Shown here piece by piece: positions 1 through 64,000 of a DNA stretch of 64,000 bases (position 1 is its first letter; the number at the start of each line of letters is the position of its first letter). Below the pieces are notes generated by a model. That model was not told the DNA's origin. It saw nothing but the letters and a program-made list of their open reading frames with translations, and searched no databases. Origin of the DNA: Hymenobacter mucosus (GTDB taxonomy: Bacteria; Bacteroidota; Bacteroidia; Cytophagales; Hymenobacteraceae); NCBI RefSeq assembly GCF_900188255.1, contig NZ_FZNS01000010.1:1-64000 (forward strand). The letters are read 5' to 3'. The position numbers and the translations under genes are program-made.

Positions 1-72
1 CGCGGGCTGGAACGATAACTATCTGACCCGGCTCCTAACCTGCGCCCGCGAAAATAACCGAGCGGCTGCTCC

Positions 73-717
73 CTAGATTTGATGCGTAAGCCCTGGGGGC
101 CCTCCCACCAAGTAATGCCATTCACCCAGGGCCCCAAAGCCGCGGCGATTGTACACGTCGCAGAGTAGCTGAATACCCTCGATCTGATAAGTGCTATGCG
201 GGGAGAAGGCACTGACTAACTGCCCTACCCCGAAGCGGGGCTCAGGCCGCTGCCGGCCGCTGCTCACGTACGCCAGCTGCCCAACAATGCCGAAGGAGCC
301 GCGCCAGCGCTTCTCGTCCAGCGGCCCGACCGCCAGGGCACGTTTCAGGCAGGCAACTTCTTCAGCCACCTCGCGCACGCCAATGGTGCGGGCCAACACA
401 GCAATGGCCTCCTCTGGCGTGTTGCAGAAGATGATCCGGTCGTTTTCACTAGGTAGGCGAACTTCCAGGTGCCCGCCGGCTACGCCTTCGGTATGCTGGT
501 GCAGTAAGCCGTGGGCCACGGGTTCCGGCCCGGCCTCCAGCCGGAAATACTCGGCCGCGTCGATGCGCCGCCCATTCAGCTCAATGGAGTGGCCGGCCCC
601 GGTGGCCCGGATAGCTGTTACCAACCCCGTGTACGGCTCCTGGCGGGTCGTGCTGGCGAGGCTGCCCAGCTGAAAGATGCCGGCCGCAGTGGTCAGCAAT
701 AGTAGGGAATTGCGCAT
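73..717 (-). CDS. hypothetical exported protein
   Basis: 214 residues. I start at the ATG at 717 because the region upstream in frame contains the repeated CGTATA palindrome (737-763). The N-terminus (MRNSLLLLTTAAGIFQLG) looks like a signal peptide or anchor. The C-terminal third has GQLAYVSSG, then FGVGQLV, then YQIEGIQL. The same order occurs in the protein at 10771-11472 (GQVAYLAAG, HGVGEFV, YRVTGISL), so the two probably share a domain. Function unknown. Confidence 0.6.
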   Translation of the reverse strand: MRNSLLLLTTAAGIFQLGSLASTTRQEPYTGLVTAIRATGAGHSIELNGRRIDAAEYFRLEAGPEPVAHGLLHQHTEGVAGGHLEVRLPSENDRIIFCNTPEEAIAVLARTIGVREVAEEVACLKRALAVGPLDEKRWRGSFGIVGQLAYVSSGRQRPEPRFGVGQLVSAFSPHSTYQIEGIQLLCDVYNRRGFGALGEWHYLVGGPPGLTHQI

Positions 718-736
718 GGCAGTAGGGGAAATGAGG

Positions 737-763
737 CTTACGTTGTTGTTTTTTATACGCAAG
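737..763 (-). promoter_or_regulatory. repeated CGTATA palindrome (box C)
   Basis: On the minus strand the site reads CTTGCGTATAAAA then AACAACAACGTAAG, with arms CTTGCGT and ACGTAAG. It ends 20 bp before the ATG at 717. It belongs to a family of at least 11 sites in this window. Confidence 0.6.
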
Positions 764-846
764 AAATGCGCCTCAGTTGCTTCAAATGCGGTTTTTAGGC
801 TAAAAACCACTTTTTATAAGCCCTATTTTTTTCTCCAAGCATCGGC

Positions 847-1287
847 TCAGGCAGCTTGGCTGTAGCTCAGCTCCTGCTGCATCGTTACCCGCAAGCCGGG
901 AAATACCCAGTGCTCCGGCACCCCCAGCGTATCCGTTGCGAAGTCCTGCACGGCATCGAGCAAATGCAGCAGGCCCATTCCCGGCGACTCCTGCGCGTGC
1001 CCCCCGTCGAGGCGCGTTAGCAGCCACTGTTTCATTTCCGACACACCCCTCCAATACTGGCGCCGCTGGTTCAGTTCTCCGCCCTGAGCGCTGAAGGCCT
1101 CGCGCAGATTGTCGATAAACCGCAGCAGGCGGCGGCCGGCCCGATCTGTCGGCTCTTTCCGGTCCATGGTCCTGCGTAGCCACCGGCGCTGCTCAGCCAG
1201 CAGGGCATAGTCAATGGTCTGAAAGAATGCGGCCGCCGCACGTTCTGCGGCCGACTCAGGGGCGGAATCAAACAATAGTATCTGCAT
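847..1287 (-). CDS. hypothetical protein
   Basis: 146 residues, mostly helical by composition, with many Arg, Glu and Ala residues and no membrane segment or signal peptide. It lies 13 bp downstream of the gene ending at 1301 and is probably co-transcribed with it. Start is ATG. Family not recognised. Confidence 0.5.
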   Translation of the reverse strand: MQILLFDSAPESAAERAAAAFFQTIDYALLAEQRRWLRRTMDRKEPTDRAGRRLLRFIDNLREAFSAQGGELNQRRQYWRGVSEMKQWLLTRLDGGHAQESPGMGLLHLLDAVQDFATDTLGVPEHWVFPGLRVTMQQELSYSQAA

Positions 1288-1300
1288 GGCTTGGGACTAC

Positions 1301-1804
1301 TTAGCGGCCTTTCTCGGCTAGTTTGCGGCGTTCAATCTGGGTCTTGCACCAATCCAGCAGCAGCGAACAATCCTGTTCGCTGCCTGACTCGCCGGCATCG
1401 CGTAGGCATTCCCGCTCCCGGTCAAAATGATGGCTCATGGTAATACGGTTCAGAAATTGCAGCTGCTTTTCCGTTGCCCGGCTTTTCGGCACAACTGGGG
1501 CATCCAGCGCTACGCGCTCCGATGGGTTGATTGACGGGCAGTAAAACCAGGCACCATCGGCGTACACGTAGTTCGCCTCCTGCCAACCCACATTAAGCAC
1601 GGCGGATAGGTAGCAATCGGCTTGAAACCCGCTGAGGTGGGTCAGCGCTACGGCAGTGGCCGGGTCGGTGCAATCCCGTAGGCGGGCTTCGAGCACCTGG
1701 GCGTCGGCAAAGGCGGGTACCGTTGCCACGCGCCAAAGTGTATCGTGGACCTGAACGCTGATGCTCGCGCTCACGGGGCCGGTGTAAGGGCAAATAGTAG
1801 GCAT
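1301..1804 (-). CDS. hypothetical protein
   Basis: 167 residues. I start at the ATG at 1804; upstream in-frame codons run through the CGTATA palindrome. The protein has several Cys residues and a helical C-terminal part beginning ATEKQLQFLNRI. It is first in a likely two-gene operon with 847-1287. Its upstream region has the full three-box architecture. Function unknown. Confidence 0.55.
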   Translation of the reverse strand: MPTICPYTGPVSASISVQVHDTLWRVATVPAFADAQVLEARLRDCTDPATAVALTHLSGFQADCYLSAVLNVGWQEANYVYADGAWFYCPSINPSERVALDAPVVPKSRATEKQLQFLNRITMSHHFDRERECLRDAGESGSEQDCSLLLDWCKTQIERRKLAEKGR

Positions 1805-1823
1805 ATCGGGAAGGGGTAAGGAG

Positions 1824-1850
1824 GCTGCGTTGTTAGTATTTATACGCAAA
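1824..1850 (-). promoter_or_regulatory. repeated CGTATA palindrome (box C)
   Basis: Minus strand TTTGCGTATAAATAC then TAACAACGCAGC, 20 bp before the ATG at 1804. A second AT-rich copy-like stretch (CGAATATATATAACAACA) lies at about 1883-1902 and a GGGCAGT-type box at 1912-1930. Confidence 0.6.
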
Positions 1851-1959
1851 AAACCGCCTAAACGATGCCGTAACGATGTTTTTTTGTTGTTATATATATT
1901 CGTTCAAGGTGCTTACTGCCCGACTGCCCCGCCCCCTTGCCACGCAAGAGTAATCAGCC

Positions 1960-1993
1960 AAAAAAAACCGCCGTTATACGAGGATAACGGCGG
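1960..1993 (-). terminator. intrinsic terminator after 2022-2225
   Basis: Ten-bp stem CCGCCGTTAT / ATAACGGCGG with a 6-nt loop, followed on the minus strand by a run of seven T. Confidence 0.8.
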
Positions 1994-2021
1994 CTGATTT
2001 CTTATTGCGTGAAAAATGGCA

Positions 2022-2225
2022 CTAGCCTTTTAGGCCGCTGGCGCCAAGGTGCCAGCCATCCGTGTCGATGATGATTTTACCCGCCGCGTCCTGTATCGTG
2101 ATACGGTCGTCGCGGAGCCCGTGCGTGTCGCTGGAATCACTGCACGTAAAGCAGATGGAAACCTGGTATTTGGCCAGCAAGGCTTTCAAGTCGGCGCGAA
2201 GTTGTTTCTTGGTGGCTGCGTCCAT
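2022..2225 (-). CDS. small hypothetical protein
   Basis: 67 residues beginning MDAATKKQLRADLKALLAKY, then a region with two Cys and the acidic segment RDDRITIQDAAGKIIIDTDGW. It is monocistronic, bounded by its own terminator (1960-1993) and by the terminator of the upstream gene. Its -33-like TTTTTTTGTTGTT is formed by the T-tract of that upstream terminator (2285-2321). Function unknown. Confidence 0.55.
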   Translation of the reverse strand: MDAATKKQLRADLKALLAKYQVSICFTCSDSSDTHGLRDDRITIQDAAGKIIIDTDGWHLGASGLKG

Positions 2226-2284
2226 CGTAGTAAAAGATATAATAGTGCATACGTTCCCGGCCTCCTTTTGTTAATAAATAACAA

Positions 2285-2321
2285 CAAAAAAACGGCCATA
2301 CTAAAGTAGAATGGCCGTTTT
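2285..2321 (-). terminator. terminator whose T-tract doubles as promoter element
   Basis: Stem AACGGCCAT / ATGGCCGTT, then on the minus strand TTTTTTTGTTGTTATTTATTAACAAAAG. It ends the 2350-2877 unit, and its T-run merges with the TTTTTTGTTG element upstream of the gene at 2022. Confidence 0.75.
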
Positions 2322-2349
2322 ACAAGCTACCTTCCCGCAGCTAGTATCT

Positions 2350-2877
2350 CTATTCCTGCAGGCGTTGGTACTCACTGGCTAAGTCTGCTATAAGTACCGG
2401 CAGCAGCTTGGCTAAATCCGTAGGATTCGGCCGCTGCACAACCTGGTTAAAAAACTCGTCGCTGGCATCCACGTCCTCCTCCTGCAGGCCGGCCGCCCGG
2501 AGCTGGGCCTTGCCCTCCTCAATGGCGCTGGTCAGGTTGTCGCAGAACACCTGGTCGGCCGCGGCGCGTAGTTGTAGCCGTCCTTCCGTCAGCCGCCGAT
2601 ATTCCCGCTGATAAAACTGCCGGGCCAGCGGACCACCGGCGCCGTAGTTGGTGCCGTTTTCCTTGCAGAAGCTCTTGGCGTGGGCAATCGGCCCCTCCAG
2701 GGCGGCCACAAACTCGAAGTACACGGAATCCCATAATTCCAGCACCTGGCTTAGCGTCAGTGCCTGCCAGGCTAGGGCCGTTCCGAGGCGCGCAGCAACG
2801 TCGGCCGGGGTCGGCAAGGGCGTTGAGCGCAGATCAACGGCCGTAGGCGTGGCGACCGAGAACATATCCATCTGCAT
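2350..2877 (-). CDS. hypothetical protein with N-terminal clamp-like motif
   Basis: 175 residues. Begins MQMDMFSVA; QMDMF resembles the beta-sliding-clamp binding pentapeptide (QL[SD]LF). The remainder is helical and rich in Glu, Ala and Gln, without membrane segments. It is 4 bp downstream of 2882-3190 and followed by a strong terminator, so it is the last gene of that operon. Clamp binding is an inference from the motif only. Confidence 0.55.
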   Translation of the reverse strand: MQMDMFSVATPTAVDLRSTPLPTPADVAARLGTALAWQALTLSQVLELWDSVYFEFVAALEGPIAHAKSFCKENGTNYGAGGPLARQFYQREYRRLTEGRLQLRAAADQVFCDNLTSAIEEGKAQLRAAGLQEEDVDASDEFFNQVVQRPNPTDLAKLLPVLIADLASEYQRLQE

Positions 2878-2881
2878 AGGG

Positions 2882-3190
2882 CTAGGCTTTGCGGTTGCGT
2901 TTGCGAGGCAGGGGGCTGCTGGGGCCGGTTATCGCAGTGCCCTGCACGTGGTAGATCACCGGCTGCACGCCCCAGGCTGCGCCGTCAAGCCAGGCGTACA
3001 CCAGCATACCGCTGCCCTCGGTGAAATAATGCAGACAGGCTTCCCTGTCCCGTGGCCCGGCTCCGAGTCGGATTGGAACGCCGCCTGCCAGCAGCTTCAT
3101 GGACGCCCAGCTGTCCTCCATCTTCTTGTATACCCGCTTGTAATGCGCGTCTTTTTTGGGGCGGTTGCTGAGCGTCGTTTCGTAAGCCAT
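2882..3190 (-). CDS. hypothetical protein
   Basis: 102 residues from the ATG at 3190. A longer form from 3235 is possible, but the extra sequence (ATTCGTAAAAGTAGTAGACAG) resembles the promoter-proximal motif seen elsewhere. The protein has a basic N-terminus (RPKKDAHYKRVYKK) and a basic C-terminus (PRKRNRKA). First gene of the operon with 2350-2877; a CCCTACTGCCC box lies at 3292-3304. Function unknown. Confidence 0.5.
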   Translation of the reverse strand: MAYETTLSNRPKKDAHYKRVYKKMEDSWASMKLLAGGVPIRLGAGPRDREACLHYFTEGSGMLVYAWLDGAAWGVQPVIYHVQGTAITGPSSPLPRKRNRKA

Positions 3191-3343
3191 AGTCTGGTAG
3201 GTCTGTCTACTACTTTTACGAATAACCGCTGCCATTTGATGCTTTCAGACACCCCAAAAACAGCCTTAAATCACCTAAAAACAAGCTTTTACCCCTACTG
3301 CCCACCTGCTTATTTACCCGGTTTCAAACGATCTGGCAGGGGC

Positions 3344-3369
3344 AAAAAAAAGCCTAGCCGAAGCTAGGC
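3344..3369 (-). terminator. intrinsic terminator after 3394-3894
   Basis: Stem GCCTAGC, loop TTCG, stem GCTAGGC, then eight T on the minus strand. Confidence 0.85.
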
Positions 3370-3393
3370 ATTGGCAATATCAGGTGCGGGAAG

Positions 3394-3894
3394 TTACCTG
3401 GTGGCCACCGTGCCGGCACTGGCCATGCGAGCCAACTGGCTTTCCGTGCGCTGGCGGAGCAAGCAGATCTGCTGGTACCCTTTGCGCAAGGCGGGCAAGG
3501 CCTGCGCCGGGCTCTGGAGCTGCTGCACCCGCAGGGCCTCCAACGGGTCCCAGCTGCGCTCCAACTCATCGGCAAAGCTTCGCCAGTGCCGCAGTTGCTG
3601 CGGATTTTGTCGGGCTACCTGGCAGGCCTGGGTGATAACGGCGCTCAGGCGGCGATACTCGGCAAAGTACGCCTTTACCAGGGCATGCTGCCGGACGCTG
3701 CTCAGTTGAGGCGTACCGGTCCAGATCTGGTCGGTTTCGGCAAAGTTCCGGACTGACGTTAGATCATTGCTCAGCATCGAGGGCAACGAAGTGCGAGCGG
3801 CTGCCGCGTGGGGCACCTGAGCCTGCACGCGGATAACGGGGCCGGTGGCCAGACCGGCCAGCAGCAGCAGGGTAACTGGTAAGATTCGTTTCAT
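3394..3894 (-). CDS. small secreted hypothetical protein
   Basis: 166 residues from the ATG at 3894. MKRILPVTLLLLAGLATG is a typical signal peptide, with likely cleavage after the VQAQ region. The mature part is helical and rich in Gln, Arg and Leu, with no recognised domain. It is a single gene with its own terminator and is divergent from 4017-4364. Confidence 0.6.
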   Translation of the reverse strand: MKRILPVTLLLLAGLATGPVIRVQAQVPHAAAARTSLPSMLSNDLTSVRNFAETDQIWTGTPQLSSVRQHALVKAYFAEYRRLSAVITQACQVARQNPQQLRHWRSFADELERSWDPLEALRVQQLQSPAQALPALRKGYQQICLLRQRTESQLARMASAGTVATR

Positions 3895-3960
3895 TGCTCC
3901 GGGATAAGGGGTTGGGTTGCTGCTAAGTATTTGCAAATAAAAGGCTAACCACCCCATTAT

Positions 3961-3978
3961 GCAACTATATTTGATAGC
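3961..3978. promoter_or_regulatory. 18-bp palindrome family (GCRACTA..TAGTWGC), site 1
   Basis: GCAACTATATTTGATAGC between the divergent genes 3394-3894 and 4017-4364, 38 bp before the latter. Weakest member of a six-site family with consensus GCRACTAAATTTAGTWGC. Confidence 0.5.
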
Positions 3979-4016
3979 ATAATAAGACCATTGTTTCTAC
4001 TTAAACGCCTAGTCCG

Positions 4017-4364
4017 ATGCTGAATTTTCCGGAGCCTGCCGCCGGTGAGGTAAAAACCCGTCGCCTATACTATGACTTGCCTTCCGGCGCGGAGGCTCCT
4101 ACTCCCGATACCTTCCTGGTTAGCATTGGCCAGCTCGGCGGGCAGCCGCGGGTAAACTCGATATACCACGTTGTCAGCGTTCGGGCCCGCAAGGTGCAGC
4201 AACCCCATTGCTGCCGGTATTTCCTGCAGGTGCTCCTGGCGCCAGATATGAAGCCCTACACGGAGCTGGTCGTAGCTGATGGGATACCAACTGTGAAAGT
4301 GAAGGGCGTCCTTGCTTACCCGTTGTTCTGGTATCCGCGCACCAAAAGGGGTGCCGGCCCCTGA
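4017..4364 (+). CDS. hypothetical protein
   Basis: 115 residues starting MLNFPEPAAGEVKTRRLYYD. It looks like a small soluble beta-rich protein; no family recognised. It stands alone on the plus strand, preceded by the 18-bp palindrome and followed by a bidirectional terminator. Opposite orientation to its neighbours suggests independent control. Confidence 0.5.
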   Translation: MLNFPEPAAGEVKTRRLYYDLPSGAEAPTPDTFLVSIGQLGGQPRVNSIYHVVSVRARKVQQPHCCRYFLQVLLAPDMKPYTELVVADGIPTVKVKGVLAYPLFWYPRTKRGAGP

Positions 4365-4398
4365 CCTGCCGCCCGTTGAAAGGATAGAAATTGTAAGC

Positions 4399-4434
4399 GA
4401 AAAAAGGGCCTCCTGAATTCAGGAGACCCTTTTC
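4399..4434. terminator. bidirectional terminator
   Basis: Hairpin AGGGcCTCCTG / CAGGAGaCCCT flanked by A6 on the left and T4 on the right, between convergent genes 4017-4364 and 4462-4713. Confidence 0.8.
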
Positions 4435-4461
4435 GTCTATTGCTGGAGCCCGTAAGGGCAG

Positions 4462-4713
4462 CTATTCTATTCCTATACGCTGCCGGTACAGCCGCCAGAG
4501 TAACCCTGCCAGCAGCAACAGGCCAACCTCACTGAGTAGGCCCAGGGTGTACACTATACCGGCAAACCAATGGTGGGGCTGCAGTAACAGGGGGCGGATT
4601 CCTCCGAGTACCATCAGCGTTGTCCCGGATGCCAGCAGGCCTACGGCCTTACTTGACAGTCCTCGCAGGGCCTGGCCATGGTATAAGGCGCGTAGTACGG
4701 TGATGATAGTCAT
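4462..4713 (-). CDS. small membrane protein
   Basis: 83 residues with two hydrophobic segments (AVGLLASGTTLMVLGGI, and IVYTLGLLSEVGLLLLAGLL) and basic ends, so probably an inner-membrane hairpin. Lies 16 bp downstream of 4730-5089. Family unknown. Confidence 0.5.
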   Translation of the reverse strand: MTIITVLRALYHGQALRGLSSKAVGLLASGTTLMVLGGIRPLLLQPHHWFAGIVYTLGLLSEVGLLLLAGLLWRLYRQRIGIE

Positions 4714-4729
4714 TGGGTAGTAAGAGGGC

Positions 4730-5089
4730 TTAGGCCCCTAAAGCTATGGCCCGGCGCCGGGTTTCCTGCTGGGCCTGCCGGTAGGGCCGCTCCCGCTCGT
4801 ACTGGGTCGGCACGCCCGCCGCACGGCAGGCAGCTCGATCAGCCTGCCGGCGTACCGTCGTTACGTGGGTGGCCATCAGCCCGGCCGCCTGCGTGGCTTT
4901 GAGCCCCCGCGTAACTTTCGTGGTGCCTTCCGGGCAAGAACTCATGTCAACCTCGTGCAGGCCATTCGCTGCCACTTTAATAGTAATGGCGGAATCAAGG
5001 CGGGCCTCCAGCACTGGTTTGCTTTCGGGGGTTGCCTGAATATAGAGAACGGCAAAAAGCTTGGCGTCGGGTTTGGTGGCGTGGCTCAT
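4730..5089 (-). CDS. hypothetical protein
   Basis: 119 residues from the ATG at 5089 (MSHATKPDAKLF). The C-terminus is strongly basic (QAQQETRRRAIALGA). A mid-region VTRGLKATQAAGLMATHVTTVRR could be helix-turn-helix-like, but this is weak. Between 5143-5781 and 4462-4713 in a probable three-gene operon. Confidence 0.5.
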   Translation of the reverse strand: MSHATKPDAKLFAVLYIQATPESKPVLEARLDSAITIKVAANGLHEVDMSSCPEGTTKVTRGLKATQAAGLMATHVTTVRRQADRAACRAAGVPTQYERERPYRQAQQETRRRAIALGA

Positions 5090-5142
5090 CGTTTTGGAAT
5101 GGGGCTGTAGGGAATAAAAGAGGAGCGGCGGATTGCTGGAGC

Positions 5143-5781
5143 CTAGCTGTAAGGCTCCAGCTCCCGACCGTACACGTGGGGCAGCGGCTTGGCATTTTGC
5201 CCCCGGCAATACCAGTCGGGCAAGTTGGGTACATCCACCAGCACCCCGAGCCAGCCGTCCAGATGGAAGTAGCCCTGCACCTTGCCGGCCCCGATGCTAT
5301 TCATGTGGATGGTTACGTTTTGCCCGAGCAGCGGCACGAAGCTTTTCCCGCTCCACTTGACTTCCGGTAGCGCGGGCAGGCGCCAGGGCTCAACCGTGGC
5401 CTGGCGGGGCGGTACCGGCGTGATTTCCGGAGCTACACTAGGCCACTCTGGATTCTCATTGCCGGCATTGCGGGCCTGCTGATCCGCTAGGGCGGCTTCG
5501 AGCCCTTCCGGGTAGGCAATACCCAACCGTTCCAACGTGGCAATTACTTCGGCAACCGTCATGCTGGCGTCCCCGTGGCGCAGGTTGTCGAACACGCTCA
5601 CCTCCAGCTGCGGGTAGTGGGGCACGTAGGTTTCGACGTTCAGGAAGAAGTACTGCAGCGGGCGGTCCCAGCCGCATAGCACCTGAACCGGGACGCGCTG
5701 CTCGGCGGCGTCAGAATCCAGGCGAAGTGCGGGCGAGGCCTGGGCGGCAAGAGCTGAGGCGAAAAAACGATTTTGACTCAT
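5143..5781 (-). CDS. hypothetical protein
   Basis: 212 residues from the ATG at 5781; further upstream the frame runs through the CGTATA palindrome starting from a TTG, so the longer form is rejected. The C-terminal segment GKVQGYFHLDGWLGVLVDV is the most structured-looking part. First gene of the 5143-4462 operon. Function unknown. Confidence 0.55.
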   Translation of the reverse strand: MSQNRFFASALAAQASPALRLDSDAAEQRVPVQVLCGWDRPLQYFFLNVETYVPHYPQLEVSVFDNLRHGDASMTVAEVIATLERLGIAYPEGLEAALADQQARNAGNENPEWPSVAPEITPVPPRQATVEPWRLPALPEVKWSGKSFVPLLGQNVTIHMNSIGAGKVQGYFHLDGWLGVLVDVPNLPDWYCRGQNAKPLPHVYGRELEPYS

Positions 5782-5799
5782 TTGAAGGCGGGTAAAGTG

Positions 5800-5828
5800 G
5801 CTTGCGTTGTTGCTATTTATACGCAAGC
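5800..5828 (-). promoter_or_regulatory. repeated CGTATA palindrome, best example
   Basis: GCTTGCGT, 13 bp, ACGCAAGC: perfect 8-bp arms, 19 bp upstream of the ATG at 5781. The interior on the minus strand is ATAAATAGCAACA. Confidence 0.7.
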
Positions 5829-5971
5829 CGTGATTTATCGTTGCTTGAAAAGCAGCAAAAAACCCGCTCTATTATTTTTAAATGGACATTCTGCTAATAA
5901 AATATTTATTTCTCAACGACCTACAACTAAAGCTTAACCCGTCGATATAATTTCTAAAATAATAACACTTT

Positions 5972-6205
5972 ATGAAGTCAATTACGACGTTCAATGTAGG
6001 GGGTAGATCAGCAGTCTGCTGCCTCCTGCCAGCTGGTATGCAAACCAGCCTGACTACAGCAATGGTAGTAGCCTACCTTGAAATAATTGTGGGGCCTGGC
6101 GGTATAGTTGCCCTACAATATCAAGGCTCGGATGAGGTTATAACCCATGTTGAGGACCCCGTTCTGCTTTCCATTCTAGCGCTGCAGTTGTTCCTGATGA
6201 ACTAG
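5972..6205 (+). CDS. small hypothetical protein
   Basis: 77 residues, MKSITTFNVGGRS at the N-terminus, moderately hydrophobic C-terminus. Preceded by an AT-rich stretch (5870-5970) that could hold a promoter, and followed by a bidirectional terminator. No family recognised. Confidence 0.4.
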   Translation: MKSITTFNVGGRSAVCCLLPAGMQTSLTTAMVVAYLEIIVGPGGIVALQYQGSDEVITHVEDPVLLSILALQLFLMN

Positions 6206-6218
6206 CGGTGGTAAAGAC

Positions 6219-6248
6219 AAAGAGCCGGCACACGTGCCGGCTCTTTGC
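6219..6248. terminator. bidirectional terminator
   Basis: CAAAGAGCCGGCAC / GTGCCGGCTCTTTG, 14-bp perfect stem with a two-base loop, between convergent genes 5972-6205 and 6257-6526. Confidence 0.75.
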
Positions 6249-6256
6249 TTTTGTAG

Positions 6257-6526
6257 CTATGGCTGCTTGACTGCCCACCAACTGTAGAGCATAATGGCGC
6301 ACATCACCGTTACCATGCCGTACATCAGCCCCCGCAAAAAAGTCGGTAGGCCCTGCGCCAGCACGGCAAACGAGGAGAAGAATATCAGCTTGGAAATATG
6401 CCGCTCCTGGAAATGCCCCTCGACCCAAAAAGAAAGCATAATGAGCGCCAGGAACCAGTAATATTTCTTGCGCTTATGTGGTGCTGTCGTGACGGCCGCC
6501 GCTGGGTGCTGCTTAGGATCTATCAT
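6257..6526 (-). CDS. small membrane protein
   Basis: 89 residues with three hydrophobic stretches (YYWFLALIMLSFWV, KLIFFSSFAVLAQGL, YGMVTVMCAIMLYSWW). Its start codon overlaps the stop of a short upstream open frame that lacks a clear start (about 6529-6650), so it may be translationally coupled. Function unknown. Confidence 0.5.
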   Translation of the reverse strand: MIDPKQHPAAAVTTAPHKRKKYYWFLALIMLSFWVEGHFQERHISKLIFFSSFAVLAQGLPTFLRGLMYGMVTVMCAIMLYSWWAVKQP

Positions 6527-6672
6527 CTTTTCTACCGGGCTTTTGGATGTTGGAAAAATAGGACTGCATCACCCGCACGTGACGGTCGACGGCGGCCTGC
6601 TCTTGCCGGGCAATCTGAAGGCTAAGATTTCCATAAGTCTTATCTGGGCTTGAAGTAACTACAGTGAGGGCT

Positions 6673-6948
6673 CTAATCCCAATAATCCAGTACCGGCCGC
6701 TCCGCTTCCGGAATGGCTTCGTAGGCGGCCTCTGCGTCCGTCCTTGCCTGCGTCACGGCGGCAATGCTGGTGGTCACGCTGGCCAGCGCCTGGGCGCAGT
6801 ACTGCTGCTGCTGGTCTACCGGCAGATTCGCCCGCTGTGCCTGGCGCTTGTAGCTGTTGAATGTCTGACGGTCGAGCCGCAGACGCTCCCGAGAGGCCCG
6901 CAGCTTGGTGCGGGCCTGCTCGAAAGTATCAAGTGGGGTCGTGCTCAT
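6673..6948 (-). CDS. small coiled-coil protein
   Basis: 91 residues, almost entirely helical (EQARTKLRASRERLRLDRQT and following), with no membrane segment. Lies 3 bp downstream of 6952-7611 and is likely translated from the same mRNA. Family unknown. Confidence 0.5.
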   Translation of the reverse strand: MSTTPLDTFEQARTKLRASRERLRLDRQTFNSYKRQAQRANLPVDQQQQYCAQALASVTTSIAAVTQARTDAEAAYEAIPEAERPVLDYWD

Positions 6949-6951
6949 ATA

Positions 6952-7611
6952 CTAAGCGGCGGCGCTAGTAAACATATCGAGCTGTTCGGCCGGCCGAGTA
7001 AAGGTTAAGGTATGGCCGGACTCGCGCTGGAGCTTGGCGCGCACCTGGCGGCTGAATTCGCGGTTGGCATCCACCTGCTCCCAGCGCTTGGCACTTTCTT
7101 CCTGCCGGCGCTGCTGGCCTAGGCTCTGCTGCACCTTCTCGGCCTGGTTCAGGCGCTGGTGGTAGATGTGCTGGCGGGTGTGCTGGATTACATCCCGTAG
7201 AAATACCTGCTGGCGCTCGATAGGCCGCATGTTGTAGTATACTCCAGCAAACTCGCTGGGCAGGTCCACCGGCACCCACGTAGCCAGAAATTCGCGCTGG
7301 ATAGGCGTCAAGAGCTTTTCATTGCGGTCGGGGTGTTGCTCAGCCAGGCGCAGCTCGTGCAGCAGTTCGTTTAAACGGCGCTCAGCCTCGGTGGCAAACC
7401 CGGAAACGAAAGGCAGGCCTTGGTAGGGGGCAGCCTGGGCATCCTCAATGTAGGGTCGGCCAAAGCAGCCGCGGCGGTCTGGGTCGTTGCACAGTCCGAT
7501 GAACTCAAACTCATGCTTTCTCATCACCTCCGGCCAGTTAACGGCGCTGAAAGCGGTAAGGCGGGGAGCAAATAACGGGGCTGATTTCGGAGCTAGGGGC
7601 AGCTTTTTCAT
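6952..7611 (-). CDS. hypothetical protein with C-terminal clamp-binding-like motif
   Basis: 219 residues from the ATG at 7611 (MKKLPLAPKS). It contains NDPDRRGCFGRPYIED in the first third, a long Gln/Arg-rich helical section, and ends PAEQLDMFTSAAA. QLDMF at the extreme C-terminus closely matches the sliding-clamp motif QL[SD]LF and sits where such motifs usually lie. First gene of an operon with 6673-6948; its upstream region has all three promoter boxes. Confidence 0.55.
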   Translation of the reverse strand: MKKLPLAPKSAPLFAPRLTAFSAVNWPEVMRKHEFEFIGLCNDPDRRGCFGRPYIEDAQAAPYQGLPFVSGFATEAERRLNELLHELRLAEQHPDRNEKLLTPIQREFLATWVPVDLPSEFAGVYYNMRPIERQQVFLRDVIQHTRQHIYHQRLNQAEKVQQSLGQQRRQEESAKRWEQVDANREFSRQVRAKLQRESGHTLTFTRPAEQLDMFTSAAA

Positions 7612-7624
7612 GGGGAGGCAGGTT

Positions 7625-7655
7625 GCTTGCGTTGTATATAGAGGTATACGCGAGG
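7625..7655 (-). promoter_or_regulatory. repeated CGTATA palindrome (box C)
   Basis: Minus strand CGCGTATACC then TCTATATACAACGCAAGC, 14 bp before the ATG at 7611. TTTTGTTGTTGC lies at about 7679-7690 and box A (GTGGGCAGTTGGGA) at 7721-7734, 66 bp from the palindrome. Confidence 0.65.
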
Positions 7656-7755
7656 CAGCCACTTTTGTATATAATTAGCAACAACAAAACCTCCCTATTA
7701 TCCCCCCTGAACGCCTTTTTTCCCAACTGCCCACCCAGCCGCTACCGGCCTTGTC

Positions 7756-7953
7756 CTAGTTCCCGCCGCATTGTGGGCACGCTGGCCACCCCATGCTATC
7801 ATCGAGGCAGCTGGCCGTGGTTTTGTAGCCACACCAAGCGCATTTCAGCAAGGGCTCCTTACTGGCCACGGGCGTAATCTGCCGTTGCTGGCACTTGGAC
7901 TGCCGTTTAACCCGTACCGAAACAAGATCATCGAAAACAGAAGGAGTAGCCAT
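7756..7953 (-). CDS. small zinc-ribbon protein
   Basis: 65 residues. Two CxxC pairs, CAWC and CPQC, separated by about 20 residues in the C-terminal half, form a likely zinc ribbon. The N-terminus is basic. Single gene; upstream it has TTTTTTGTTGTC and a box A at 8047-8059. Possibly nucleic-acid binding, by inference. Confidence 0.55.
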   Translation of the reverse strand: MATPSVFDDLVSVRVKRQSKCQQRQITPVASKEPLLKCAWCGYKTTASCLDDSMGWPACPQCGGN

Positions 7954-7998
7954 ATATGTACTAACGAAGATGGCCCGCTATCGTTAATAAAAGACAAC

Positions 7999-8026
7999 AA
8001 AAAAGAGGGCCAAAAGCCCCCTTTTT
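7999..8026 (-). terminator. terminator after 8089-9297, overlapping next promoter
   Basis: Hairpin GGGGGC / GGCCCTC followed on the minus strand by TTTTTTGTTGTC. The T-run again coincides with the TTTTTTGTTG element of the next gene (7756-7953). Confidence 0.6.
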
Positions 8027-8088
8027 CACGCTTGTCAGCACATTCTGCCCAACTGCCCGCTTACACTGCCGGCGGCGTCCATAGTGTT

Positions 8089-9297
8089 TCAGCGCCGTGC
8101 AGGTTGATATAGGCTCAATTCCTGCTTGTCCATCTTTACTAGGTACTTGCCAAAACCACCCCCACCGCGCACGAACAGCTCGCCGTCTGCTCCGCTCAGC
8201 GAGGCTAATACTTCTTTCTCTGGCTGGGATAAAGACCGCCACAACATGCTAGGCTCCGGCTCGCTGGCTACTGCCGGCAGCAGCAGCTGGTAGCCAAAAG
8301 ACTCATACAGGTTGATGGCGGCGGGATATTCGGGAGAGAAAAGAGCAGCCGGGCTCAGGTGCCAGGCCATAATGACTTTGCGCCAATGTCGGTTGCGGGG
8401 GCGCAGATACTCCGCCAGAAACTTCTCCCCAGACTCTTGCAGGCAGCACCCGGGCAATTCGTCGATGAGTACGGTAGCTGGTCGATGGCCGTTGGCTACG
8501 TGGCTGTCGATGGCGTGTAGTAGCAGCCACATGAAATACTGCTGGCGCTTCTGGGCCAGCTCACCGTCGGCCAGCTCGATGCAAAGCTCCAGATACAGTA
8601 GCCGGTTGATCGGATGCAGCAGCTCGGCAACTTCTCTTGGAGCAGCATTCATTAAATTCCCCAAGGCTTCGCCATAGCAGAAGATGCGGCCTACGGAAGC
8701 AAACCAGGCCATGAACAGCGCGGCATCATCCATAGCCCAGGTTGCGGCGGCCCAAGTACGGGTTGTGGGCGCGGTTACAAACTCAAAGAAAGAAGTGAAA
8801 CACGGGCCGGTTACCCCAGACCAGGGAGCCTGTTGGTAATAATACTCCAGCATAGAAAACAACTCCACCTGGAACTGCTCAATTCCGCGGCCGGACTCCT
8901 GGCCCAGCAGCTGCAGCAACAGCTGATGCAGGGCATGCAGCCCATCAGCTGCCTGAAACTTGGGCTGTAGGAACGGATTAAATCCGGCTTGCTGGTCGGC
9001 GTCCACTTCCCGGCAGGCCCCGTCCAAGTACTGCGTAAAGTGGTATAAGGCCCCTTGCCGCTGCTGCAGGCACACCATTACGACTGTTTCTCCATTCTCA
9101 TACGCATTTCGGGCCAGGCGACCCAACAGGTGGCCCTGCCCGGAGCCTTGCGGACCCAGTACCAGCATGTGATCCGTAGAGGCTTCGCCGGCGCGTATTA
9201 CCCGCTGATACGAACGGGTAGCAGCACCTTTCAGCCACAATTCACCTTGGGCAAGGGTAGTATTCAAATCTGGGGCAACGGCAACGATGGTTTCCAT
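8089..9297 (-). CDS. VirB4/TraG-like ATPase with degenerate P-loop
   Basis: 402 residues, about half the length of a full Bacteroidota TraG/VirB4 conjugation ATPase; it covers only the C-terminal motor part. Visible hallmarks are HMLVLGPQGSGQGHLLGR (44-60) where the Walker A should be, GFNPFL, CFTSFFEFVTA, LYLELCIELADG, and a Walker B ATVLIDELPG with D279 and E280. The Walker A Lys and Ser/Thr are replaced by Gln and Gly, so nucleotide hydrolysis is doubtful. No other conjugation gene lies within reach. It may be a non-catalytic paralogue or a repurposed ATPase. Confidence 0.6.
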   Translation of the reverse strand: METIVAVAPDLNTTLAQGELWLKGAATRSYQRVIRAGEASTDHMLVLGPQGSGQGHLLGRLARNAYENGETVVMVCLQQRQGALYHFTQYLDGACREVDADQQAGFNPFLQPKFQAADGLHALHQLLLQLLGQESGRGIEQFQVELFSMLEYYYQQAPWSGVTGPCFTSFFEFVTAPTTRTWAAATWAMDDAALFMAWFASVGRIFCYGEALGNLMNAAPREVAELLHPINRLLYLELCIELADGELAQKRQQYFMWLLLHAIDSHVANGHRPATVLIDELPGCCLQESGEKFLAEYLRPRNRHWRKVIMAWHLSPAALFSPEYPAAINLYESFGYQLLLPAVASEPEPSMLWRSLSQPEKEVLASLSGADGELFVRGGGGFGKYLVKMDKQELSLYQPARR

Positions 9298-9334
9298 GGG
9301 ATTGAGTGGGAAAAGTAAGATTGGGAATGGCGGC

Positions 9335-10027
9335 TTAGAGTTGCTGTAATTCGGCTTCTAGGAGGGGGGCCTGATAGCGGGCGTAGTAGTCAGGATCTTC
9401 GGCAGCGTAGCGTGCCATCAGCGCCCGTAGCTCGTCTTTGCGCTGCTGCCGGGCAATGGCGTGCTGTTGGCGCTCCAGCTTTGCCTGCTCCCGGCGCTGC
9501 AGGCGCTGGGGTAATCGGTCGATGAGCTGTTGACGGACGAAGGCGCCCAGCTCGGGTAAGGGAATGTGCTCGGCTGAGGCCAGCCAACTCCCGAGTTCGT
9601 GGTTTCGCAGCCTGCTAAGCCCTTTTTCACCCCGACTTTTGAGAAAGGCCTTTACTTCCTCAGCCAGGAGTAGAAAAGCCAGGCTGCGGCGACGGACCTG
9701 CTCATGCGGCTGTGCCGGGCGCAAAGTGGCCAGCCCTTCCTCGGTGGCCACCAGTATCCCCGCCCACAATGGAAGCTGGGCTATAAGTCCCGGCACGTGG
9801 CGCTGGGTGACCACGAAGCTTACCAGGTCGTAGGCTTGGCTGTAGCACTTCAATTGGTTGGGTACGCGCTTCAGCGTATCGGCATCTCCCTTCAGCTCGT
9901 AGCCGTGCATAAAGGACGGGGTGATGTGCACCACGTCGGCCCGGGTTGAGCCCGTAGGCAACTCGTCGACGTGGACGCCACCGAGCAGCAGGGGATACAG
10001 CAGAGGCCTGATTGCCGCGTCATTCAT
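9335..10027 (-). CDS. sce7726-type nuclease-like protein
   Basis: 230 residues. The N-terminal half carries a PD-(D/E)XK-like layout: TRADVVHI (D31), GYELKGD (E44, K46), then RVPNQLKCYSQAYDLVSFVV. This is the pattern of the sce7726 family, small proteins presumed to be nucleases and common on mobile DNA. The C-terminal half is Arg/Gln-rich and helical. Its ATG overlaps the stop of 10024-10251 (ATGA), suggesting coupling. Confidence 0.55.
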   Translation of the reverse strand: MNDAAIRPLLYPLLLGGVHVDELPTGSTRADVVHITPSFMHGYELKGDADTLKRVPNQLKCYSQAYDLVSFVVTQRHVPGLIAQLPLWAGILVATEEGLATLRPAQPHEQVRRRSLAFLLLAEEVKAFLKSRGEKGLSRLRNHELGSWLASAEHIPLPELGAFVRQQLIDRLPQRLQRREQAKLERQQHAIARQQRKDELRALMARYAAEDPDYYARYQAPLLEAELQQL

Positions 10028-10251
10028 GGCTGCTGCTTAGCAATGCTTGCGGACCGACAACCGCTGGGCTGATTTACATAAGACGGGTAGGAGGCCTGCT
10101 GCTGCTGCAGTTGCAGGCGCTGAAGCTCCCGCCAACGTTTTTGCAGCTGCTCATCGCGGTACTCCATCACGGCGTAGGCAATCAGGCCGAGAACCGAAAT
10201 AGTCAGGGATACGCCGATTAAAATGTGGTAGAGAAGTGGGTGGTAGTTCAT
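10024..10251 (-). CDS. small membrane-anchored protein
   Basis: 75 residues. One transmembrane segment near the N-terminus (HILIGVSLTISVLGLIAYAV) followed by a Gln-rich cytoplasmic helix (LQRLQLQQQQ). Its last four bases overlap the start of 9335-10027. Family unknown. Confidence 0.5.
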   Translation of the reverse strand: MNYHPLLYHILIGVSLTISVLGLIAYAVMEYRDEQLQKRWRELQRLQLQQQQASYPSYVNQPSGCRSASIAKQQP

Positions 10252-10269
10252 GGTTTCGGGTGAGGAAGG

Positions 10270-10623
10270 TTATGGGCGTAAGTCTGTGTAGCGCCACCCT
10301 TGAAAGCCGCGCTGGGCCACCGGCGGTATGGGGCGCCACACGGCCAAGCGCACTTTAGGCCCTGTGAATACCTCGGCTACCTGCTGATTTACTCCGTAGC
10401 GGTGTATTTCTTCCTCTGTAAAGTCAAGCACCGTGAAGTAGCCGCGGATGTAGCCACTGTGCACCAGGAAGCACAGTGCGCCGGGCCCGCTCTCCTTGGG
10501 GAAGTAGCGGCAGGAAAACGACCAGAAATCTTCCTCGCTGTCGCAGCCCTGCAGGATCTTCTCCACGTCGACCCAGTGGCGTAAGTCCCCACGCTGGGGG
10601 ATGGTCGTAAGTAGATTTTTCAT
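10270..10623 (-). CDS. hypothetical protein
   Basis: 117 residues; I start at the ATG at 10623 because the codon before it is TTG. Soluble, with FWSFSCRYFPKE and a C-terminal KVRLAVWRPIPPV segment. It heads the run 10270-8089 of closely spaced minus-strand genes. No family recognised. Confidence 0.5.
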   Translation of the reverse strand: MKNLLTTIPQRGDLRHWVDVEKILQGCDSEEDFWSFSCRYFPKESGPGALCFLVHSGYIRGYFTVLDFTEEEIHRYGVNQQVAEVFTGPKVRLAVWRPIPPVAQRGFQGWRYTDLRP

Positions 10624-10698
10624 CAAGAAATCAACTGCGCAATCCTGTCAGATAATCATGTTTCCGTTGCTACAGACGAGATGCTTGCCTGTGCCAAG

Positions 10699-10736
10699 GG
10701 ATTGTAATGCAATTAAAAATAATTGCATTACAATCC
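10699..10736. repeat. 17-bp perfect AT-rich inverted repeat
   Basis: GGATTGTAATGCAATTA, loop AAAA, then the exact reverse complement. It sits in a 147-bp gap between the stop of 10771-11472 and the start of 10270-10623, in a locally AT-rich stretch. No T-tract follows on either strand, so it is not a standard terminator; operator or cruciform are alternatives. Confidence 0.7.
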
Positions 10737-10770
10737 ATAGAATTCCCAGCAAAACTTCTGTTTTACTGCA

Positions 10771-11472
10771 TTATGCGTTGTGCATCCGGATGCTGAAAGC
10801 GTACGGCATGATAAGCGAAACGACCTCCCGGAATGCGTCCCGGTCTAAGCCATGCCAGGGGCCGGCGGCGCTTGTCGTGTAACCGCTCACATCAGCCAGG
10901 GACTGTTCAGCCAGTACCACATGGTAATACACTTGCTGGCCCCGGTCACGGTATTGCTGCATCTGCCGGGCCTGCTCACCGGCACTGGCTCCGTAGCGGG
11001 TAATCCGCTCGCTTACGCCCCAACCCAGTCGCTCACCCTCGCCATAATGATACAGCCAGGTGGCGCTGTTCTCCACGGGGTCAAACTGAAGGGATATTCC
11101 GGTGACCCGGTAACTTTCGTTCTCCAGGTAAAAGCGAACAAACTCTCCCACGCCGTGCCGGGGTAGCCGACGGCTGGAAGCACCAGCGGCCAGGTAAGCT
11201 ACTTGTCCGCCTGCATCCGTGAGACGGCTCGACCAACGCGTGATACCGTCGGTCAGCTGGCTTGGCCTGGCCACAACCGCGCGCACAGTTTGTTCCAGCT
11301 CCGCATCGACCCGCAGGTAGCAGTCCAGCATGCCCAGCAGCTGCTCTACCGAGTCAGCAAACAGAATCCGATGCTGCTGGCCTGGTAGGTATAATTCGTA
11401 CACTCCAGCCGTCAGGCCCTTGCGGGCTTGCTGGTCAATCGAAACCGAAGCGAAGGTGGCGGTAGTAGTCAT
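10771..11472 (-). CDS. hypothetical protein, related to the protein at 73-717
   Basis: 233 residues beginning MTTTATFASVSIDQQARKGL, without signal peptide. It shares GQVAYLAAG, HGVGEFVRFY, YRVTGISLQFDP and WLYHYGEGE with the corresponding order in 73-717. Upstream it has TTTGTATATAATTAACAACA (about 11510-11530) and a box A at 11591-11604. Function unknown. Confidence 0.55.
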   Translation of the reverse strand: MTTTATFASVSIDQQARKGLTAGVYELYLPGQQHRILFADSVEQLLGMLDCYLRVDAELEQTVRAVVARPSQLTDGITRWSSRLTDAGGQVAYLAAGASSRRLPRHGVGEFVRFYLENESYRVTGISLQFDPVENSATWLYHYGEGERLGWGVSERITRYGASAGEQARQMQQYRDRGQQVYYHVVLAEQSLADVSGYTTSAAGPWHGLDRDAFREVVSLIMPYAFSIRMHNA

Positions 11473-11614
11473 AACGGGAGGAAACTAACAATACAGGCAA
11501 AATAAGAAGTTATTTGTTGTTAATTATATACAAACAATGTGCCGTAATGATGCGGATAGCAAGTGTAATTCTGCCTGAGTGAGCATTCTTATCCCTATTG
11601 CCCAGGCTACGCCG

Positions 11615-12061
11615 TCAGGCGGCCAACTCGGTCGGCGGTGCTGGTCGGTTATCCTTCATGGGCGTCAGCCTAGCGGCTCTGGGCTGAAGTATGCCGGCCA
11701 CAAGCTGTCCTTGCGCATCGCGGCTTTCATCGGCCTTCAGCCACACTTGTTGCACTTTGCGCAGGCTGTTGCAGGCTATCTCAATGTTGCTGGGGTAGGC
11801 TGGCTCCAACTCCTGGTTGTCATCAAACCATACCTCGGGCAGCCAGCCGCCAATCAGTTCCGTGGGTGGGCCCTGCAGGCGCAGTACGATGGGATAATCC
11901 TGGCCACTGAGTTCATTGGGAAAACCTAAGGCATCAACCTCAAAAGCATCCGTCTCCCACCCGCGCCGGCGTAAGGCCTCGCTCGTGGTAAGAAGCACCA
12001 GGTCGATCAGAGTAGCGTCCGGGTTTAACCGGAACACGGGAATGGGTGGTAACGTGGGCAT
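11615..12061 (-). CDS. hypothetical protein
   Basis: 148 residues starting MPTLPPIPVFRLNPDATLID. Central acidic and aromatic stretch PEVWFDDNQELEPAYP. Separated by 24 bp from 12086-12577 upstream, so probably in one operon with it and 12628-13005. No family recognised. Confidence 0.5.
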   Translation of the reverse strand: MPTLPPIPVFRLNPDATLIDLVLLTTSEALRRRGWETDAFEVDALGFPNELSGQDYPIVLRLQGPPTELIGGWLPEVWFDDNQELEPAYPSNIEIACNSLRKVQQVWLKADESRDAQGQLVAGILQPRAARLTPMKDNRPAPPTELAA

Positions 12062-12085
12062 TGATCAGGAAAAAAAAGAAAGGAA

Positions 12086-12577
12086 CTACTCTGCCGTTAA
12101 GCCATGGTTACGGGGCGTGCTCAGCAGCGGGGCGCCGGCATGCACGTCGGCTTGGTCACCGGCGCGAAGCGTGGCCTCCAGCAGCCGCTGCAGCGCAGGT
12201 ACCTGGTCGCGGCCTTGCTGACGGGCCGACGCCTTCTGGCGACGATAGGCCTGGCGCAGGCCGGCCGCCAGCTGCTCCAGCTTCACCCAGGCCGCTAGTT
12301 GGTCGAGGGAGGCCACATTCCAGGTGGTCGTGCAGGAATACTGGCTGATGGCGGAATACAGGGGCCCAACGTAGGTATGGCCCTGGGCCTGGCCCGCCTG
12401 GTAGTAGATAAAGGTTTCGGTTTCGTGGCCCTCCCGGGTTACATCCATTGCAATGATGGAGCCGACGAATTCACCCGGATGCTGCATTTTGTCAGTGGAC
12501 GGGCTTGGATAGGCCGCGGCAACTGGATAAGGCTTGTAGTCGCTGGCCAGCGTGGCGGAGGAGGCGATGGTAACCAT
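12086..12577 (-). CDS. hypothetical protein
   Basis: 163 residues from the ATG at 12577 (MVTIASSATLASDY); the longer frame starts from TTG and has no support. The N-terminal half contains GEFVGSIIAMDV and TFIYYQAGQAQGHTYVG; the C-terminal half is a basic helix. Middle gene of a probable three-gene operon. Confidence 0.5.
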   Translation of the reverse strand: MVTIASSATLASDYKPYPVAAAYPSPSTDKMQHPGEFVGSIIAMDVTREGHETETFIYYQAGQAQGHTYVGPLYSAISQYSCTTTWNVASLDQLAAWVKLEQLAAGLRQAYRRQKASARQQGRDQVPALQRLLEATLRAGDQADVHAGAPLLSTPRNHGLTAE

Positions 12578-12627
12578 AACGAGGTGAAAAGGAAATAATG
12601 GGAGATGTCTAGCGCGCAAAGTCGGCG

Positions 12628-13005
12628 CTACTTGCGGAAGTACTCTTGTGCACTGGCCACCAGCTGCTGCATCTTTTTGGCCAGGATATCCAACTGGGCT
12701 AACTCACCCGGATCGAGGTCCTGCAGCTCCTGCTGAACCGCCCGGATCTGGGTCTGCACGTGGGCGATGTAGTCGATTTGCTCCTCTCCGTACACCAACC
12801 CTTTCTGCTGCAGCCTAACGTAGGCCTGAGCCCGCCGCTCTGGAGCACTTCCCTGCAAACCGGTTACTATGTCCAGCAGACCAGCCTGCTTCAGGGCGTT
12901 AACCTGAAATGGGGAAACGTAAGGGCCTTTATGCTCCAGGAAAGCACTCACCAGCGTCCATGGGCTCGCAGTGGCGTTGATCGAGGCAGCTAGCGTGGCA
13001 GTCAT
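12628..13005 (-). CDS. hypothetical helical protein
   Basis: 125 residues from the ATG at 13005. Mostly helical, with a C-terminal heptad-like stretch (ILAKKMQQLVASAQEYF). First gene of the 13005-11615 operon, with a CGTATA palindrome at 13033-13055. Confidence 0.5.
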   Translation of the reverse strand: MTATLAASINATASPWTLVSAFLEHKGPYVSPFQVNALKQAGLLDIVTGLQGSAPERRAQAYVRLQQKGLVYGEEQIDYIAHVQTQIRAVQQELQDLDPGELAQLDILAKKMQQLVASAQEYFRK

Positions 13006-13032
13006 GGGCAATAGGGAGAAAAGGGTGGCACC

Positions 13033-13055
13033 GGATGTTGCTAAATATACGCAAG
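13033..13055 (-). promoter_or_regulatory. repeated CGTATA palindrome (box C)
   Basis: Minus strand CTTGCGTATATTTAGCAACA, 28 bp before the ATG at 13005. TAAGCTTG directly overlaps its left side and could be a -7 box. No box A found at the usual distance. Confidence 0.5.
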
Positions 13056-13104
13056 CTTAAAATATTGCGTTGCTCAAAAACCGCAAAAACCCAGATTGAT
13101 TGAG

Positions 13105-13144
13105 CAAAAACGACTGAGGGAAGCCATCAGCTCCCCTCGTCGTT
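13105..13144 (-). terminator. terminator after ssb
   Basis: Stem AACGAC / GTCGTT extended by GGG / CCC, then TTTTTGC on the minus strand. Confidence 0.65.
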
Positions 13145-13150
13145 CAGCAC

Positions 13151-13540
13151 CTAGAATGGCAGGTCGTTGTCGTCGTCCTCCGTAAAGGCTCCAGCCTTCT
13201 CGGTTTCGGCTTTGGTACCGGCCTTCCTACCCAGCAGCTCGATGCTGGTAACGCGAACCTCGATGGTAGGCACGAACTCTCCTTGCGCATTCTTGTAGCC
13301 GCCTGGCTTGGGCCGCCCCTGGATCATCACCTGCTGACCTTCCTTCAGATACTCGGCAATTCCGGTTTGACCTTCCTTGCGCCAGATGGTGCAGTCGTAC
13401 CAGGTAGTCTGCTCGACCTTTTCCCCGGCCTTCTTGAAAGTTTCGTTTACGGCTACGCTGAAGCCGATAGCTTTAGCGCCCTGGGCGTCGCGGACCTGAG
13501 CATCTTTGCCGAGGAAGCCGGTGAGAATGAGTTGGTGCAT
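13151..13540 (-). CDS. ssb: single-stranded DNA-binding protein
   Basis: 129 residues. OB-fold SSB: MHQLILTGFLGKDAQV at the N-terminus, FSVAVNE, the WYDCTIWRKEG strand, then GQQVMIQGRPKPGGY. Ends with the acidic tip DDDNDLPF that recruits replication and repair partners. It coats single-stranded DNA during replication or conjugative transfer. Single gene with its own terminator and the repeated upstream boxes, which suggests a plasmid-type ssb rather than the chromosomal copy. Confidence 0.93.
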   Translation of the reverse strand: MHQLILTGFLGKDAQVRDAQGAKAIGFSVAVNETFKKAGEKVEQTTWYDCTIWRKEGQTGIAEYLKEGQQVMIQGRPKPGGYKNAQGEFVPTIEVRVTSIELLGRKAGTKAETEKAGAFTEDDDNDLPF

Positions 13541-13586
13541 GATGAGGATGAAATAATGGGTGAAAAAAGAGAAAAAAGGAAGTGCT

Positions 13587-13611
13587 GCTTGTTGTTATTT
13601 ATACGCAAAAG
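13587..13611 (-). promoter_or_regulatory. repeated CGTATA palindrome (box C) of ssb
   Basis: Minus strand CTTTTGCGTATAAATAACAA, 47 bp before the ssb ATG. TTTTTTTGC at about 13638-13646 and box A GTGGGCAGTTGGGA at 13677-13690, 66 bp away. Confidence 0.6.
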
Positions 13612-13707
13612 AAAGCCTTGACGACGACAATTGAGAGCAAAAAAACGGGGTAAATAGGCCCAGAAAAGACTTTCTATCCCAACTGCCCACCTTGCCTTCA
13701 ACTGGTT

Positions 13708-14730
13708 TTATTCTGGTTCCGTGTCGGCTTCAACGGGGTCGGGGACGGCATCATAGAGCTGGCAATCCAGGTGGCGGCCGGCGGCTTTTTTTCCGAGCCG
13801 CCACAGCCAGGTGCTATCCTCCGGCAGCCACGGTTGGTTACCGTTGATACCGTAATCTCCGCCGCACAGCTGGCCCTGGGGGACAAACTCCCCCCACTGC
13901 TTGAACATGAAACTTACTTGGGCCTCGTGGCACTGCTGCTGCAGGCTACGCACCCAGTCCGGGTGTATAGGCCGCGCCTTAGCTCCGGACTCGCCCCCGA
14001 CAATTACCCAATCCAAGCAGTAGGGCAACACATTGGCAGGATGGTCAAAAGCCGACTGTTCCGCCGTTTCCAGAGCCGGTAAGGTGCAACCTGTAAGGGG
14101 GTGCCGGAAGCCAAAGATTTCATCGCTAATCCGGATGCGGGTAAGGTCAACCGGCCCGAGCAGCGGTTCCATACTGACGAAGTGCAGCACTGCCGGCACG
14201 CTCAGTAGCCATTGTAACCGGATATCAGCCTGCGTCTGATTTTCAACGGAGGTGCCGAGGAACACATTCGCCGGTGGCTCGCCATTTATCCAGTTGTACA
14301 GCCACGGGCCAACGGGGTGCATAAAGGGGGAGGTGGCAAAGGCGTACGAGAGTCCTTCCAGTGTCAGTTCGGGCCGCTTAGTCAGCAACAGCCAGTCCAG
14401 GTGCGGCGTTTCCCTAATCAGCATCAGTAGCCGCAGCCGCCACGGCCGCAGCTCATCGCGGTCCTCGAACACATCACCGAGCGAGAGGCAGAATACCCGC
14501 CGACGTTCTCCGGCCTGCTGGGCCTCCTCATTCCACTGCAGCGGCAGTTTCCAGTAGTTCTCGGCGGCAGGCGCCCGCCGCCCTGCCGGCCCCCATTCAC
14601 CCAGCACGAGCGGGTTACGCTTGCTCTGGGTTTCAGCATAGCAGTTTTTACAGCCTGCGGATACCTTCTCGCAGCCCCGCCAGGGGTTGAACGTGTGGTG
14701 TGCCCACTCTATCGTTGTGTCTCGACCCAT
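13708..14730 (-). CDS. phage Gp37/Gp68-like protein (DUF5131)
   Basis: 340 residues. N-terminal IEWAHHTFNPWRGCEKVSAG followed by CKNCYAE: C20, C27 and C30 form the CxxxxxxCxxC motif of the Gp37/Gp68 (DUF5131) family. Later blocks LDWLLLTKRPE, ANVFLGTSVENQ, FVSMEPLLGPV, WVIVGGESG and FMFKQWGEF also match that family. The Cys cluster suggests an iron-sulfur, radical-SAM-like protein, but the substrate is not known. Common on phages and plasmids. Lies 6 bp downstream of 14737-14928. Confidence 0.8.
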   Translation of the reverse strand: MGRDTTIEWAHHTFNPWRGCEKVSAGCKNCYAETQSKRNPLVLGEWGPAGRRAPAAENYWKLPLQWNEEAQQAGERRRVFCLSLGDVFEDRDELRPWRLRLLMLIRETPHLDWLLLTKRPELTLEGLSYAFATSPFMHPVGPWLYNWINGEPPANVFLGTSVENQTQADIRLQWLLSVPAVLHFVSMEPLLGPVDLTRIRISDEIFGFRHPLTGCTLPALETAEQSAFDHPANVLPYCLDWVIVGGESGAKARPIHPDWVRSLQQQCHEAQVSFMFKQWGEFVPQGQLCGGDYGINGNQPWLPEDSTWLWRLGKKAAGRHLDCQLYDAVPDPVEADTEPE

Positions 14731-14736
14731 TGGATG

Positions 14737-14928
14737 CTATTGTTTTCGGGTTGCTTGCTTCCACCGCCGGGCCTGCTTCTGCCGCTCCAGCGTCTGCTGC
14801 AGCTCCCGCCAGTGCGCGATATAGAAGGATAGAATCTTGCCGACGTAGTAGGCATAGGCGCCCACGATAAGCAGTAAGGCGCATAGTAGATCTGGGAACA
14901 TAGAAAGGGCGTTGGGGTGGGAAAACAT
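14737..14928 (-). CDS. small membrane protein
   Basis: 63 residues, one transmembrane segment (LLCALLLIVGAYAYYVGKIL) and a basic C-terminal helix. Its ATG overlaps the TGA of the methyltransferase gene (TGATG), so it is probably translationally coupled. Function unknown. Confidence 0.5.
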   Translation of the reverse strand: MFSHPNALSMFPDLLCALLLIVGAYAYYVGKILSFYIAHWRELQQTLERQKQARRWKQATRKQ

Positions 14929-17051
14929 CAGGCCGCGGTGGCATAGCTGCCTTCATACTCAGTCAATAAATCCTGCAGGCCAGCCTCAGTGAAGGCCTCG
15001 TAAATGGCCTCAACAATGCGCTGGCTCATTTTTGGGGGCACAGAATTTCCAATGAATTTCTTCTGATCGGTAGCGCTGCCCAGTAGCACGTAGCCTTCCG
15101 GAAAGCCCTGAATTTTCAGCAATTCCTCGACCAGCAACATCCGCATCAGCACGTCCGAGAGGCCATAGACACGCATGAAGCGCCGAATCAGGCGCATCGT
15201 GTCGCTGTCGTCGGGTTGCTCTAGCCAGTGCTGGGGCTCAGCCCCGACAACTGAGCTGGCCAGGTAGTGATTGTCACCCGTCAGGAGCGTGGGGCCGGAG
15301 TTGTCCAGGCTACGGCCGACGTTGTTGAACTTGTTATCGAGCAACCAGTCCTGCGGCTGCACCACGTAAGGATGATGGCGACTGGCCAGCAGGGGAGGGG
15401 CGGGCGCGTCGAGGCTGGTGCCCACGTTATCGAAATTGGTGTTCATCACCCAGGGCTCGGCCCCAGCAATGCGTTCCGCTTCGGTTACGACGTGATGATC
15501 ATTCGTTAGAATGGACCCGGCCGGGCCGTGCACGGACTGATGGTTGTGCGCCCCGCTGCCATAGCGTTTGTCAAGCCAAACCAATTCCGCTTCCGTCTGC
15601 ACGACGCCCATGCGGTCGTTGCAGGTCAGGGCACCCGATGGATCTGCAAACCCACTGACGTTGTTGCCGGAGCTGTAATACTTGGTCAGGAAACCCTGCT
15701 CGTATTCAGGCTGCACCATGCTCAATGGGGCTTTATCCTGCCGGGCGATAATGGTGTTGCCTGTATCGTCGACCGACTTGTTGCCGCCGTACCAGCCGGG
15801 ATTTGTCAAAAACTCCCCCGGAAGGGCTTTACTCAGAAATTCGGGCTGCACTACGTCGGGCAGGAACCCACACGCCAGCGTCGGCCCTGGGCCATTGAGA
15901 TGCACCCCGGGATTTGGCTTACCGGATGGGGCGTTGCTACTACGCTTCAGTAGCCAGGCCTGCCGGGCCTCGGGCGTCAGCTGCACTCCGCCGCTTTCGC
16001 CGGAAGCGAGGCCCTGCAGGAAGGCTGTTACCTGTTTCATGTCGCGGCCGGCCACGTATTGACACAGCCCGGCATAAATGCGCTGGAGGGTTTTTTCAAC
16101 CAATGGATCGGCTACCTGCTCGCCCTTTTTGTTTGTGCGGGTCCGATTGAAAATGCTCCGCCCTTTCAAGTCCAGGCGCAAGCAGGGGCGCACCGGTAGC
16201 CACGGTTCGGTACCCAGGGTTTTGCCTCCTTTGGAATGCGTAGCCTCGGGCCAGCGCACCGGCAAGCCCACCTTGGCAAACACCATAAACAAGCGAATCC
16301 GCGACGTTCTTTCACCGTAATCTGCGGCATTTAAAAGCCGGTAGTGGCACACGTATCCCAAATCCTCAATGGACTGCTTCCAGCGCAGGAAGTCGCGGCC
16401 CTTGGTTCTGGACTCAGGAATCATAACCGGGGAATCTTCCCAGCATAGCTCCCCGATTTCATTCACTACCTGCCGCTGCACCGGCTTGCCGTTCTTGCGC
16501 AGCTTGGGCTGACCATCGGGCCGCAAGACGTCCTGCATCACCTTCACGCGGCGCGTGCATGGATTCCCCTGTTTATCGCGCTTTTGCACCAAGGGGCCCC
16601 AGGCCATAAACTCGCGTACGTTCTCGACCATGAAGTACAGGGGCTGCACGGCCCGGATGTACCGCTCCATGTGCTCAGCTAAGGTCCGCGAGTCAGCATC
16701 CCGGCTCTGGCCACCCTTGGCATTCGAGAAATTGGTGCATTCCAAGGATGCCCAAAGCAGCGCCGTCCGCACCAGCAGGTTGGCGTCTAACCTGGTTATA
16801 TCCTCAATAAAGTGCTTCGCCGCCTCGTGGTTGGCCTTGTGCGAGGCAATGGCCAGCGCATCGTGGTTGACAACCTGCGTAGTGCTTACCACTTTCTGGC
16901 CCTGATAGCGAGCCGCTTCAAAGCCGCTGGTGGTGCCCCCGGCGCCGCAGAACAAATCCGTGGCGGTAAAGAGCATCCAGGAAGCCATTGCCCGGGTAAC
17001 AATTTGGCGGGCCTGCCCGAACAGTGGCAGCGTTGCATAAACTGCTTGCAT
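14928..17051 (-). CDS. cytosine-5 DNA methyltransferase
   Basis: 707 residues. Motif I TDLFCGAGGTTSGF (31-44), catalytic-Cys motif IV ASLECTNFS (C105, with Glu instead of the usual Pro before Cys), motif VI FMVENV (E143), motif VIII ERTSRIRLFMVF, and motif X FIGNSVPP near the C-terminus. Where the target-recognition domain should be there are about six degenerate ~35-residue repeats, each with G.N/S-D-..-TL (for example NVGTSLDAPAPPLLASRHH and NVGRSLDNSGPTLLTGDNH). No partner endonuclease is adjacent, so it is likely a solitary methylase protecting the element. The start could also be at Met22 or Met26. Confidence 0.85.
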   Translation of the reverse strand: MQAVYATLPLFGQARQIVTRAMASWMLFTATDLFCGAGGTTSGFEAARYQGQKVVSTTQVVNHDALAIASHKANHEAAKHFIEDITRLDANLLVRTALLWASLECTNFSNAKGGQSRDADSRTLAEHMERYIRAVQPLYFMVENVREFMAWGPLVQKRDKQGNPCTRRVKVMQDVLRPDGQPKLRKNGKPVQRQVVNEIGELCWEDSPVMIPESRTKGRDFLRWKQSIEDLGYVCHYRLLNAADYGERTSRIRLFMVFAKVGLPVRWPEATHSKGGKTLGTEPWLPVRPCLRLDLKGRSIFNRTRTNKKGEQVADPLVEKTLQRIYAGLCQYVAGRDMKQVTAFLQGLASGESGGVQLTPEARQAWLLKRSSNAPSGKPNPGVHLNGPGPTLACGFLPDVVQPEFLSKALPGEFLTNPGWYGGNKSVDDTGNTIIARQDKAPLSMVQPEYEQGFLTKYYSSGNNVSGFADPSGALTCNDRMGVVQTEAELVWLDKRYGSGAHNHQSVHGPAGSILTNDHHVVTEAERIAGAEPWVMNTNFDNVGTSLDAPAPPLLASRHHPYVVQPQDWLLDNKFNNVGRSLDNSGPTLLTGDNHYLASSVVGAEPQHWLEQPDDSDTMRLIRRFMRVYGLSDVLMRMLLVEELLKIQGFPEGYVLLGSATDQKKFIGNSVPPKMSQRIVEAIYEAFTEAGLQDLLTEYEGSYATAA

Positions 17052-17056
17052 CCCCC

Positions 17057-17410
17057 TTAGCCCTTTAGTTGCACCATCCAGGCCCGCACTAACGCACTAT
17101 ACTCGACCTGGGCCCGGAAGGCCACCGGGCACGCCTCCAGCTCACTCAGCAGCTGCTCTCGGCTTAGCGTACGGCCCTCGCGGCAATAGGTGCCCTGGCG
17201 AAGCGACCCGATGGCAGCGCGGGTAGGCGCCGGCGTCAAGGGCTCAAGCAGTGTAATCGTGCTGCTGAGGCCCGCCTCCAGGAAGGTGCTTTCTCCCAGT
17301 TCCAGCCAGTCGGAACCGTGACGAAAATAAATGCCGGCCAGCGCAACATACGCCGCAGCTGGAACCGTCAGGGTGGCCGCCGGCGGGGCTAAAGCAAGGG
17401 AGGTAGACAT
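17057..17410 (-). CDS. hypothetical protein
   Basis: 117 residues, MSTSLALAPPAATLTVPAAA at the N-terminus, then a compact region ending AFRAQVEYSALVRAWMVQLKG. Only 5 bp upstream of the methyltransferase gene, so it leads the operon 17410-13708. Family unknown. Confidence 0.5.
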   Translation of the reverse strand: MSTSLALAPPAATLTVPAAAYVALAGIYFRHGSDWLELGESTFLEAGLSSTITLLEPLTPAPTRAAIGSLRQGTYCREGRTLSREQLLSELEACPVAFRAQVEYSALVRAWMVQLKG

Positions 17411-17436
17411 GGGCAGTTGGGATTAGAAAATAAGTA

Positions 17437-17460
17437 TTTTGTTGCTTTTTATACGCAATC
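17437..17460 (-). promoter_or_regulatory. repeated CGTATA palindrome (box C)
   Basis: Minus strand GATTGCGTATAAAAAGCAAC, 27 bp before the ATG at 17410. No box A at the usual distance. Confidence 0.5.
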
Positions 17461-17483
17461 CCGAATCTATAAGTTCGCCTTTT

Positions 17484-17501
17484 GCAACTAAATTTAATAG
17501 C
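17484..17501. promoter_or_regulatory. 18-bp palindrome family, site 2
   Basis: GCAACTAAATTTAATAGC with the symmetric core TAAATTTA, in the divergent region between 17057-17410 and 17512-17919, 10 bp before the plus-strand ATG. Confidence 0.5.
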
Positions 17502-17511
17502 GCTAATTTAC

Positions 17512-17919
17512 ATGAAAATCATTACCAAGTACATTGTTTCGGATTTAGTCGCAGCCTATCTTGCTCGCCTGATTATTGCTTTTCTAATGTCCTATTTGGC
17601 AGATACAGCTTTGGTAGACGTGGACTCAGCGTGCTGGATTTTGGACGTAACTATTATCGAAATTTTGGGAGAGCAGGCCCTGCACATTTTGCTGAGTCCG
17701 GAAGCAGGGCTGGGGGATGCGTTGGTAATTCCACTCGCCTACTTTCCCTTCCTTCAGCGGGAGCTGGCGCAACCCGAACCGGCCTGCGGCTGGGTGCCGG
17801 AAGGAAACGGCATTACCAGCACGGTATACTGGCCGGAGCTGGGCCAGCGCTGCTCGGTTAACCGGCTCCACGGCATGCACTTTGAATACCAGATGGCCAC
17901 CATGTACGCGTTGGCCTGA
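17512..17919 (+). CDS. hypothetical protein
   Basis: 135 residues from the ATG at 17512 (MKIITKYIVSDLVAAYLARL). The N-terminal half is hydrophobic and could be membrane-associated; the C-terminal half has three Cys. It stands alone on the plus strand beside an 18-bp palindrome. Family unknown. Confidence 0.45.
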   Translation: MKIITKYIVSDLVAAYLARLIIAFLMSYLADTALVDVDSACWILDVTIIEILGEQALHILLSPEAGLGDALVIPLAYFPFLQRELAQPEPACGWVPEGNGITSTVYWPELGQRCSVNRLHGMHFEYQMATMYALA

Positions 17920-17928
17920 GCCGGGCAC

Positions 17929-17958
17929 AAAAAAGGCGGACCGTTGCAGCGGCCCGCC
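17929..17958 (-). terminator. terminator after 17981-18277
   Basis: Hairpin GGCGGGCCG / CGGTCCGCC, then TTTTTT on the minus strand; also positioned to end 17512-17919. Confidence 0.7.
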
Positions 17959-17980
17959 CCTCAGCACTATGCCCGTTTCC

Positions 17981-18277
17981 TTACCGGAAAGGCATGGCCT
18001 CATACACCTGCTTAAAAGAGTGGCCCAACGCTTCAATAACGGGCCGCAGGTGGGGTTCGTCAAATTCACGGCCGAGCTGCACGCACTCACCCCAATCAAG
18101 GGTATTGGGAGTGGTGGAACGATCAATCTGCAACTGGCCATCCACGTCGAGGGGCATGGTCAGCAAGGTATTGTCGACAATGCAGTACGCTGCCCCGCTG
18201 GGTAGGTGATAGGCAATCAGCAGTACGCCCGGGCTCTTGTCTGACCCTTGCTGCTCAATGGAAAGTTGTTCTGCCAT
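17981..18277 (-). CDS. hypothetical protein
   Basis: 98 residues from the ATG at 18277 (MAEQLSIEQQGSDKSPG); the longer frame is a shadow of 18295-18630. Contains LLIAYHLPSGAAYCIVDNTL, which looks like a beta hairpin. Last gene of a three-gene operon (18805-17981). Confidence 0.5.
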   Translation of the reverse strand: MAEQLSIEQQGSDKSPGVLLIAYHLPSGAAYCIVDNTLLTMPLDVDGQLQIDRSTTPNTLDWGECVQLGREFDEPHLRPVIEALGHSFKQVYEAMPFR

Positions 18278-18294
18278 GGGGAGGTAGGCGTGGA

Positions 18295-18630
18295 TTAGGT
18301 GGAAGAAGTTGAAACGGTGTAACCGGCCGCCCGCGCCTGAAATGTGGCCTCTTGCCAAGCTCTGGTAAAGCAACCTTCCTGAATAGCGGCGCGCAACTGG
18401 GTGACGCCGGCAAAGCAGAACTGCAGACTGGTTTTTCCCAGGGGCTGCAGCAGCTGGTCGGCCTCGGTGGCAGTGAAGCAGCCAATGTCCTGGCCACTGG
18501 CCAGCACTACCGAGCATCCCGGCCGCCGCCGCCGACCGGCGGCAGCCGGGAAAATGTCATAGACGACGCCCGCGAGCTGATAGATCTGGCAATACACGGC
18601 TTGCCCAACCTGAATACTACGTGCTGACAT
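18295..18630 (-). CDS. hypothetical protein
   Basis: 111 residues beginning MSARSIQVGQAVYCQIYQLAG. Small beta-rich N-terminal part, basic RRRRPG loop in the middle. Starts 4 bp after the stop of 18635-18805. Family unknown. Confidence 0.5.
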   Translation of the reverse strand: MSARSIQVGQAVYCQIYQLAGVVYDIFPAAAGRRRRPGCSVVLASGQDIGCFTATEADQLLQPLGKTSLQFCFAGVTQLRAAIQEGCFTRAWQEATFQARAAGYTVSTSST

Positions 18631-18634
18631 AGGC

Positions 18635-18805
18635 TTAGTATTCCTGGTCAGCGGCTAGGGCAGCGCTTTCAAAATCGTCGGCGTCGCTGCTGTATCCCTC
18701 GTGGTACTCGTTATCCATTTCCCCGACCGGATCAAAGTTCCCGTACAGGTCCCCGTCCTGTTCCATATTCTCCGCCAGCGGGGTATCGGCTATCTCGTCG
18801 TACAT
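18635..18805 (-). CDS. very small acidic protein
   Basis: 56 residues starting MYDEIADTPLAENMEQDGD, with a net charge of roughly minus 17 and no strong hydrophobic core. First gene of a three-gene operon; a CGTATA palindrome lies 31 bp upstream. Such small acidic proteins on mobile elements are sometimes DNA mimics (antirestriction or anti-CRISPR), but here that is speculation. Confidence 0.5.
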   Translation of the reverse strand: MYDEIADTPLAENMEQDGDLYGNFDPVGEMDNEYHEGYSSDADDFESAALAADQEY

Positions 18806-18835
18806 AGAATGGTAGTTTTAAATTGCTGTTACAAT

Positions 18836-18856
18836 CTATGTATTTATACGAATAGG
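18836..18856 (-). promoter_or_regulatory. repeated CGTATA-type motif (diverged)
   Basis: Minus strand CCTATTCGTATAAATACATA, 31 bp before the ATG at 18805; GCAACAAAAAAC-type sequence (18862-18878) lies just upstream. Confidence 0.45.
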
Positions 18857-18928
18857 GCCGTTTTTTGTTGCTATATATCAACACAAGCAACTACAAACAA
18901 TAGCATAATTCTGCGGCTTCGGGTATCA

Positions 18929-18957
18929 ATAAAAAAGCCCGGCTCTGGGGCCGGGCT
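18929..18957 (-). terminator. intrinsic terminator after 18978-19397
   Basis: Hairpin GCCCGGCC / GCCGGGC then TTTTTTATTG on the minus strand. Confidence 0.8.
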
Positions 18958-18977
18958 TCTGTACTTTACAAGGGTGT

Positions 18978-19397
18978 TTAGGCAGCCACGCTCATAGCCT
19001 GCTGCCGCTGGTTGTAGCGCGCGAGGGCTTCAGCATCGCGGCGCTTCACCAAGGCCTTATCAGTAGCGGCCAGCAGTTCGAGCATGGAGGTTATCGTATG
19101 CGGCCGTTTCACGGCATCGCGGCCCCGCTGCTTTTCCTCTTCGCTCAGCAGGCTGGAGTTCGTGAAGCTGTCGAGCATATCATTCATCAGTTCTCCACCC
19201 TCGGCAAACCACTTCAGCCCCTCGCCCAGCCCGAACGAGCCCCCAATGGCCTCCGAAATAGCCGCGCAAAGCACTTCGGCCAATCGGTCCCGCTTGCGAC
19301 CTGCATAATACACGTTGATGGCGTAGTGGCGGGTCTGCTCACTCAGAACATCAGAGTTAGAAACCAAGTAGCGGCGAACGTTGCTGAGCATATCCAT
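18978..19397 (-). CDS. hypothetical protein
   Basis: 139 residues from the ATG at 19397 (MDMLSNVRRYLVSNSDVL). Helical throughout, with SEAIGGSFGLGEGLKWFAEG in the middle. Single gene with a terminator. Immediately before the start there is a run of ten C on the coding strand (19405-19414), an unusual leader. Function unknown. Confidence 0.5.
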   Translation of the reverse strand: MDMLSNVRRYLVSNSDVLSEQTRHYAINVYYAGRKRDRLAEVLCAAISEAIGGSFGLGEGLKWFAEGGELMNDMLDSFTNSSLLSEEEKQRGRDAVKRPHTITSMLELLAATDKALVKRRDAEALARYNQRQQAMSVAA

Positions 19398-19420
19398 GAC
19401 GAAAGGGGGGGGGGTAAAAG

Positions 19421-19450
19421 TGCTTGCCTTATATGGAGTTATACGGAAAA
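19421..19450 (-). promoter_or_regulatory. repeated CGTATA palindrome (box C)
   Basis: Minus strand TTTTCCGTATAACTCC then ATATAAGGCAAGC, 24 bp before the ATG at 19397. TTTTTTGTTGCG at about 19474-19485 and a box A (GGGGCGGTTGGGG) at 19516-19530. Confidence 0.55.
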
Positions 19451-19571
19451 TAAGCCCCCATCCGCTAATAATTCGCAACAAAAAACCCCCTTATTTAGCT
19501 TCAAACAGGCATTTACCCCCCAACCGCCCCTAATTTCTATTGCCGGTGTAACCTGGCCCGCCTAGATCCTG

Positions 19572-19684
19572 TATATTTGTCCAAGCTCATATCGGCGGTT
19601 GAAGGAGGTTTGCGTTGTAACTCACCTAGTTCGCTTACGATTTGAGGCAAAAGGCCACCGTGGTAACACGGTGGCCTTTTTTTG
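19572..19684 (+). ncRNA. candidate small RNA with terminator
   Basis: TATATTTG at 19572-19579 matches the Bacteroidota -7 box. About 70 bp downstream is a strong hairpin, AAGGCCACCGTG / CACGGTGGCCTT, followed by seven T (19650-19684). No credible reading frame lies between. This part of the 502-bp gap 19398-19899 is best explained as a ~100-nt RNA. No good -33 element was seen. Confidence 0.35.
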
Positions 19685-19798
19685 TGCCCTGAGGGGCCGC
19701 TTTATCTAACCCAGCCGACCTTGACTGGCCCACTCGCCCGGCAGTAGAAGCCTGCCCCGTTCCCACCTGGATTGCGCTTGGCAGTCATTTGAATCCTC

Positions 19799-19812
19799 CT
19801 TCTGATCAGAAG
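19799..19812. repeat. 14-bp perfect palindrome
   Basis: CTTCTGATCAGAAG, 88 bp before the lipoprotein ATG at 19900. Possible operator; nothing else recognised at 19685-19850. Confidence 0.4.
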
Positions 19813-19852
19813 TTGTGAGCCGTGTTCCGGAACCAAAAATCCCTCTAACTTC

Positions 19853-19870
19853 GCGACTAGAATTAGTAGC
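19853..19870. promoter_or_regulatory. 18-bp palindrome family, site 3
   Basis: GCGACTAGAATTAGTAGC, 29 bp before the ATG at 19900. A -7-like TAATTCTG follows at about 19881-19888. Confidence 0.6.
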
Positions 19871-19899
19871 AAATTGCGATTAATTCTGATTGCTTTAAG

Positions 19900-20505
19900 A
19901 TGAAATTCACTCCTTTCAACCTCACAAAAGCTATGCTGTTACGCCCATTTGCTTATTCCGCGCTGCTCTCGCTTCTGGCGCTGGCCGCCTGCAAAGATGA
20001 TGATATACCTGCCCCCGGCCTGCCTGAGGCAACCCAAACTGGTCAGAATACTGGCGGTGCCAAGGTCGACGGCACTGTATGGTTGCCGATTCAACAGTTC
20101 CTGCTTGCCGGCAAACCCTTGGAGGCTCGTTATGCCAAGTCGTCTACGGGAAACGAGTTGAACCTGTATTTCGGCCGCTTCCCCATCGAGCAGGATGATC
20201 CATTCAACGAAACCAGCATCAATCTGCACGTGCCCGATATCCGCACTGCCGGTACCGTGCTCTTCAACCAGCCAGCGGACCCCAGATTGACCACGAGCAA
20301 TCCCGCCTACGCCACCTTCACTTACGGCAAACCCAGCCCGGACCAGGTGCTCATTACCGGTCCCACGGCCACTGGGAAACTGGTGGTCACCCGTCTCGAT
20401 ACGATTGCCCGAGTTGTCGCCGGCACCTACGAGTTCCGTGCTCAGGCACTCTCAGGCACTGGCTCCGTGAACGTGACGGAAGGGCGCTTCGACCTGAAAT
20501 ACTAA
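19900..20505 (+). CDS. lipoprotein, function unknown
   Basis: 201 residues. N-terminal signal with lipobox LALAAC (Cys31) followed by an acidic KDDD sequence. The rest looks like a beta-sandwich domain with few charged clusters. It lies 24 bp upstream of the large esterase-like gene, probably in one operon, so it may assist that protein at the outer membrane. Confidence 0.65.
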   Translation: MKFTPFNLTKAMLLRPFAYSALLSLLALAACKDDDIPAPGLPEATQTGQNTGGAKVDGTVWLPIQQFLLAGKPLEARYAKSSTGNELNLYFGRFPIEQDDPFNETSINLHVPDIRTAGTVLFNQPADPRLTTSNPAYATFTYGKPSPDQVLITGPTATGKLVVTRLDTIARVVAGTYEFRAQALSGTGSVNVTEGRFDLKY

Positions 20506-20529
20506 TCCTCTTACCCTATTCCATTTTTC

Positions 20530-23500
20530 ATGAAAAAACTCTTTACCGGCCTTACCTTACTTCTCGGGGCGGCCTCAGCGCACGCACAAACATTTACTGA
20601 TCCGCGAAGTCAGTTTACGCAGTTGGTGGACAGCCTGATTGCGCCACTGGATAAGTCGCGAATTCCCGGTAGCATCCTCTATGACCGGGTGCCGGCGCTG
20701 GCCAACCTGCATCAGTTCAACAAGTATACCCCCTCATCTGCGTCTCACTTCTTTCAAAGCTACTTCGAGCTGCGCGAATCAGCTTACGGGCTTAGTTCCT
20801 TCACGCTGGAGCGCTCGGCTTTGCGGCCCCTGGCCGAGGACCAAACGACGGCTTCAACGTCTATGGGAGGTACGCTGCCGGTCGGCGTGCTAGATTACCA
20901 GTTCGCAGTACTCGATACGCTGGCTGAGGAACGCGGTACTATCCGTGAGATTGGCGGCCTGTATTACGATGGGGTAGGCTCCCCGTATCAAACGAACCGG
21001 ATAACGGTCGTTTCCCCCCTAGCTGACAGCGTGGCCCAGCAAGTGCAGCTGTCGATGCCGGCCATGTTCCAGTTCCAGAATACCAGCCGTACTGTTTCAT
21101 TCGGGTTGTTGCAGGTTGGCAATTCACAGTTTTACCTGAGCAACAACAACTCCACGCTGATCAACTTCCCGGGCACCGGCGTTCAGAATCTGTCGTTCAC
21201 GCTCTATTTCTCTGATGGCTCCAGCTCGATTGCGCAGGCCCGCGTCTATGTGAAGCCGCAGCTGGCCAGCCGCCCCAACGGTGCGGTTACCGCGCCGATT
21301 TCCCCCAATATCATCAGCGGTAACTGGAGGGATTACGACGGCAATACTACATACGGAGAAGGTGAAGCTATCAGCTATCTCTTTAATCCTCAAAGCAAAA
21401 GTGACGGTAAGCTTCGCAATCCACTGATCGTCATGGATGGCTTTGACCCGTCCGACAAGCGTAAAATTGACCGGATCTATGATGATTTCGCCCCGCTGGT
21501 TCCGGCACTTGAGGTTGCTGGAAAAGAACGTGACCTGGTTATCCTGAACTTCCCGAAAACTCTCCGTCGCGTAGATACGCCCAGGCAAAATACGCTCTAC
21601 AAACAGATTGATGGAGGTGCCGATTTTGTTGAGCGTAATTCTCTCGTGCTTGTCGAATTGCTGAACCGTATCAAGCCCCTGATGGCCGACCCGAACCAGA
21701 AGGTTTCCATCATTGGGCCCAGCATGGGCGGTCTGATTTCACGCTATGCCCTGGCCTTGATGGAGAAGAATTTTGCCAATTCAGCTAATCCGGCTACGTT
21801 CAACAATCCTTATTGGAAGCACAATGTTGATCTGTGGTTTTCTTTCGACGGCCCCCACCAGGGTGCCAACGTACCCCTAGGCGACCAGGAATTTATTGAC
21901 TACTTCAAGGGCATGTCAGAGTCTGCGGAAGTCAACGCGGCTCGTCTGAACTCCATTGCTGCAATGCAGATGCTGGTGACACACCGCCGCGACATGTCGG
22001 GCGGCAATTACCACATCCCGTTCATGCGCAACCTGCAGAATAATGGTTTACCGGGTTCGTTTGGCTACCCTACTCAGGTAAGGCGCGTGGCGCTTGCCAA
22101 CGGCATCATCAATGGCCAGATGAATTCTGCAGCCGGCAGCCCAGGGGCTTCCGGGTTGCAGCTGGACGTGGCCCGAATCAACGGCAATAAGCGCCGGCAA
22201 TTCTTCTACCGCTCAACCACGCCCGGAACACAGATTGCAGCCAACATGTATTTTTCCCCGGCTGCTGGCCAGCGGGGAACTGTATTCAACGGGGAAGCGC
22301 GTGTGATTGTCGCCCTGTTCAAGCCTATTGAAAAGCGTCGTGAAATTAAAATCACCAGCGGCTCCCAGGGCAGCTATGACCTGGCGCCCGGCGGCACGTA
22401 TGATTCGCAGTTCCAAATCAAAGACGGCACACTGAACGGCAAGCAGCTTCCTGGCATCGAGTTCCGCTTTACGACTGTACGGCCGCTTCACAGCTTCATT
22501 CCTACGGTAAGCGCCTTGGGCTTCCAGTACAGAAGCCTGGCGAACTACAACGGTACCGGCCAGCTGCCGAATCCCTACACCGACCTGTCTACGCGCGCTC
22601 TTGCCTGCAACGACGAAACGCCGTTTGACTCGTATTACGCCTACCCTTACAACAACGGCTCGCACGTGACCCTGGATGGGCCAGCGCAGCAGTTCGTTGT
22701 TCGCGAGCTGTTCAACGTCACCCAGCCGGTCACTTTCGCGGCAAGCAATCCTACCTCTATGTGCCCGAATGCCACCACGGCCCTCGCCATTGTAGGCTGC
22801 GGTCAGCGTCAGGGACCTATTACCTACAACTGGAGCCTCACCGGCCCGGCCGTATTCATGAATACGGGCACGAATTCCTCACCCAACGCGGACATTTATC
22901 AGAGCATCCGCAGCACAGGTGCCGGCACTATTACGGTTTCCGTAGTGGCCGTGCGCGCAGGCGCTGCCCCCAGTCCTGCCGCCACCTATTCGCTTAACTC
23001 CGTGGCCACCGCAACGCCACTGAATGCTTACGTCGTACTGCAGCCTGGTCAAGTACGTATCTGCCCGTACAACACGGTTACTGTTCGGGCTGATGGCCTC
23101 ACGGCCGGCCCTTACACCTGGACCAAACGTACCATCCGGCCAGGTATGACAACAACGCCGCAACGGATCACGACTACCACGCCCGAACTGCCCGTTGCTG
23201 TGCGCTACGATGAGGTAGAAGTTACCGTAACGGCTCCGGGCCTTTGCTCCGGCACCATGCTTCCACTGGAAACCATCTACGTAGGGCCGGATTACGACCC
23301 CAGCGGCGGCCGTACCATCTGCGACCCTTACACGTATGAGCTGGGTCCAGTCCCCTCGAATCAGTACCTGCAGGTAAGCACGCTCTCCTCGACGAATCCT
23401 GCTGAAGCCGCTGACGCAATGCGCCGCCCGGACGATGAAAATCCCCATGCGTATCAGGCGGATCTCTACAATGACCGCGGTAAAAAGGTCAAGTCCGGTA

Positions 23501-23616
23501 ATACCCGAAACGGACGGCTGCGCTTCGATACCCAGGATTTACCCAGCGGTATCTACCACATTAAATTCCGTCGAGGCAGCCAATCTGAGTCCCGCAATAT
23601 TGTAATCCAACACTAA
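20530..23616 (+). CDS. type IX-secreted esterase/lipase-like protein
   Basis: 1028 residues. Signal peptide MKKLFTGLTLLLGAASAHA. The central part is an alpha/beta-hydrolase: NPLIVMDGFDPSD, then the nucleophile elbow IIGPSMGGLISRYAL with S398, and FSFDGPHQGANVP. This is followed by about 300 residues of beta-sandwich sequence (VTFAASNPTSMCPNATTA and later). The C-terminus (GRLRFDTQDLPSGIYHIKF to the end) is a type IX sorting domain, so the protein is probably exported across the outer membrane. Substrate unknown; the fold suits an ester or lipid. Followed by a strong terminator. Confidence 0.75.
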   Translation: MKKLFTGLTLLLGAASAHAQTFTDPRSQFTQLVDSLIAPLDKSRIPGSILYDRVPALANLHQFNKYTPSSASHFFQSYFELRESAYGLSSFTLERSALRPLAEDQTTASTSMGGTLPVGVLDYQFAVLDTLAEERGTIREIGGLYYDGVGSPYQTNRITVVSPLADSVAQQVQLSMPAMFQFQNTSRTVSFGLLQVGNSQFYLSNNNSTLINFPGTGVQNLSFTLYFSDGSSSIAQARVYVKPQLASRPNGAVTAPISPNIISGNWRDYDGNTTYGEGEAISYLFNPQSKSDGKLRNPLIVMDGFDPSDKRKIDRIYDDFAPLVPALEVAGKERDLVILNFPKTLRRVDTPRQNTLYKQIDGGADFVERNSLVLVELLNRIKPLMADPNQKVSIIGPSMGGLISRYALALMEKNFANSANPATFNNPYWKHNVDLWFSFDGPHQGANVPLGDQEFIDYFKGMSESAEVNAARLNSIAAMQMLVTHRRDMSGGNYHIPFMRNLQNNGLPGSFGYPTQVRRVALANGIINGQMNSAAGSPGASGLQLDVARINGNKRRQFFYRSTTPGTQIAANMYFSPAAGQRGTVFNGEARVIVALFKPIEKRREIKITSGSQGSYDLAPGGTYDSQFQIKDGTLNGKQLPGIEFRFTTVRPLHSFIPTVSALGFQYRSLANYNGTGQLPNPYTDLSTRALACNDETPFDSYYAYPYNNGSHVTLDGPAQQFVVRELFNVTQPVTFAASNPTSMCPNATTALAIVGCGQRQGPITYNWSLTGPAVFMNTGTNSSPNADIYQSIRSTGAGTITVSVVAVRAGAAPSPAATYSLNSVATATPLNAYVVLQPGQVRICPYNTVTVRADGLTAGPYTWTKRTIRPGMTTTPQRITTTTPELPVAVRYDEVEVTVTAPGLCSGTMLPLETIYVGPDYDPSGGRTICDPYTYELGPVPSNQYLQVSTLSSTNPAEAADAMRRPDDENPHAYQADLYNDRGKKVKSGNTRNGRLRFDTQDLPSGIYHIKFRRGSQSESRNIVIQH

Positions 23617-23636
23617 CCTTTTCCCGCTTCTACAGC

Positions 23637-23680
23637 AAGTCCCGGCTAATCATCACACGATGAGGCCGGGACTTTTCTTT
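23637..23680 (+). terminator. intrinsic terminator
   Basis: Stem AAGTCCCGGC / GCCGGGACTT, then TTCTTTT, just after 20530-23616. Confidence 0.8.
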
Positions 23681-23712
23681 TACATCGCACTTGAAATATT
23701 ATAACCATATTT

Positions 23713-23730
23713 GCAACTAATATTAGCTGC
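23713..23730. promoter_or_regulatory. 18-bp palindrome family, site 4
   Basis: GCAACTAATATTAGCTGC, 16 of 18 positions symmetric. It lies in the 322-bp gap 23617-23938 upstream of the TPR-type gene; apart from the terminator at its left edge nothing else was recognised there. Confidence 0.6.
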
Positions 23731-23938
23731 GCTTACCTATCTATTTACCTGCCTGTTGCTTCCTCCGCCACATTCGCAGACAGTCGGTATTTGTTGACTC
23801 CTGCTCACCCTCTGAGTACAGTTCAATTTTTCCTGAAACCATCCCAATTGCTTAGGGCCACTATCCCCAGCATTGGATTACACGCAAGCTATGAGCCTGA
23901 TTAGTACAAATCCTGTTTACAAGCAATTTGCTGGGAAG

Positions 23939-25240
23939 ATGAAATACCTGGGCCTGGCCTTCTCCACCGTTCTGTTCGCGACGGCCGGAGTGCAGGCCCA
24001 ACAACGAGACTCGGTAGAGCTGCCCCGTCGAATCGAGCTGCAGAACGTGGATGTAGCTCCGTCGGCCGTCGATACAAAGGGCTGGCTGCTGCTGGACAAC
24101 GATGTTAAAACTGAATTGGAGGGAGGAGTCTCCAACCTCTATAACTTCAAATTCGATAGGGCTGAAAGGCAGTTCCGTTCCTTGCGCCGGCGGTATATGG
24201 ACCATCCGCTGCCCTATTTCCTGATGGGCCTGAGCGCCTGGTGGAAAATCGTTCCCACCAACGTCACCACCAAGCAGTTCGACAAGACGTTCTTCGCCTA
24301 CATGGATACTGCCACGACTAAGGCGGAAGCCCTTTACCGGCAGGACAACCAGAACTACGAGGCCTGCTTCTTTCTGTCGGCTGCCTACGGCTTTTCCTCC
24401 CGGCTGCACGCTGAGCGGCATGATTTCGCCCGGGCTACGATTGAGGCAAAACGGGCGCTGGACTATCTAGAGAAAAGCCGTGAGGCCAATGGCCTGAGCC
24501 CGGAATTTCTCTTTGGCCAGGCTCTGTTCAATTACTACGCGGTCTGGATCGGGGAGGAAAAACCCTGGCTAAAGCCCGTGCTGTTGTTCTTCCCCAAAGG
24601 AAACAAGCAGCTGGGCCTGCAGCAGCTGCGAAACGTGACACAAAATGCGGTGTACACGGGTCCGGAAGCAAAATTCTTCCTGGTGAAGATTCTGACAGGG
24701 GAGCGGGAAAACCGGGCGGAAGAAGCATTTCCGGTACTTCAGCAACTGGTGCGGGATTATCCGGACAACCCGTATTTCCAGCGTCTCTATGCCCTGCAAT
24801 GCTTCAACAAAGGAGATTTCCGGGAGTGTGAGCGGGCCAGTCAGGATATACTGGATAAGTATAATCAGGGCCAGCCGGGTTTCGACGGGTTTGCTGGCCG
24901 CTACGCCGCCTACTTCCTGGGCTTCATCCGTAGCAACAAGTACAAGGACGTGGCCAAGGCAAAGGGGTACTATCAGCGGTGCATTGTGTTCTCGGAGACT
25001 ACCGATCAGGTAAAGGGCGGCTATTACCAGTTTGCCAACCTGAGCTTGGCCCGCATTGCAGTAGCCGAAAAGGACATGCAGGCTGCCAAGCGCTATTATC
25101 AGGCCGTGCTGGGTGCCGCTGAACGCCGCTCCTCGGTATACGAGGAAGCCAGGACATTTATGCGGGTTAACCGGCGGCCATCCTCCACGACGGCCACGGA
25201 TACTGCGCCAACGCGTGCCATGGCCAGCCGCGACCGGTAA
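23939..25240 (+). CDS. exported TPR-type protein
   Basis: 433 residues from the ATG at 23939, which gives a clean signal peptide (MKYLGLAFSTVLFATAGVQA). ATG at 23891 is an alternative start. The body is tandem helical hairpins typical of tetratricopeptide repeats (FDRAERQFRSLRRRYMDHPL, EEAFPVLQQLVRDYPDNPYF, AKRYYQAVLGAAERRSSVYE). Probably periplasmic, a scaffold for partner proteins. Shares a bidirectional terminator with the operon on the other strand. Confidence 0.7.
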   Translation: MKYLGLAFSTVLFATAGVQAQQRDSVELPRRIELQNVDVAPSAVDTKGWLLLDNDVKTELEGGVSNLYNFKFDRAERQFRSLRRRYMDHPLPYFLMGLSAWWKIVPTNVTTKQFDKTFFAYMDTATTKAEALYRQDNQNYEACFFLSAAYGFSSRLHAERHDFARATIEAKRALDYLEKSREANGLSPEFLFGQALFNYYAVWIGEEKPWLKPVLLFFPKGNKQLGLQQLRNVTQNAVYTGPEAKFFLVKILTGERENRAEEAFPVLQQLVRDYPDNPYFQRLYALQCFNKGDFRECERASQDILDKYNQGQPGFDGFAGRYAAYFLGFIRSNKYKDVAKAKGYYQRCIVFSETTDQVKGGYYQFANLSLARIAVAEKDMQAAKRYYQAVLGAAERRSSVYEEARTFMRVNRRPSSTTATDTAPTRAMASRDR

Positions 25241-25263
25241 AGGCGCCCGATATCGCACAAAAT

Positions 25264-25298
25264 AAGAAGGGCCCGGTCAGATTGACCGGGCCCTTCTT
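25264..25298. terminator. bidirectional terminator
   Basis: AAGAAGGGCCCGGTCA / TGACCGGGCCCTTCTT, 16-bp perfect stem with a 3-nt loop, between the plus-strand TPR gene and the minus-strand peptide gene. Confidence 0.85.
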
Positions 25299-25316
25299 GC
25301 GTTCTGTACGGCTGTC

Positions 25317-25469
25317 TTATGCTTTGGTGGGGGCTTCGTGCTCCACCTGCGGGCCGTCCTGGGAGGCCATCGACCATGCAGTTTCAAGGCGTTGGTCCAG
25401 CTTTTCAACCTGGAAGTTGGCCGCTACCTGCTCTTCGCTGGTTTGGGGGGTGTTCATGGGCTTGCTCAT
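25317..25469 (-). CDS. 50-residue peptide, possible RiPP precursor
   Basis: ATG at 25469, stop at 25319-25317. N-terminus MSKPMNTPQTSEEQVAANF, then VEKLDQRLETAW, then an 18-residue tail SMASQDGPQVEHEAPTKA. The amphipathic FQVEKLDQRLE stretch resembles a leader helix of the kind bound by PqqD-like domains, and the M50 protein encoded next to it has such a domain. It is last in a three-gene operon. It lacks Cys and has only one Trp, so if it is a precursor the modification is not a common lanthipeptide or sactipeptide type. Precursor status is an inference. Confidence 0.5.
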   Translation of the reverse strand: MSKPMNTPQTSEEQVAANFQVEKLDQRLETAWSMASQDGPQVEHEAPTKA

Positions 25470-25520
25470 GGGTAAAAGTAAATAAGGGTTTGTACTCCGA
25501 GGAAAGATGAACCCACCGAC

Positions 25521-26723
25521 CTACTCGGCTAGAATCGGTGGGGTTAGTGTATTCGCTGCCGCGCAGCGGCGAAGAAGATAACTGGCCAGTAAGCGCCCCC
25601 ACACCAAGTAGAAGGCGGCGGCAATCAGCTGCTGCTCACTGATGGCGGCGGTGCCCTGTAGCAGCCCCATCAGCAGGGTCGGCACCTGGGCAGGCAACCG
25701 GAGAATGGCCTCCCCATGATGAAACAGCGTCAGGCTCAGCAGCAGCACGAAAAAGAAGCTGTTGCCCAGCCCGTATAGCAGCAAAGCCATCTTGGGTCGT
25801 AGCAGCACTTTTCCGCGGCTTGTAAGCACCCGCAGGGCGCTGGCACGGGTGAAGGCTTCTCGAACGACCTGCGTGGCGCTGAGCAGCAGATTTGGCTGGT
25901 TGGTCAGGTCGGCCAGCATCCAGTAGCCGTCCCGGCGCACAAATGGATTAAACTGCCAGATGGCTGAAACTGTGATAGTCGTGCTGGCCAGCAGTAGGGC
26001 GTGGGAATCCGTCGCCACATACGCCAGGGCCAGACCGGTGGCCAGCAGCAGCTGCGCCACGATGCCGCCCAGGTTGGCAATCATGCGCTGGTGCCGTGAG
26101 GCTTCCCAGATGCCGGTGATATCAGCAAACAGGACCGGAAACACGTAGGCGTAAAAGCCAAAGCCAATCCCGCCGTGACGGATTCCCAGCCGGGCACACG
26201 CCGCAATGTGGCCTACCTCGTGCAACAGTACCGAACCATAGAGCAGCGGGATAACCACGGCATATTCGGCAATGCCCGCCCCGCGTATGGGAGTGCTTTT
26301 AAGCAGTATTCCTCCCAACAGCCCTATTTGAGCGGCAACGAGCGGCCAGAATACAGCCGGCCGGTACAAGGGCCGCAATGGGACGGCCAGTAAGCCAGCA
26401 GCAGTAGGAGATAGCAACGGTATCTGCAGGGCGATATGATCCAGCAAGGACCGCGCATCGACCGGCGGGACCGGCTCATCACGAAGTAGTGAGCATCCAC
26501 CGAAGCGGCCGGTAATCAGCCGGGTAAACTGCTCGATGTCAAACGCAGTCTGAAATGTCTGATTGAAACGCTCCAGTGCCTGCGCGATGGTCGGGGACTG
26601 CAGCAGAATACGGTACAATTCCGCCGCGTCGGCATTCACGCGCACATATTGACCTGACGGGGCCGTAATCAGCCACGTTTGCTTGTCGAAGGCGCTCAGG
26701 CGCGTATTATCCACCAGTAGCAT
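25521..26723 (-). CDS. membrane M50 metalloprotease with PqqD-like N-terminus
   Basis: 400 residues. Residues 1-75 (LSAFDKQTWLITAPSGQYVR, then a short helical part) look like a PqqD-type peptide-recognition domain. Then come about eight transmembrane segments with the zinc motif LLHEVGHIAA (HEVGH near residue 168) and the second signature NPFVRRDGYWMLADL typical of site-2-protease relatives in peptide-modification loci. Probably an intramembrane protease that cleaves a peptide. Starts 4 bp after the isoprenoid-like gene; the peptide gene follows 51 bp downstream. Confidence 0.7.
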   Translation of the reverse strand: MLLVDNTRLSAFDKQTWLITAPSGQYVRVNADAAELYRILLQSPTIAQALERFNQTFQTAFDIEQFTRLITGRFGGCSLLRDEPVPPVDARSLLDHIALQIPLLSPTAAGLLAVPLRPLYRPAVFWPLVAAQIGLLGGILLKSTPIRGAGIAEYAVVIPLLYGSVLLHEVGHIAACARLGIRHGGIGFGFYAYVFPVLFADITGIWEASRHQRMIANLGGIVAQLLLATGLALAYVATDSHALLLASTTITVSAIWQFNPFVRRDGYWMLADLTNQPNLLLSATQVVREAFTRASALRVLTSRGKVLLRPKMALLLYGLGNSFFFVLLLSLTLFHHGEAILRLPAQVPTLLMGLLQGTAAISEQQLIAAAFYLVWGRLLASYLLRRCAAANTLTPPILAE

Positions 26724-26727
26724 AAGT

Positions 26728-27660
26728 TTAGGCTACTACCGTGTCGTCAGTCATTGATACGTGTTCCACCTGCATCCGAGCCTGGTCAACAGTGTGCTGC
26801 ACTCGGCTCATTTGTTGGCAGTAGGTGGCAATGCGCGGCCTCAGGTAGGCAGCCAGCTGCTCCAGCCCGAGCGACGTGGCCAGATCCAGGCTGCGCTGGT
26901 AATGCTGGCACCCGAGTTCCATCAGCCTGAGCGCTACACCTGAGGTATAGAGATACTTCTGCTGCAGGCTGACTGGTACTTGGTCGGGGTCTATGTTGTG
27001 CTCCATCAGCCAGGCCGATACCTCGGAATGAGCATAGGTATACTGGTTCTGTTCCCAGTCCTGCACGAAATCTTCAATGTCATCAAAATACTGGCTGCCG
27101 ATATGGATGCCGGCCAGACAAGCCAACACCTCGTCTACAGGGGCAGAATTCTCCCCCAAGCAGCTCATGGCATAAGCCATTGCAAAACAGATGGCTGATT
27201 TGCCGGCAGCCAGCTCCTCGAACTGCTGCACTGTTAGGGCCGGGCGCAGCTCAGCGTACTTCTTTTCCTCCAGATTGGCGGCCATGTAGCGCTGCTTGCA
27301 CTCATCGAAATGAACCCAGAACGGGCTGCCATCGGGGAAAAGCCTCGTTAGCCCGTGTACGGCCGTCTCCTGCAGGGACATTACTTCAAACAGGTGGCGG
27401 GCCTGCAGGGCACCCTGCTGGGTGGCCGGCGAGTCCACCAGCTTATCAATCCCAATAATGAAGCTGAAATACAGGTAGCTGTGAATGGTTAGCTCCTCCA
27501 GCTGGGGCAGGCGCACGTGCGGAAACAGCGGGGCCAGAAATTGGGGTAGCTCCACGTAGAATACGTAGGCATTGAGGGTTTTCGCCCCGATAAGCTGCTG
27601 TTTGAACTGCTCGCTGATGCTTAGCTCAGCGACGAACTGCTGAAGGGCCTGGGTGAACAC
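26728..27660 (-). CDS. class I isoprenoid-synthase-like protein
   Basis: 310 residues, GTG start. All-helical. Two acidic clusters are placed as in class I prenyl-transferring or terpene enzymes: IIGIDKLVD (D72, D76) and GSQYFDDIEDFVQD (D193, D194, E196, D197, D201). Length also fits. The first motif is not a classical DDxxD, so activity is uncertain. It leads the operon with the M50 protease and the small peptide; it might modify the peptide with an isoprenoid or make a separate terpene. A shortened homologue is at 45367-46086. Confidence 0.6.
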   Translation of the reverse strand: MFTQALQQFVAELSISEQFKQQLIGAKTLNAYVFYVELPQFLAPLFPHVRLPQLEELTIHSYLYFSFIIGIDKLVDSPATQQGALQARHLFEVMSLQETAVHGLTRLFPDGSPFWVHFDECKQRYMAANLEEKKYAELRPALTVQQFEELAAGKSAICFAMAYAMSCLGENSAPVDEVLACLAGIHIGSQYFDDIEDFVQDWEQNQYTYAHSEVSAWLMEHNIDPDQVPVSLQQKYLYTSGVALRLMELGCQHYQRSLDLATSLGLEQLAAYLRPRIATYCQQMSRVQHTVDQARMQVEHVSMTDDTVVA

Positions 27661-27773
27661 GGTACCGGATTTATTGCTGCGTGGGATTGCTTAGTACCAG
27701 GGCGAAGCTGGGATACACGCGTAACATTCCGGATTCTTGGAGGCCGCCCGTTACCTGCCGCTCATTGGTTCAT

Positions 27774-27781
27774 CAAACATA
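27774..27781 (-). promoter_or_regulatory. -7 box of the isoprenoid-like operon
   Basis: TATGTTTG on the minus strand, a perfect TAnnTTTG, 16 bp downstream of the 18-bp palindrome at 27798-27815 and 113 bp before the GTG start. Confidence 0.65.
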
Positions 27782-27797
27782 GCAAGTAAATCTTTAT

Positions 27798-27815
27798 GCT
27801 ACTAAAATTAGTTGC
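27798..27815. promoter_or_regulatory. 18-bp palindrome family, site 5
   Basis: GCAACTAATTTTAGTAGC on the minus strand. It overlaps the expected -33 region, so a protein bound here would compete with or recruit RNA polymerase. Confidence 0.65.
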
Positions 27816-27846
27816 AATAACAAACTCTGCTTGTCCCCATAACGCA

Positions 27847-27873
27847 CAGAAACCGCCTGGTTTAGGCGGTTTC
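27847..27873 (-). terminator. hairpin after 27914-28537
   Basis: GAAACCGCC / GGCGGTTTC with a 7-nt loop, no T-tract. Likely end of the 28537-27914 transcript. Confidence 0.5.
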
Positions 27874-27913
27874 TTGCTTAGCTGCATATCGTAAGTTGAG
27901 TCCTGGCAGGCTG

Positions 27914-28537
27914 CTAGGAAAGATACTGGGCGACTGGTCCCCCGGCAAGCACGCCTGCCGCTGCACCCGGACGAGTGAGCATAGCATCAGCGGCCACACT
28001 TAAAACTGCCGTATCGCCTTGATCAAGCATTGTCAGCTGCTCACGCAGCACCCGGCAGAGTGGGCGCCAGAACCCGCTATCAGAGATGGCCAGCGCCCTG
28101 CTCAGGCGCACGCGACCCTTGGTGGCCGAGTCCGCCACCGGCTCCAGCAGCACGATCTGAAGCGTTGCCGGTTTGGCGGCTACCGCATCCTGAAGCCACT
28201 GCTCGATTTTGGCTCTGGGAATCTTGCTGAGTTGAATATCGGCCATTACCGGCGACAGCTCACCGGCCTGCGCCGCTAGCAGCACCAACGGGATACCCTC
28301 CAGCGGTACCATCAGGTTTACGCTAACATCCGCAAAGCCCCAAGCGTCCAACAATCGAGGCAGATCCGGCGCATCGCGGCCCGGGCCCGCGCGGTGCACC
28401 AGTACCAAGCCACCTCCCTCCAGCAGATGCAGCTGGGTGAGCCTGCGCTTAGAGGGCAAAGGCAACAGCGCATTGACGACGGGCACGGGCAGCAGCACGG
28501 GCAGTTGGGCTTGGGGAGGTTGGCAGGTGGTAAACAT
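27914..28537 (-). CDS. hypothetical protein
   Basis: 207 residues, Leu/Val/Ala-rich, beginning MFTTCQPPQAQLPVLLPVPV. No transmembrane segment is clear. Contains LVLVHRAGPGRDAPDLPRLL and VSVNLMVPLEGIPLVLLAAQ. Single gene near ardC. Family unknown. Confidence 0.5.
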   Translation of the reverse strand: MFTTCQPPQAQLPVLLPVPVVNALLPLPSKRRLTQLHLLEGGGLVLVHRAGPGRDAPDLPRLLDAWGFADVSVNLMVPLEGIPLVLLAAQAGELSPVMADIQLSKIPRAKIEQWLQDAVAAKPATLQIVLLEPVADSATKGRVRLSRALAISDSGFWRPLCRVLREQLTMLDQGDTAVLSVAADAMLTRPGAAAGVLAGGPVAQYLS

Positions 28538-28570
28538 AACGAAAACGGGCTAAAAATGGAGAAATTACCA

Positions 28571-28607
28571 TAGGCTGGGGGCAGGCTCGATGCCTGCCCC
28601 CAGCCTA
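28571..28607. repeat. 16-bp GC-rich inverted repeat
   Basis: TAGGCTGGGGGCAGGC, loop TCGAT, then the exact complement. A second hairpin, CACCCGGC / GCCGGGTG, follows at 28624-28644. Both lie between ardC and 27914-28537; they have no T-tract and may still halt or protect transcripts. Confidence 0.6.
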
Positions 28608-28658
28608 TCGCGGCCGCGCAACCACCCGGCGCGGGGCCGGGTGGCTGGGGTGGGTCGG

Positions 28659-29600
28659 CTACTCCTCGGCCGGGGCCGCCTCGTAGGTGGGGGCCGTTTG
28701 GCCGGTGATGTGGTAGAAAGCTTTCTGGGCAAGGCTGGCAGCGGATAAAACCAGCTTCTTGTCGTTTTTCAGGGCGTTCAGCCAGTTCTGAATGTAGGCC
28801 GTAGCGTTGTCGATGGTGGCCGACATATCAAGGCCCGCGGCGGCACTTAGGAAAGCGGCGGTCATTTCGGCCGTTAGTTCCTCCTTGGCGTAGGTGGTGC
28901 TTCCGAAACCCGCGTTTTCAACCAACTCGGGACGGTTCAGGCGGCGCTGGTGGCCGGTGCTGTGGGCCAATTCGTGGAATAGGGTGGCGTAGTAGCCTTC
29001 AACCGAGTTGAACGTCTGCGGGGCGGGCATCAGCACTTCGTCGACGGATTTGCGGTATAGTGCTTGGTCGCCCTTAAAGTACAGGCTAGGGCCTTCCAGC
29101 TCACCCATGTAATTCACGCAAATCCGCTCGGCTTCGGCGTGGGGCTCATGCTCGCGAGTTTGCAGCTCGGGCAACTTCCAGTCAACGCCGTCGATCTGGG
29201 CAATGTTGAAAACGGTCGAGTAGCGCAACAGGGGGAAAACGTCCTTTTCACCGGTCTGCTTGTTCTCCTTCTGGATGTGCGAGAAGTACACGACCATCAT
29301 ACCCTTTTCACCCTTGCGGACCTGTCCGCCTACCTGCTCGGCCTGCTTATAAGTCATGAACAGCGGATATTCGTAGGGCAGCATACCCAGCAAAAACGCG
29401 TTGATGCTCTGGTATACGTGACCGCTTACGTAGTTGCGCGGGGCACCGGCACCGGCGTTCCACGGCTTGCGCCACGGAATAATGCCGCCTTCTAGGGCCG
29501 TTACGATGCGGTCGGTAACCATTTGGAAAACGTCGGGCCGGGAGGCGGCAGCTTTGCTGGCGGCGGCTTTCTTGGGGGCGGTGGCAGTGCTCTTTTTCAT
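28659..29600 (-). CDS. ArdC-like antirestriction protein with zincin domain
   Basis: 313 residues. Basic Ala/Lys-rich N-terminus, then an ssDNA-binding type domain (VFQMVTDRIVTALEGGIIPW, KPWNAGAGAPRNYVSG, GGQVRKGEKGMMVVYFSH). The C-terminal zincin has YYATLFHELAHSTGH (HExxH) followed by the Glu of KEELTAEMTAAFL. ArdC protects incoming plasmid DNA against restriction; the protease target is not known. It suits a conjugative plasmid and is controlled by the three-box upstream region. Confidence 0.85.
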   Translation of the reverse strand: MKKSTATAPKKAAASKAAASRPDVFQMVTDRIVTALEGGIIPWRKPWNAGAGAPRNYVSGHVYQSINAFLLGMLPYEYPLFMTYKQAEQVGGQVRKGEKGMMVVYFSHIQKENKQTGEKDVFPLLRYSTVFNIAQIDGVDWKLPELQTREHEPHAEAERICVNYMGELEGPSLYFKGDQALYRKSVDEVLMPAPQTFNSVEGYYATLFHELAHSTGHQRRLNRPELVENAGFGSTTYAKEELTAEMTAAFLSAAAGLDMSATIDNATAYIQNWLNALKNDKKLVLSAASLAQKAFYHITGQTAPTYEAAPAEE

Positions 29601-29612
29601 AGGAAGGTAGGT

Positions 29613-29641
29613 TGCTTGCGTTGTATATAGTTATACGGCAG
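29613..29641 (-). promoter_or_regulatory. repeated CGTATA palindrome (box C) of ardC
   Basis: Minus strand GCCGTATAACTATATACAAC then GCAAGC, 13 bp before the ATG at 29600. TTTTTTTGTTGC at about 29663-29675 and box A (GGGGCAGTTGGGG) at 29708-29720, 67 bp away. Confidence 0.65.
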
Positions 29642-29737
29642 CCGCCCACTTTTGTATATAGAAAGCAACAAAAAAAGCCCTCTATTATCCCTGTTAAAGG
29701 ATTTTCTCCCCAACTGCCCCGACTCAAAAACCGTTAC

Positions 29738-30055
29738 TCAGGCCGCGTTACGAGTTGGGCTGTCAACGGCGGCAAACAGGCATGACTGCACGGGTGCTGC
29801 CGGCATTTTGTCTGTGGCTGGGACTGGAGCGGCCTCGGGCCGGGGGTCGTCGCCCCATGGGGTTATTTGCTTGCCATACTTCTGTATTTCCTCCTCCCGC
29901 CATACTGTATGCGCAGCGGCACGGCGGGGCTTGTGGGCCGCGACAATCGGGCCGCTGTGGCCACTGGGGCGAATGCAGTAACTGCCGGCGGCGGCGTGGC
30001 AATGAGGGCAGGCTACCTCGCGGTAATCGTAGCGGTTGGGGTCCATTTCAGCCAT
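29738..30055 (-). CDS. zinc-finger protein
   Basis: 105 residues from the ATG at 30055 (MAEMDPNRYDYRE); the longer frame is a shadow. CPHCHAAAGSYCIRPSGHSG, then a His seven residues on, gives the CxxC...C...H pattern of a compact zinc finger. QSCLF near the C-terminus weakly resembles a sliding-clamp motif. Lies downstream of 30091-30480. Confidence 0.55.
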   Translation of the reverse strand: MAEMDPNRYDYREVACPHCHAAAGSYCIRPSGHSGPIVAAHKPRRAAAHTVWREEEIQKYGKQITPWGDDPRPEAAPVPATDKMPAAPVQSCLFAAVDSPTRNAA

Positions 30056-30090
30056 GCTGGGAGGGATTGGGGCAATAGGGAAGAAGTAGC

Positions 30091-30480
30091 TTACAGCAGG
30101 TCGCTGATGGTGGCAAAGGCCTGATTGCCGACCAGTCGCACCTGACTGGCCGAGTATACTGCGCGGCGGTCCTCCTTGCGAAAGAAGTGGCAGGCTGTGT
30201 AGGGGTCGTAGCTGATGGCCGTAAGGGGCTGGCCGGGGATACTGGTAAACGTGCCCTTTGCAAAGGCATGCACATTCTTGCACCTGTCCCGCAGCACACG
30301 CTGGCGCCCGGCTTCCTTTACTTCCAATTTCACGTTCTGCAGGTGCACGTCGGGCAACGTGGCCACCACCCGCTCTTTACCGTCGACTTTGTACAGTACT
30401 GACCAATAACCGTTGTGCTTCAGGTTGCGGTACACTTTTACCTGCTGGCCTTCTAGGTCGATGGTGAGGGGACGAATCAT
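30091..30480 (-). CDS. hypothetical protein
   Basis: 129 residues from the ATG at 30480 (MIRPLTIDLEGQQVKVYRNL). Beta-rich, with VLYKVDGKERVVATLPDVHL and a basic loop RQRVLRDRCKNVH. First gene of the pair with 29738-30055. No family recognised. Confidence 0.5.
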   Translation of the reverse strand: MIRPLTIDLEGQQVKVYRNLKHNGYWSVLYKVDGKERVVATLPDVHLQNVKLEVKEAGRQRVLRDRCKNVHAFAKGTFTSIPGQPLTAISYDPYTACHFFRKEDRRAVYSASQVRLVGNQAFATISDLL

Positions 30481-30490
30481 AGCAGCAAGT

Positions 30491-30513
30491 CTGTTGCTAT
30501 ATATACGCAAAAC
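30491..30513 (-). promoter_or_regulatory. repeated CGTATA palindrome (box C)
   Basis: Minus strand GTTTTGCGTATATATAGCAA, 11 bp before the ATG at 30480. Box A-like GGGGCAACAGGGGT at 30578-30591, 65 bp away. Confidence 0.55.
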
Positions 30514-30610
30514 TGCTGATTACGTTGATAACCCACCGCGCTATTATCAGCTGCAATTGTGCTGAAATCGCACATTTACCCCTGTTGCCCCTTATTGCTT
30601 GGTCGCGGAA

Positions 30611-30629
30611 ATGTTCCTTTTTAGAACAT
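30611..30629. promoter_or_regulatory. candidate operator of the XRE gene
   Basis: ATGTTC, 7 bp, GAACAT: perfect 6-bp arms. It lies 26 bp upstream of TAGTTTTG (30655-30662), a perfect -7 box, so it covers the -33 area. Confidence 0.5.
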
Positions 30630-30694
30630 GCTTTCATGGCCCAACCAGACCAAATAGTTTTGTCTCATTCTACAACCCATCAACCGTAACAGCC

Positions 30695-31645
30695 TTGAAA
30701 CTCAAATCCTTTATCGAGCTGCGCACCGCGGCCGGCTTGACCCAGGAGCAACTGGCCCGGCGCATGCACATGAGCCGAACCCCTTACCAGAAACTGGAAG
30801 CTGGCCATACTGTGCCGAATATTCTTCACCTCCAGCGGCTCGCCGCAGCCCTACAAATCAACATGAGCAACCTGTATACCTTCTCTGAGCAAGACACTCC
30901 GCGTACAGAGTTGCAGTTTATGCGCCAATCCATGGAGAGCATGATTTATTCGCGGCTGGGGGCCGTGGACGGTTACGACGAGCGTATTCCCTTCGATGAG
31001 CTGGAGGAGCATGATTGGGATTGGCTCCGCTTCAACGGCATTGAAACCAAAGCCCAGTATGAGGCCGCCCCAACTTTCGTGTCCCGTACCAGTGACGCCG
31101 CCCACGCCGTGGTTTTCGCCAAAGTTGTTCAGGATATGGATATCTATTCCTGGTTTCACCATGGGCTCATTCACGATGAGATGCTGGTGAAATGGTGGAA
31201 CGAACACCAAGCCACCTATGAACCCTACTTCACGTTTGAAACTACGGCATTCGGCCGCGTAATCAAGCGCAATGAGATTCCGGCGCTGGCTGAGCCGGGT
31301 CTTACCCTACCTTCACCATCTCCTCAGCTGGAGCAGCTGCAGGGCGAGTCGGAAGAATTCTGGCAGGTTATTCAGCAGCAGTCTACCGCTCAGCATATCG
31401 CATTTGGACTGCATGAAGCTGTGTATGGGACTAATTCCTTGCGCTGTGAAACTCTACAGGCTACCCTGTCCCAGGATAAAGCGGCATATAACCGGACACT
31501 CACGCGCTTAATAGGTCTGGCCTGGATCACACCTGACCTGAGCGCGGAGGATGTGGTATTTATGGAAGAACGCCGCTTGCAGAGCGGGGAAGCTGACCCG
31601 GATGGACTGTATGCCGAGGCCGCCGGCCGGTGGCCACAAGACTAG
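30695..31645 (+). CDS. XRE-family regulator with C-terminal DUF4065-like domain
   Basis: 316 residues if translation begins at the TTG at 30695, just before the helix-turn-helix (FIELRTAAGLTQEQLARRMH and following SRTPYQKLEAG). A longer form from ATG at 30611 would overlap the promoter. The C-terminal part (IAFGLHEAVYGTNSLRCETL, then LTRLIGLAWI) suggests a DUF4065-like partner domain as in antitoxins, but this is weak. Likely represses itself through the GAACAT-type palindrome. Confidence 0.6.
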   Translation: MKLKSFIELRTAAGLTQEQLARRMHMSRTPYQKLEAGHTVPNILHLQRLAAALQINMSNLYTFSEQDTPRTELQFMRQSMESMIYSRLGAVDGYDERIPFDELEEHDWDWLRFNGIETKAQYEAAPTFVSRTSDAAHAVVFAKVVQDMDIYSWFHHGLIHDEMLVKWWNEHQATYEPYFTFETTAFGRVIKRNEIPALAEPGLTLPSPSPQLEQLQGESEEFWQVIQQQSTAQHIAFGLHEAVYGTNSLRCETLQATLSQDKAAYNRTLTRLIGLAWITPDLSAEDVVFMEERRLQSGEADPDGLYAEAAGRWPQD

Positions 31646-31652
31646 GTGATTT

Positions 31653-31660
31653 ATCTTTGC
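31653..31660 (+). promoter_or_regulatory. -7 box of a leaderless gene
   Basis: TATCTTTG, a perfect TAnnTTTG, only 3 bp before the ATG at 31664, so the transcript would begin at or next to the start codon. Confidence 0.5.
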
Positions 31661-31663
31661 TGC

Positions 31664-32029
31664 ATGGAAATTCAACCCCTTCGTTTTACTCTCCAGGCGA
31701 CTGATCCTGCACGCTCTATCCTTACGCCTACTGTCGTCAACATTGACAACTGGGATCAGCTGCGTGATGTGGAGCTAACGGAGCTACGGCTAACTGGAGG
31801 CCTCGATTTATCGACGGCCACGCGAGTAATCGGTCTGAATGCCTGGCTGGCCATTTCGTGCCGTCCGCTGCCGCAATTGGCTCAGCCGGGGGGCAGCTAT
31901 CAGGTGGACCTGATCGACGAAAGCGCCGTGAGCATCACAGCTACGCTTACCAGCATACAGGATGTAAGCAGCTTAGCTCAGGAATTGAACAAGCTGATTG
32001 AGCCCATGCACGGTGTAAGAGGCCGATAA
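31664..32029 (+). CDS. hypothetical protein
   Basis: 121 residues from the ATG at 31664 (MEIQPLRFTLQATDPAR). Beta-rich N-terminal half, helical end. It follows the XRE gene by 18 bp but has its own -7 box. Function unknown. Confidence 0.5.
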   Translation: MEIQPLRFTLQATDPARSILTPTVVNIDNWDQLRDVELTELRLTGGLDLSTATRVIGLNAWLAISCRPLPQLAQPGGSYQVDLIDESAVSITATLTSIQDVSSLAQELNKLIEPMHGVRGR

Positions 32030-32031
32030 GC

Positions 32032-32580
32032 TCACTTCTTGCGCGGCGTGATAGTGTAAGCGGCATCCAAGCCATCCAGCGCCTCTTTGATCCGGCGCAA
32101 ATGCACCGCGTCGTCTGCGTAAAAGTCAATGTAATACCGATTGTCCTTAAGCTTTCCCCGGGTGTAGATACGGGTACCCTGGCTGCCGGCCCGCCATACC
32201 ACGTTATAGTACTGATTCTGCAGTGCTTGATCAGCTGGGTCAACTGCCAGCAGCAGCACGCGCATAGGCATCTCGTCTGAAATGTAATCCGGCTCCTCCT
32301 GACCGACCAAAGCCAGAATGGACTCTTTGGAAACGGGTGGCGGAAGCTCCGGCAGCGGCCGCCAGTGCGTCACCCACATCCAAGGCGACACATTGTATAT
32401 GTCCCCGTGTTGGTCCTGCCATTGCTGGGTTGGGTAGTGGTAACACCCGACGGATATATACCGCTCGGTAAACCTTCTCACTACTACAATTTCAACCAAC
32501 TCCGACCACTCCGGCTCTTCACCGATAAAGGCGGGAGACCGTTCGGATGTCAAGTACCAGTCAGGACCATCTGAAGCCAT
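32032..32580 (-). CDS. hypothetical protein with DUF551-like motif
   Basis: 182 residues from the ATG at 32580. VTHWRPLPELPPP in the first half is the signature seen in DUF551-type phage and plasmid proteins. The C-terminal half ends with a helix rich in Arg and Asp. Single gene, convergent with 31664-32029. Confidence 0.5.
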   Translation of the reverse strand: MASDGPDWYLTSERSPAFIGEEPEWSELVEIVVVRRFTERYISVGCYHYPTQQWQDQHGDIYNVSPWMWVTHWRPLPELPPPVSKESILALVGQEEPDYISDEMPMRVLLLAVDPADQALQNQYYNVVWRAGSQGTRIYTRGKLKDNRYYIDFYADDAVHLRRIKEALDGLDAAYTITPRKK

Positions 32581-32717
32581 AGAGGAGGGAGTAAGAAACT
32601 GCAGCAAGTTAGTAAGAGTGCCTACTATGCAGCTATCAAAGCAATGCGCAGCCAGGATCTAGTCTTTTTCTGCGGTCTAATTATTCTATCTTGCTTCCAA
32701 TGTTTTAATCCCTCCTT

Positions 32718-33275
32718 ATGAAAAAAACCATATTGATTTCCGCCTTCATTGTATCGACACTAATTGCTCGCGCACAGTCACAAGACTGTAGCACCGTAAA
32801 AAAGGAGAATGAAGTGTTGCGTGCCCAAGTTACCGCATACGAAGCGCGTTTAGGTATTGGCAAGCAAGGGGTCACCGTCACTAGCCCCGACCCGACGCTG
32901 CAATGTAAATTCCTATCCTGCACTGCCAGCCGTAAAACGCAAACAGCTGTGCTTTCCTTTTTGGTGAATAATACCGCTGCACCTGTTCCGATCGGTTTAA
33001 TCAGCAGCCTATACATTCATTCGGGCAATCGGTCCCGTGCCGTGGATGAGCAAGGTACCGAGTTCGGCAGCGGCAAGATCTTGGTTGGAACCAGTGACAC
33101 ACCTACGCCATTGCCAACCGGAGTGCCAATTAAAGTGACGGTTGAGTTGCTGAACGTGCCAGTTCAAACTACCAGATTCAACCTGATTGAGGCTGTGGTA
33201 GTGAAAGATGCCCCTGGAGGCCAGCAACAGCACGTTATCGGCTTCCGCAGCGTACCCATTGTTTGGAAACCCTAG
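32718..33275 (+). CDS. secreted hypothetical protein
   Basis: 185 residues. Signal peptide MKKTILISAFIVSTLIARA. The mature part begins with a short coiled coil (STVKKENEVLRAQVTAYEAR) followed by a beta domain. Single plus-strand gene, convergent with umuC. Function unknown. Confidence 0.6.
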   Translation: MKKTILISAFIVSTLIARAQSQDCSTVKKENEVLRAQVTAYEARLGIGKQGVTVTSPDPTLQCKFLSCTASRKTQTAVLSFLVNNTAAPVPIGLISSLYIHSGNRSRAVDEQGTEFGSGKILVGTSDTPTPLPTGVPIKVTVELLNVPVQTTRFNLIEAVVVKDAPGGQQQHVIGFRSVPIVWKP

Positions 33276-33313
33276 GCTCCTTTTACTTGGCGTAGTTCTG
33301 CCTATACTGCTTT

Positions 33314-34606
33314 CTAGCGCACTTGCAGCAAGTCGCTGAGCTGCGTGGTATAGGCAGGACTACGCCAAGAAGCCTTCGCAGCCCAGGGAGCCACCGCCAA
33401 GCCTGGGGCCGGTATGGCCGTAGCCAAGCGCACGGTATTCTTACCAAAGCGCCGGTTCAGTGCATCCATCTCTGCCATGATGAGGCTCCGCTTCTCCGAT
33501 GGGGGCTCAGCGCAAAAGAGTGATAGTTGCACCTGCCCGGCCGGCTCCAGTCCATCGAGCACGATGCCGGCCTTCACGTAGCGGCCCGGCTGCCAGATGG
33601 CCGCCAGGACGGCGCGGGCCTGCGTCAGCAGCTCACCGGTATCATTGGTAGCCCTTGGAAGCGTAACGACAGCCGAAAAGGTGTAGGGTGGCGGTTCCAA
33701 CCCATAGCGGCTCTTGCTGACAAAGACTGTCAGCATGTGGGCGGCATCAGCCTGCCGCCGCAGCTTTTCGGCGCCACGGGAAAGGAACGTGGCTACCGCG
33801 CCCAGCACGTCGTCGAATGATGTGAGAGCCTGACCAAAGGACCGGGAACAGCAGATACTCTGTCGACGCAAGCTCCCGTCCTCGCTGGGGGCCAGCCCGT
33901 GACAGGGGTAGCCCTGCAGCTCGCGCACCAGACGCGCTCCGACGACACCGCCCAGGTGCTTGCGGGCAAAAGAGTCTGAGCACGCGGCCAGTTCCGCCGC
34001 CGAATAGATGCCGGCGGCTGTCAGCTTGGCTGCGTACTGGCGGCCTACGCCCCAAACATCCTCCACGGCTACCTGCTCCAGGGCCCAGCGCCGGCGCTCA
34101 TCCGTATCGAGGAACACCACGCCGCCGTGCTCCGGCTGCTTTTTAGCCAAGCGGTTAGCGAGCTTAGCCAGCGTTTTTGTGGGTGCGACGCCCACGCAGT
34201 TCGGCAGGCCGGTGCGCTTCAGCACTTTGGCCCGTAGGTTCCGGGCGAAGGTATCCAGGCTGCCCAGGTAGCGTTCCATGCCGTGCAGGTCCATGAACGC
34301 CTCGTCTATGGAGTAGATTTCAACCTCGGGGGCATTTTGCGCCAGGCAGTACATCACCCGGCGCGACATATCCCCATATAGCGGGTAGTTGCTGCTGAAC
34401 ACGTGTACCTGGTGGCGCTCCAGCAGCTCTTTGACCTGAAAGTACGGATCGCCCATCTGCAGGCCCAGAACCTTCGCCTCAGCCGAGCGGCTGATGATAC
34501 AGCCATCATTATTTGACAGCACCACTACGGGTTTTCCTTGCAACCGGGGTTGAAATACAGATTCACAGTTGCAGTAAAAGTTGTTGATATCGAGCAACCC
34601 AAACAT
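33314..34606 (-). CDS. umuC: UmuC-like Y-family DNA polymerase
   Basis: 430 residues. Y-family palm motifs: FGLLDINNFYCNCE at the N-terminus and EIYSIDEAFMDL (catalytic SIDE). PNCVGVAPTKTLAKLANRLA and the VEDVWGVGRQYA helix-hairpin follow. The sliding-clamp motif QLSLF is in the C-terminal part. Translesion polymerase subunit working with cleaved UmuD. Starts 5 bp after umuD. Confidence 0.92.
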   Translation of the reverse strand: MFGLLDINNFYCNCESVFQPRLQGKPVVVLSNNDGCIISRSAEAKVLGLQMGDPYFQVKELLERHQVHVFSSNYPLYGDMSRRVMYCLAQNAPEVEIYSIDEAFMDLHGMERYLGSLDTFARNLRAKVLKRTGLPNCVGVAPTKTLAKLANRLAKKQPEHGGVVFLDTDERRRWALEQVAVEDVWGVGRQYAAKLTAAGIYSAAELAACSDSFARKHLGGVVGARLVRELQGYPCHGLAPSEDGSLRRQSICCSRSFGQALTSFDDVLGAVATFLSRGAEKLRRQADAAHMLTVFVSKSRYGLEPPPYTFSAVVTLPRATNDTGELLTQARAVLAAIWQPGRYVKAGIVLDGLEPAGQVQLSLFCAEPPSEKRSLIMAEMDALNRRFGKNTVRLATAIPAPGLAVAPWAAKASWRSPAYTTQLSDLLQVR

Positions 34607-34611
34607 GGCTT

Positions 34612-35079
34612 CTAATCTCGGGTGCGCAGTAACGCGCCCATTTTACCCGGGATCAGTTCATGTAGTACATGCGTAACCACTCCCCATATCTGCACGTCGC
34701 CGGCATCGTGGATCTGCCAGGGTTTGAAGGCCGGGTTTTCGGGCTTCAGCCACCAGGCCCCGTCCTCACACCATAAGCGCTTCACGGTGCATTCTCCATC
34801 AATTACGGCCACCACAATGTGATTGTGGTCAGCTTCCATCTGTTTGTCGACGGCTAACAAGTCGCCTTCGTGGATTTCCGCGCCCGCCATACTTTCGCCC
34901 ATTACCCGTACCAGATACGTTGCATCCGGATGCCGCAGCAGCAACCGGTTCAAGTCGAACATTTCCTCTATTTCATCACTGGCCGGACTTGGAAAGCCAG
35001 CTGGAACAGAGCAGCTGAATAGGGGCAGTAGAAAGGGGATGTCACTATCAGGAACCGGAATTAGTTCTACGGTTTGCAT
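34612..35079 (-). CDS. umuD: UmuD-like S24 peptidase
   Basis: 155 residues from the ATG at 35079. Self-cleavage site at Ala27-Gly28 (CSVPAGFPSPA), catalytic S63 in VMGESMAG and K100 in ECTVKRLW. No DNA-binding domain, so UmuD rather than LexA. Cleavage after DNA damage activates UmuC. Two copies of a CAAGTATA..TTCTAC element upstream may be its operator. Confidence 0.9.
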   Translation of the reverse strand: MQTVELIPVPDSDIPFLLPLFSCSVPAGFPSPASDEIEEMFDLNRLLLRHPDATYLVRVMGESMAGAEIHEGDLLAVDKQMEADHNHIVVAVIDGECTVKRLWCEDGAWWLKPENPAFKPWQIHDAGDVQIWGVVTHVLHELIPGKMGALLRTRD

Positions 35080-35103
35080 GGCGCTTGCAGTAGGTGAGGA
35101 GTA

Positions 35104-35178
35104 CAAGTATACGCTTCTACTAACTTATTTAGCCATAAGAAGCTAAAACAGGTAGTAATTCAAGTATAGCGTTTCTAC
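35104..35178 (-). promoter_or_regulatory. direct repeats upstream of umuDC
   Basis: CAAGTATACGCTTCTAC at 35104-35120 and CAAGTATAGCGTTTCTAC at 35161-35178, 57 bp apart in the same orientation. Candidate operators for damage-inducible control. Confidence 0.6.
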
Positions 35179-35232
35179 AATTGCCTACTCAATTTTATGG
35201 GCAGCCCATATGAAAGGCCCACTGCGACTCTT

Positions 35233-35345
35233 TACATTTGCCTCCGGTAGTCCCTTTACAGGTGTGTGGGGGACTATTAGGGCGGTAGACCGCTAACCAC
35301 GCCGATTGCAACAAAAAGCCCCATCATCACTGATGGGGCTTTCCT
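35233..35345 (+). ncRNA. possible small RNA between umuD and res
   Basis: TACATTTG at 35233-35240 fits a -7 box, and the bidirectional hairpin at 35313-35347 could end the transcript. No reading frame lies between. No -33 element was seen, so this is weak. Confidence 0.2.
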
Positions 35346-35347
35346 TT
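35313..35347. terminator. terminator of the type III RM operon
   Basis: AAAGCCCCATCA / TGATGGGGCTTT, 12-bp stem with a 4-nt loop; A-run on the left serves as T-tract for the minus strand. Confidence 0.8.
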
Positions 35348-35368
35348 TTCATGGGAGAGAGATCTGGA

Positions 35369-38032
35369 TCAGATGCCTTTGACTAAGTTGAGAAAGTCGT
35401 CCAGCTTGTATGCTCCATCTACAACCCGGCGTTCATACACCATGAAGAAACGGAATGCGTTACCGGCTTTCTGAACCCAGTACTCACCCAGTTTGATTTT
35501 CTGCTCCGCATCGAGGTGATCTCCTTTGGTTTCTACCATCAACGTTTTGCCGCTCTTGGTCTGGATGATAAAGTCGGGATAGTGGTTTAGAAACCCATTA
35601 ATCCGGAAGCCTTTGCGCTCCAGATTACGCGTCCAGAAGGCAATGTTGGGAAGGTTGGCCAACTCGTTGATAACCCGTTCCTCAAAGCCATTGATCTTGC
35701 CTTCCTTTTCGTAGAGCGACTTGGCAATGTCCTTGCCCGTGTCGCCCGGCGTAATCTGAGCCGGCAGCGCATAGGAGGGCTTCATCAGGATTTTATCCTG
35801 ATCGAGGAAGTTGCGAAACTGTTTCAGCGCGTACGCCTCCGACAGCTGCCGGATTTTGTCTTTTATCTTCTGGGTATAAGTATGCTCATGATTAGCAAAG
35901 TCCGTAAACTGTTCATCCGTAAAGTCCTCCAGAATGCGCTTTAGGTAGCGCTCAATCTCTTTGTCGGCAATCGGGTACAGATTGCCGATGAGGCTCATGA
36001 TACGGCTCGTAAAGTTCTTTACGCGGCTTTCCTTGCGGGACGGATCGAGAATGAACGTCATAATGCGCTCCTTCGCGTCGCCGTCGATACGGGTGAAGGT
36101 GGGGGTTGCTTCCTTTTTGGTTTCATCCAGATCCACGCGATAGAGTTCTGAGGAAACCCCATCGAACTTGATGTCCGTATTCTCCTTCCCGAGCTGGAAG
36201 CCTTCGAGGAGATAATCCTTTTCCAGCAAAACAGTATCACCTTCTCCGCTATCAAAAAGAGTGGCGGAAGGCTTTTTCCAGAAAAACTGGGGAAGCAATA
36301 ACGTTGCTGCCTGCTCACGGAATAGCTCTTTGACGGGGTATGTTTTCACGAGCGACTGGAGGGCTGTTGGGAGGAAAGGAGCACCGCTGGCTGTGCTGGC
36401 GGCTACAGTTTTTTCAAACTCAGCCTGTTGAGCCAGGGCCACTTCTGTAATGGCCAGCACCGAACCCGCCGCTGGCGTGGCAGGAAGTACCTGTGGGTGT
36501 GTCACCGATACGGCCGAGGCTGCTTCATCCGTTACCGGCTCGACGGGAGCAATCTTACCGAAATCAATATCGGCCAGTTCATCGGCCGCAGACGACTGAG
36601 TAGACGGCCCATCGAAGTTTAGAGGGGCTTGCACGAAGCTGGCCAGCGGATCAGGCTTAGGAGTTAGCGTATTAGCATCAGCTACTTTATAGTCACGGGA
36701 GCTAAAGCCGGCTTTATTCAGGCCCACCACGATTTTGTCGAGCGTATCTAGAAACTTGCTGGAGGCCGTCAGCACGTAGCTCATGTTGAGCATGGGCGCC
36801 TGATGCGGGGCAACATATGGCTGGCGCAGCACGCGTCCCAGGATCTGCTCCACGTCCACGGCCGACGACTTATCGGCCAGTGAGGCCAAGATGTAGGCAA
36901 ACGGCGCGTCCCAGCCCTCTTTTAAGGCATTCACCGTGATGATATAGCGAACCTGGCACTTCGGCGATGACAGGTCCTCATTCTTCAGCTCGTTGAGCCC
37001 AGCCGTTTTGATGCGTATATGTTCAGCCGGGATCTTGCGGTCGATGAGCTTCTGTTTCAGCAGCTCGAAAGTCGTATTGTCATCGGCTGTCTTAGGCTGC
37101 GCCTGAAACAGCACAATAGGACGGATATAACGGCCGCCTTCCTTTTGCTCCCTCTTGGCTTGAAGCTCCAGGTTTCGCTGCAGCTGCAAGGCAGAATTAA
37201 TGACTTCAGTCCGGTCGTTGTGATTGTAAACGATAACCGGCAACTTCACCATGTGCTCCTTTTTCAGGGCCAGGGCATCTACGAAGCTGATAATGTTGCT
37301 GTTCTTGCGCGGGGTAGCCGTCAGGTCAAGAATAAAAGCCGGGTTCAGATTTTTGAGCATGTCCACGCTCAGATCACTTTCGGCGTTATGGCTTTCGTCA
37401 ACAACTACTACCGGATTCAAAGCCTGAATTACGCGCATGAGGGTGATATCTTCCTCATCGCCCAATAGAGTACCGAAAGACTGTAAGTTGCCGTTTTCCT
37501 GGTACACCTTGCGGTCCTCCTTGTTGCGGGCCCGCAACGAGTCGAAGCTGAGCACTACCAGGCTCAGCTGCTCCTGCACCGAACTGGCCGAAAAGCCGCT
37601 ACCCTGCAGTAGCGCCGTTTTATCATACACTTCCACGCGGCCGGCGAAGTGCGTGCTGATTTTCTGCCGGTAGGGGTGGCCAGCGTTTTTCAGATTGCGC
37701 AGCGTCTGCTCCAGAATCGTGACGGAGGGCACCAGCCACACTACCGCTTTGGGGCGGTCGGGAGGAAAAGCGCTGAATATCGTGCGCAGGGCATTGGCCG
37801 CCAGAAACGTTTTTCCGCCAGCAGTGGGCACCTTGACGCATACGTGTGGCACGCCGGGTACAGTGTTTTTGTAGGGCTCCACGGCCGCGCTGGGAAAGGG
37901 CTGCAGGGGCGTACGCGGGTGCATGGCCCAGAAGTCGTGGAACGCGTCGGGCAGGTTCTTGGTGGCCTGCACGCAGTCTAGAAAGCGGGCTAGGTCAGTA
38001 ATAACCTCCTGCTGGTAGGGTTTTAGCTCCAT
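35369..38032 (-). CDS. res: type III restriction enzyme, Res subunit
   Basis: 887 residues. Superfamily 2 helicase: Walker A VPTAGGKTFLAANAL, box II VVVDESHNAE, motif III LDLTATPRKN, motif VI QILGRVLRQPY. A low-complexity linker rich in Ala, Pro and Ser (around residues 460-540) separates it from the C-terminal nuclease, where NHYPDFIIQ then LMVETKGDH gives the PD...ExK site. Cuts DNA lacking the Mod methylation pattern after ATP-driven movement. 12 bp downstream of mod. Confidence 0.9.
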   Translation of the reverse strand: MELKPYQQEVITDLARFLDCVQATKNLPDAFHDFWAMHPRTPLQPFPSAAVEPYKNTVPGVPHVCVKVPTAGGKTFLAANALRTIFSAFPPDRPKAVVWLVPSVTILEQTLRNLKNAGHPYRQKISTHFAGRVEVYDKTALLQGSGFSASSVQEQLSLVVLSFDSLRARNKEDRKVYQENGNLQSFGTLLGDEEDITLMRVIQALNPVVVVDESHNAESDLSVDMLKNLNPAFILDLTATPRKNSNIISFVDALALKKEHMVKLPVIVYNHNDRTEVINSALQLQRNLELQAKREQKEGGRYIRPIVLFQAQPKTADDNTTFELLKQKLIDRKIPAEHIRIKTAGLNELKNEDLSSPKCQVRYIITVNALKEGWDAPFAYILASLADKSSAVDVEQILGRVLRQPYVAPHQAPMLNMSYVLTASSKFLDTLDKIVVGLNKAGFSSRDYKVADANTLTPKPDPLASFVQAPLNFDGPSTQSSAADELADIDFGKIAPVEPVTDEAASAVSVTHPQVLPATPAAGSVLAITEVALAQQAEFEKTVAASTASGAPFLPTALQSLVKTYPVKELFREQAATLLLPQFFWKKPSATLFDSGEGDTVLLEKDYLLEGFQLGKENTDIKFDGVSSELYRVDLDETKKEATPTFTRIDGDAKERIMTFILDPSRKESRVKNFTSRIMSLIGNLYPIADKEIERYLKRILEDFTDEQFTDFANHEHTYTQKIKDKIRQLSEAYALKQFRNFLDQDKILMKPSYALPAQITPGDTGKDIAKSLYEKEGKINGFEERVINELANLPNIAFWTRNLERKGFRINGFLNHYPDFIIQTKSGKTLMVETKGDHLDAEQKIKLGEYWVQKAGNAFRFFMVYERRVVDGAYKLDDFLNLVKGI

Positions 38033-38044
38033 ATCGGCCGGATA

Positions 38045-39628
38045 TTAAAAGCGCGAAATGTCGCGGGGAATTTTTTTGAAGATGATGCCGTGCCGGGTCA
38101 TAAACTCAGCCGGGAGCAAGCAGTTATCGGCGTAAATAATGTACTGGCCAGCGCGGGTGCGCATGGTGGCCAGAAAATTATGGTTGAGAGTAGTTACGGC
38201 GTCCGGATCGTAATGGAAGTAGTAGGCCGTATTATCATGTTGGGCCAGAAAAGCATCATTGTCGTCGTTCGAGGGAGCGGGCAGCGGCTGCTTGGTTTCG
38301 GCGTAATAGATGTACCGGCGCAGGCCTGCCAGTCCGGCCTGCTCATTCAGCTCACCGGAGGCTGTAAATACAGCCTCCCCCAAGGTGTAGTAGTCGAAGC
38401 TACCACCAGTACCAGGTTGGCTGGCATACCCCTTCATGACCCGCTTCACCCGTTCCGCTGTGATGTGCTCAGCGTAATCTTCCATCTCCGTCAGGATGAA
38501 CTTACGGTTACCACCATCCTGCTGATTCAATTTTAGTACGGCATGGGCTGTAGTACCACTGCCAGCAAAGCTGTCAAGGATTATGCAATCTGGATCGTGC
38601 GGGTCCGTCACTTGTCCAATCAACATCTCAGGAAGTGCCACTGGTTTCGGAAAGTCGAAAACACCCTGGCCCAGAATTGATCCTATAATTTTTGTTCCCT
38701 CCGCAGTACTGGTGGACGTAATGACGGAAGAAATAGACTTGTATTGACTGGCCATTTCGTCGGAAAACACCTTTTGACGGGGCCGACCATCTGGTGACGC
38801 AGGAAATAGAATGCGCCCTTCGCTAACACGTTTGGCCATTGTGTTTTTATCAAAGCGCCATCCCTTGTGAGGCGGGGGATAAATATCACCTGTAGTTGGA
38901 TTAACCAAGTCATAGTGAAGGTTGGGCCGCTGCTCCTTCGTTGCCAAGCCCGTAACGTCAGCACTCCTCCATGGGCCCCGCGGGTCATTATCTGGGTTCG
39001 AGAACTTTGTCAAATCCTTCTCTACGCCGCGTAACTTCACTAAATCAGTTTTACGATAAGTCAGGATATATTCATGATCATTCGATACGCCTGTAACAGC
39101 TCTTGCATCCTCACTAACCCTTGATTTCCAGATAAATTCGGTGACAAATTGTGCCCGCCCGAATATCTCATCCATCACGATACGCAGATATGAGATTTCA
39201 TTGTCATCAATTGAGATGAATATAATACCATCATCCGCTAGCAGTTTATGCAGCAGCTTCAGACGCGGGTACATCATACACAGCCACTTGTCATGGCGTG
39301 AAAGATCTTCGCCTTCTTTGCCCACTACTTGACTGAGCCACTTCTTGATTTTGGGGTCGTTAACGTTGTCGTTGTATACCCACCCTTCGTTCCCGGTGTT
39401 GTAGGGAGGATCTATGTAGATGCACTTAACCTTATTCTCATATTCGGGCAACAGAGCTTTCAGGGCTTCGAGATTGTCACCGTGAATGATGCGGTTACCG
39501 CTGTCGGCTGGCTCGGTAGTTTGAGTACCGTCGGCTAGGGCACCGTACTGGTGGTCAAGGAGCCGAAAAGGAACGTCCTGGTGATGGTTGATAACCTTAT
39601 CTTTACCAATCCACTGAAGGGTAGGCAT
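38045..39628 (-). CDS. mod: type III DNA adenine methyltransferase, Mod subunit
   Basis: 527 residues. Beta-class N6-adenine methylase: catalytic motif IYIDPPYNTGNEGW precedes the SAM motif DSFAGSGTTAHAV. The region between, including KSRVSEDARAVTGVSNDHEY, should hold the target-recognition domain. Methylates one strand of an asymmetric site that the Res partner reads. Divergent from the CBASS operon across a 157-bp gap. Confidence 0.93.
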   Translation of the reverse strand: MPTLQWIGKDKVINHHQDVPFRLLDHQYGALADGTQTTEPADSGNRIIHGDNLEALKALLPEYENKVKCIYIDPPYNTGNEGWVYNDNVNDPKIKKWLSQVVGKEGEDLSRHDKWLCMMYPRLKLLHKLLADDGIIFISIDDNEISYLRIVMDEIFGRAQFVTEFIWKSRVSEDARAVTGVSNDHEYILTYRKTDLVKLRGVEKDLTKFSNPDNDPRGPWRSADVTGLATKEQRPNLHYDLVNPTTGDIYPPPHKGWRFDKNTMAKRVSEGRILFPASPDGRPRQKVFSDEMASQYKSISSVITSTSTAEGTKIIGSILGQGVFDFPKPVALPEMLIGQVTDPHDPDCIILDSFAGSGTTAHAVLKLNQQDGGNRKFILTEMEDYAEHITAERVKRVMKGYASQPGTGGSFDYYTLGEAVFTASGELNEQAGLAGLRRYIYYAETKQPLPAPSNDDNDAFLAQHDNTAYYFHYDPDAVTTLNHNFLATMRTRAGQYIIYADNCLLPAEFMTRHGIIFKKIPRDISRF

Positions 39629-39785
39629 GCGTTACAGTCGTATCGGTGAAACCACTAAGGTAACTCCCGGCACGCACCCAAGCTAAATTTCGACCTGATG
39701 GCAGCCAGCACTGATAGCGCTGAGAATGCCAAGTCTCCGGGTGCAGTCATTCAATTTATTGCTCATGAAAGAGATGATAGGATAG

Positions 39786-40805
39786 ATGGAAACAGAAGAA
39801 AAGACATTTAAAATCTTGTGCATAGACGGGGGCGGCATCAAAGGGCTCTACTCAGCTACAATTCTACAGCACTTGGAGGAGCAGTTCGACTGCTGCATCT
39901 CTGACCGTTTTGACATGCTGTGTGGCACGTCTACGGGTGGCCTCATAGCGCTGGCTCTTTCCTTAAGAATCCCTGCTGCTGAGATAGTCCAATTCTATCG
40001 GGAAGAAGGGGCCAATATCTTCCCGCAGTACACAAAAAGCCGTTGGATTCACCGCTTCATCAGCGGTTTCAAGCAGATCACTTGGAATGGCAAGTTCAGC
40101 GATGAGCCTTTAAAGAAAGCCTTGCAAAAGGTGTTTGGTGAAAAGGTACTGGGGCAAAGTGAAAACCTGCTTTGCATTCCATCCTACACTATCACGGATG
40201 CCCGGCCCTGGATTTTTAAGTTCGATCATACGGAGGGAAAGCTGAACCGCGACAACGGCATCCGCTACGTGGATGTGGCACTGGCCACCAGCGCTGCTCC
40301 AACCTATTTTCCCGTGGCCGAGAACCCGGACTATCACAATAAGCAGTTCATTGATGGTGGGGTATGGGCGAATAATCCCACGTTGGTTGGCTTTCTGGAA
40401 GCCCTGACCTACTTCGTTGGCAAGGACAAGGAATTTAAGAAGCTCAGTATCCTCTCCGTAAGTAGCCTCACCCTGACAGGTGGTACCCGAACCGGTAAGA
40501 AACGGAATAGATCCTTTTTTGGGTGGCGTGACTCGCTGTTTGAAACGTCCATGACGGGTCAGAGTCATTTCACGGATCACTTCATGACCAAGATGAATGA
40601 GGTAAACGACGTGGATGTGAACTACCTGCGCATTCCCAGCCCGGACATATCGCACGAGCAGGCCGGTCAGGTGCAATTAGACGTGGCTACTGAAAATGCC
40701 CTGGACTTACTGGCTGGCAAAGGAGATGATCAAGGCCAACGTTTCCGAAAAGACCCCAGAATTGCTGAATTCTTCGCCCACCCCAAACACTACAAAACCC
40801 ACTAA
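39786..40805 (+). CDS. capV: CBASS patatin-like phospholipase effector
   Basis: 339 residues. Patatin motifs: oxyanion loop IDGGGIKG (13-20), nucleophile GTSTGG (S49), and catalytic Asp in FIDGGVWANNP (D190). In CBASS this enzyme is switched on by a cyclic nucleotide and degrades the inner membrane, killing the infected cell. First of four genes in order capV, CD-NTase, cap2, cap3, matching type II CBASS. Confidence 0.9.
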   Translation: METEEKTFKILCIDGGGIKGLYSATILQHLEEQFDCCISDRFDMLCGTSTGGLIALALSLRIPAAEIVQFYREEGANIFPQYTKSRWIHRFISGFKQITWNGKFSDEPLKKALQKVFGEKVLGQSENLLCIPSYTITDARPWIFKFDHTEGKLNRDNGIRYVDVALATSAAPTYFPVAENPDYHNKQFIDGGVWANNPTLVGFLEALTYFVGKDKEFKKLSILSVSSLTLTGGTRTGKKRNRSFFGWRDSLFETSMTGQSHFTDHFMTKMNEVNDVDVNYLRIPSPDISHEQAGQVQLDVATENALDLLAGKGDDQGQRFRKDPRIAEFFAHPKHYKTH

Positions 40806-40808
40806 TAC

Positions 40809-41813
40809 ATGGCTAATTGCGACTCTATTTTCAAAGTGTTTGATGAGGATATTATCCTCCATGATACCCGGCGTGATAGCCTGAAAAAATCGCGTAAGGC
40901 ACTCCGAAACCGCATCAAGGAGTATTTCAAGGAGGAGAAGCCAGACGAAATCAAGCCTAAGTTTTATGGCCAGGGCTCCTTCATGATGGGCATTGCCATC
41001 AACCCCATTCCGAAGGTTGTCACGGAGGATGGGAAGGAAGTGAGCAAGCACAAATACGACGTGGATGACGGTATCTACTTCATCGGCAAAGAGTCGGAAC
41101 GTAAAGCAGTCCAGACCTACCACAACTGGATCTGGGATGCGGTAGATGGCCATACCGATACCCCTCCGGTTGACAAAAACACCTGCATCCGGGTGATTTA
41201 TCACGACGGCCACAACATCGACCTGCCCATTTACTTTCTGGTCAAAGGCGACGACGATGCTGTGCCCCAACTCGCTCACAAATCCAAGAGCTGGCTGGAC
41301 AGCGACCCCCGGGAGTTCGTGACGTGGTTCACCGGTATAGCCGACGCGCAGAAAAAGGACCAGCTACGCAGCCTGGTTCGGTACATGAAAGCCTGGGCCG
41401 ACTACCAAAACAACTCTTCCGGCACCAGTAAGATGCCCCCTGGCATGGTAATGACCATTTGGGCGGCAGAAAACGCCTGCTACAACGAGCGGGACGATGT
41501 TGCCCTGCGCGATACGCTGCAAGCCATTCGCGATACGCTCACCGATGCGTTTGAATGCAACCGGCCTACCGTGCCGGCGGGGGAAAATCTGTTGGATGAC
41601 TATAAGTACGAGGAGTACTTTCTTGGCCGGCTCGATGCGTTTCTGGAGTCAGCTAAACAAGCGGTGAACGAAACCAACCAGAAAACGGCCTGCGGAAAGT
41701 GGCAGACTCACCTGGGCCCGCGTTTTCCCTGTCGCCTCGCGGAGGATAAGGACATGGGTGCCCGGGCTTACGGTACCCCGGCCATTATTCAGGAGAATGC
41801 GAAAAGTGCCTAG
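40809..41813 (+). CDS. DncV-like CD-NTase (CBASS cyclase)
   Basis: 334 residues. Nucleotidyltransferase core: GQGSFMMGIA (G56, S57), KYDVDDGIYF (D84, D86) and HNIDLPIYF (D138), the pattern of clade A, DncV-related enzymes. Somewhat shorter than V. cholerae DncV. It should make a cyclic dinucleotide that activates CapV. The C-terminus IIQENAKSA ends in Ala, as expected for a CD-NTase whose tail is conjugated by Cap2. Starts 3 bp after capV. Confidence 0.88.
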   Translation: MANCDSIFKVFDEDIILHDTRRDSLKKSRKALRNRIKEYFKEEKPDEIKPKFYGQGSFMMGIAINPIPKVVTEDGKEVSKHKYDVDDGIYFIGKESERKAVQTYHNWIWDAVDGHTDTPPVDKNTCIRVIYHDGHNIDLPIYFLVKGDDDAVPQLAHKSKSWLDSDPREFVTWFTGIADAQKKDQLRSLVRYMKAWADYQNNSSGTSKMPPGMVMTIWAAENACYNERDDVALRDTLQAIRDTLTDAFECNRPTVPAGENLLDDYKYEEYFLGRLDAFLESAKQAVNETNQKTACGKWQTHLGPRFPCRLAEDKDMGARAYGTPAIIQENAKSA

Positions 41814-43565
41814 ATGATGGATTTCAAACGAGCCCGGCAGCAGGCACTCACGCAGCTGCAGCTGACCAACTGCTGCCGGGTTCTGAGTTCAGGTGAAGTT
41901 GCGGCGCGCAAGCTCAAAGAGTTTGTGGAAGTCTGGTTGCTGGATGCGGAAGTATTCGGCCCGGATGATCAGGTCCGGCCGCTGCAGCTGCTGGTGGGAC
42001 TGCCGGCTGATTTCCCGCTGGTGCTGCCAACCATCTACCTAGAGCGAGCCGACTACCAACAGCTTCGCTACCTGCCGCACGTCGATACCTCGGGCCTGGT
42101 ATGCACGTTCGACCCGGAAACCGTTCGCGTTAATCCGGAAGATCCGGGGGGCATTGTGCGCGACTGTGTGGCTCAGGCTCGACGGTTGATTGAGCAAGGC
42201 CTGGCGGGCACAAATACGTCCGAATTCCAACAGGAATTCATTGCATACTGGGAAAACGAGTACGGAAAGAATGATGAGGTAGCGGGTGGGATTTCCTTAA
42301 CGGCCACGCCGTTACCAGCTGGCCCCTGTTCACTGCTTCATCTGGCCAGAAAGTTTGGCGGCTACAGATTGATATTACCTGGTGCTGACGCCGACACTAC
42401 CCAGTTCAAAGAAGTCGTGCAACGGCAGGGCATTGCCATCGAGCCGTGTCCTGCTTTTCACCTGGGCGAGCTGGGAGAGGTTCAGCCGCCATTTGCGCTC
42501 AGCAACGGGACGGCGTTATCACTAGTACAACAGCATTTCCCCGGCCAGTTGGCTGCCCTGCAGCAGTATCTGAACGGCGCCACGACGCCCCCTCTCGTCC
42601 TGTTTCATAAGCTGCTGGCCGGCCAGGTGCGCTACTTCGGCTGGTGGCATGCCCTGCCCGGACTGAACCGCAAGGGGTTCCGCCCGGGCAAACTCTCCGC
42701 CGTCGAGATACTGACCAAATTTGAGCGTCCTCGTCCCGTACAACGCCTCAGCTTTGATACGCTGACCGCACAACGCCTGACCCAACGCACAGCCGGCGAA
42801 ATACCTGCCAGGAAGTATACCTTGCTGCTGGCTGGCCTTGGTAGTATCGGCTCCAATCTACTGCACTATCTGGCCTCTTTTCCCTTACAGGAAATGCGTC
42901 TGGTGGACCCCGAAAAACTGGGTCTGGAAAACGTGCCCCGTCACCTACTGGGCATGGAATACGTGAACTTTGGAAAGGCAGAAGGCCTGCAGCGCTACCT
43001 GGAGCAGCAGCAGCCGCTACGCCGGGTAACCATCCGGAAGGATTCCATTGCGCAGGTGGCCCTGCAGGAACCGGCTTACCTGAATGAGTGTGATGCCATA
43101 CTACTCGCTGTCGGCCGTAGTGCTGTCGAGCAGTACCTGATCGAGCTGCAGCGTCAGGGGGTGCTGACGCGCCCCCTATTCATCCTGTGGGTTGAGCCCT
43201 ACCTTGCTGGTGGCCACCTGCTGTACTTTCCTCCTAGAAGTGAGGTCAATTATACTAGTCTGTTCGACGATGGCTACTATATCTACAACGTGGTGGCCAC
43301 CGACGAGTACCGCAAGCCCCAGCACCGGATGCTGTTAAAAGAGGCCGGCTGTCAGACCAGCTACGTGCCCTACTCGCAGGAATATGTTACGCTGTTTTTG
43401 AGTCGTGTGCTACCCGAATTGCGCGGGCTGCTGCGGGCACCTTCTGCGGATGCTTGGGCTTACACGTGGCTGGGCAACGAGGAGGCCCTGCAGCAACAAG
43501 GCCTGGCCAAGTCAGCATTTGCCAGCGACATGGCGGAGGGTGAGTTAATCAAAACAAAACTGTAG
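41814..43565 (+). CDS. cap2: CBASS E2-E1 fusion protein Cap2
   Basis: 583 residues. The N-terminal E2-like domain has its likely catalytic Cys at C97 (SGLVCTFD). The E1-like domain has the ATP-binding LLLAGLGSIGSNLL (G341, G343, G346), the acidic D365 in RLVDPEKLG, and a C-terminal Cys C513 (KEAGCQTS). Cap2 ligates the CD-NTase C-terminus to a target and raises its activity. It begins right after the CD-NTase stop codon. Confidence 0.9.
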   Translation: MMDFKRARQQALTQLQLTNCCRVLSSGEVAARKLKEFVEVWLLDAEVFGPDDQVRPLQLLVGLPADFPLVLPTIYLERADYQQLRYLPHVDTSGLVCTFDPETVRVNPEDPGGIVRDCVAQARRLIEQGLAGTNTSEFQQEFIAYWENEYGKNDEVAGGISLTATPLPAGPCSLLHLARKFGGYRLILPGADADTTQFKEVVQRQGIAIEPCPAFHLGELGEVQPPFALSNGTALSLVQQHFPGQLAALQQYLNGATTPPLVLFHKLLAGQVRYFGWWHALPGLNRKGFRPGKLSAVEILTKFERPRPVQRLSFDTLTAQRLTQRTAGEIPARKYTLLLAGLGSIGSNLLHYLASFPLQEMRLVDPEKLGLENVPRHLLGMEYVNFGKAEGLQRYLEQQQPLRRVTIRKDSIAQVALQEPAYLNECDAILLAVGRSAVEQYLIELQRQGVLTRPLFILWVEPYLAGGHLLYFPPRSEVNYTSLFDDGYYIYNVVATDEYRKPQHRMLLKEAGCQTSYVPYSQEYVTLFLSRVLPELRGLLRAPSADAWAYTWLGNEEALQQQGLAKSAFASDMAEGELIKTKL

Positions 43566-43572
43566 CCCAGCT

Positions 43573-44025
43573 ATGCTCTATCAGATTGGCAAGCATACCA
43601 TTGTATTTCACGTAGGCGCCTTACGCATCCTGGAACACTACATCCAGCGCGGAAAAAAACAGCCTGAAGCCGGCGGAATAATATTGGGCAAACTCATAGG
43701 GGACGAGATCCACATCATGCGGCTGTCAGTGCCCACCCTATTCGACAAAGCATCCCGTTACAACTTCGAGCGCCACGCCCATTCCGCCCAAATTGTCATC
43801 GACTACGAGTTTCACAACAGCGGTGGGGAGATGATCTACCTGGGTGAGTGGCACACTCACCCGGAACCGCATCCTACCCCCTCGGGAACAGATAGGGATA
43901 TGATTCGCAAGCAGTATCATAATAAAGGCAGGAATACAGATTTTCTTCTGTTAGTCATTCAAGGCCTGGAATCAAAGTACGTGGCCATTATGGAAAACGG
44001 CCACCTGACTGAATACGCCAGCTGA
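43573..44025 (+). CDS. cap3: CBASS JAMM protease Cap3
   Basis: 150 residues. JAMM zinc site complete: E32 (PEAGGI), H94 and H96 (EWHTHPEPH), S104 and D107 (PSGTDRD). Removes CD-NTase from Cap2-made conjugates, counteracting priming. Last gene of the operon, 7 bp after cap2. Confidence 0.92.
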   Translation: MLYQIGKHTIVFHVGALRILEHYIQRGKKQPEAGGIILGKLIGDEIHIMRLSVPTLFDKASRYNFERHAHSAQIVIDYEFHNSGGEMIYLGEWHTHPEPHPTPSGTDRDMIRKQYHNKGRNTDFLLLVIQGLESKYVAIMENGHLTEYAS

Positions 44026-44095
44026 TACGTCAGCAGCAGAGTAAACGCGCAACTGCCTTGACTTTTATGGGCTGAGGGCCGTATCTTTATAGAGT

Positions 44096-44128
44096 AAAAA
44101 ATAGGGGAAGCCTTTCGGCTCCCCCTAC
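44096..44128 (-). terminator. terminator after 44131-44262
   Basis: TAGGGGgAGCC / GGCTTCCCCTA hairpin then TTTTTTA on the minus strand. Confidence 0.75.
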
Positions 44129-44130
44129 CA

Positions 44131-44262
44131 TTACTTCCAGTGTTCGAGCAGCGCCACGGCGCTTCCGCCCACCAGAAACCCCAACAGCCATTTGACCAGC
44201 TCCTGGGGTATGCGGAGTTTAAGCGTGAACTTAAAATCCGTTTCAGCACGTTCCTTTTCCAT
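44131..44262 (-). CDS. very small single-span membrane protein
   Basis: 43 residues from the ATG at 44262 (MEKERAETDFKFTLKLRIPQ), then LVKWLLGFLVGGSAVALLEHW as one transmembrane helix. The terminator directly behind it supports a real gene. A longer frame to 44448 overlaps the upstream terminator and is unlikely. Convergent with the CBASS operon. Function unknown. Confidence 0.4.
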   Translation of the reverse strand: MEKERAETDFKFTLKLRIPQELVKWLLGFLVGGSAVALLEHWK

Positions 44263-44397
44263 CTTGTCCGAAGAAGTTAAGGTGTGACTGCACCCACTTC
44301 TTGAAACCCTGGAGGCCCCCCAGCCCTCAGGGTTTCGCCGTTTATAGGCAACCGAGTTGGCGGGGTGGATACCGTGCGTTACCCCTAAGATACAAAG

Positions 44398-44433
44398 AAA
44401 AAACCGCATTTTCAGGCTGAAAAGGCGGTTTTT
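44398..44433 (-). terminator. terminator after 44479-45330
   Basis: AAAAACCGC.TTTTCA / TGAAAA.GCGGTTTTT, nearly perfect 15-bp stem with flanking A and T runs. Confidence 0.8.
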
Positions 44434-44478
44434 GTTCATTTCTGGCACCCTCCAGCAAGTGTATTTAGCACATTGGTA

Positions 44479-45330
44479 TCAGGTGGTTGCGGCGGCTTCC
44501 TCAATGGATTCCACGAACTTAATGAGCGCAGTAATATTCCTGAAAATCAGAAAGCTTTCCTCTCGATTCAATAAACTGTTGTCGTGGGCCAGACTCTCAT
44601 TGTTGCGCACGGCGTTGAAAGAGGAAAGCAAATTGACAGAAAATTTCAAAATCTTCAGTGACATATCGGACGTGATTCTTCCCGTGCCCTCTAACACGTT
44701 GACATACTTGCCAAAAACTGCATTCAAGGTTTCCTCTCGGGTAGTAGGAATGCCCCGATTACTGCATAGCTGCCGGAAGTATTTAATCAAAAAAGTATGC
44801 AGCCGGTCTAACCCCGTAGCCGGCTCACCTCGTTCGATACTCTCTACTACCTGCCTCGCCAGCAACCGGAAATTATCGTCGTAGGTCACCGCCTTTAGCT
44901 CCTGCAGGTGCTCTGCTCCCTCAACACCTAATAGCCGCTCATACGTCTGCTGGGAAGCTATATACGCCTCTTTCTCATCCTCAGGTATCTCCTCCTCGCC
45001 GCCTTGCTGCTCCCAGTACTTCGGAACAGCTGCCAACAGTTCTCGGAGCACAGTACCAACTACATGATCCGGCTCCTGGCGCCAGAACACGCGGAGCCTG
45101 TTTGCCTTGGAGGTGCCGTTTTCGCTGTATTTTTCATCTAAAATATTCAGGCCCACACTGCTCGCAACCAATGATTGGAGTGTCCCATTATTAAACCCGA
45201 GTACGAACCCGGTGCTCATGCGGAATAGCTTTTCCAGCTTCGTTTTTTCCTGGAATTGTAGGCTGGACATAGTTAACTGGGTTTGAAGGGCCAATGCGGC
45301 TGCTTCAAATCTAGGCATAAGCTGAATCAT
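44479..45330 (-). CDS. abortive-infection family protein (AbiJ N-domain plus Abi C-domain)
   Basis: 283 residues. The N-terminal half fits an AbiJ-type domain: KLEKLFRMSTGFVLGFNN, then SKANRLRVFW. The C-terminal half fits the abortive-infection C-terminal domain: LHTFLIKYFRQLCSNRGI, LLSSFNAVRNNESLAHDNSL, IFRNITALIKFVESIE. Expected to cause growth arrest on phage infection by a mechanism not known for this type. The start could also be Met21. 36 bp downstream of the isoprenoid-like gene 45367-46086, probably the same transcript. Confidence 0.65.
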   Translation of the reverse strand: MIQLMPRFEAAALALQTQLTMSSLQFQEKTKLEKLFRMSTGFVLGFNNGTLQSLVASSVGLNILDEKYSENGTSKANRLRVFWRQEPDHVVGTVLRELLAAVPKYWEQQGGEEEIPEDEKEAYIASQQTYERLLGVEGAEHLQELKAVTYDDNFRLLARQVVESIERGEPATGLDRLHTFLIKYFRQLCSNRGIPTTREETLNAVFGKYVNVLEGTGRITSDMSLKILKFSVNLLSSFNAVRNNESLAHDNSLLNREESFLIFRNITALIKFVESIEEAAATT

Positions 45331-45366
45331 GCCGGCACGCTCATTTAAGGTAAAGCCCGGTATAGC

Positions 45367-46086
45367 TTAGGCTACTCCTATGTGCTGGTGGCCGACGTAG
45401 TGTACCATATGCCGCCGCAGAAACGCGCCCAGCTGTGGTAAGCCCAATTGCTCGGCCAAGCTCAGGCTGCGCTGGTAGTGGGCGTGGGCGTGGTTGATAG
45501 CGGGCTGGTGGTCCTCCCGGTCGTCGTAATACTGGCTGGCCAGGTGAATGCCAGCCAGACATTCCAGCAGCGGCTGCATGGAACGGCCCTGTTGGTTGAG
45601 CGTGGCCAGCGCGTGCACGATGGCGTAGCAGATAGCCGCTTTACCGGCTGCTACCTCCTCTACTTGGTCCTCATCCCATACCTGCTGCTCGGTGCATTCC
45701 CGCTGCAGGCGCTGCGCCTCCGCGTAGCGGCATTGGCACCGGTGATAGTACTGCCAGAAATCCTGCTCAGGCGCAAATAGCCGTGACAAGGCTCGAACGG
45801 CGTACTCGTGCAGGGTAAGGCAGTCAGTGAGCTGCTGGCGGGTCGGGCCGCCCTCTTGGCTCAACAGTTGATCGGCCGTCAGCACGAAGCGAAAGTAGAG
45901 ATAGTTGTTGACCGTCAGTTCATCGAGCTGGCTAGCACTCACACCGGGAAACAGCGGGGCCAGAAGCGGCGGCAACTCTAGGTAAAACAGGTAGGTCTGT
46001 AACTCCATTTCACTACCAAGTTGCTCCTTGAAGCTGGCGCTTAGGGGCAGAGGGGCAAGATGCTGACGCAGTACCTGTAATGACAT
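45367..46086 (-). CDS. shortened isoprenoid-synthase-like homologue
   Basis: 239 residues, homologous along its whole length to 26728-27660 (TYLFYLELPPLLAPLFPGV against AYVFYVELPQFLAPLFPHV, and CLAGIHLASQYYDDREDH against CLAGIHIGSQYFDDIEDF). About 47 residues after the second acidic motif are missing, joining DDREDH directly to HYQRSLSLAEQLGL. The first motif lost one Asp (ADQLLSQ). Catalysis is therefore doubtful. Its promoter has the same palindrome-16 bp-TAnnTTTG layout. Confidence 0.6.
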   Translation of the reverse strand: MSLQVLRQHLAPLPLSASFKEQLGSEMELQTYLFYLELPPLLAPLFPGVSASQLDELTVNNYLYFRFVLTADQLLSQEGGPTRQQLTDCLTLHEYAVRALSRLFAPEQDFWQYYHRCQCRYAEAQRLQRECTEQQVWDEDQVEEVAAGKAAICYAIVHALATLNQQGRSMQPLLECLAGIHLASQYYDDREDHQPAINHAHAHYQRSLSLAEQLGLPQLGAFLRRHMVHYVGHQHIGVA

Positions 46087-46169
46087 AATTGGAGAGGCGC
46101 GGGAAGGAAGATCGACTATCTGAACGGCACCGCCTTCCCCTCAAATCCGGTTGGTAGGTGCCTGCTCGT

Positions 46170-46177
46170 CAAACTTA
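46170..46177 (-). promoter_or_regulatory. -7 box of the 45367 operon
   Basis: TAAGTTTG on the minus strand, a perfect TAnnTTTG, 16 bp from the palindrome at 46194-46211 and 83 bp before the ATG at 46086. Confidence 0.65.
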
Positions 46178-46193
46178 CAGACAAATTCGCATC

Positions 46194-46211
46194 GCAACTA
46201 TATTTAGTCGC
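46194..46211. promoter_or_regulatory. 18-bp palindrome family, site 6
   Basis: GCAACTATATTTAGTCGC. It overlaps the -33 region. The rest of the 301-bp gap 46087-46387 shows nothing further except the end of an out-of-frame shadow of the CoiA-like gene. Confidence 0.65.
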
Positions 46212-46387
46212 ATACACTATTCACAAACTTCTCATTTTGTTAGGTCTAGTCAATACGTAGCAGGGCTTTATGTCGTGGTTTTGGTAATAGCTGAAGCCCT
46301 GTCAGCAATCGTTAACCAAGGCCAATAGTCTACCATCCTGGCGGTAAATCAATAAACTTATTAGGGATATCAGGGGCGGGATCTGTA

Positions 46388-47986
46388 TTAAGAAAACCGC
46401 CCCTGGATAGCTCGGCTTTTAAGTTCTGACAATGCACGGTCAACTGTACGTAAGTGCGTAACAGCTCCCGTAAGGGCCTCGATTTGTTCAGCCAGTACCT
46501 CCTCTGCTCGTTGCTGGCTGGATTCCAGTTGCTGAACATACTTGACCTGCTCGGCTTGGTGGAGTTGGCCTGCAGCTTCCTGCTGTGTAATGCTGACTTC
46601 TTCTGCTGCAAGCTGCTGCTCCAGTTTTGCAAGCGATTTTTCTTCAAGTCCAGCAGCCTGCTCCTGCTCTGCCAGTCGATGGTTAGTTGTTCGGACTCGA
46701 TGAAATGTTTCTCGTCGCTGCTCCAGCTCTGTTCGTCCTCGGCTAAGCGTACGGCTTCGCTCTCGTTCTTCTCCCAGAGCATCTTCAAGGAGTCGGCGAG
46801 CTGGGTCAATTCGACGCCTAGCTTCTGCACTCGCTGCTCCACTGCCTGATGAAAGGTCATGTGCTTCTGCTGCAAGCAGACGTCGTACTCGTGCTGTAGC
46901 TGTGCTAAGATCTTGCTGCTTTCCTCTAACTGCTGATTGCTCGCGGATAAGTCGGATTTCTTCCTCCTCAATTGGTCCAATGACTCGTTCCGCCTCTGCT
47001 CGATATTCAGCTTGATACGCGCGGTCCTCGTCTGCCTGAGCTGCTGCATCCGCTCGGTCCGCTGCTGCGTCCGCTGCACTGTTCTTGCGTTCCTCTGCTG
47101 CTCGAATTCGCTCACGTTGGGCAAAGAAGTCGCGGACACCAGGCTCTCCCATAAATCGTTGAAGTGCTCTAATTCCTTCTCTAAGCTCGAAGAGCTGGCA
47201 TTCGTAGGCTTCGGTGCCAGCTGCTGGTATCTCGTGTAGATTCCCTCCAGCCAGGCCCGCTGCTGGGGATGCATTAAGTCCAAAGGGGGGATGCTGTTCT
47301 CGCTCATGATGATAAAGCCACTTTCGGTTGCCGACCCCATCCAGTATGCGCGCAATTTCCTGGTCGGATGCAGCAATAGGAATTGTGATTTCCAGCGTAT
47401 TGAGTTGCATGCGCTGCAGGCCGACGAGTTTATGATAGTCGACGGCGTGGGTGACGTGGATTTCTATTAGAAGTAATGCGCTACCCTGGGCATCAGTAAA
47501 GGTGATATCAGGTCGGCAAATCAACTGGCGGCCGTTGGATGGCTGCTGCAACTCGTGCTCCGCCAGATAAAATATGCGCCCATCCGGCGCCGCAAAGAAG
47601 GACCTTTCCGCCAATACCTGCGCTGCCTCTAGCGGTTGCGCCCGACGCAAAACCGGTAGTCTACCCTCATACCCAGGAGCCGGGTAGGGCTGCACATCCG
47701 GAACCATCACCCATTTTCTTTCCAGCAACAGCCGCTTTGCCTGCTTGTGGGCATGAGACTCGTCCTGGTAGTCGCAATTCTCACCTGGGGCCCAGAAACG
47801 GGCCTGATGACGAAAATAGGGTGTTCGTTTAGGGCCTTTGCAAAAGGACAACGGCCGACGACAGCCACGGCAAAAGTATTGTACGTCTCTGGCTTTGCGG
47901 GCATCGGCAACATGCACGATCTGCTCCTGATCGTCCATTGCAAATACGAACCGGCGCTTCGCCAAAGAGTGTAGATGAATGCTCAT
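46388..47986 (-). CDS. CoiA-like nuclease with long coiled coil
   Basis: 532 residues. The N-terminal zinc-binding part has C39, C42, H60 and C71 (FCRGCRRPLSF, PYFRHQARF). Then a PD-(D/E)XK-like core, LICRPDITF (D160) and LLLIEIHVTH (E175), with His in place of the usual Lys, as in CoiA-type families. Residues about 260-520 are an uninterrupted coiled coil rich in Ala, Glu and Arg. CoiA relatives act on incoming single-stranded DNA; the coiled coil and the island suggest a defence role, which is inference. The last gene of the defence island. Confidence 0.65.
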   Translation of the reverse strand: MSIHLHSLAKRRFVFAMDDQEQIVHVADARKARDVQYFCRGCRRPLSFCKGPKRTPYFRHQARFWAPGENCDYQDESHAHKQAKRLLLERKWVMVPDVQPYPAPGYEGRLPVLRRAQPLEAAQVLAERSFFAAPDGRIFYLAEHELQQPSNGRQLICRPDITFTDAQGSALLLIEIHVTHAVDYHKLVGLQRMQLNTLEITIPIAASDQEIARILDGVGNRKWLYHHEREQHPPFGLNASPAAGLAGGNLHEIPAAGTEAYECQLFELREGIRALQRFMGEPGVRDFFAQRERIRAAEERKNSAADAAADRADAAAQADEDRAYQAEYRAEAERVIGPIEEEEIRLIREQSAVRGKQQDLSTATARVRRLLAAEAHDLSSGSGAASAEARRRIDPARRLLEDALGEERERSRTLSRGRTELEQRRETFHRVRTTNHRLAEQEQAAGLEEKSLAKLEQQLAAEEVSITQQEAAGQLHQAEQVKYVQQLESSQQRAEEVLAEQIEALTGAVTHLRTVDRALSELKSRAIQGRFS

Positions 47987-48283
47987 GCGAAACCGCTTCG
48001 CGCGGAAATGTAAAAATCAACCACCTGGTAAGGCATGAAGTACCGAGATGCTACCACTTCATATTTAGACTAATGCCGTGCGCTGCGTGCTGGCCAGTCT
48101 GAAGCAACACAACCTCTGCTAGCCCAAGCAGCTGTCCAACTTGTTTGAGGGCGCTGAGGCGCCTGCACGTGCGCAAATTGTCAAACCGTTTCCGGAGGTG
48201 CAGGACAGCGCTTATTAAAATTCACCCCATTGACACCCAGACTTAACTACCGGCACAAAGAGCCTGAGGCAAGTAGGGAACGA

Positions 48284-49018
48284 CTACTCAGTTGAAACAA
48301 ACGCTTCCTTGCGTTTCCTTTCTTGTTGGTCAACTATGGTGCTGGTCGCTACATCAAGCATCATCCCTACGTAGACTTGCTCCCCTGCGTTTTGATCTGA
48401 TTTTGTGAAACCTAAGAGCGTAACACTCGAACAATCCGCTGCAAAAGGCTTCTCGAAAGTTACCTTGAAAGTACGCGTTTGGTGGGGCTTAAATGGAAGT
48501 TGATAAGTGGCGGTAGTTGCGCGTTGCGCTCCAGCCACGTAGTGCAGATCTTGACCCGTGCTGGTCGTTAGGCTACTACCGCCCAGCTCATACACCCGAC
48601 TGAACCGGTTAAAACTTGTATTAGCAGCGCCGGCCCCTTCCCCGAGGTTGAAGCATGCCGACTGCAACCGAAAGTAGTCCGGAATCGGAGCCTGCATTGG
48701 CTTATCATAAGGATTGGTCATATCAAAGGAAAACGTCAGTAGCTTTCCATCTAGAAAGGATGGGGCAGAATAGGCATCCTTTTGCAGTTGAAACGCCTTC
48801 TTGACTGTTTTAAATGCTACGTTATAAACACGCACTTGATAGTAGTAGGGGCTACCCGGAAGATTTTCTACAGCATGGGAATAGTCAGTCTGTACCGTGT
48901 CTGCTGGCCATGACGTCACGGCTGGTTCGCTTGCCGCAGGAACAGCACTGGTAAAGTCAGTAGGTTCGGAGCTACAGGCGGCAACCAGCAGCAATAGCGG
49001 AAAGTATTCGTAGCGCAC
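48284..49018 (-). CDS. lipoprotein, function unknown
   Basis: 244 residues from a GTG at 49018, which gives a short n-region followed by FPLLLLVAAC (lipobox) and SSEPTD. The mature part is a beta-rich domain. The reading frame continues upstream into the transposase antisense, which is a shadow. Its start lies 88 bp from the transposon end, so any native promoter may have been displaced. The 297-bp gap 47987-48283 behind it shows no gene. Confidence 0.6.
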   Translation of the reverse strand: MRYEYFPLLLLVAACSSEPTDFTSAVPAASEPAVTSWPADTVQTDYSHAVENLPGSPYYYQVRVYNVAFKTVKKAFQLQKDAYSAPSFLDGKLLTFSFDMTNPYDKPMQAPIPDYFRLQSACFNLGEGAGAANTSFNRFSRVYELGGSSLTTSTGQDLHYVAGAQRATTATYQLPFKPHQTRTFKVTFEKPFAADCSSVTLLGFTKSDQNAGEQVYVGMMLDVATSTIVDQQERKRKEAFVSTE

Positions 49019-49106
49019 GTTTGAGAACTGAAAATTAAGTTGAGCTTTCTTACTGGTGGGAAAGATGTTGAATAAGGCGCCAATTAGTGCCTTTGCCATC
49101 GGTATA

Positions 49107-49144
49107 GGGGTAGCGCAAGAGTAAGAACAGAAATTCCCGTTAAG
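49107..49144 (+). repeat. Tn3 left terminal inverted repeat
   Basis: Begins GGGGTAGCGCAAGAGTAAGA and ends CGTTAAG, as in Tn3 ends. The tnpA stop codon lies inside it. 31 of 38 bases or more match the right end. Confidence 0.92.
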
Positions 49145-52100
49145 GCAGTTGGGCGAGCTGTTCTTCCAAACTGGTCGGGTCGCGTAGCGGACGCAGCTGT
49201 CCGGCGGCAATGCCTTCAGGCAAACTAAAATCGTAGCGGCCCAGCATGTTGATGTGCTCGTGCAGCAAGGGCGAGAGGCGTGCCACGTCGCCCGGCTCCG
49301 GCGGTCCGTCCACGGCTTGGTGGTGTTCCAGCGCTTGCTGCAGATAGCGGGTGTTCCACAGCACCAAGGCGTTGACGACCAGCCCGAGGGCTCCCAGCTG
49401 GTCTTCCATGCCCTCGCGGTAGCGCTGGCGCAGTTCCCCTTTCTTGCCATGGAATACCGCCCGGGCCACCGCGTGCCGCCCCTCGCCCCGGTTGAGCTGG
49501 ACCAGGATGCGCCGCCGGTAGGCCTCGTCCTGCACGTAGGCCAGCAGGTAGAGCGTTTTCTCCACCCGCCCGACTTCGGCCACGGCCCGCCCCAGCCCGG
49601 AGAGGGTACCGGCCCGTTGCAGGGTGCGCATCACGGCCGTGGCCTTGACCTTGCCGAGTTTGAGCGAGCCGGCCAGCCGCAGCATGTCGTCCCAGTGCTC
49701 GGCGATGAGCCGGGCATTGACCACGTGGCGGCTCAGCGCGTTGAGCGGCCCGTAATCCGCCTCTTTTTCCAGGCGCCAGAAGCGCTGGTCCGGCAGGTCG
49801 GCCAGGCGGGGGCTGAAGCGGTAGCCCAGCAGCGAGAACAAGCCGAACACCACGTCGCTGTAGCCGTGGGTATCGGTCATGATTTCCCGCGGGTCCAGGC
49901 TGGTTTGTTGTTCCAGCAGCCCGGCCAGGATGAAGAGCGAGTCGCGCAGGGTGCCAGGAATGACGATGCCGTGAAAGCCCGTGAACTGGTCGCTGGTAAA
50001 GTTGTAGTAGGTCACCCCGCGCTGGGAGCCGAAGTATTTGCGGTTCCAGCCAGCGTGAATCGTGCGCACGGTCACCACGAAGCGCATGCCGTCGGCCGAG
50101 GCCACTTCCCCGCCGCCCCAGGCCTGGGCCAAGGGCAGCCGTGCCTGGGCGTCGACCAGCTGGGCGTTGGCCGCCGTCAGGGTTTCCACCCGCAGGTAGT
50201 TTTGCTGTACCCAGGAGAGGTGTGGCAGCGTCAGGGCCGGTACGTCCGCCCGGGCGACGGTCTTCAGGCCGATGTTGCAGGCCTGCGCCAGCAGCACGGC
50301 GCAGATGCTCTGTGGCAGGTCAGGCGCAGCCGGCTGCCCATCGGCCACGTGGGTAAACGCACGGGCGAAGCCGGTGAAGGTGTCCACTTCCAGCAGCAAG
50401 GCGGCCAGTTCCACCTGGGGCAGGCGCTGGGCCAACTGCACCCGCAGTGTACGCAGGCCGTCCGACTCGGTTTGGGCGGCCAGCGCGCTGACGCTCACGT
50501 AGGGCTGTCCGTCTCGCTCCAGCACTTGCAGGGCCGTGTTGTGGGGCAGGTTCGTGCTCACCTCCGTGTAGGCCGCCACCAGTTGTTGCTGCCAGCAGGC
50601 TAGCTCGACCTGCGGGTCGGCAGAACGCCCCAGGGCCCGGGCCACCGAGTCGCGGACCTGCTCCCAGGCCTCGCCGCGCAGCAATTCGGCGCGCGGGTCG
50701 CCGTAGCGCTCGCTGCGGCGCACGAACACATCGCGGCGCCGCAGCGCCTGGTGCAGACGCTCCACCACGCAGAGCGTGTAGGCGGGCGGGTGGACCTGGC
50801 CTTTGGCCGGAAACACCCGCCGCGCCCACCGGGGCGGCACGACGGTGCGCGGGGCCGCGGCCCACTTCGGCTGGCACCGGCCGCCGGCTTCCTGAACCTG
50901 CAGGAACCGCCAGGCATCGAGCAGGGGCTTGGCGGCGGGTGTGCCCTCGAACACGACCCCGCGCAGCAACGCCGGCAGAAAGCGCCGCACCGTGGCGTAG
51001 CGCGTACTCAGGGCTTGTACCAGCGGGTCCTCGTCGCTGCGGGCCAAACTGTGTACCGCATCCGCCGCCTCGCGCAGGGTGTCCTTGCTGAAGCGGTCAA
51101 GCACGTGCTGGCGCAGGGACGCAGCCGGCACGGCGTCGTCGAGTAGCAGGCGCACGGCCTGCTCCAGTACCAGGGCCGCCTGGTCCAAATCCTTGAGCGA
51201 GCGCAGGCGCTCGCGGCGGCGGGTCGTTTCCCCGCTTAGGGCCAGCGTAGCCATCAGCCCGTCGAAGAGGTCGAGCAGGTCGTCCGTAGCCGTGCGTTCG
51301 AGCGTTTGCGCGAACACGAGCAACGTGGCCAGGCGGCGCTCGTCGCTCATGCGCCGCAGGGTCTGGGCCCAGGCGGACTGCGCGTGCCGGGCCAGGCGCG
51401 CCAGCCGGGCTTCGGGTAAGTCCTGCACAGGCACCTCGCCCACGCCCAGGGCCCGGATTTGCTCCAGCCGGCGCAGGGCGGCCACCAACGCGGGGGCCGA
51501 AATCCGGGTAGGGGCCGTGCGTAGGACTTCCAATGGGGTGAGGCGCTCCCCCGGCTCTACCTGCAGCAGCGCTTCCAGAGCCGCTTGCTGCACCGGGCTC
51601 AGGCGAGTACGCAGCTGGCGGTAAAGGTGACGCCCCGTGCGCTCGCGTACCCGGGCAATCAGGCGGGCCAGCACCGTGACGCCGGGCAGCACCACGCGCT
51701 GGGCCACCAGGTGGGCCGTGGCCAAATCGAAGAGCACGCTCGGCCGTACGGTGCTGGTGGCCACCTGGGCATAGAGCCAGCGGGTGAGCCGAAAGGCCTG
51801 CTGCCCATCAAACGCGTGGTACTGCAGGTAGGCCTGAATCAGAGGCTGGTGCTCGTAGCCGGTGTTGGGCCGGTTGCCGTACGGCGCCAGTTGCTCCGGC
51901 GCCAGACCGAGTTGACGGGCCAGCGTCTGCACCACGACGGGCGGCACCTGCAACGGGTTGACCAGAAAGGTGCCCAAAAACCGCAGCGTCCCCAGCTGCA
52001 CGGCACAGCCCAGGCGGGTGTGCGGCAAGCGCCGCGCTGCCAGAAACTGCTTATCGGCCGCACTCAGATAGAAGAACCGGGTGAGCTGCTCGGGGCTGGG

Positions 52101-52160
52101 GTCGGCGTGGTACTGACCGTAGCGCGCGGCTTGCTCGTCACTGAGAAACTCGACGGGCAT
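49140..52160 (-). CDS. tnpA: Tn3-family transposase
   Basis: 1006 residues, the normal size for Tn3 TnpA. The N-terminal FLSDEQAARYGQYHADPS is a typical Tn3 DUF4158 start. The catalytic DDE core includes VASADGMRFVVTV, GIVIPGTLRDSLF and IMTDTHGYSDVVFG. Binds the 38-bp ends and drives replicative transposition. The frame is intact. Confidence 0.96.
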   Translation of the reverse strand: MPVEFLSDEQAARYGQYHADPSPEQLTRFFYLSAADKQFLAARRLPHTRLGCAVQLGTLRFLGTFLVNPLQVPPVVVQTLARQLGLAPEQLAPYGNRPNTGYEHQPLIQAYLQYHAFDGQQAFRLTRWLYAQVATSTVRPSVLFDLATAHLVAQRVVLPGVTVLARLIARVRERTGRHLYRQLRTRLSPVQQAALEALLQVEPGERLTPLEVLRTAPTRISAPALVAALRRLEQIRALGVGEVPVQDLPEARLARLARHAQSAWAQTLRRMSDERRLATLLVFAQTLERTATDDLLDLFDGLMATLALSGETTRRRERLRSLKDLDQAALVLEQAVRLLLDDAVPAASLRQHVLDRFSKDTLREAADAVHSLARSDEDPLVQALSTRYATVRRFLPALLRGVVFEGTPAAKPLLDAWRFLQVQEAGGRCQPKWAAAPRTVVPPRWARRVFPAKGQVHPPAYTLCVVERLHQALRRRDVFVRRSERYGDPRAELLRGEAWEQVRDSVARALGRSADPQVELACWQQQLVAAYTEVSTNLPHNTALQVLERDGQPYVSVSALAAQTESDGLRTLRVQLAQRLPQVELAALLLEVDTFTGFARAFTHVADGQPAAPDLPQSICAVLLAQACNIGLKTVARADVPALTLPHLSWVQQNYLRVETLTAANAQLVDAQARLPLAQAWGGGEVASADGMRFVVTVRTIHAGWNRKYFGSQRGVTYYNFTSDQFTGFHGIVIPGTLRDSLFILAGLLEQQTSLDPREIMTDTHGYSDVVFGLFSLLGYRFSPRLADLPDQRFWRLEKEADYGPLNALSRHVVNARLIAEHWDDMLRLAGSLKLGKVKATAVMRTLQRAGTLSGLGRAVAEVGRVEKTLYLLAYVQDEAYRRRILVQLNRGEGRHAVARAVFHGKKGELRQRYREGMEDQLGALGLVVNALVLWNTRYLQQALEHHQAVDGPPEPGDVARLSPLLHEHINMLGRYDFSLPEGIAAGQLRPLRDPTSLEEQLAQLP

Positions 52161-52169
52161 ACGCGACGC

Positions 52170-52760
52170 TTACGGGCTGGCCGGGCTGCCGCCCGTCGGA
52201 ACGCCCAGGTGGGCGAGGTAGCGGTAAATGGTGGCCCGGCCGACGCCGAGCAGCTGGCCGATTTCGGCCACCGTCTTGTCCTGCTGCAGGTAGAGCGTTT
52301 TCGCGGCTTGCGCTTTCGATAAGGCTTCTTTGGAAAGTCCCTTCGGTCGCCCGCCCTGCCGGCCGCGGGCGCGGGCGGCGGTCAGGCCGGCTTTCGTTCG
52401 TTCCCGGATAATATCGCGCTCAAACTCGGCCAGCGAGGCAAACAGGTTGAACATCAGCCGGCCCTGGGCCGTCGTCGTGTCCAAGTGGTCCTGCAGGCTG
52501 ACGAAGTGGATGCCCTTGTCCTGAAAACTTGTCACCAGCGTGACCAGGTCTTTGAGCGAGCGGCCCAGCCGGTCGAGCTTCCAGACCACGAGCGTGTCGC
52601 CCGGCCGCAGGCGGGTCAGCAGGTGTTGCAGCGCCGGACGCTCTTTCACGGACGATACTTTTTCCTGGGCTACCTCGGTGCACCCGTAGGTTTGCAAGGC
52701 ATCGGTCTGCAGGTGTAGCTGCTGGTCGGGGGTACTGACACGGGCGTAACCGAAAATCAT
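52170..52760 (-). CDS. tnpR: serine resolvase TnpR
   Basis: 196 residues from the ATG at 52760 (MIFGYARVSTPDQQL). Catalytic Ser in YARVS, followed by RLGRSLKDL and FERDIIRERT. C-terminal helix-turn-helix VAEIGQLLGVGRATIYRYL. Resolves the cointegrate formed by TnpA at a res site upstream. Nine bp from tnpA. Confidence 0.95.
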   Translation of the reverse strand: MIFGYARVSTPDQQLHLQTDALQTYGCTEVAQEKVSSVKERPALQHLLTRLRPGDTLVVWKLDRLGRSLKDLVTLVTSFQDKGIHFVSLQDHLDTTTAQGRLMFNLFASLAEFERDIIRERTKAGLTAARARGRQGGRPKGLSKEALSKAQAAKTLYLQQDKTVAEIGQLLGVGRATIYRYLAHLGVPTGGSPASP

Positions 52761-52813
52761 AGGCGGTATTCTCAGGAAGTCAATAGACGCAAAGATAGTG
52801 AGCCGTTGATTTA

Positions 52814-52910
52814 TGAGAACACCACATGAGACATTTATTCCCCGTCTCAGGTACATCCCAAACTACTTTGACCTCTAGGCCGAAAAAACGGCCGTTTTCC
52901 GAGACACCCT
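52814..52910. promoter_or_regulatory. candidate res site of Tn3
   Basis: Between tnpR and the right end (453-bp gene-free stretch 52761-53213). Inverted GAGAC (52828-52832) / GTCTC (52844-52848) and another GAGAC at 52901. The tnpR promoter must also be here. The 174 bp to the right of the transposon hold nothing recognised. Confidence 0.4.
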
Positions 52911-53001
52911 AACCTGCTAGAATCGACTAGCCAGCCTTAGCGTTGTTTTCCGTTCCTACTCTGGTGCAACCCCCGCACCCGCTAAAAGCCGCCGCCATAG
53001 T

Positions 53002-53039
53002 CTTGGCGTAAATTTCTGTTCTTGCCCTTGCGCTACCCC
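53002..53039 (-). repeat. Tn3 right terminal inverted repeat
   Basis: On the minus strand GGGGTAGCGCAAGGGCAAGA, ending CGCCAAG; differs from the left end at a few positions only. Confidence 0.92.
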
Positions 53040-53213
53040 AACATCCGGACCGCTGGTGCCCCTGCAACCACGGCCGATGAGGCCATGCGGACCTGGGGGC
53101 ATCAGCGTACGCTTGGTGGCCAAAACGACTGCCCGGTAAAGGTGCCGGTACCCGCCACCGGGTTTACTTTGTTGTTCACGCTAGCCGTACGCCGCCATTC
53201 ACTGTTCCTACGC

Positions 53214-53867
53214 ATGAAACTACGTTCCCTGTTGCTGCTCGCTTGGCTTGCCGCTGCCTGCCAAAGCCAGCCCGACCGCGCCACCGGGCCGGCCACACCC
53301 CCAGCCAACGCCGGGCCGCCCGCGCCCGCACCGGCCCCCACGGCTCCGCTCCGCTCGGCAGCCGGCCCGGCCAAGCTGGCCCTGACGGCTAATGCGCTCC
53401 AGATAGTGGATACTGAATCGGGCTCCACCCGCGCCATCCCCCTGGGTCAGCCCTTTGCGCAGCTGGTCCGGACCGTGACGGCGGTGCTGGGGCAGGCCCC
53501 CGCCCGCGTGGGCGTGAACGGGGAATGCGGCGCCGGTCCGCTCAAGATGGCCACCTGGGCCAACGGCCTGACGCTGGCCTTCCAAGAAAAACCCCGCCGC
53601 GCCGGAGCCGCCGGCCGGCCGTGGGAGTTTGTGGGCTGGGCGCTCTACTCCGGCCGGAGCGCGGGCCCCGCTCCAACCACCGTAGCCGGCGTGGGCCTCG
53701 GCTCCACCCGCGCCGAAATGGAACGCGCCTACGTCATCACCGTAATGGAATCGACCCTGGGGCAGGAGTTCTCCACCACCTCGGGCCTCTACGGGCTCTT
53801 CGACGGCACCGGCCCGCAGGCGCGGGTGGCGGCGCTGTGGAGCGGTACCAGCTGCGTGTTCCGCTGA
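53214..53867 (+). CDS. lipoprotein, function unknown
   Basis: 217 residues from the ATG at 53214. Signal with lipobox WLAAAC (Cys16), then a Pro/Ala-rich linker of about 35 residues, then a domain with VGLGSTRAEMERAY that resembles a small periplasmic fold. Very GC-rich codon use compared with genes left of the transposon. Followed by nhaA after 76 bp. Confidence 0.6.
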   Translation: MKLRSLLLLAWLAAACQSQPDRATGPATPPANAGPPAPAPAPTAPLRSAAGPAKLALTANALQIVDTESGSTRAIPLGQPFAQLVRTVTAVLGQAPARVGVNGECGAGPLKMATWANGLTLAFQEKPRRAGAAGRPWEFVGWALYSGRSAGPAPTTVAGVGLGSTRAEMERAYVITVMESTLGQEFSTTSGLYGLFDGTGPQARVAALWSGTSCVFR

Positions 53868-53943
53868 CCCGGGGCGCGATGCCCCGGCCCCTCCCTCGCC
53901 GCGCAATGACCGTTGCCGGCCCGCCTGCTCTTCTAAGCTGCTG

Positions 53944-55257
53944 ATGTTTATCCGCCCCTTGATTCGCCCTTTCGCAGAGTTCTTCCGCCGCGAAGCGGCG
54001 AGTGGTATCGTGCTCATGCTGAGTGCGGGGCTGGCCTTGCTGCTGGCCAATACCACCTGGGGCGTAGCCCGCTATTTCCCCGCCATCTGGGACCTGCACC
54101 TGCGCCTGGCCGTGGGGAGCCACGTGCTCGACCATACGCTGGTGGAATGGATAAACGACGGGCTGATGACGGTGTTTTTCCTGATTGTGGGCCTGGAAAT
54201 CAAGCGCGAAGTGCTCGACGGCGAGTTGGCCTCCGTGCGGCAGGCGGCGCTGCCCGTTGCCGGGGCGCTGGGCGGGATGCTGGTGCCGGCGCTGCTGTTT
54301 GCCGCCTTCAACCGCGGCACCCCCACGGCCGGGGGCTGGGGCATTCCCATGGCCACCGACATTGCCTTCGCCCTGGCCGTGCTGCAGCTGCTGGGCCCGC
54401 GCGTGCCGCTGGGCCTGAAAGTTTTTCTGACCGCCCTGGCCATCGTCGATGATTTGGGGGCCGTGCTCGTCATTGCCGGCTTTTACACCCAGCAGCTGCA
54501 CGGGTCCTACCTCGCCCTGGCACTGGGCACCTGGACCCTGCTGCTAGGGCTGAACGCGCGGCGGGTGCGCAGCCTGTGGGCCTACCTGCCGCTGGGGCTG
54601 GTGCTCTGGTATTTCGTGTTGGAATCGGGGGTGCACGCCACGTTGGCCGGGGTGCTGCTGGCCGGGGCTATTCCGCTGCGCATTCCGTTCTCGCGCACCG
54701 AGCTGCTGCGCCGCGTGGATGAGCGCCTGGCTCTGCTGCGCGCCCAAACACAGGCGCCGGCGGCCGACCCGCGCGTCATCAGCGAAGAACTGGAAGAATT
54801 GTACCTACGCAGCAGCTCACCGGCGCAGCGCCTGGAGCAGCAGCTGCACGCGGTGGTGAGCTTCGGCATCATCCCCCTGTTTGCCTTCGCCAACACCAGC
54901 CTGGTGATTGCGCCGGCCGCCGTGCGCGGGCTGCTCTCGCCGCTGGGGCTGGGCATTCTGGCCGGGCTGCTGCTGGGCAAGCCCCTGGGCGTGGGGGCGC
55001 TGAGCTGGCTCGCGGTGCGCCTGGGCTGGGCCGCGCTGCCGCCCGGCGTGCGTTGGCGACACCTGTGGGGCGCGGGCGTGCTGGCCGGCATCGGCTTTAC
55101 CATGGCCATCTTCGTGGCCCTGCTGGCCCTGGGCGAGCAGTCGGTGGATACCGACACGGCTAAGCTGGCCGTGCTGGTGGCTTCGGGCATGGCGGGCCTG
55201 CTGGGCTATGGGCTGCTGCGCACAGTGCCTGCTTCACCCGAAGAGCAGGCCTCCTAA
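53944..55257 (+). CDS. nhaA: Na+/H+ antiporter NhaA
   Basis: 437 residues, about eleven to twelve transmembrane segments. Family blocks NDGLMTVFFLIVGLEIKREV, GIPMATDIAFALAV and the ion-binding ALAIVDDLGAVLVIAG with its two Asp. Exchanges internal sodium for protons, supporting salt and pH tolerance. Convergent with 55293-56684. Confidence 0.95.
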   Translation: MFIRPLIRPFAEFFRREAASGIVLMLSAGLALLLANTTWGVARYFPAIWDLHLRLAVGSHVLDHTLVEWINDGLMTVFFLIVGLEIKREVLDGELASVRQAALPVAGALGGMLVPALLFAAFNRGTPTAGGWGIPMATDIAFALAVLQLLGPRVPLGLKVFLTALAIVDDLGAVLVIAGFYTQQLHGSYLALALGTWTLLLGLNARRVRSLWAYLPLGLVLWYFVLESGVHATLAGVLLAGAIPLRIPFSRTELLRRVDERLALLRAQTQAPAADPRVISEELEELYLRSSSPAQRLEQQLHAVVSFGIIPLFAFANTSLVIAPAAVRGLLSPLGLGILAGLLLGKPLGVGALSWLAVRLGWAALPPGVRWRHLWGAGVLAGIGFTMAIFVALLALGEQSVDTDTAKLAVLVASGMAGLLGYGLLRTVPASPEEQAS

Positions 55258-55292
55258 ACGCGGGGCGTCCACCAGCAACAACGGCCACCCAG

Positions 55293-56684
55293 CTAGGGCT
55301 TGGTGGTGCGCTGCACAATCCAGGCCCGGATGGCTTCCAGCGCCTCGGGCGACATGGTGGGCCGGGGCTGGCCGTTCACCAGGGGCCAAGTGGCCGGGTC
55401 GCTCTGAAACAGGTAGTTCACGCCGGGCAGCTTGCGGCTGCTCAGGTTGGGGTTGGCGCGCAGGGCTTTGGTGAGCAGCGGCAGATTAGGCTCCGGGGCC
55501 ACGTTCACGTCGGCCGCGCCGTGCAGCAGCAGCACCGGGCACCGCACCCGCGCCAGGCCGGGCAGCGGGTCGAAGCGCAGGTAGTCGCGGAAGCGCTTGG
55601 TGGTCATTTCCGCCGCCCCGGCCCGGGCCGAGATGGTGTCGGTGCCGCCGCTGGCCTGCAGCAGCAGGTTGGCCACGATGGTGCGGGCCTGCTCGGCGTT
55701 GGTCAGGTTCAGCACCATGTCCACCAGCAGCTGCTGCTGCTTGGTGGCGGCGGCGACCTGCGCCGCCTCCGCGCCCATGCTCTTGAGCAGATTGACCTGC
55801 TGTTCGACCAGCAGCGCGCTGCCGGGCTGGCCGTGGGCGGCCAGCCCTACCACGAAGCTGGGCGGCAGCGGCTGGGTGGCGCTGAGCAGCCCCACGTTGG
55901 CCCCCACTCCGTGCCCGACGACGCCGATGTGCTGCACGTTGATTTCCGGACGGGTGCGCAGGTAGCCGAGCGCGGCGTGCACGTCGGCGGTGGTTTGGGC
56001 CACGTCGGCCAGCGTGCCGCCGGTCTGGCCCGAGCCGCGGCTGTCGAAGCGCAGCACGGCAATGCCGCGCCGGGTGAGGTAGTCGCCGAGCTGGGCCAGC
56101 AGCGGGTAGTCGCCCACGGTGCCTTCCCGGTCGTAGCCGCCCTGGTCGGCCACGAGCACCACGGCCGCGAACGGCCCCTTGCCGGCCGGAATGGTGAGCA
56201 TCCCCCCGAAGCGCAACGCGTCGGTGGGGCTCACGTAGCTGACTTCCTCTTCGCGGTAGGGCGGCGTGAGGCGGGTTTTGGGGGCCGTGACGGGTGCCAT
56301 GGGCTGCACCAGCTCCAGGGTCATGGGCGCGGAGTAGCCCGGCTGCTGCCAGCGGCCGGCCAGCTGCCGGCCGCCGCTCAGCACCCGGCCGGCAAAGCGG
56401 GTGCTGAAGTCCTCCACTTCCAGCACGATGGAGTCGCCCAGCAGCTGCACGCGCACGGGCAGGCGGTCGAGCTTGCGCTGGGGCACGTCGAGCGTGGCAT
56501 AGAAGCCGCCGCCGGTGAGGCTGACGAGGCGGAACACCACGTCCATCTGGGCCCCGGGCATCTGCAGGGGGCCTTTCCAGTAGCCGTCCAGGCCCGGCAG
56601 CGCAACCGGGGCCGCGGCCCGCGCGGGGCCGGGCAGCCAGCAGCCGAGCAGCACCAATACGAGTAACACAAGAGCGTAGCGCAC
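55293..56684 (-). CDS. secreted alpha/beta-hydrolase lacking catalytic Ser and His
   Basis: 463 residues. Signal peptide MRYALVLLVLVLLGCWLPG, an N-terminal beta domain of about 130 residues, then an alpha/beta-hydrolase core (VLVADQGGYDREG, VLRFDSRGSGQTGG). The nucleophile elbow reads GVVGHGVGANV, with Gly where Ser belongs, and the His position in the final loop is PGVNYLFQ instead of PGxNHLFQ. The acidic LLHGAADVNV remains. Probably a pseudoenzyme or one using a different chemistry. The frame is intact. Confidence 0.75.
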   Translation of the reverse strand: MRYALVLLVLVLLGCWLPGPARAAAPVALPGLDGYWKGPLQMPGAQMDVVFRLVSLTGGGFYATLDVPQRKLDRLPVRVQLLGDSIVLEVEDFSTRFAGRVLSGGRQLAGRWQQPGYSAPMTLELVQPMAPVTAPKTRLTPPYREEEVSYVSPTDALRFGGMLTIPAGKGPFAAVVLVADQGGYDREGTVGDYPLLAQLGDYLTRRGIAVLRFDSRGSGQTGGTLADVAQTTADVHAALGYLRTRPEINVQHIGVVGHGVGANVGLLSATQPLPPSFVVGLAAHGQPGSALLVEQQVNLLKSMGAEAAQVAAATKQQQLLVDMVLNLTNAEQARTIVANLLLQASGGTDTISARAGAAEMTTKRFRDYLRFDPLPGLARVRCPVLLLHGAADVNVAPEPNLPLLTKALRANPNLSSRKLPGVNYLFQSDPATWPLVNGQPRPTMSPEALEAIRAWIVQRTTKP

Positions 56685-56864
56685 AGCGGTAGGGAATAAA
56701 GGGTAGAGGCAGGCCAGCCGGCCAAAAAGAGGGGTAGAGGGCAGTGCCGGTTTGCCAAAGCCGGCCCCCCGCCCCGCCGGCTGGCGGCAGGGCGGGGAGC
56801 CGGCGGTAGGGTACCCGGCGCGGGCACAGCAGCCGCTACTGCGGCCACAGCACCTGGTGGTTCG

Positions 56865-59690
56865 CTACAAGCCCAGCGTGTAGGCGGCTTTCAGGTAGAA
56901 AAAGGCCCCGGCCGTGCCCATCTGCACGCTCTGGTAGGGGGCAATGTCGCGGTTGTAGGGGAAGGAGGGCGTCCGGTTGTAGGTGCGGCGGAAATAGGCC
57001 TCGAACTCGGCCGTGGTGGCGAAGCCTTGGGGCGGGCGGCCGTTGGCGGCGGCCTGGCGCAGGTTGTCGGGCAGCACGTTGAGCAGGTTGCTGGCCCCGC
57101 CGGTCAGCTGCAGGCCGGCCGTGGGCTTATACGTCAGCATCAGGTCGGTTACCACTTTGGGGCGGAACACGAGGTAGTAGCTGCCGAAGTCCCAGCCCTC
57201 GAAGTTGTTGTCGTAGTAGGCCACCTCGCCGAAGTAGGTGTTGCGCAGCTGGGCGCCCACTTTGCCGGTCTGGTACTCCACGCTCAGCAGCACCTTGGCC
57301 GCGGGGCTGCCGGTGGTCAGCAGCGAGAGCTGGCGCGGGTCCAGGTACTGCTGCTGGCGCTGGGTTAGGGGCAGGTCGGGGCGGTAGCTGGCGGGCACGG
57401 CCACGGCCCCGCGCTGGCGGGTCTGGTTGAGGTTGGCGGCGGCCGTCAGGCCCAGGTTGTGGCGGCCCGGCTCGGTGCGATAAGTAGCTACCAGGTCGAG
57501 GCCGCGGGTGCGGGTATTCAGCGAGTTGGTGTAGAACTGCGCGCCCACCATGTTCACGCTAGTCAGGGCCTGGTCGAAGGCCGCGCCCAGCCCGGCGCCG
57601 CGCCCGAACAGGTTGGACACCACAATCCGGTCGTCGATGTCAATCTGGTAGGCGTCGGCCGTGAAGGCCAGGCGGGCCGTGGGCGTCAGGGCCAGGCCCA
57701 GGTTGAGGTTGCGGGAGGTTTCGGCTTTCAGGTCGGCAATGCCGGCGGCGCGGGCGGCGGGGCCGGCGTTTTCCAGAATGCCCACGAAGAAGGTGCCGGC
57801 CGCGCTGGGAAACGGAATCAGCTGCCGGTAGCGGCTCTGCTGCAGGGCCGGGGCCCGGAAGCCGGTGTTGAAGCCCGCCCGCAGGGCCAGCTGCTCGAGC
57901 AGGGCCAGGCGCGTGGATACCTTATAGATGAAGGCCGAGCCGAAGTCGGAGTAGTTTTCTACCCGCAGCGAGGTGCCCACGGTCCACTTCTTGGTTACGT
58001 CGGCTTCCACGTCGAGGAAGGCGGCGGCGTTCTGGCGGCGGGCCTCCACGCTCAGCTGCGGCGAGTAGCCCAGGAAGCCCTGCGAGCCGGGCGTGGTGCC
58101 GGGCGCGCTCTGGCCGTAGTCGGTGTAGGCGGCGGGCTCGCCGGGCAGAATGGCGTAGGCGTCGGTGCGGTACTCGCCGCCCACGGCCACGTTGGTGCCG
58201 GCCAGCAGGTTGCTAAACAGGCGGCTCAGCGTGGCATTGCTTACGTTCTGGGTGAAGCCGAAGCCCCCGGCGTAGATGTCGGTGGGCGAGGTGGCCCCCA
58301 TCGTGGGGTTCACCGAGTTGGTCACGTCAAAATACATCCGGTTCAGGCCGAACGTATGGCTCACATCCAGGCTCCACGCGCCCAGCTGGCGCACCGCGCC
58401 CAGCGTGGCGTGGGCGTCGTGGATGCGGGAGTTGCCCAGCGGCTGGTAGCCCAGCTGGTAGCCGGGCCGGTTCACTACCTCGCGCGGGTTGACGGAGGGC
58501 AGCACCCAGGTGGAGGCCGACTGGCCGCGCCGGTGGGCGTAGCCGCCGAAGGCGTAGAGGCGGGTGCGCTCATTAAGCTGCCGGCCCGCGTTGAACATGC
58601 CGCGCAGATTCAGCATCCGGGCCTCGCCGTTGCGCTGCTCGTAGTCGGCGTAGGTGCGGTTGTTGGCCCGCAGGAACGAGTCTTCCCGGGCCTGAATGAA
58701 CGAGTACACCGGCTGGGTGGCTCCGTCGCGGGCGTAGCCGCGACTGGTGTAGCCACGGTAGTCGGCGTCGGCCGTCAGGTTCAGGAAGCCTTTCTCGCCC
58801 AGCTTCAGGCCCTTGTTCACCGAGAGCAGCGTGGCCAGCCCGTCGCCGCGCGAGGTGAGGCCGGTTTTGAGCAGCACGTTGCCGCCCTGGTTGTCGGCCT
58901 TGAGCTGAAAGTTCATCACGCCGGCAATGGCGTCGGAGCCGTACTGGGCGGCGGCACCGTCGCGCAGCACTTCCACCCGGTCCAGGGCGTTGGCCGACAG
59001 CGCGTTCAAGTCGGTGCCCACCGAGCCCACGCCGCGGTTGCCAATCAGGTTAATCAGGCCCGTGGTGTGCACGCGCTTGCCGTTGAGCAGCACCAGGGTC
59101 TGGTCGGGGGCCAGGCCGCGCAAGGAGCTGACGTCCACGTGGTCGGTGCCGTAGGTGAGGGTCTGGCGGGTGGAGTTGAACGAGGGCACCAGGTAGTTGA
59201 GCAGATCCGTCACGTCGGACTGCGGCACCACGGGCAGCACCTGGCGCATATCCACTACGTCCACCGGGGCCACGGCGTCGAGCTGGGTGCGGTCGGCGCG
59301 GCGCGTACCGGCCGCTACCGTGGCCACGCTCAGCGCCACCTCGTACTGACTGGGCTTGTCGGGCAGCAGAAACACGTTGGTGAGCAGGCGCGGGCGGTAG
59401 CCGGGCTGGGCCAGCTGCACCAGGTAGGGCCCGCCGGCCAGCAGGGCGTTCATCGAGAACTGGCCCGTGGCATCGGTGGTGGTGGTGCGGCGGGTGCCGG
59501 TGGGCAGGTGCACCACCGTCACGGTGGCGCCGGCCAGGGCCTCGCCGGCGTCGGTGCGCAGCGTGCCCCGGATTTCGGGGCTGGCAGCCGGGGCCTGGCC
59601 GGTGGCGGGGGCCTGCGCCAGGGCGGCAGAAACGGGCAATGCCAGGCTAAGGCCGGCGGCCAGCAAAGAGCGGGTAAACGGTGTACGCAT
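56865..59690 (-). CDS. TonB-dependent receptor
   Basis: 941 residues from the ATG at 59690 (MRTPFTRSLLAAGLSLALPV, a signal peptide). N-terminal carboxypeptidase-like domain (IRGTLRTDAGEALAGATVTV). Plug domain with DRVEVLRDGAAAQYGSDAIA, then a 22-strand-type barrel ending AYTLGL. An outer-membrane importer for a siderophore, sugar or vitamin; the substrate cannot be read from sequence. The long frame on the other strand is a GC shadow. Confidence 0.88.
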   Translation of the reverse strand: MRTPFTRSLLAAGLSLALPVSAALAQAPATGQAPAASPEIRGTLRTDAGEALAGATVTVVHLPTGTRRTTTTDATGQFSMNALLAGGPYLVQLAQPGYRPRLLTNVFLLPDKPSQYEVALSVATVAAGTRRADRTQLDAVAPVDVVDMRQVLPVVPQSDVTDLLNYLVPSFNSTRQTLTYGTDHVDVSSLRGLAPDQTLVLLNGKRVHTTGLINLIGNRGVGSVGTDLNALSANALDRVEVLRDGAAAQYGSDAIAGVMNFQLKADNQGGNVLLKTGLTSRGDGLATLLSVNKGLKLGEKGFLNLTADADYRGYTSRGYARDGATQPVYSFIQAREDSFLRANNRTYADYEQRNGEARMLNLRGMFNAGRQLNERTRLYAFGGYAHRRGQSASTWVLPSVNPREVVNRPGYQLGYQPLGNSRIHDAHATLGAVRQLGAWSLDVSHTFGLNRMYFDVTNSVNPTMGATSPTDIYAGGFGFTQNVSNATLSRLFSNLLAGTNVAVGGEYRTDAYAILPGEPAAYTDYGQSAPGTTPGSQGFLGYSPQLSVEARRQNAAAFLDVEADVTKKWTVGTSLRVENYSDFGSAFIYKVSTRLALLEQLALRAGFNTGFRAPALQQSRYRQLIPFPSAAGTFFVGILENAGPAARAAGIADLKAETSRNLNLGLALTPTARLAFTADAYQIDIDDRIVVSNLFGRGAGLGAAFDQALTSVNMVGAQFYTNSLNTRTRGLDLVATYRTEPGRHNLGLTAAANLNQTRQRGAVAVPASYRPDLPLTQRQQQYLDPRQLSLLTTGSPAAKVLLSVEYQTGKVGAQLRNTYFGEVAYYDNNFEGWDFGSYYLVFRPKVVTDLMLTYKPTAGLQLTGGASNLLNVLPDNLRQAAANGRPPQGFATTAEFEAYFRRTYNRTPSFPYNRDIAPYQSVQMGTAGAFFYLKAAYTLGL

Positions 59691-60134
59691 TCGGTCTAGA
59701 ATAGCAGGTGTGTGCAAAAAAAGCGGAGCAAGGGCCCAACGGTCAGCGCGGGGCGGGGCAAGCAAGCCACCCGGTAGCGGGTGAAAACATTGTAACTATC
59801 ATATTATACAATTGAACTATGGCGTGAGTCTTCAAGCCAACAAGCCCAACCAATTCCGCGCCGGGCAGCCTCAACAACGCGCAGGTGGCGGAATAAGCGA
59901 GCTATTGGCTCACCTATTCCACCACCTGCACGTGCAGCAGCGTTGCTGCCTACGCGACGACAAAGGTACTTTCCAAATATGAAAAAGTGAACCTTTATTT
60001 TTGGGTCAGCCTAGCTAACCACCAATAAGCGGCCGTTGCTCACCCGTTGGCAGCGTGGCCGTTAGCGCGTAATGCCGGCTCTGCTGCCGGAGGCGCATCG
60101 CCGTCCCAGTTCATCCCAATATGGGAATAAGCCC
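59691..60134. other. 444-bp gene-free region upstream of the TonB receptor
   Basis: Holds ATTGTAACTATCATATTATACAAT (59788-59811, TTGTA / TACAA arms), a plausible promoter region. Also a long imperfect inverted repeat GCAGGTGG.GGAATA / TATTCC.CCACCTGC at 59881-59928, and an AT-rich near-palindrome at 59976-60007. No gene seen. Confidence 0.5.
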
Positions 60135-60563
60135 TTAGTGCGGCAGCCTTTCGCGCAGGGCGCTGTAGGTCCAGGTGCCGGCCAGGGCGGCCAGAATCAG
60201 CACGGCCGCGCCGGCCACGCCGCTGCCCAGCTGCGCGAACATGGGGCCGGGGCAGGCGCCGGTCAGGGCCCAGCCCAGTCCGAACAGAAGGCCCCCAATC
60301 CAGACGCCGTGGTTGTATTTCTTGTCAGCGATGGTAATTTCCTCGCCGTTGAGGGTTTTGAGCCGGTTGCGCTTGATGAGCTGGATGGACACCAGGCCCA
60401 CCAGAATGGCCGAGCCGATGACGCCGTACATGTGGAAGCTCTGGAAGCGGAACATCTCCTGGATGCGCCACCAGCTCACCACTTCGCTTTTCGTGAGGAT
60501 AATGCCGAACACTACGCCCAGCACCAGGTATTTGAGGTATTTGAGGTATTTCATAAGAGTCAT
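60135..60563 (-). CDS. YeeE/YedE-type membrane protein, second half
   Basis: 142 residues, four hydrophobic segments. GLGWALTGACPGPMFAQLG with a Cys is the signature of the DUF6691/YeeE partner. Its ATG follows the stop of 60564-61124 directly (TAAATG). Together they probably form one transporter for a sulfur compound such as thiosulfate. Confidence 0.85.
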   Translation of the reverse strand: MTLMKYLKYLKYLVLGVVFGIILTKSEVVSWWRIQEMFRFQSFHMYGVIGSAILVGLVSIQLIKRNRLKTLNGEEITIADKKYNHGVWIGGLLFGLGWALTGACPGPMFAQLGSGVAGAAVLILAALAGTWTYSALRERLPH

Positions 60564-61124
60564 TTAAAACAGCAGCGGGTAAATCACCCAGGTCATCAGC
60601 AGGCCGCCGGCAAAGAAGCCGATGACGGCCACCAGCGACACCCACTGCAGATTGGAGAGGCCCGAAATGGCGTGGCCCGAGGTGCAGCCGCCCGCGTAGC
60701 GCGTGCCGAAGCCCACCAAGAAGCCGCCCAGCACCAGGAACACCCAGCCTTTCCAGTTGGCTAGGTTATCGAGGGCGAACAGCTCTTTGGGCAGTAGGCC
60801 GGTAAAGTCGGTCAGGTGCATCTGCGTCTTTAGGTCGCGCACGGTGGCGGCTGAGATGCCGATAACATCGGGGTGGCCGAGCACCCGGTAGCCGATGAAG
60901 CCGCCCAGCGTAATGCCGAGCACGAACACCAGGTTCCAGAGTTCGGCCCGCCAGTTGTAGGTCAGGAAGGGAATGCCGGCCGGCACGCAGGCGGCGCACA
61001 CGTGGCGTAGCGAGGAGCTGATTCCCAGGGCCTTGTTGCCGATGAGCAGCAGGGCGGGCACGGTCAGACCAATCAACGGGCCGGCCACGTACCAGGGCCA
61101 GGGTTGTTGCAAAAAGTCAAGCAT
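60564..61124 (-). CDS. YeeE/YedE-type membrane protein, first half
   Basis: 186 residues from the ATG at 61124 ([17 protein letters not shown]); the in-frame sequence upstream is antisense to the methyltransferase gene. [12 protein letters not shown] and [19 protein letters not shown] carry the conserved Cys residues of thiosulfate-importing YeeE. Part of the sulfur cluster 64000-60135. Confidence 0.88.
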
Positions 61125-61141
61125 AAACACAAAAAAGAGGG

Positions 61142-61783
61142 TTAGGAAGCGAGGGGTTCGTCTAGCCGGCGAAAGGCGCAGAACACGAAGGGTTGGTTGG
61201 TGTCGAAGGGGGTGGTGTGCACCGCCGACTGACAGCGCAGCCGGGCAAAGCCCGCGGGCATCTGCGCCGTCAGCGAGGCTTCGTTGTACTGGCGCACCGG
61301 CAGCCCGCTGCATCGGCCGGGGCCATCGAGGGCAAAGGCGCCTAGCACCAGGTACCCGCCCGGCAGCAAGGCCTGGCGGGCAGTTTCGAGGTAGCGGCCC
61401 ACCTCCGCCGGGTTGATGAGGAAGTGGAAAGCGGCCCGGTCGTGCCACAGGGCGTAGCGCCGGTCGGGCTCCACCGTGCGGATGTCGGCCTCCAGCCAGT
61501 GAACGGCCTGGCCGGCGGCGCCCAGCCGCTGCCGGACATTGGCCAGGGCCCGGCCGGAAATATCCAGCACGGTCAGGTCCTGGTAGCCGTCGGCCAGCAG
61601 GAAGTCCACCAAGCGGCTGTCGCCCCCGCCCACGTCCAGGATGGGGGCGTGGCGGGGCAGAGCCAGGGCTTGAATGAACGCCAACGACGTAGCGGGCACG
61701 GGCTGCGTCCAGCTCATTTCGTGGGGCTGCTTGGCCGCGTACAGCGCCTCCCAGTGCTGCCGCGAATCGGGTGATACATTCAT
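61142..61783 (-). CDS. class I SAM-dependent methyltransferase
   Basis: 213 residues. SAM motif [16 protein letters not shown], then [11 protein letters not shown] and WLEADIRTV. Related proteins sit beside sulfide-handling genes and may methylate thiols, but the substrate is unknown. It starts 32 bp after the rhodanese gene. Confidence 0.85.
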
Positions 61784-61814
61784 AGAACAAGTGAAAAAGC
61801 CGGGGTGAAAAGCC

Positions 61815-62153
61815 TTAGCGCGTCAGCGGCCCCGGCCAGTCGAGCACCCCGCCGAGCAGGTTGCTGACCTGCCCGAAGCCGGCGGCGGCCAGCTGCCCGG
61901 CGGCGTTGGCCGAGCGGGCCCCGCTGCGGCAGTACACGAAGGTGGGCCGGGTCTGGTAAAGGGCGGTGATGCGCCGGCCGAAGTCAGGCGCCGTAACGTC
62001 GATATTTATTGCGCCGGGCAGGTGGCCGCCGGCAAACTCGTCGGGCCGGCGCACGTCCACGAGCACCGCGCCGGGCTGGCGCAGGCCCTCGGCAAACTGC
62101 GCGGGCGTGAGGTTCTGGAAAGCAGGAGCGGAAGATTTACGGAAGCCGAACAT
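61815..62153 (-). CDS. single-domain rhodanese
   Basis: 112 residues. Rhodanese fold: VLVDVRRPDEFAGGHLPGAI and active-site loop VYCRSGARSANAAGQL with Cys carrying the sulfane sulfur. Likely moves sulfur between thiosulfate or glutathione persulfide and acceptors. Confidence 0.92.
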   Translation of the reverse strand: MFGFRKSSAPAFQNLTPAQFAEGLRQPGAVLVDVRRPDEFAGGHLPGAINIDVTAPDFGRRITALYQTRPTFVYCRSGARSANAAGQLAAAGFGQVSNLLGGVLDWPGPLTR

Positions 62154-62258
62154 GGCGGAGGTTGAGTGAATGGCAAGAAAAACAGCCCGTTGTGCTTCTG
62201 CTGCGCTCAGCAGGGCGTGCTGGCGGGGATTCTTCTTTACCGGGTAATGGGTTGGGAG

Positions 62259-63614
62259 TTAGTAGGTCGCCGAAGCGGACTGAAAGGATTTCACGGCCTC
62301 GCTCAAATCCAGCACTTCGGTGCCGGGCAGCGCGTCGGCCACGATGCTGGCGCCGGCCGCCGAGCGGTAGCCGCCCGCGCAGTGCACCACCACCGGCTTA
62401 CCGGTGGGAATCTCACTGGCCCGCTCACGCAACTCGGGCAGGGGAATGTTGATAGAACCATCGAAAATGGGCTCCTCGCGGTGCTCGGTGGCGTTGCGAA
62501 TGTCCACGATGGTGTAGTTCTCCGGGTGCTCCCGGAACTGCGCCACGTCCAGCACGGGCATGGTGGCTTCGGTGGCGGGCGTGCCCACCAGCGCGCCCTT
62601 AATCAGGGGCTCGTAGCCGATTTTGGTGGTTTTCTGAATCAGGTCTTCCCGCGTGGCTTCGTCGGCCGCCAGCAGATAGAACGACTCTTCCGGCCCCACG
62701 ATGGAGCCCAGCCAGGTTTCAAATTTGCCGCCCTGCTGGATGTTGATAGCGCCTGCTGCGTGGCCTTTTTTGAACTCCGCTTCGGGGCGCGTGTCGATGA
62801 CCACCACGCCGGCTGACAGCGCCGTGCCGGGAGCCAGGCGCGGCACCTGCCGCACGCTGGGCGCGTAGGCGGGCGCGCCGGCCTTGTTGAGGGTCACGTC
62901 GTAGCCGAAGTATTTGGGAATGAACGGCTGGTCGGCCAGCAGCTCTTGCACAAAGTCTGCCTCGCTCAGCTCGCGCAGCATCGGGTTGCCGAACTTTTCA
63001 GCGACGATGGTGCTGAGACTGGCCCCACTCAGGGCCTTGCCGCAGAGCGAGCCCGCGCCGTGGGCGGGGTACACCACCACGGTGTCTTCGAGCTTCATCA
63101 GCTTGTCGCGCAGCGAGTGGTACAGCTGCTTGGCCAGCTCTTCGCGCTTGGCCGTCATATTGCCGGCACTCTCGCGCAGGTCGGGCCGGCCCACGTCCCC
63201 GATAAAGAGCGTGTCGCCGGTGAATACCGCTTCATCATAGCCCTCGCGGCGGAGTACGATGCTGATGGAATCGGGCGAGTGGCCGGGGGTGTTCAGGGCC
63301 CGGAACGTGAGCTTGCCCACCGTAAAGTCCTGGCCCTCGTCAAACGCTTCGTGGGGGTAATCGGCCCCCAGCAGCTTGCTTACGCGGATGACGGCGCCGG
63401 TGGTCTGAGCAATTTCCAGGTGGCTGCTCACGAAGTCAGCGTGGGGGTGGGTTTCGATGACAGCCACGATTTTCGCGTCGTTGGCCTGGGCGTAGTCGTA
63501 GTATTGTTGCGGGTTGCGGGCGGGGTCGATGAGCACGATTTCGCGGGCGCACTCGCTGAGAATGGCGTAGGAGAAATGGGCCAGGCCCTTGTCTTCAAAC
63601 TGTTCGATTTTCAT
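62259..63614 (-). CDS. persulfide dioxygenase-like metallo-hydrolase fused to two rhodanese domains
   Basis: 451 residues. The metallo-beta-lactamase part has THPHADFVSSH, FTGDTLFIGDVGRPDL and VYPAHGAGSLCG, matching ETHE1/Blh-type persulfide dioxygenases. Then a rhodanese domain without its Cys (VVIDTRPEAEF, LLAADEATRE) and a second with it (VVHCAGGYRSAAG). Oxidises persulfides to sulfite and detoxifies sulfide. It is 105 bp upstream of the rhodanese gene. Confidence 0.9.
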   Translation of the reverse strand: MKIEQFEDKGLAHFSYAILSECAREIVLIDPARNPQQYYDYAQANDAKIVAVIETHPHADFVSSHLEIAQTTGAVIRVSKLLGADYPHEAFDEGQDFTVGKLTFRALNTPGHSPDSISIVLRREGYDEAVFTGDTLFIGDVGRPDLRESAGNMTAKREELAKQLYHSLRDKLMKLEDTVVVYPAHGAGSLCGKALSGASLSTIVAEKFGNPMLRELSEADFVQELLADQPFIPKYFGYDVTLNKAGAPAYAPSVRQVPRLAPGTALSAGVVVIDTRPEAEFKKGHAAGAINIQQGGKFETWLGSIVGPEESFYLLAADEATREDLIQKTTKIGYEPLIKGALVGTPATEATMPVLDVAQFREHPENYTIVDIRNATEHREEPIFDGSINIPLPELRERASEIPTGKPVVVHCAGGYRSAAGASIVADALPGTEVLDLSEAVKSFQSASATY

Positions 63615-63659
63615 GGTCGAAACGAAAAAAACGGGTGAGAGAAAGCGAAATGGGAGTGG

Positions 63660-64000
63660 TTAGCTGTGCTGAAACAGCAGCTCTTTGAGGAGAATAAACG
63701 TGCCCATGGCCAGCGTGAACCAGCCGAACGCGGGCTTTAATTTGGCCCCCGGAATGAAGCGAGCCAGGTAGGTGCCCAGCACGATGCCGCCGAGGGCAAA
63801 GGCCAGGAAGCCCGCCAGAAACGACCAGGCAATGGGCGTGCCCGCGCTCAGGTCGCCGGTGAAGCCAATCAGCGAGTTCAGGGCAATGATGGCCAGGGAA
63901 GTACCCACGGCCAACTTCATAGGCAGGCGGGCGCCCAGTACCAGCGCCGGAATAATCAGGAAGCCCCCGCCCGCCCCCACGAAGCCCGTGAGCGTGCCCA
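63660..64000 (-). CDS. TauE/SafE-type (TSUP) permease, partial
   Basis: The frame reads [20 protein letters not shown] from the window edge onward, a TSUP signature, so the gene begins beyond 64000. The visible C-terminal part has at least three membrane segments. Likely exports sulfite or a related anion, in keeping with the neighbouring dioxygenase. Confidence 0.82.

Follow-up and report, generated by a model that had tools for sequence, protein, structure and literature searches.

A three-gene operon of Hymenobacter mucosus that probably encodes a minimal pathway to a Trp-prenylated ribosomal peptide

A minus-strand operon in Hymenobacter mucosus probably constitutes a minimal RiPP pathway yielding a Trp-prenylated peptide, in which a stand-alone enzyme of the trans-isoprenyl-synthase fold (hereafter P) would prenylate Trp32 of a short precursor and an M50 protease would bind and remove the leader. 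The operon lies within the window, the whole 64,000-nucleotide stretch of contig NZ_FZNS01000010.1 analysed here, and its features are collected in Table 1. Three open reading frames, running from P through M50 to the peptide, were confirmed where the initial annotation had placed them, with gaps of 4 bp (P/M50) and 51 bp (M50/peptide), and the frames, family matches and models agree with its description of a short peptide, an M50 protease and an isoprenoid-synthase-like protein. The P gene starts with GTG. The octamer TATGTTTG resembles TAnnTTTG, which we take to be the Bacteroidota -7 promoter consensus, and no good candidate for a -33 box was seen near it in the sequence.

Table 1. Features of the operon and its borders (window coordinates)
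Feature	Position	Strand	Basis
P, stand-alone trans-isoprenyl-synthase-fold enzyme, proposed Trp prenyltransferase (310 aa)	26728..27660	-	AF2, PDB matches, conserved motifs
First Asp-rich motif of P, D72-K-L-V-D76 (DxxxD)	27433..27447	-	both Asp invariant, 22 aligned sequences
Q190 of P, ahead of second motif	27091-27093	-	present in 19/22 aligned rows
Second Asp-rich motif of P, D193-D-I-E-D197	27070..27084	-	D193, D194, D197 invariant, 22/22
M50 (site-2-type) intramembrane metalloprotease with N-terminal recognition element (400 aa)	25521..26723	-	NCBIfam, structure matches
Predicted PqqD-like RiPP recognition element, M50 residues 1-84	26472..26723	-	AF2: strands then helices
HExxH zinc motif of M50, H168-E169-V-G-H172	26208..26222	-	H168, E169, G171, H172 invariant, 22 aligned sequences
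Precursor peptide (50 aa, or 46 aa from Met5)	25317..25469	-	homologues in 39/43 P loci; third-codon-position bias
Proposed leader, residues 1-29, ending in NFQVEKLDQRLE	25383..25469	-	same motif (about FxVEELEERLE) in relatives
Trp32, proposed prenylation site	25374..25376	-	Trp after motif in 52/58 distinct precursors; composition
Intrinsic terminator, operon end	25264..25298	-	terminator-like hairpin, 16-pair stem then T-rich tail
TATGTTTG, match to -7 box TAnnTTTG	27774..27781	-	read from sequence; weak

The AF2 model of P (pLDDT 94.4) predicts an all-helical trans-isoprenyl-synthase fold, in keeping with the class I isoprenoid-synthase features first noticed in its sequence. Family matches were at chance level in both Pfam (best E = 0.21) and NCBIfam (best E = 0.024), and a phmmer search of PDB sequences with P alone gave chance-level or no matches; a PDB profile search with P returned 32 hits (E up to 1), the majority of them prenyl synthases, with 2.9e-6 as the best E. 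Ordinary prenyl synthases also ranked top in structure comparison (3aqb_B, Z 22.5) and outscored the Ord1 fold (Z 20.4, 259 aligned, rmsd 3.1), so the reaction is not fixed by the fold alone. Two other genes elsewhere in the genome matched PF00348 over its cut-off and P did not; judged by sequence family, P is distinct from the housekeeping synthase, and its assignment as a canonical trans-prenyl diphosphate synthase was rejected for want of such a match. In the 22-sequence alignment K154 is conserved and no Arg occupies an invariant or near-invariant column, IPP-binding Arg residues being a hallmark of prenyl synthases. One relative (L035) has an exact DDxxD as its first motif. Canonical synthases carry an FQxxDD motif with Gln at the position equivalent to Q190, a residue also visible in their PDB alignments, so Gln at this position does not discriminate and was set aside as a marker of Trp specificity. 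The Q190-x-x-D193 spacing is that of the residues mutated in Ord1, Q216 and D219 (titles of PDB entries 9v4h and 9v4i).

The M50 protease was matched, in each case below cut-off, by NCBIfam NF041824 (daptide_HExxH; E = 1.2e-31, 110.3 bits against a cut-off of 300), NF058609 (YydH/LiaK epipeptide protease; E = 5.5e-15, 56 bits against 225) and Pfam PF02163 (E = 3.6e-4). It is thus related to the daptide proteases and not a member of that family, the NF041824 alignment spanning residues 13-352 and so including most of the recognition domain. Its model found RseP, SpoIVFB and S2P as structural matches. The PqqD-like fold suggested earlier for the N-terminus was borne out by the model, in which residues 1-84 resembled the TbiB1-leader complex (VIA-align Z 9.2 over 81 residues, rmsd 2.8) and PqqD (5sxy, Z 6.7); Foldseek likewise placed TbiB1 first, but weakly (E = 0.13, probability 1.00), with nothing at E <= 0.001. 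The cluster is therefore predicted to contain an RRE/PqqD-like element, as RiPP pathways do.

P and M50 are close to inseparable, which speaks against the three genes lying apart in most genomes. Among 43 distinct loci (50 rows minus seven duplicate-contig rows, L034-L039 and L046), nearly all from Bacteroidota, M50 stood beside P in 41, a count made with P and M50 profiles built from alignments that include many of the counted loci (the cyclase-domain profile came from twelve). These counts exclude the window's second P copy, the fragmentary P sequences of L017, L018 and L020, and the short G097 (L033) match, G097 being a family genome. The two loci with P alone were L072, near a contig end, and L081, where the P match is weak. 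An alignment-based P search of the genome contigs gave 26 loci, all with M50 adjoining, and a single-protein P query of the contigs gave 13 pattern matches, none of them a relative; among family genomes with any P match M50 was adjacent in 14 of 15, the exception being G097, whose P match covers 49 residues only. Divergence of P matched that of M50 across 22 pairs (Mantel r 0.89, a value reached by 0 of 2000 permutations). The neighbourhood survey also placed a short peptide with a common leader motif (about LFxVEELEERLE) in 39 of the 43 loci, in keeping with the RiPP outline of a leader-core precursor encoded next to its modifying enzymes. In 25 of the 43 loci, including L053, a Chryseobacterium, P is fused to a cyclase domain of the squalene-hopene SQHop/MstE type (C domain), as would be expected if P handles prenyl chains; the C domain of L030 matched MstE (PDB 6sbb-6sbg) at E = 4.5e-9 to 5.9e-8. 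On the P tree, in which 12 of 24 inner branches are open and two rows very long, the stand-alone/fused label needs at least 4 changes, and the starred branches alone force only 1. In Idiomarina an IPP isomerase gene follows P-M50.

Comparison of the peptides, as proposed at the outset, separated a conserved leader motif from what follows it, most clearly in L076, where six tandem precursors have near-constant leaders and variable cores, with Trp in all. A Trp follows the motif in 34 of the 39 precursor-bearing loci. Counted by distinct peptides, near-identical tandem copies of L030-L032 included, it does so in 52 of 58, where an assumed Trp frequency of 1.25% would give 15.6. No Trp occurs in any of the 58 script-cut leader parts; these were taken from the last ATG lying four or more residues ahead of the motif, so that some are shortened. 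The motif was first noticed in Trp-containing Hymenobacter peptides and itself has no Trp; the L023 precursor, which it missed, was added by hand and was already part of the precursor profile. Ten precursors searched against Pfam and NCBIfam matched no family beyond chance (best E = 0.01, below cut-off). The small frame is conserved as a protein. The closest relative, of the same genus (L019), has a 49-aa homologue in the same position, the two genes differing 12/8/26 times at the three codon positions over 49 codons, and dN was below dS in the window/L019 pair (NG86 dN 0.24, dS 1.96, saturated), in window/L021 (NG86 dN 0.37, dS 1.26) and in a Pedobacter pair, L041/L042 (dN 0.016, dS 0.34); YN00 gave no estimate for either window pair.

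These data make it improbable that P is an unusual prenyl diphosphate or terpene synthase releasing a free isoprenoid, with peptide and protease forming a signal system of their own within the operon. Such a function would suit both the structural proximity of P to true prenyl synthases and its full second DDxxD, yet M50 is missing beside P only in L072 and L081, Trp is usually present in the precursor past the leader motif, the Arg hallmark of IPP binding is absent from the conserved columns, and PF00348 is matched by two other genes. The initial annotation had allowed for either peptide prenylation or a terpene made alongside; the former is now favoured and the latter less so.

We give still less credence to transfer of the prenyl group to another peptide residue, or to Tyr in part of the family, with Trp kept for, e.g., receptor binding. 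This possibility is raised by a Leeuwenhoekiella/Chryseobacterium branch (L049, L052, L054-L058) in which KEFTFY ends the leader motif in 7 of 7 loci and four lack Trp; the Trp-less loci number five of 39 (L049, L052, L056, L057 and L079). In the window precursor, however, Tyr and Cys are absent and W32 is the single Trp, which leaves Trp32, one His aside, as the sole strong carbon nucleophile. Moreover, the trans-IDS-like peptide prenyltransferases characterised so far target Trp, none being credited with Tyr prenylation in the 2026 review (PMC13290415).

A decaying remnant without product would be in keeping with the transposase-, resolvase- and ArdC-like frames noted by eye from translations in the neighbourhood and with the shortened second P copy at 46086..45367, which has neither M50 nor peptide, but it is very improbable given three intact frames with catalytic residues retained and the predominance of third-position differences from L019. 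No PADLOC model matched P or M50.

The preferred reading remains Trp prenylation followed by leader removal. Conservation, co-occurrence, folds, leader motif and Trp come directly from computation, and the pathway they suggest would begin with P using its Asp-rich motifs to bind a prenyl diphosphate, presumably C10-C20 and a product of the cell's ordinary synthases. P would then attach the prenyl group at the Trp32 indole. The PqqD-like domain of M50 would hold the leader motif NFQVEKLDQRLE while the HExxH site within the membrane cleaves close to where leader and core meet, probably around residue 29, freeing the core TAWSMASQDGPQVEHEAPTKA or a portion of it. Since the window P has no cyclase domain, the prenyl chain should stay linear, unless a pyrroloindole ring closes as it does in ComX, and the product may serve as a lipopeptide signal or antimicrobial. 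Several observations run counter to this scheme. The second motif of P is a full DDxxD, which a passage on ComQ describes as unsuitable for Trp prenylation (PMC5331326). Precursors lack Trp in the five loci named above, L026, which shares a contig with L037, combines P and M50 with no recognisable precursor, and L072, L081 and the window's second P are without M50.

More tentatively, the relatives may form a widespread class defined by a LEERLE-type leader, a trans-IDS-like enzyme and an M50/RRE protease, in which a prenyl anchor would present the precursor to the protease, the window belonging to a linear-prenyl branch and another branch having exchanged Trp for Tyr; we hold this broader proposal to be doubtful. 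The yeast a-factor, prenylated and then cut by the membrane metalloprotease Ste24, offers a parallel to the anchor idea.

Prenylation of proteins and peptides is a hallmark of eukaryotes, and to our knowledge few bacterial Trp-prenylating enzymes have been characterised. Because Trp-prenylating trans-IDS-like enzymes and the M50 proteases of RiPP pathways (daptides) are each known on their own, the operon is best seen as a variant of an established kind. Peptide-Trp prenylation is already described for ComQ, PalQ and ChrPC, so the combination, at first not known as an established class, is not wholly new. Apparently new are the stand-alone P branch, the near-obligate M50/RRE pairing, the common leader and the Trp-less branch; among the papers found by the literature searches, titles and abstract openings pointed to no description of an operon of stand-alone P, M50 and Trp peptide. 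The system comprises three genes, offers one obvious target residue, carries a protease of its own whose N-terminal domain is predicted to bind the leader, and has about forty natural relatives, some with the cyclase domain and some lacking it. This opens three questions to direct test, namely how prenylated RiPPs lose their leaders, whether prenylation delivers substrate to an intramembrane protease, and what is gained from the cyclase domain. It could also be a source of small enzymes for lipidating peptides.

Peptide-terpene RiPPs of the ChrPC type were reportedly described by Hubrich et al. in Chem in 2024. The fused cyclase domain of many relatives, Chryseobacterium L053 included, is a ChrPC-like trait, and it is homologous to the monodomain class II cyclase MstE (PDB 6sbb-6sbg). 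The window P, unlike ChrPC and the P-C fused maturases, ends at 310 aa with no C or MstE/SQHop-type domain, and the lone match to such a domain elsewhere in the genome (PF13243, on another contig) is weak (E = 3.6e-4, below cut-off). Daptide partners are an aminotransferase, a dehydrogenase and a methyltransferase. These are absent from the operon, which holds P, M50 and the peptide only, and the two flanking genes scanned matched no such family in Pfam or NCBIfam; the operon was thus rejected as a daptide pathway, its protease sharing the M50 RiPP type with the daptide and YydH/LiaK enzymes and differing in partner enzymes and in scores far under their cut-offs. Ord1 (PDB 9v4g-9v4j), a farnesyltransferase whose substrate is given as free Trp in the review (PMC13290415), resembles P in fold and in Gln/Asp spacing ahead of the second motif, but a peptide gene accompanies the window P.

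ComQ/ComX, like the window, pairs a stand-alone trans-IDS-like enzyme with a nearby Trp peptide (about 55 aa in the ComX type). ComQ is described as needing Asp 1 and 5 of its first motif (PMC5331326), and the corresponding D72 and D76 are invariant in P. Its second motif, by contrast, is NDxxx or GDxxx rather than DDIED, and the ComX Trp is followed by 2 or 3 residues as against 18 after Trp32; the operon was for these two reasons rejected as a ComQXPA quorum-sensing system. A Pfam scan of the two flanking genes found no kinase or regulator, and the operon encodes an M50 protease, whereas the ComX protease is described as unknown (PMC10853753). The same paper gives Paenibacillus PalX an NHLP leader and a C-terminal Trp, unlike the short LEERLE-type leader and internal Trp of the window peptide; the likeness to PalQ/PalX lies in a trans-IDS-like enzyme proposed to prenylate Trp in a RiPP. 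ComQ, PalQ and the P domain of ChrPC are all described as trans-IDS-like enzymes that prenylate Trp of ribosomal peptides, internal Trp in the case of ChrPC, as proposed here (PMC13290415). Set beside these three by their descriptions, the window P shares with the peptide-Trp prenyltransferases a fold outside the canonical family, Asp 1 and 5 of the first motif, an upstream Gln that is non-diagnostic, and a Trp in the accompanying peptide.

The operon encodes P, a protein of isoprenoid-synthase fold and proposed Trp prenyltransferase, the membrane metalloprotease M50, and a precursor peptide, with gaps of 4 bp between P and M50 and 51 bp between M50 and the peptide.

Layout of the operon, in transcription order
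Feature	Coordinates	Strand	Description
P	27660..26728	minus	310 aa, GTG start; first in transcription order
M50	26723..25521	minus	400 aa; second in transcription order
Precursor peptide	25469..25317	minus	50 aa; third in transcription order
Operon-closing hairpin	25298..25264	minus	16-pair stem and T-rich tail

P matched Pfam (best E 0.21) and NCBIfam (best E 0.024) at chance level, and its sequence retrieved nothing from the PDB at E up to 1. With the AlphaFold2 model (mean pLDDT 94.4; alignment of 22 sequences), Foldseek made 12 matches at E up to 0.001: the prenyltransferase MoeN5, trans-prenyl diphosphate synthases with structures related to them, and the free-Trp farnesyltransferase Ord1 (E 3.4e-4 to 1e-3). 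In VIA-align, hexaprenyl diphosphate synthase scored Z 22.5 and Ord1 Z 20.4. The modelled fold fits ordinary synthases just as well, which counts against Trp prenylation. Among the residues invariant across the 22 sequences is the set expected for an isoprenyl-synthase fold: D72 and D76 of the first Asp-rich motif, K154, and D193, D194, D197 and D201 of the second. Q190 precedes D193 by three residues, a spacing shared by the Ord1 mutants Q216A/D219A named in PDB titles. Because Pfam PF00348 picks two other genes of the window's genome over its cut-off, both on other contigs, and not P, P is not a housekeeping prenyl synthase. A second, shortened P gene (45367-46086, minus strand; 239 aa, 42% identity to P across P residues 2-198) is without the region past the second Asp-rich motif, and M50 and the peptide are also absent there; its relative in genome G091 is two fragments ~23 kb apart, at 17402-17869 of L019 (the closest relative, from the same genus) and 9022-9270 of L020. 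PADLOC placed two defence loci in the window, a four-gene CBASS-type operon (39786-44025, plus strand; phospholipase effector, nucleotide cyclase, E1-E2 and JAB proteins) and a Type III restriction enzyme paired with a methyltransferase (35369-39628, minus strand).

Of the 43 P loci left after removal of seven duplicate rows, 25 encode a P that carries a fused C-terminal domain. The two examples scanned, L024 and L030, matched SQHop_cyclase_C (5e-13 and 2.7e-13), and PDB matches for L030 were to a squalene-hopene cyclase chain of 361 residues (3.9e-19) and to MstE (4.5e-9 to 5.9e-8). Such a prenyl-chain cyclase fused to relatives gives strong support to the predicted handling of prenyl chains by P. 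In Idiomarina xiamenensis (L047), the only member found outside Bacteroidota, P-M50 is followed immediately by a gene for isopentenyl-diphosphate isomerase (10006-10551, plus strand), which also points to probable isoprenoid use. The window P carries no cyclase domain, the sole PF13243 match of its genome (E 3.6e-4, below cut-off) lies on another contig, and the P tree fits the stand-alone protein as either the older or the younger form. Among fused loci, L030-L032 and L053 hold two to five precursor copies. L053 (7123-15173) also encodes a P450 and a TIGR04463-like radical SAM/SPASM maturase (below cut-off), which suggests additional peptide modification there. Five loci (L041, 11366-12607; L042, L044, L045 and L048) share a ~390-450-aa gene at a similar distance past the precursor region, which in L041, the one scanned, has a CarboxypepD_reg-like domain.

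P matched in 15 of 204 genomes within the family, and a strong M50 match directly adjoined it in 14 of these, the exception being G097, where the P match spans only 49 residues; another five M50 matches, weaker at E 6e-45 to 1e-11, lay away from any P. M50 adjoined P in all 26 loci found by searching genome contigs. In a phylum sample of 395 genomes, P occurred in 11, counting that of the window; M50 was present at 8 of the 10 new loci and missing at L072, which lies close to the end of a contig, and at L081, where P matched weakly. Overall, 41 of the 43 loci have M50 within 4 kb of P and on its strand. Divergences of the two proteins were correlated (Mantel r 0.89, 0 of 2000 permutations as high, 22 pairs), to which common host ancestry contributes.

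The zinc motif of M50, HEVGH (168-172), was invariant in aligned relatives except for a variable third residue. Its model (pLDDT 87.5) places a strand-helix domain at residues 1-84 ahead of the membrane part. This domain aligned with the TbiB1 leader-binding element at Z 9.2 (81 residues, rmsd 2.8), with a second lasso B1 protein at Z 7.8 and with PqqD at Z 6.7; for the membrane part, SpoIVFB, RseP and site-2 protease scored between Z 7.6 and 8.4. Although such Z values are modest, each of the two modelled domains fits a different known fold, and does so where expected. Foldseek with the M50 model returned nothing at E up to 0.001, TbiB1 ranking first (E 0.13, probability 1.00); the closest named family was the daptide intramembrane protease (E 1.2e-31, below cut-off). 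In genome G102 the M50 gene (L022 8488-9611, minus strand) was matched as two overlapping segments that lie in different frames, and appears broken, while P and the precursor there stay open.

The motif [EQDA]x[LI]ExRxE, roughly LFxVEELEERLE when read by eye, marks short genes that lie upstream or downstream of P-M50 in 38 of 43 loci, or 39 with the precursor of L023 added by hand. The motif found none at L026, L043, L050 and L081, the contigs of L043 and L050 being shorter than 5 kb; L026, a P-M50 locus with no visible precursor, counts against Trp prenylation. Trp followed the motif in 52 of 58 distinct peptides, against 15.6 expected at an assumed 1.25% Trp, and in 34 of 39 loci, and occurred in none of the 58 leader parts, the motif itself being Trp-free. 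The first Trp was the third or fourth residue past the motif in 26 of the 52, and lay within three residues of the C-terminus in the L030-L032, L053 and L059 branch. The six tandem precursors at L076 differ greatly in the core but hardly in the leader, and every one has Trp. The window peptide has one Trp (W32) and no Tyr or Cys, and differs from that of L019 mostly at third codon positions. The Trp-less precursors of L049, L052, L056, L057 and L079 also count against Trp prenylation. The leader continues into KEFTFY in the first four as well as in L054, L055 and L058, so Tyr may be the target there. Leaders of this branch end in ...LEERKEFTFY before Cys/Pro/Gly-rich tails, and 4 of its 7 loci have no precursor Trp. 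The L079 precursor is Cys-rich; at this locus (4218-5051) P is unfused, yet ~0.8-1 kb, the space of a cyclase domain, separates it from M50.

In the mechanism proposed, P would place a prenyl group on Trp32, the recognition element of M50 would hold the leader, and its intramembrane site would cut the leader off. We infer the role of P from its fold, motifs, the fused cyclase and the conserved Trp, and that of M50 from the predicted fold and near-universal pairing with P; we likewise infer prenyl donor length, cleavage site and order of steps.

A 2026 review (PMC13290415) describes ComQ, PalQ and the ChrPC P domain as trans-IDS-like Trp prenyltransferases, states that every characterised enzyme of this kind targets Trp, and covers the ChrPC and NctPC cyclase domains with reference to Hubrich et al. 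2024. By analogy, the window operon would work like the ComQ, PalQ and ChrPC P-domain systems. For ComQ, PMC5331326 calls a second motif of DDxxD form unsuitable for Trp prenylation, which counts against the same reading for the window P. Identity with ComQXPA is ruled out by the differing second Asp-rich motif and Trp position, and identity with a P-C fused maturase by the absence of a C domain. Subject to the contents of Hubrich et al. 2024, it is apparently new that Hymenobacter has a branch of stand-alone P, that an M50/RRE protein is its near-obligate partner, that the precursors have a leader in common and that one precursor branch is Trp-less.
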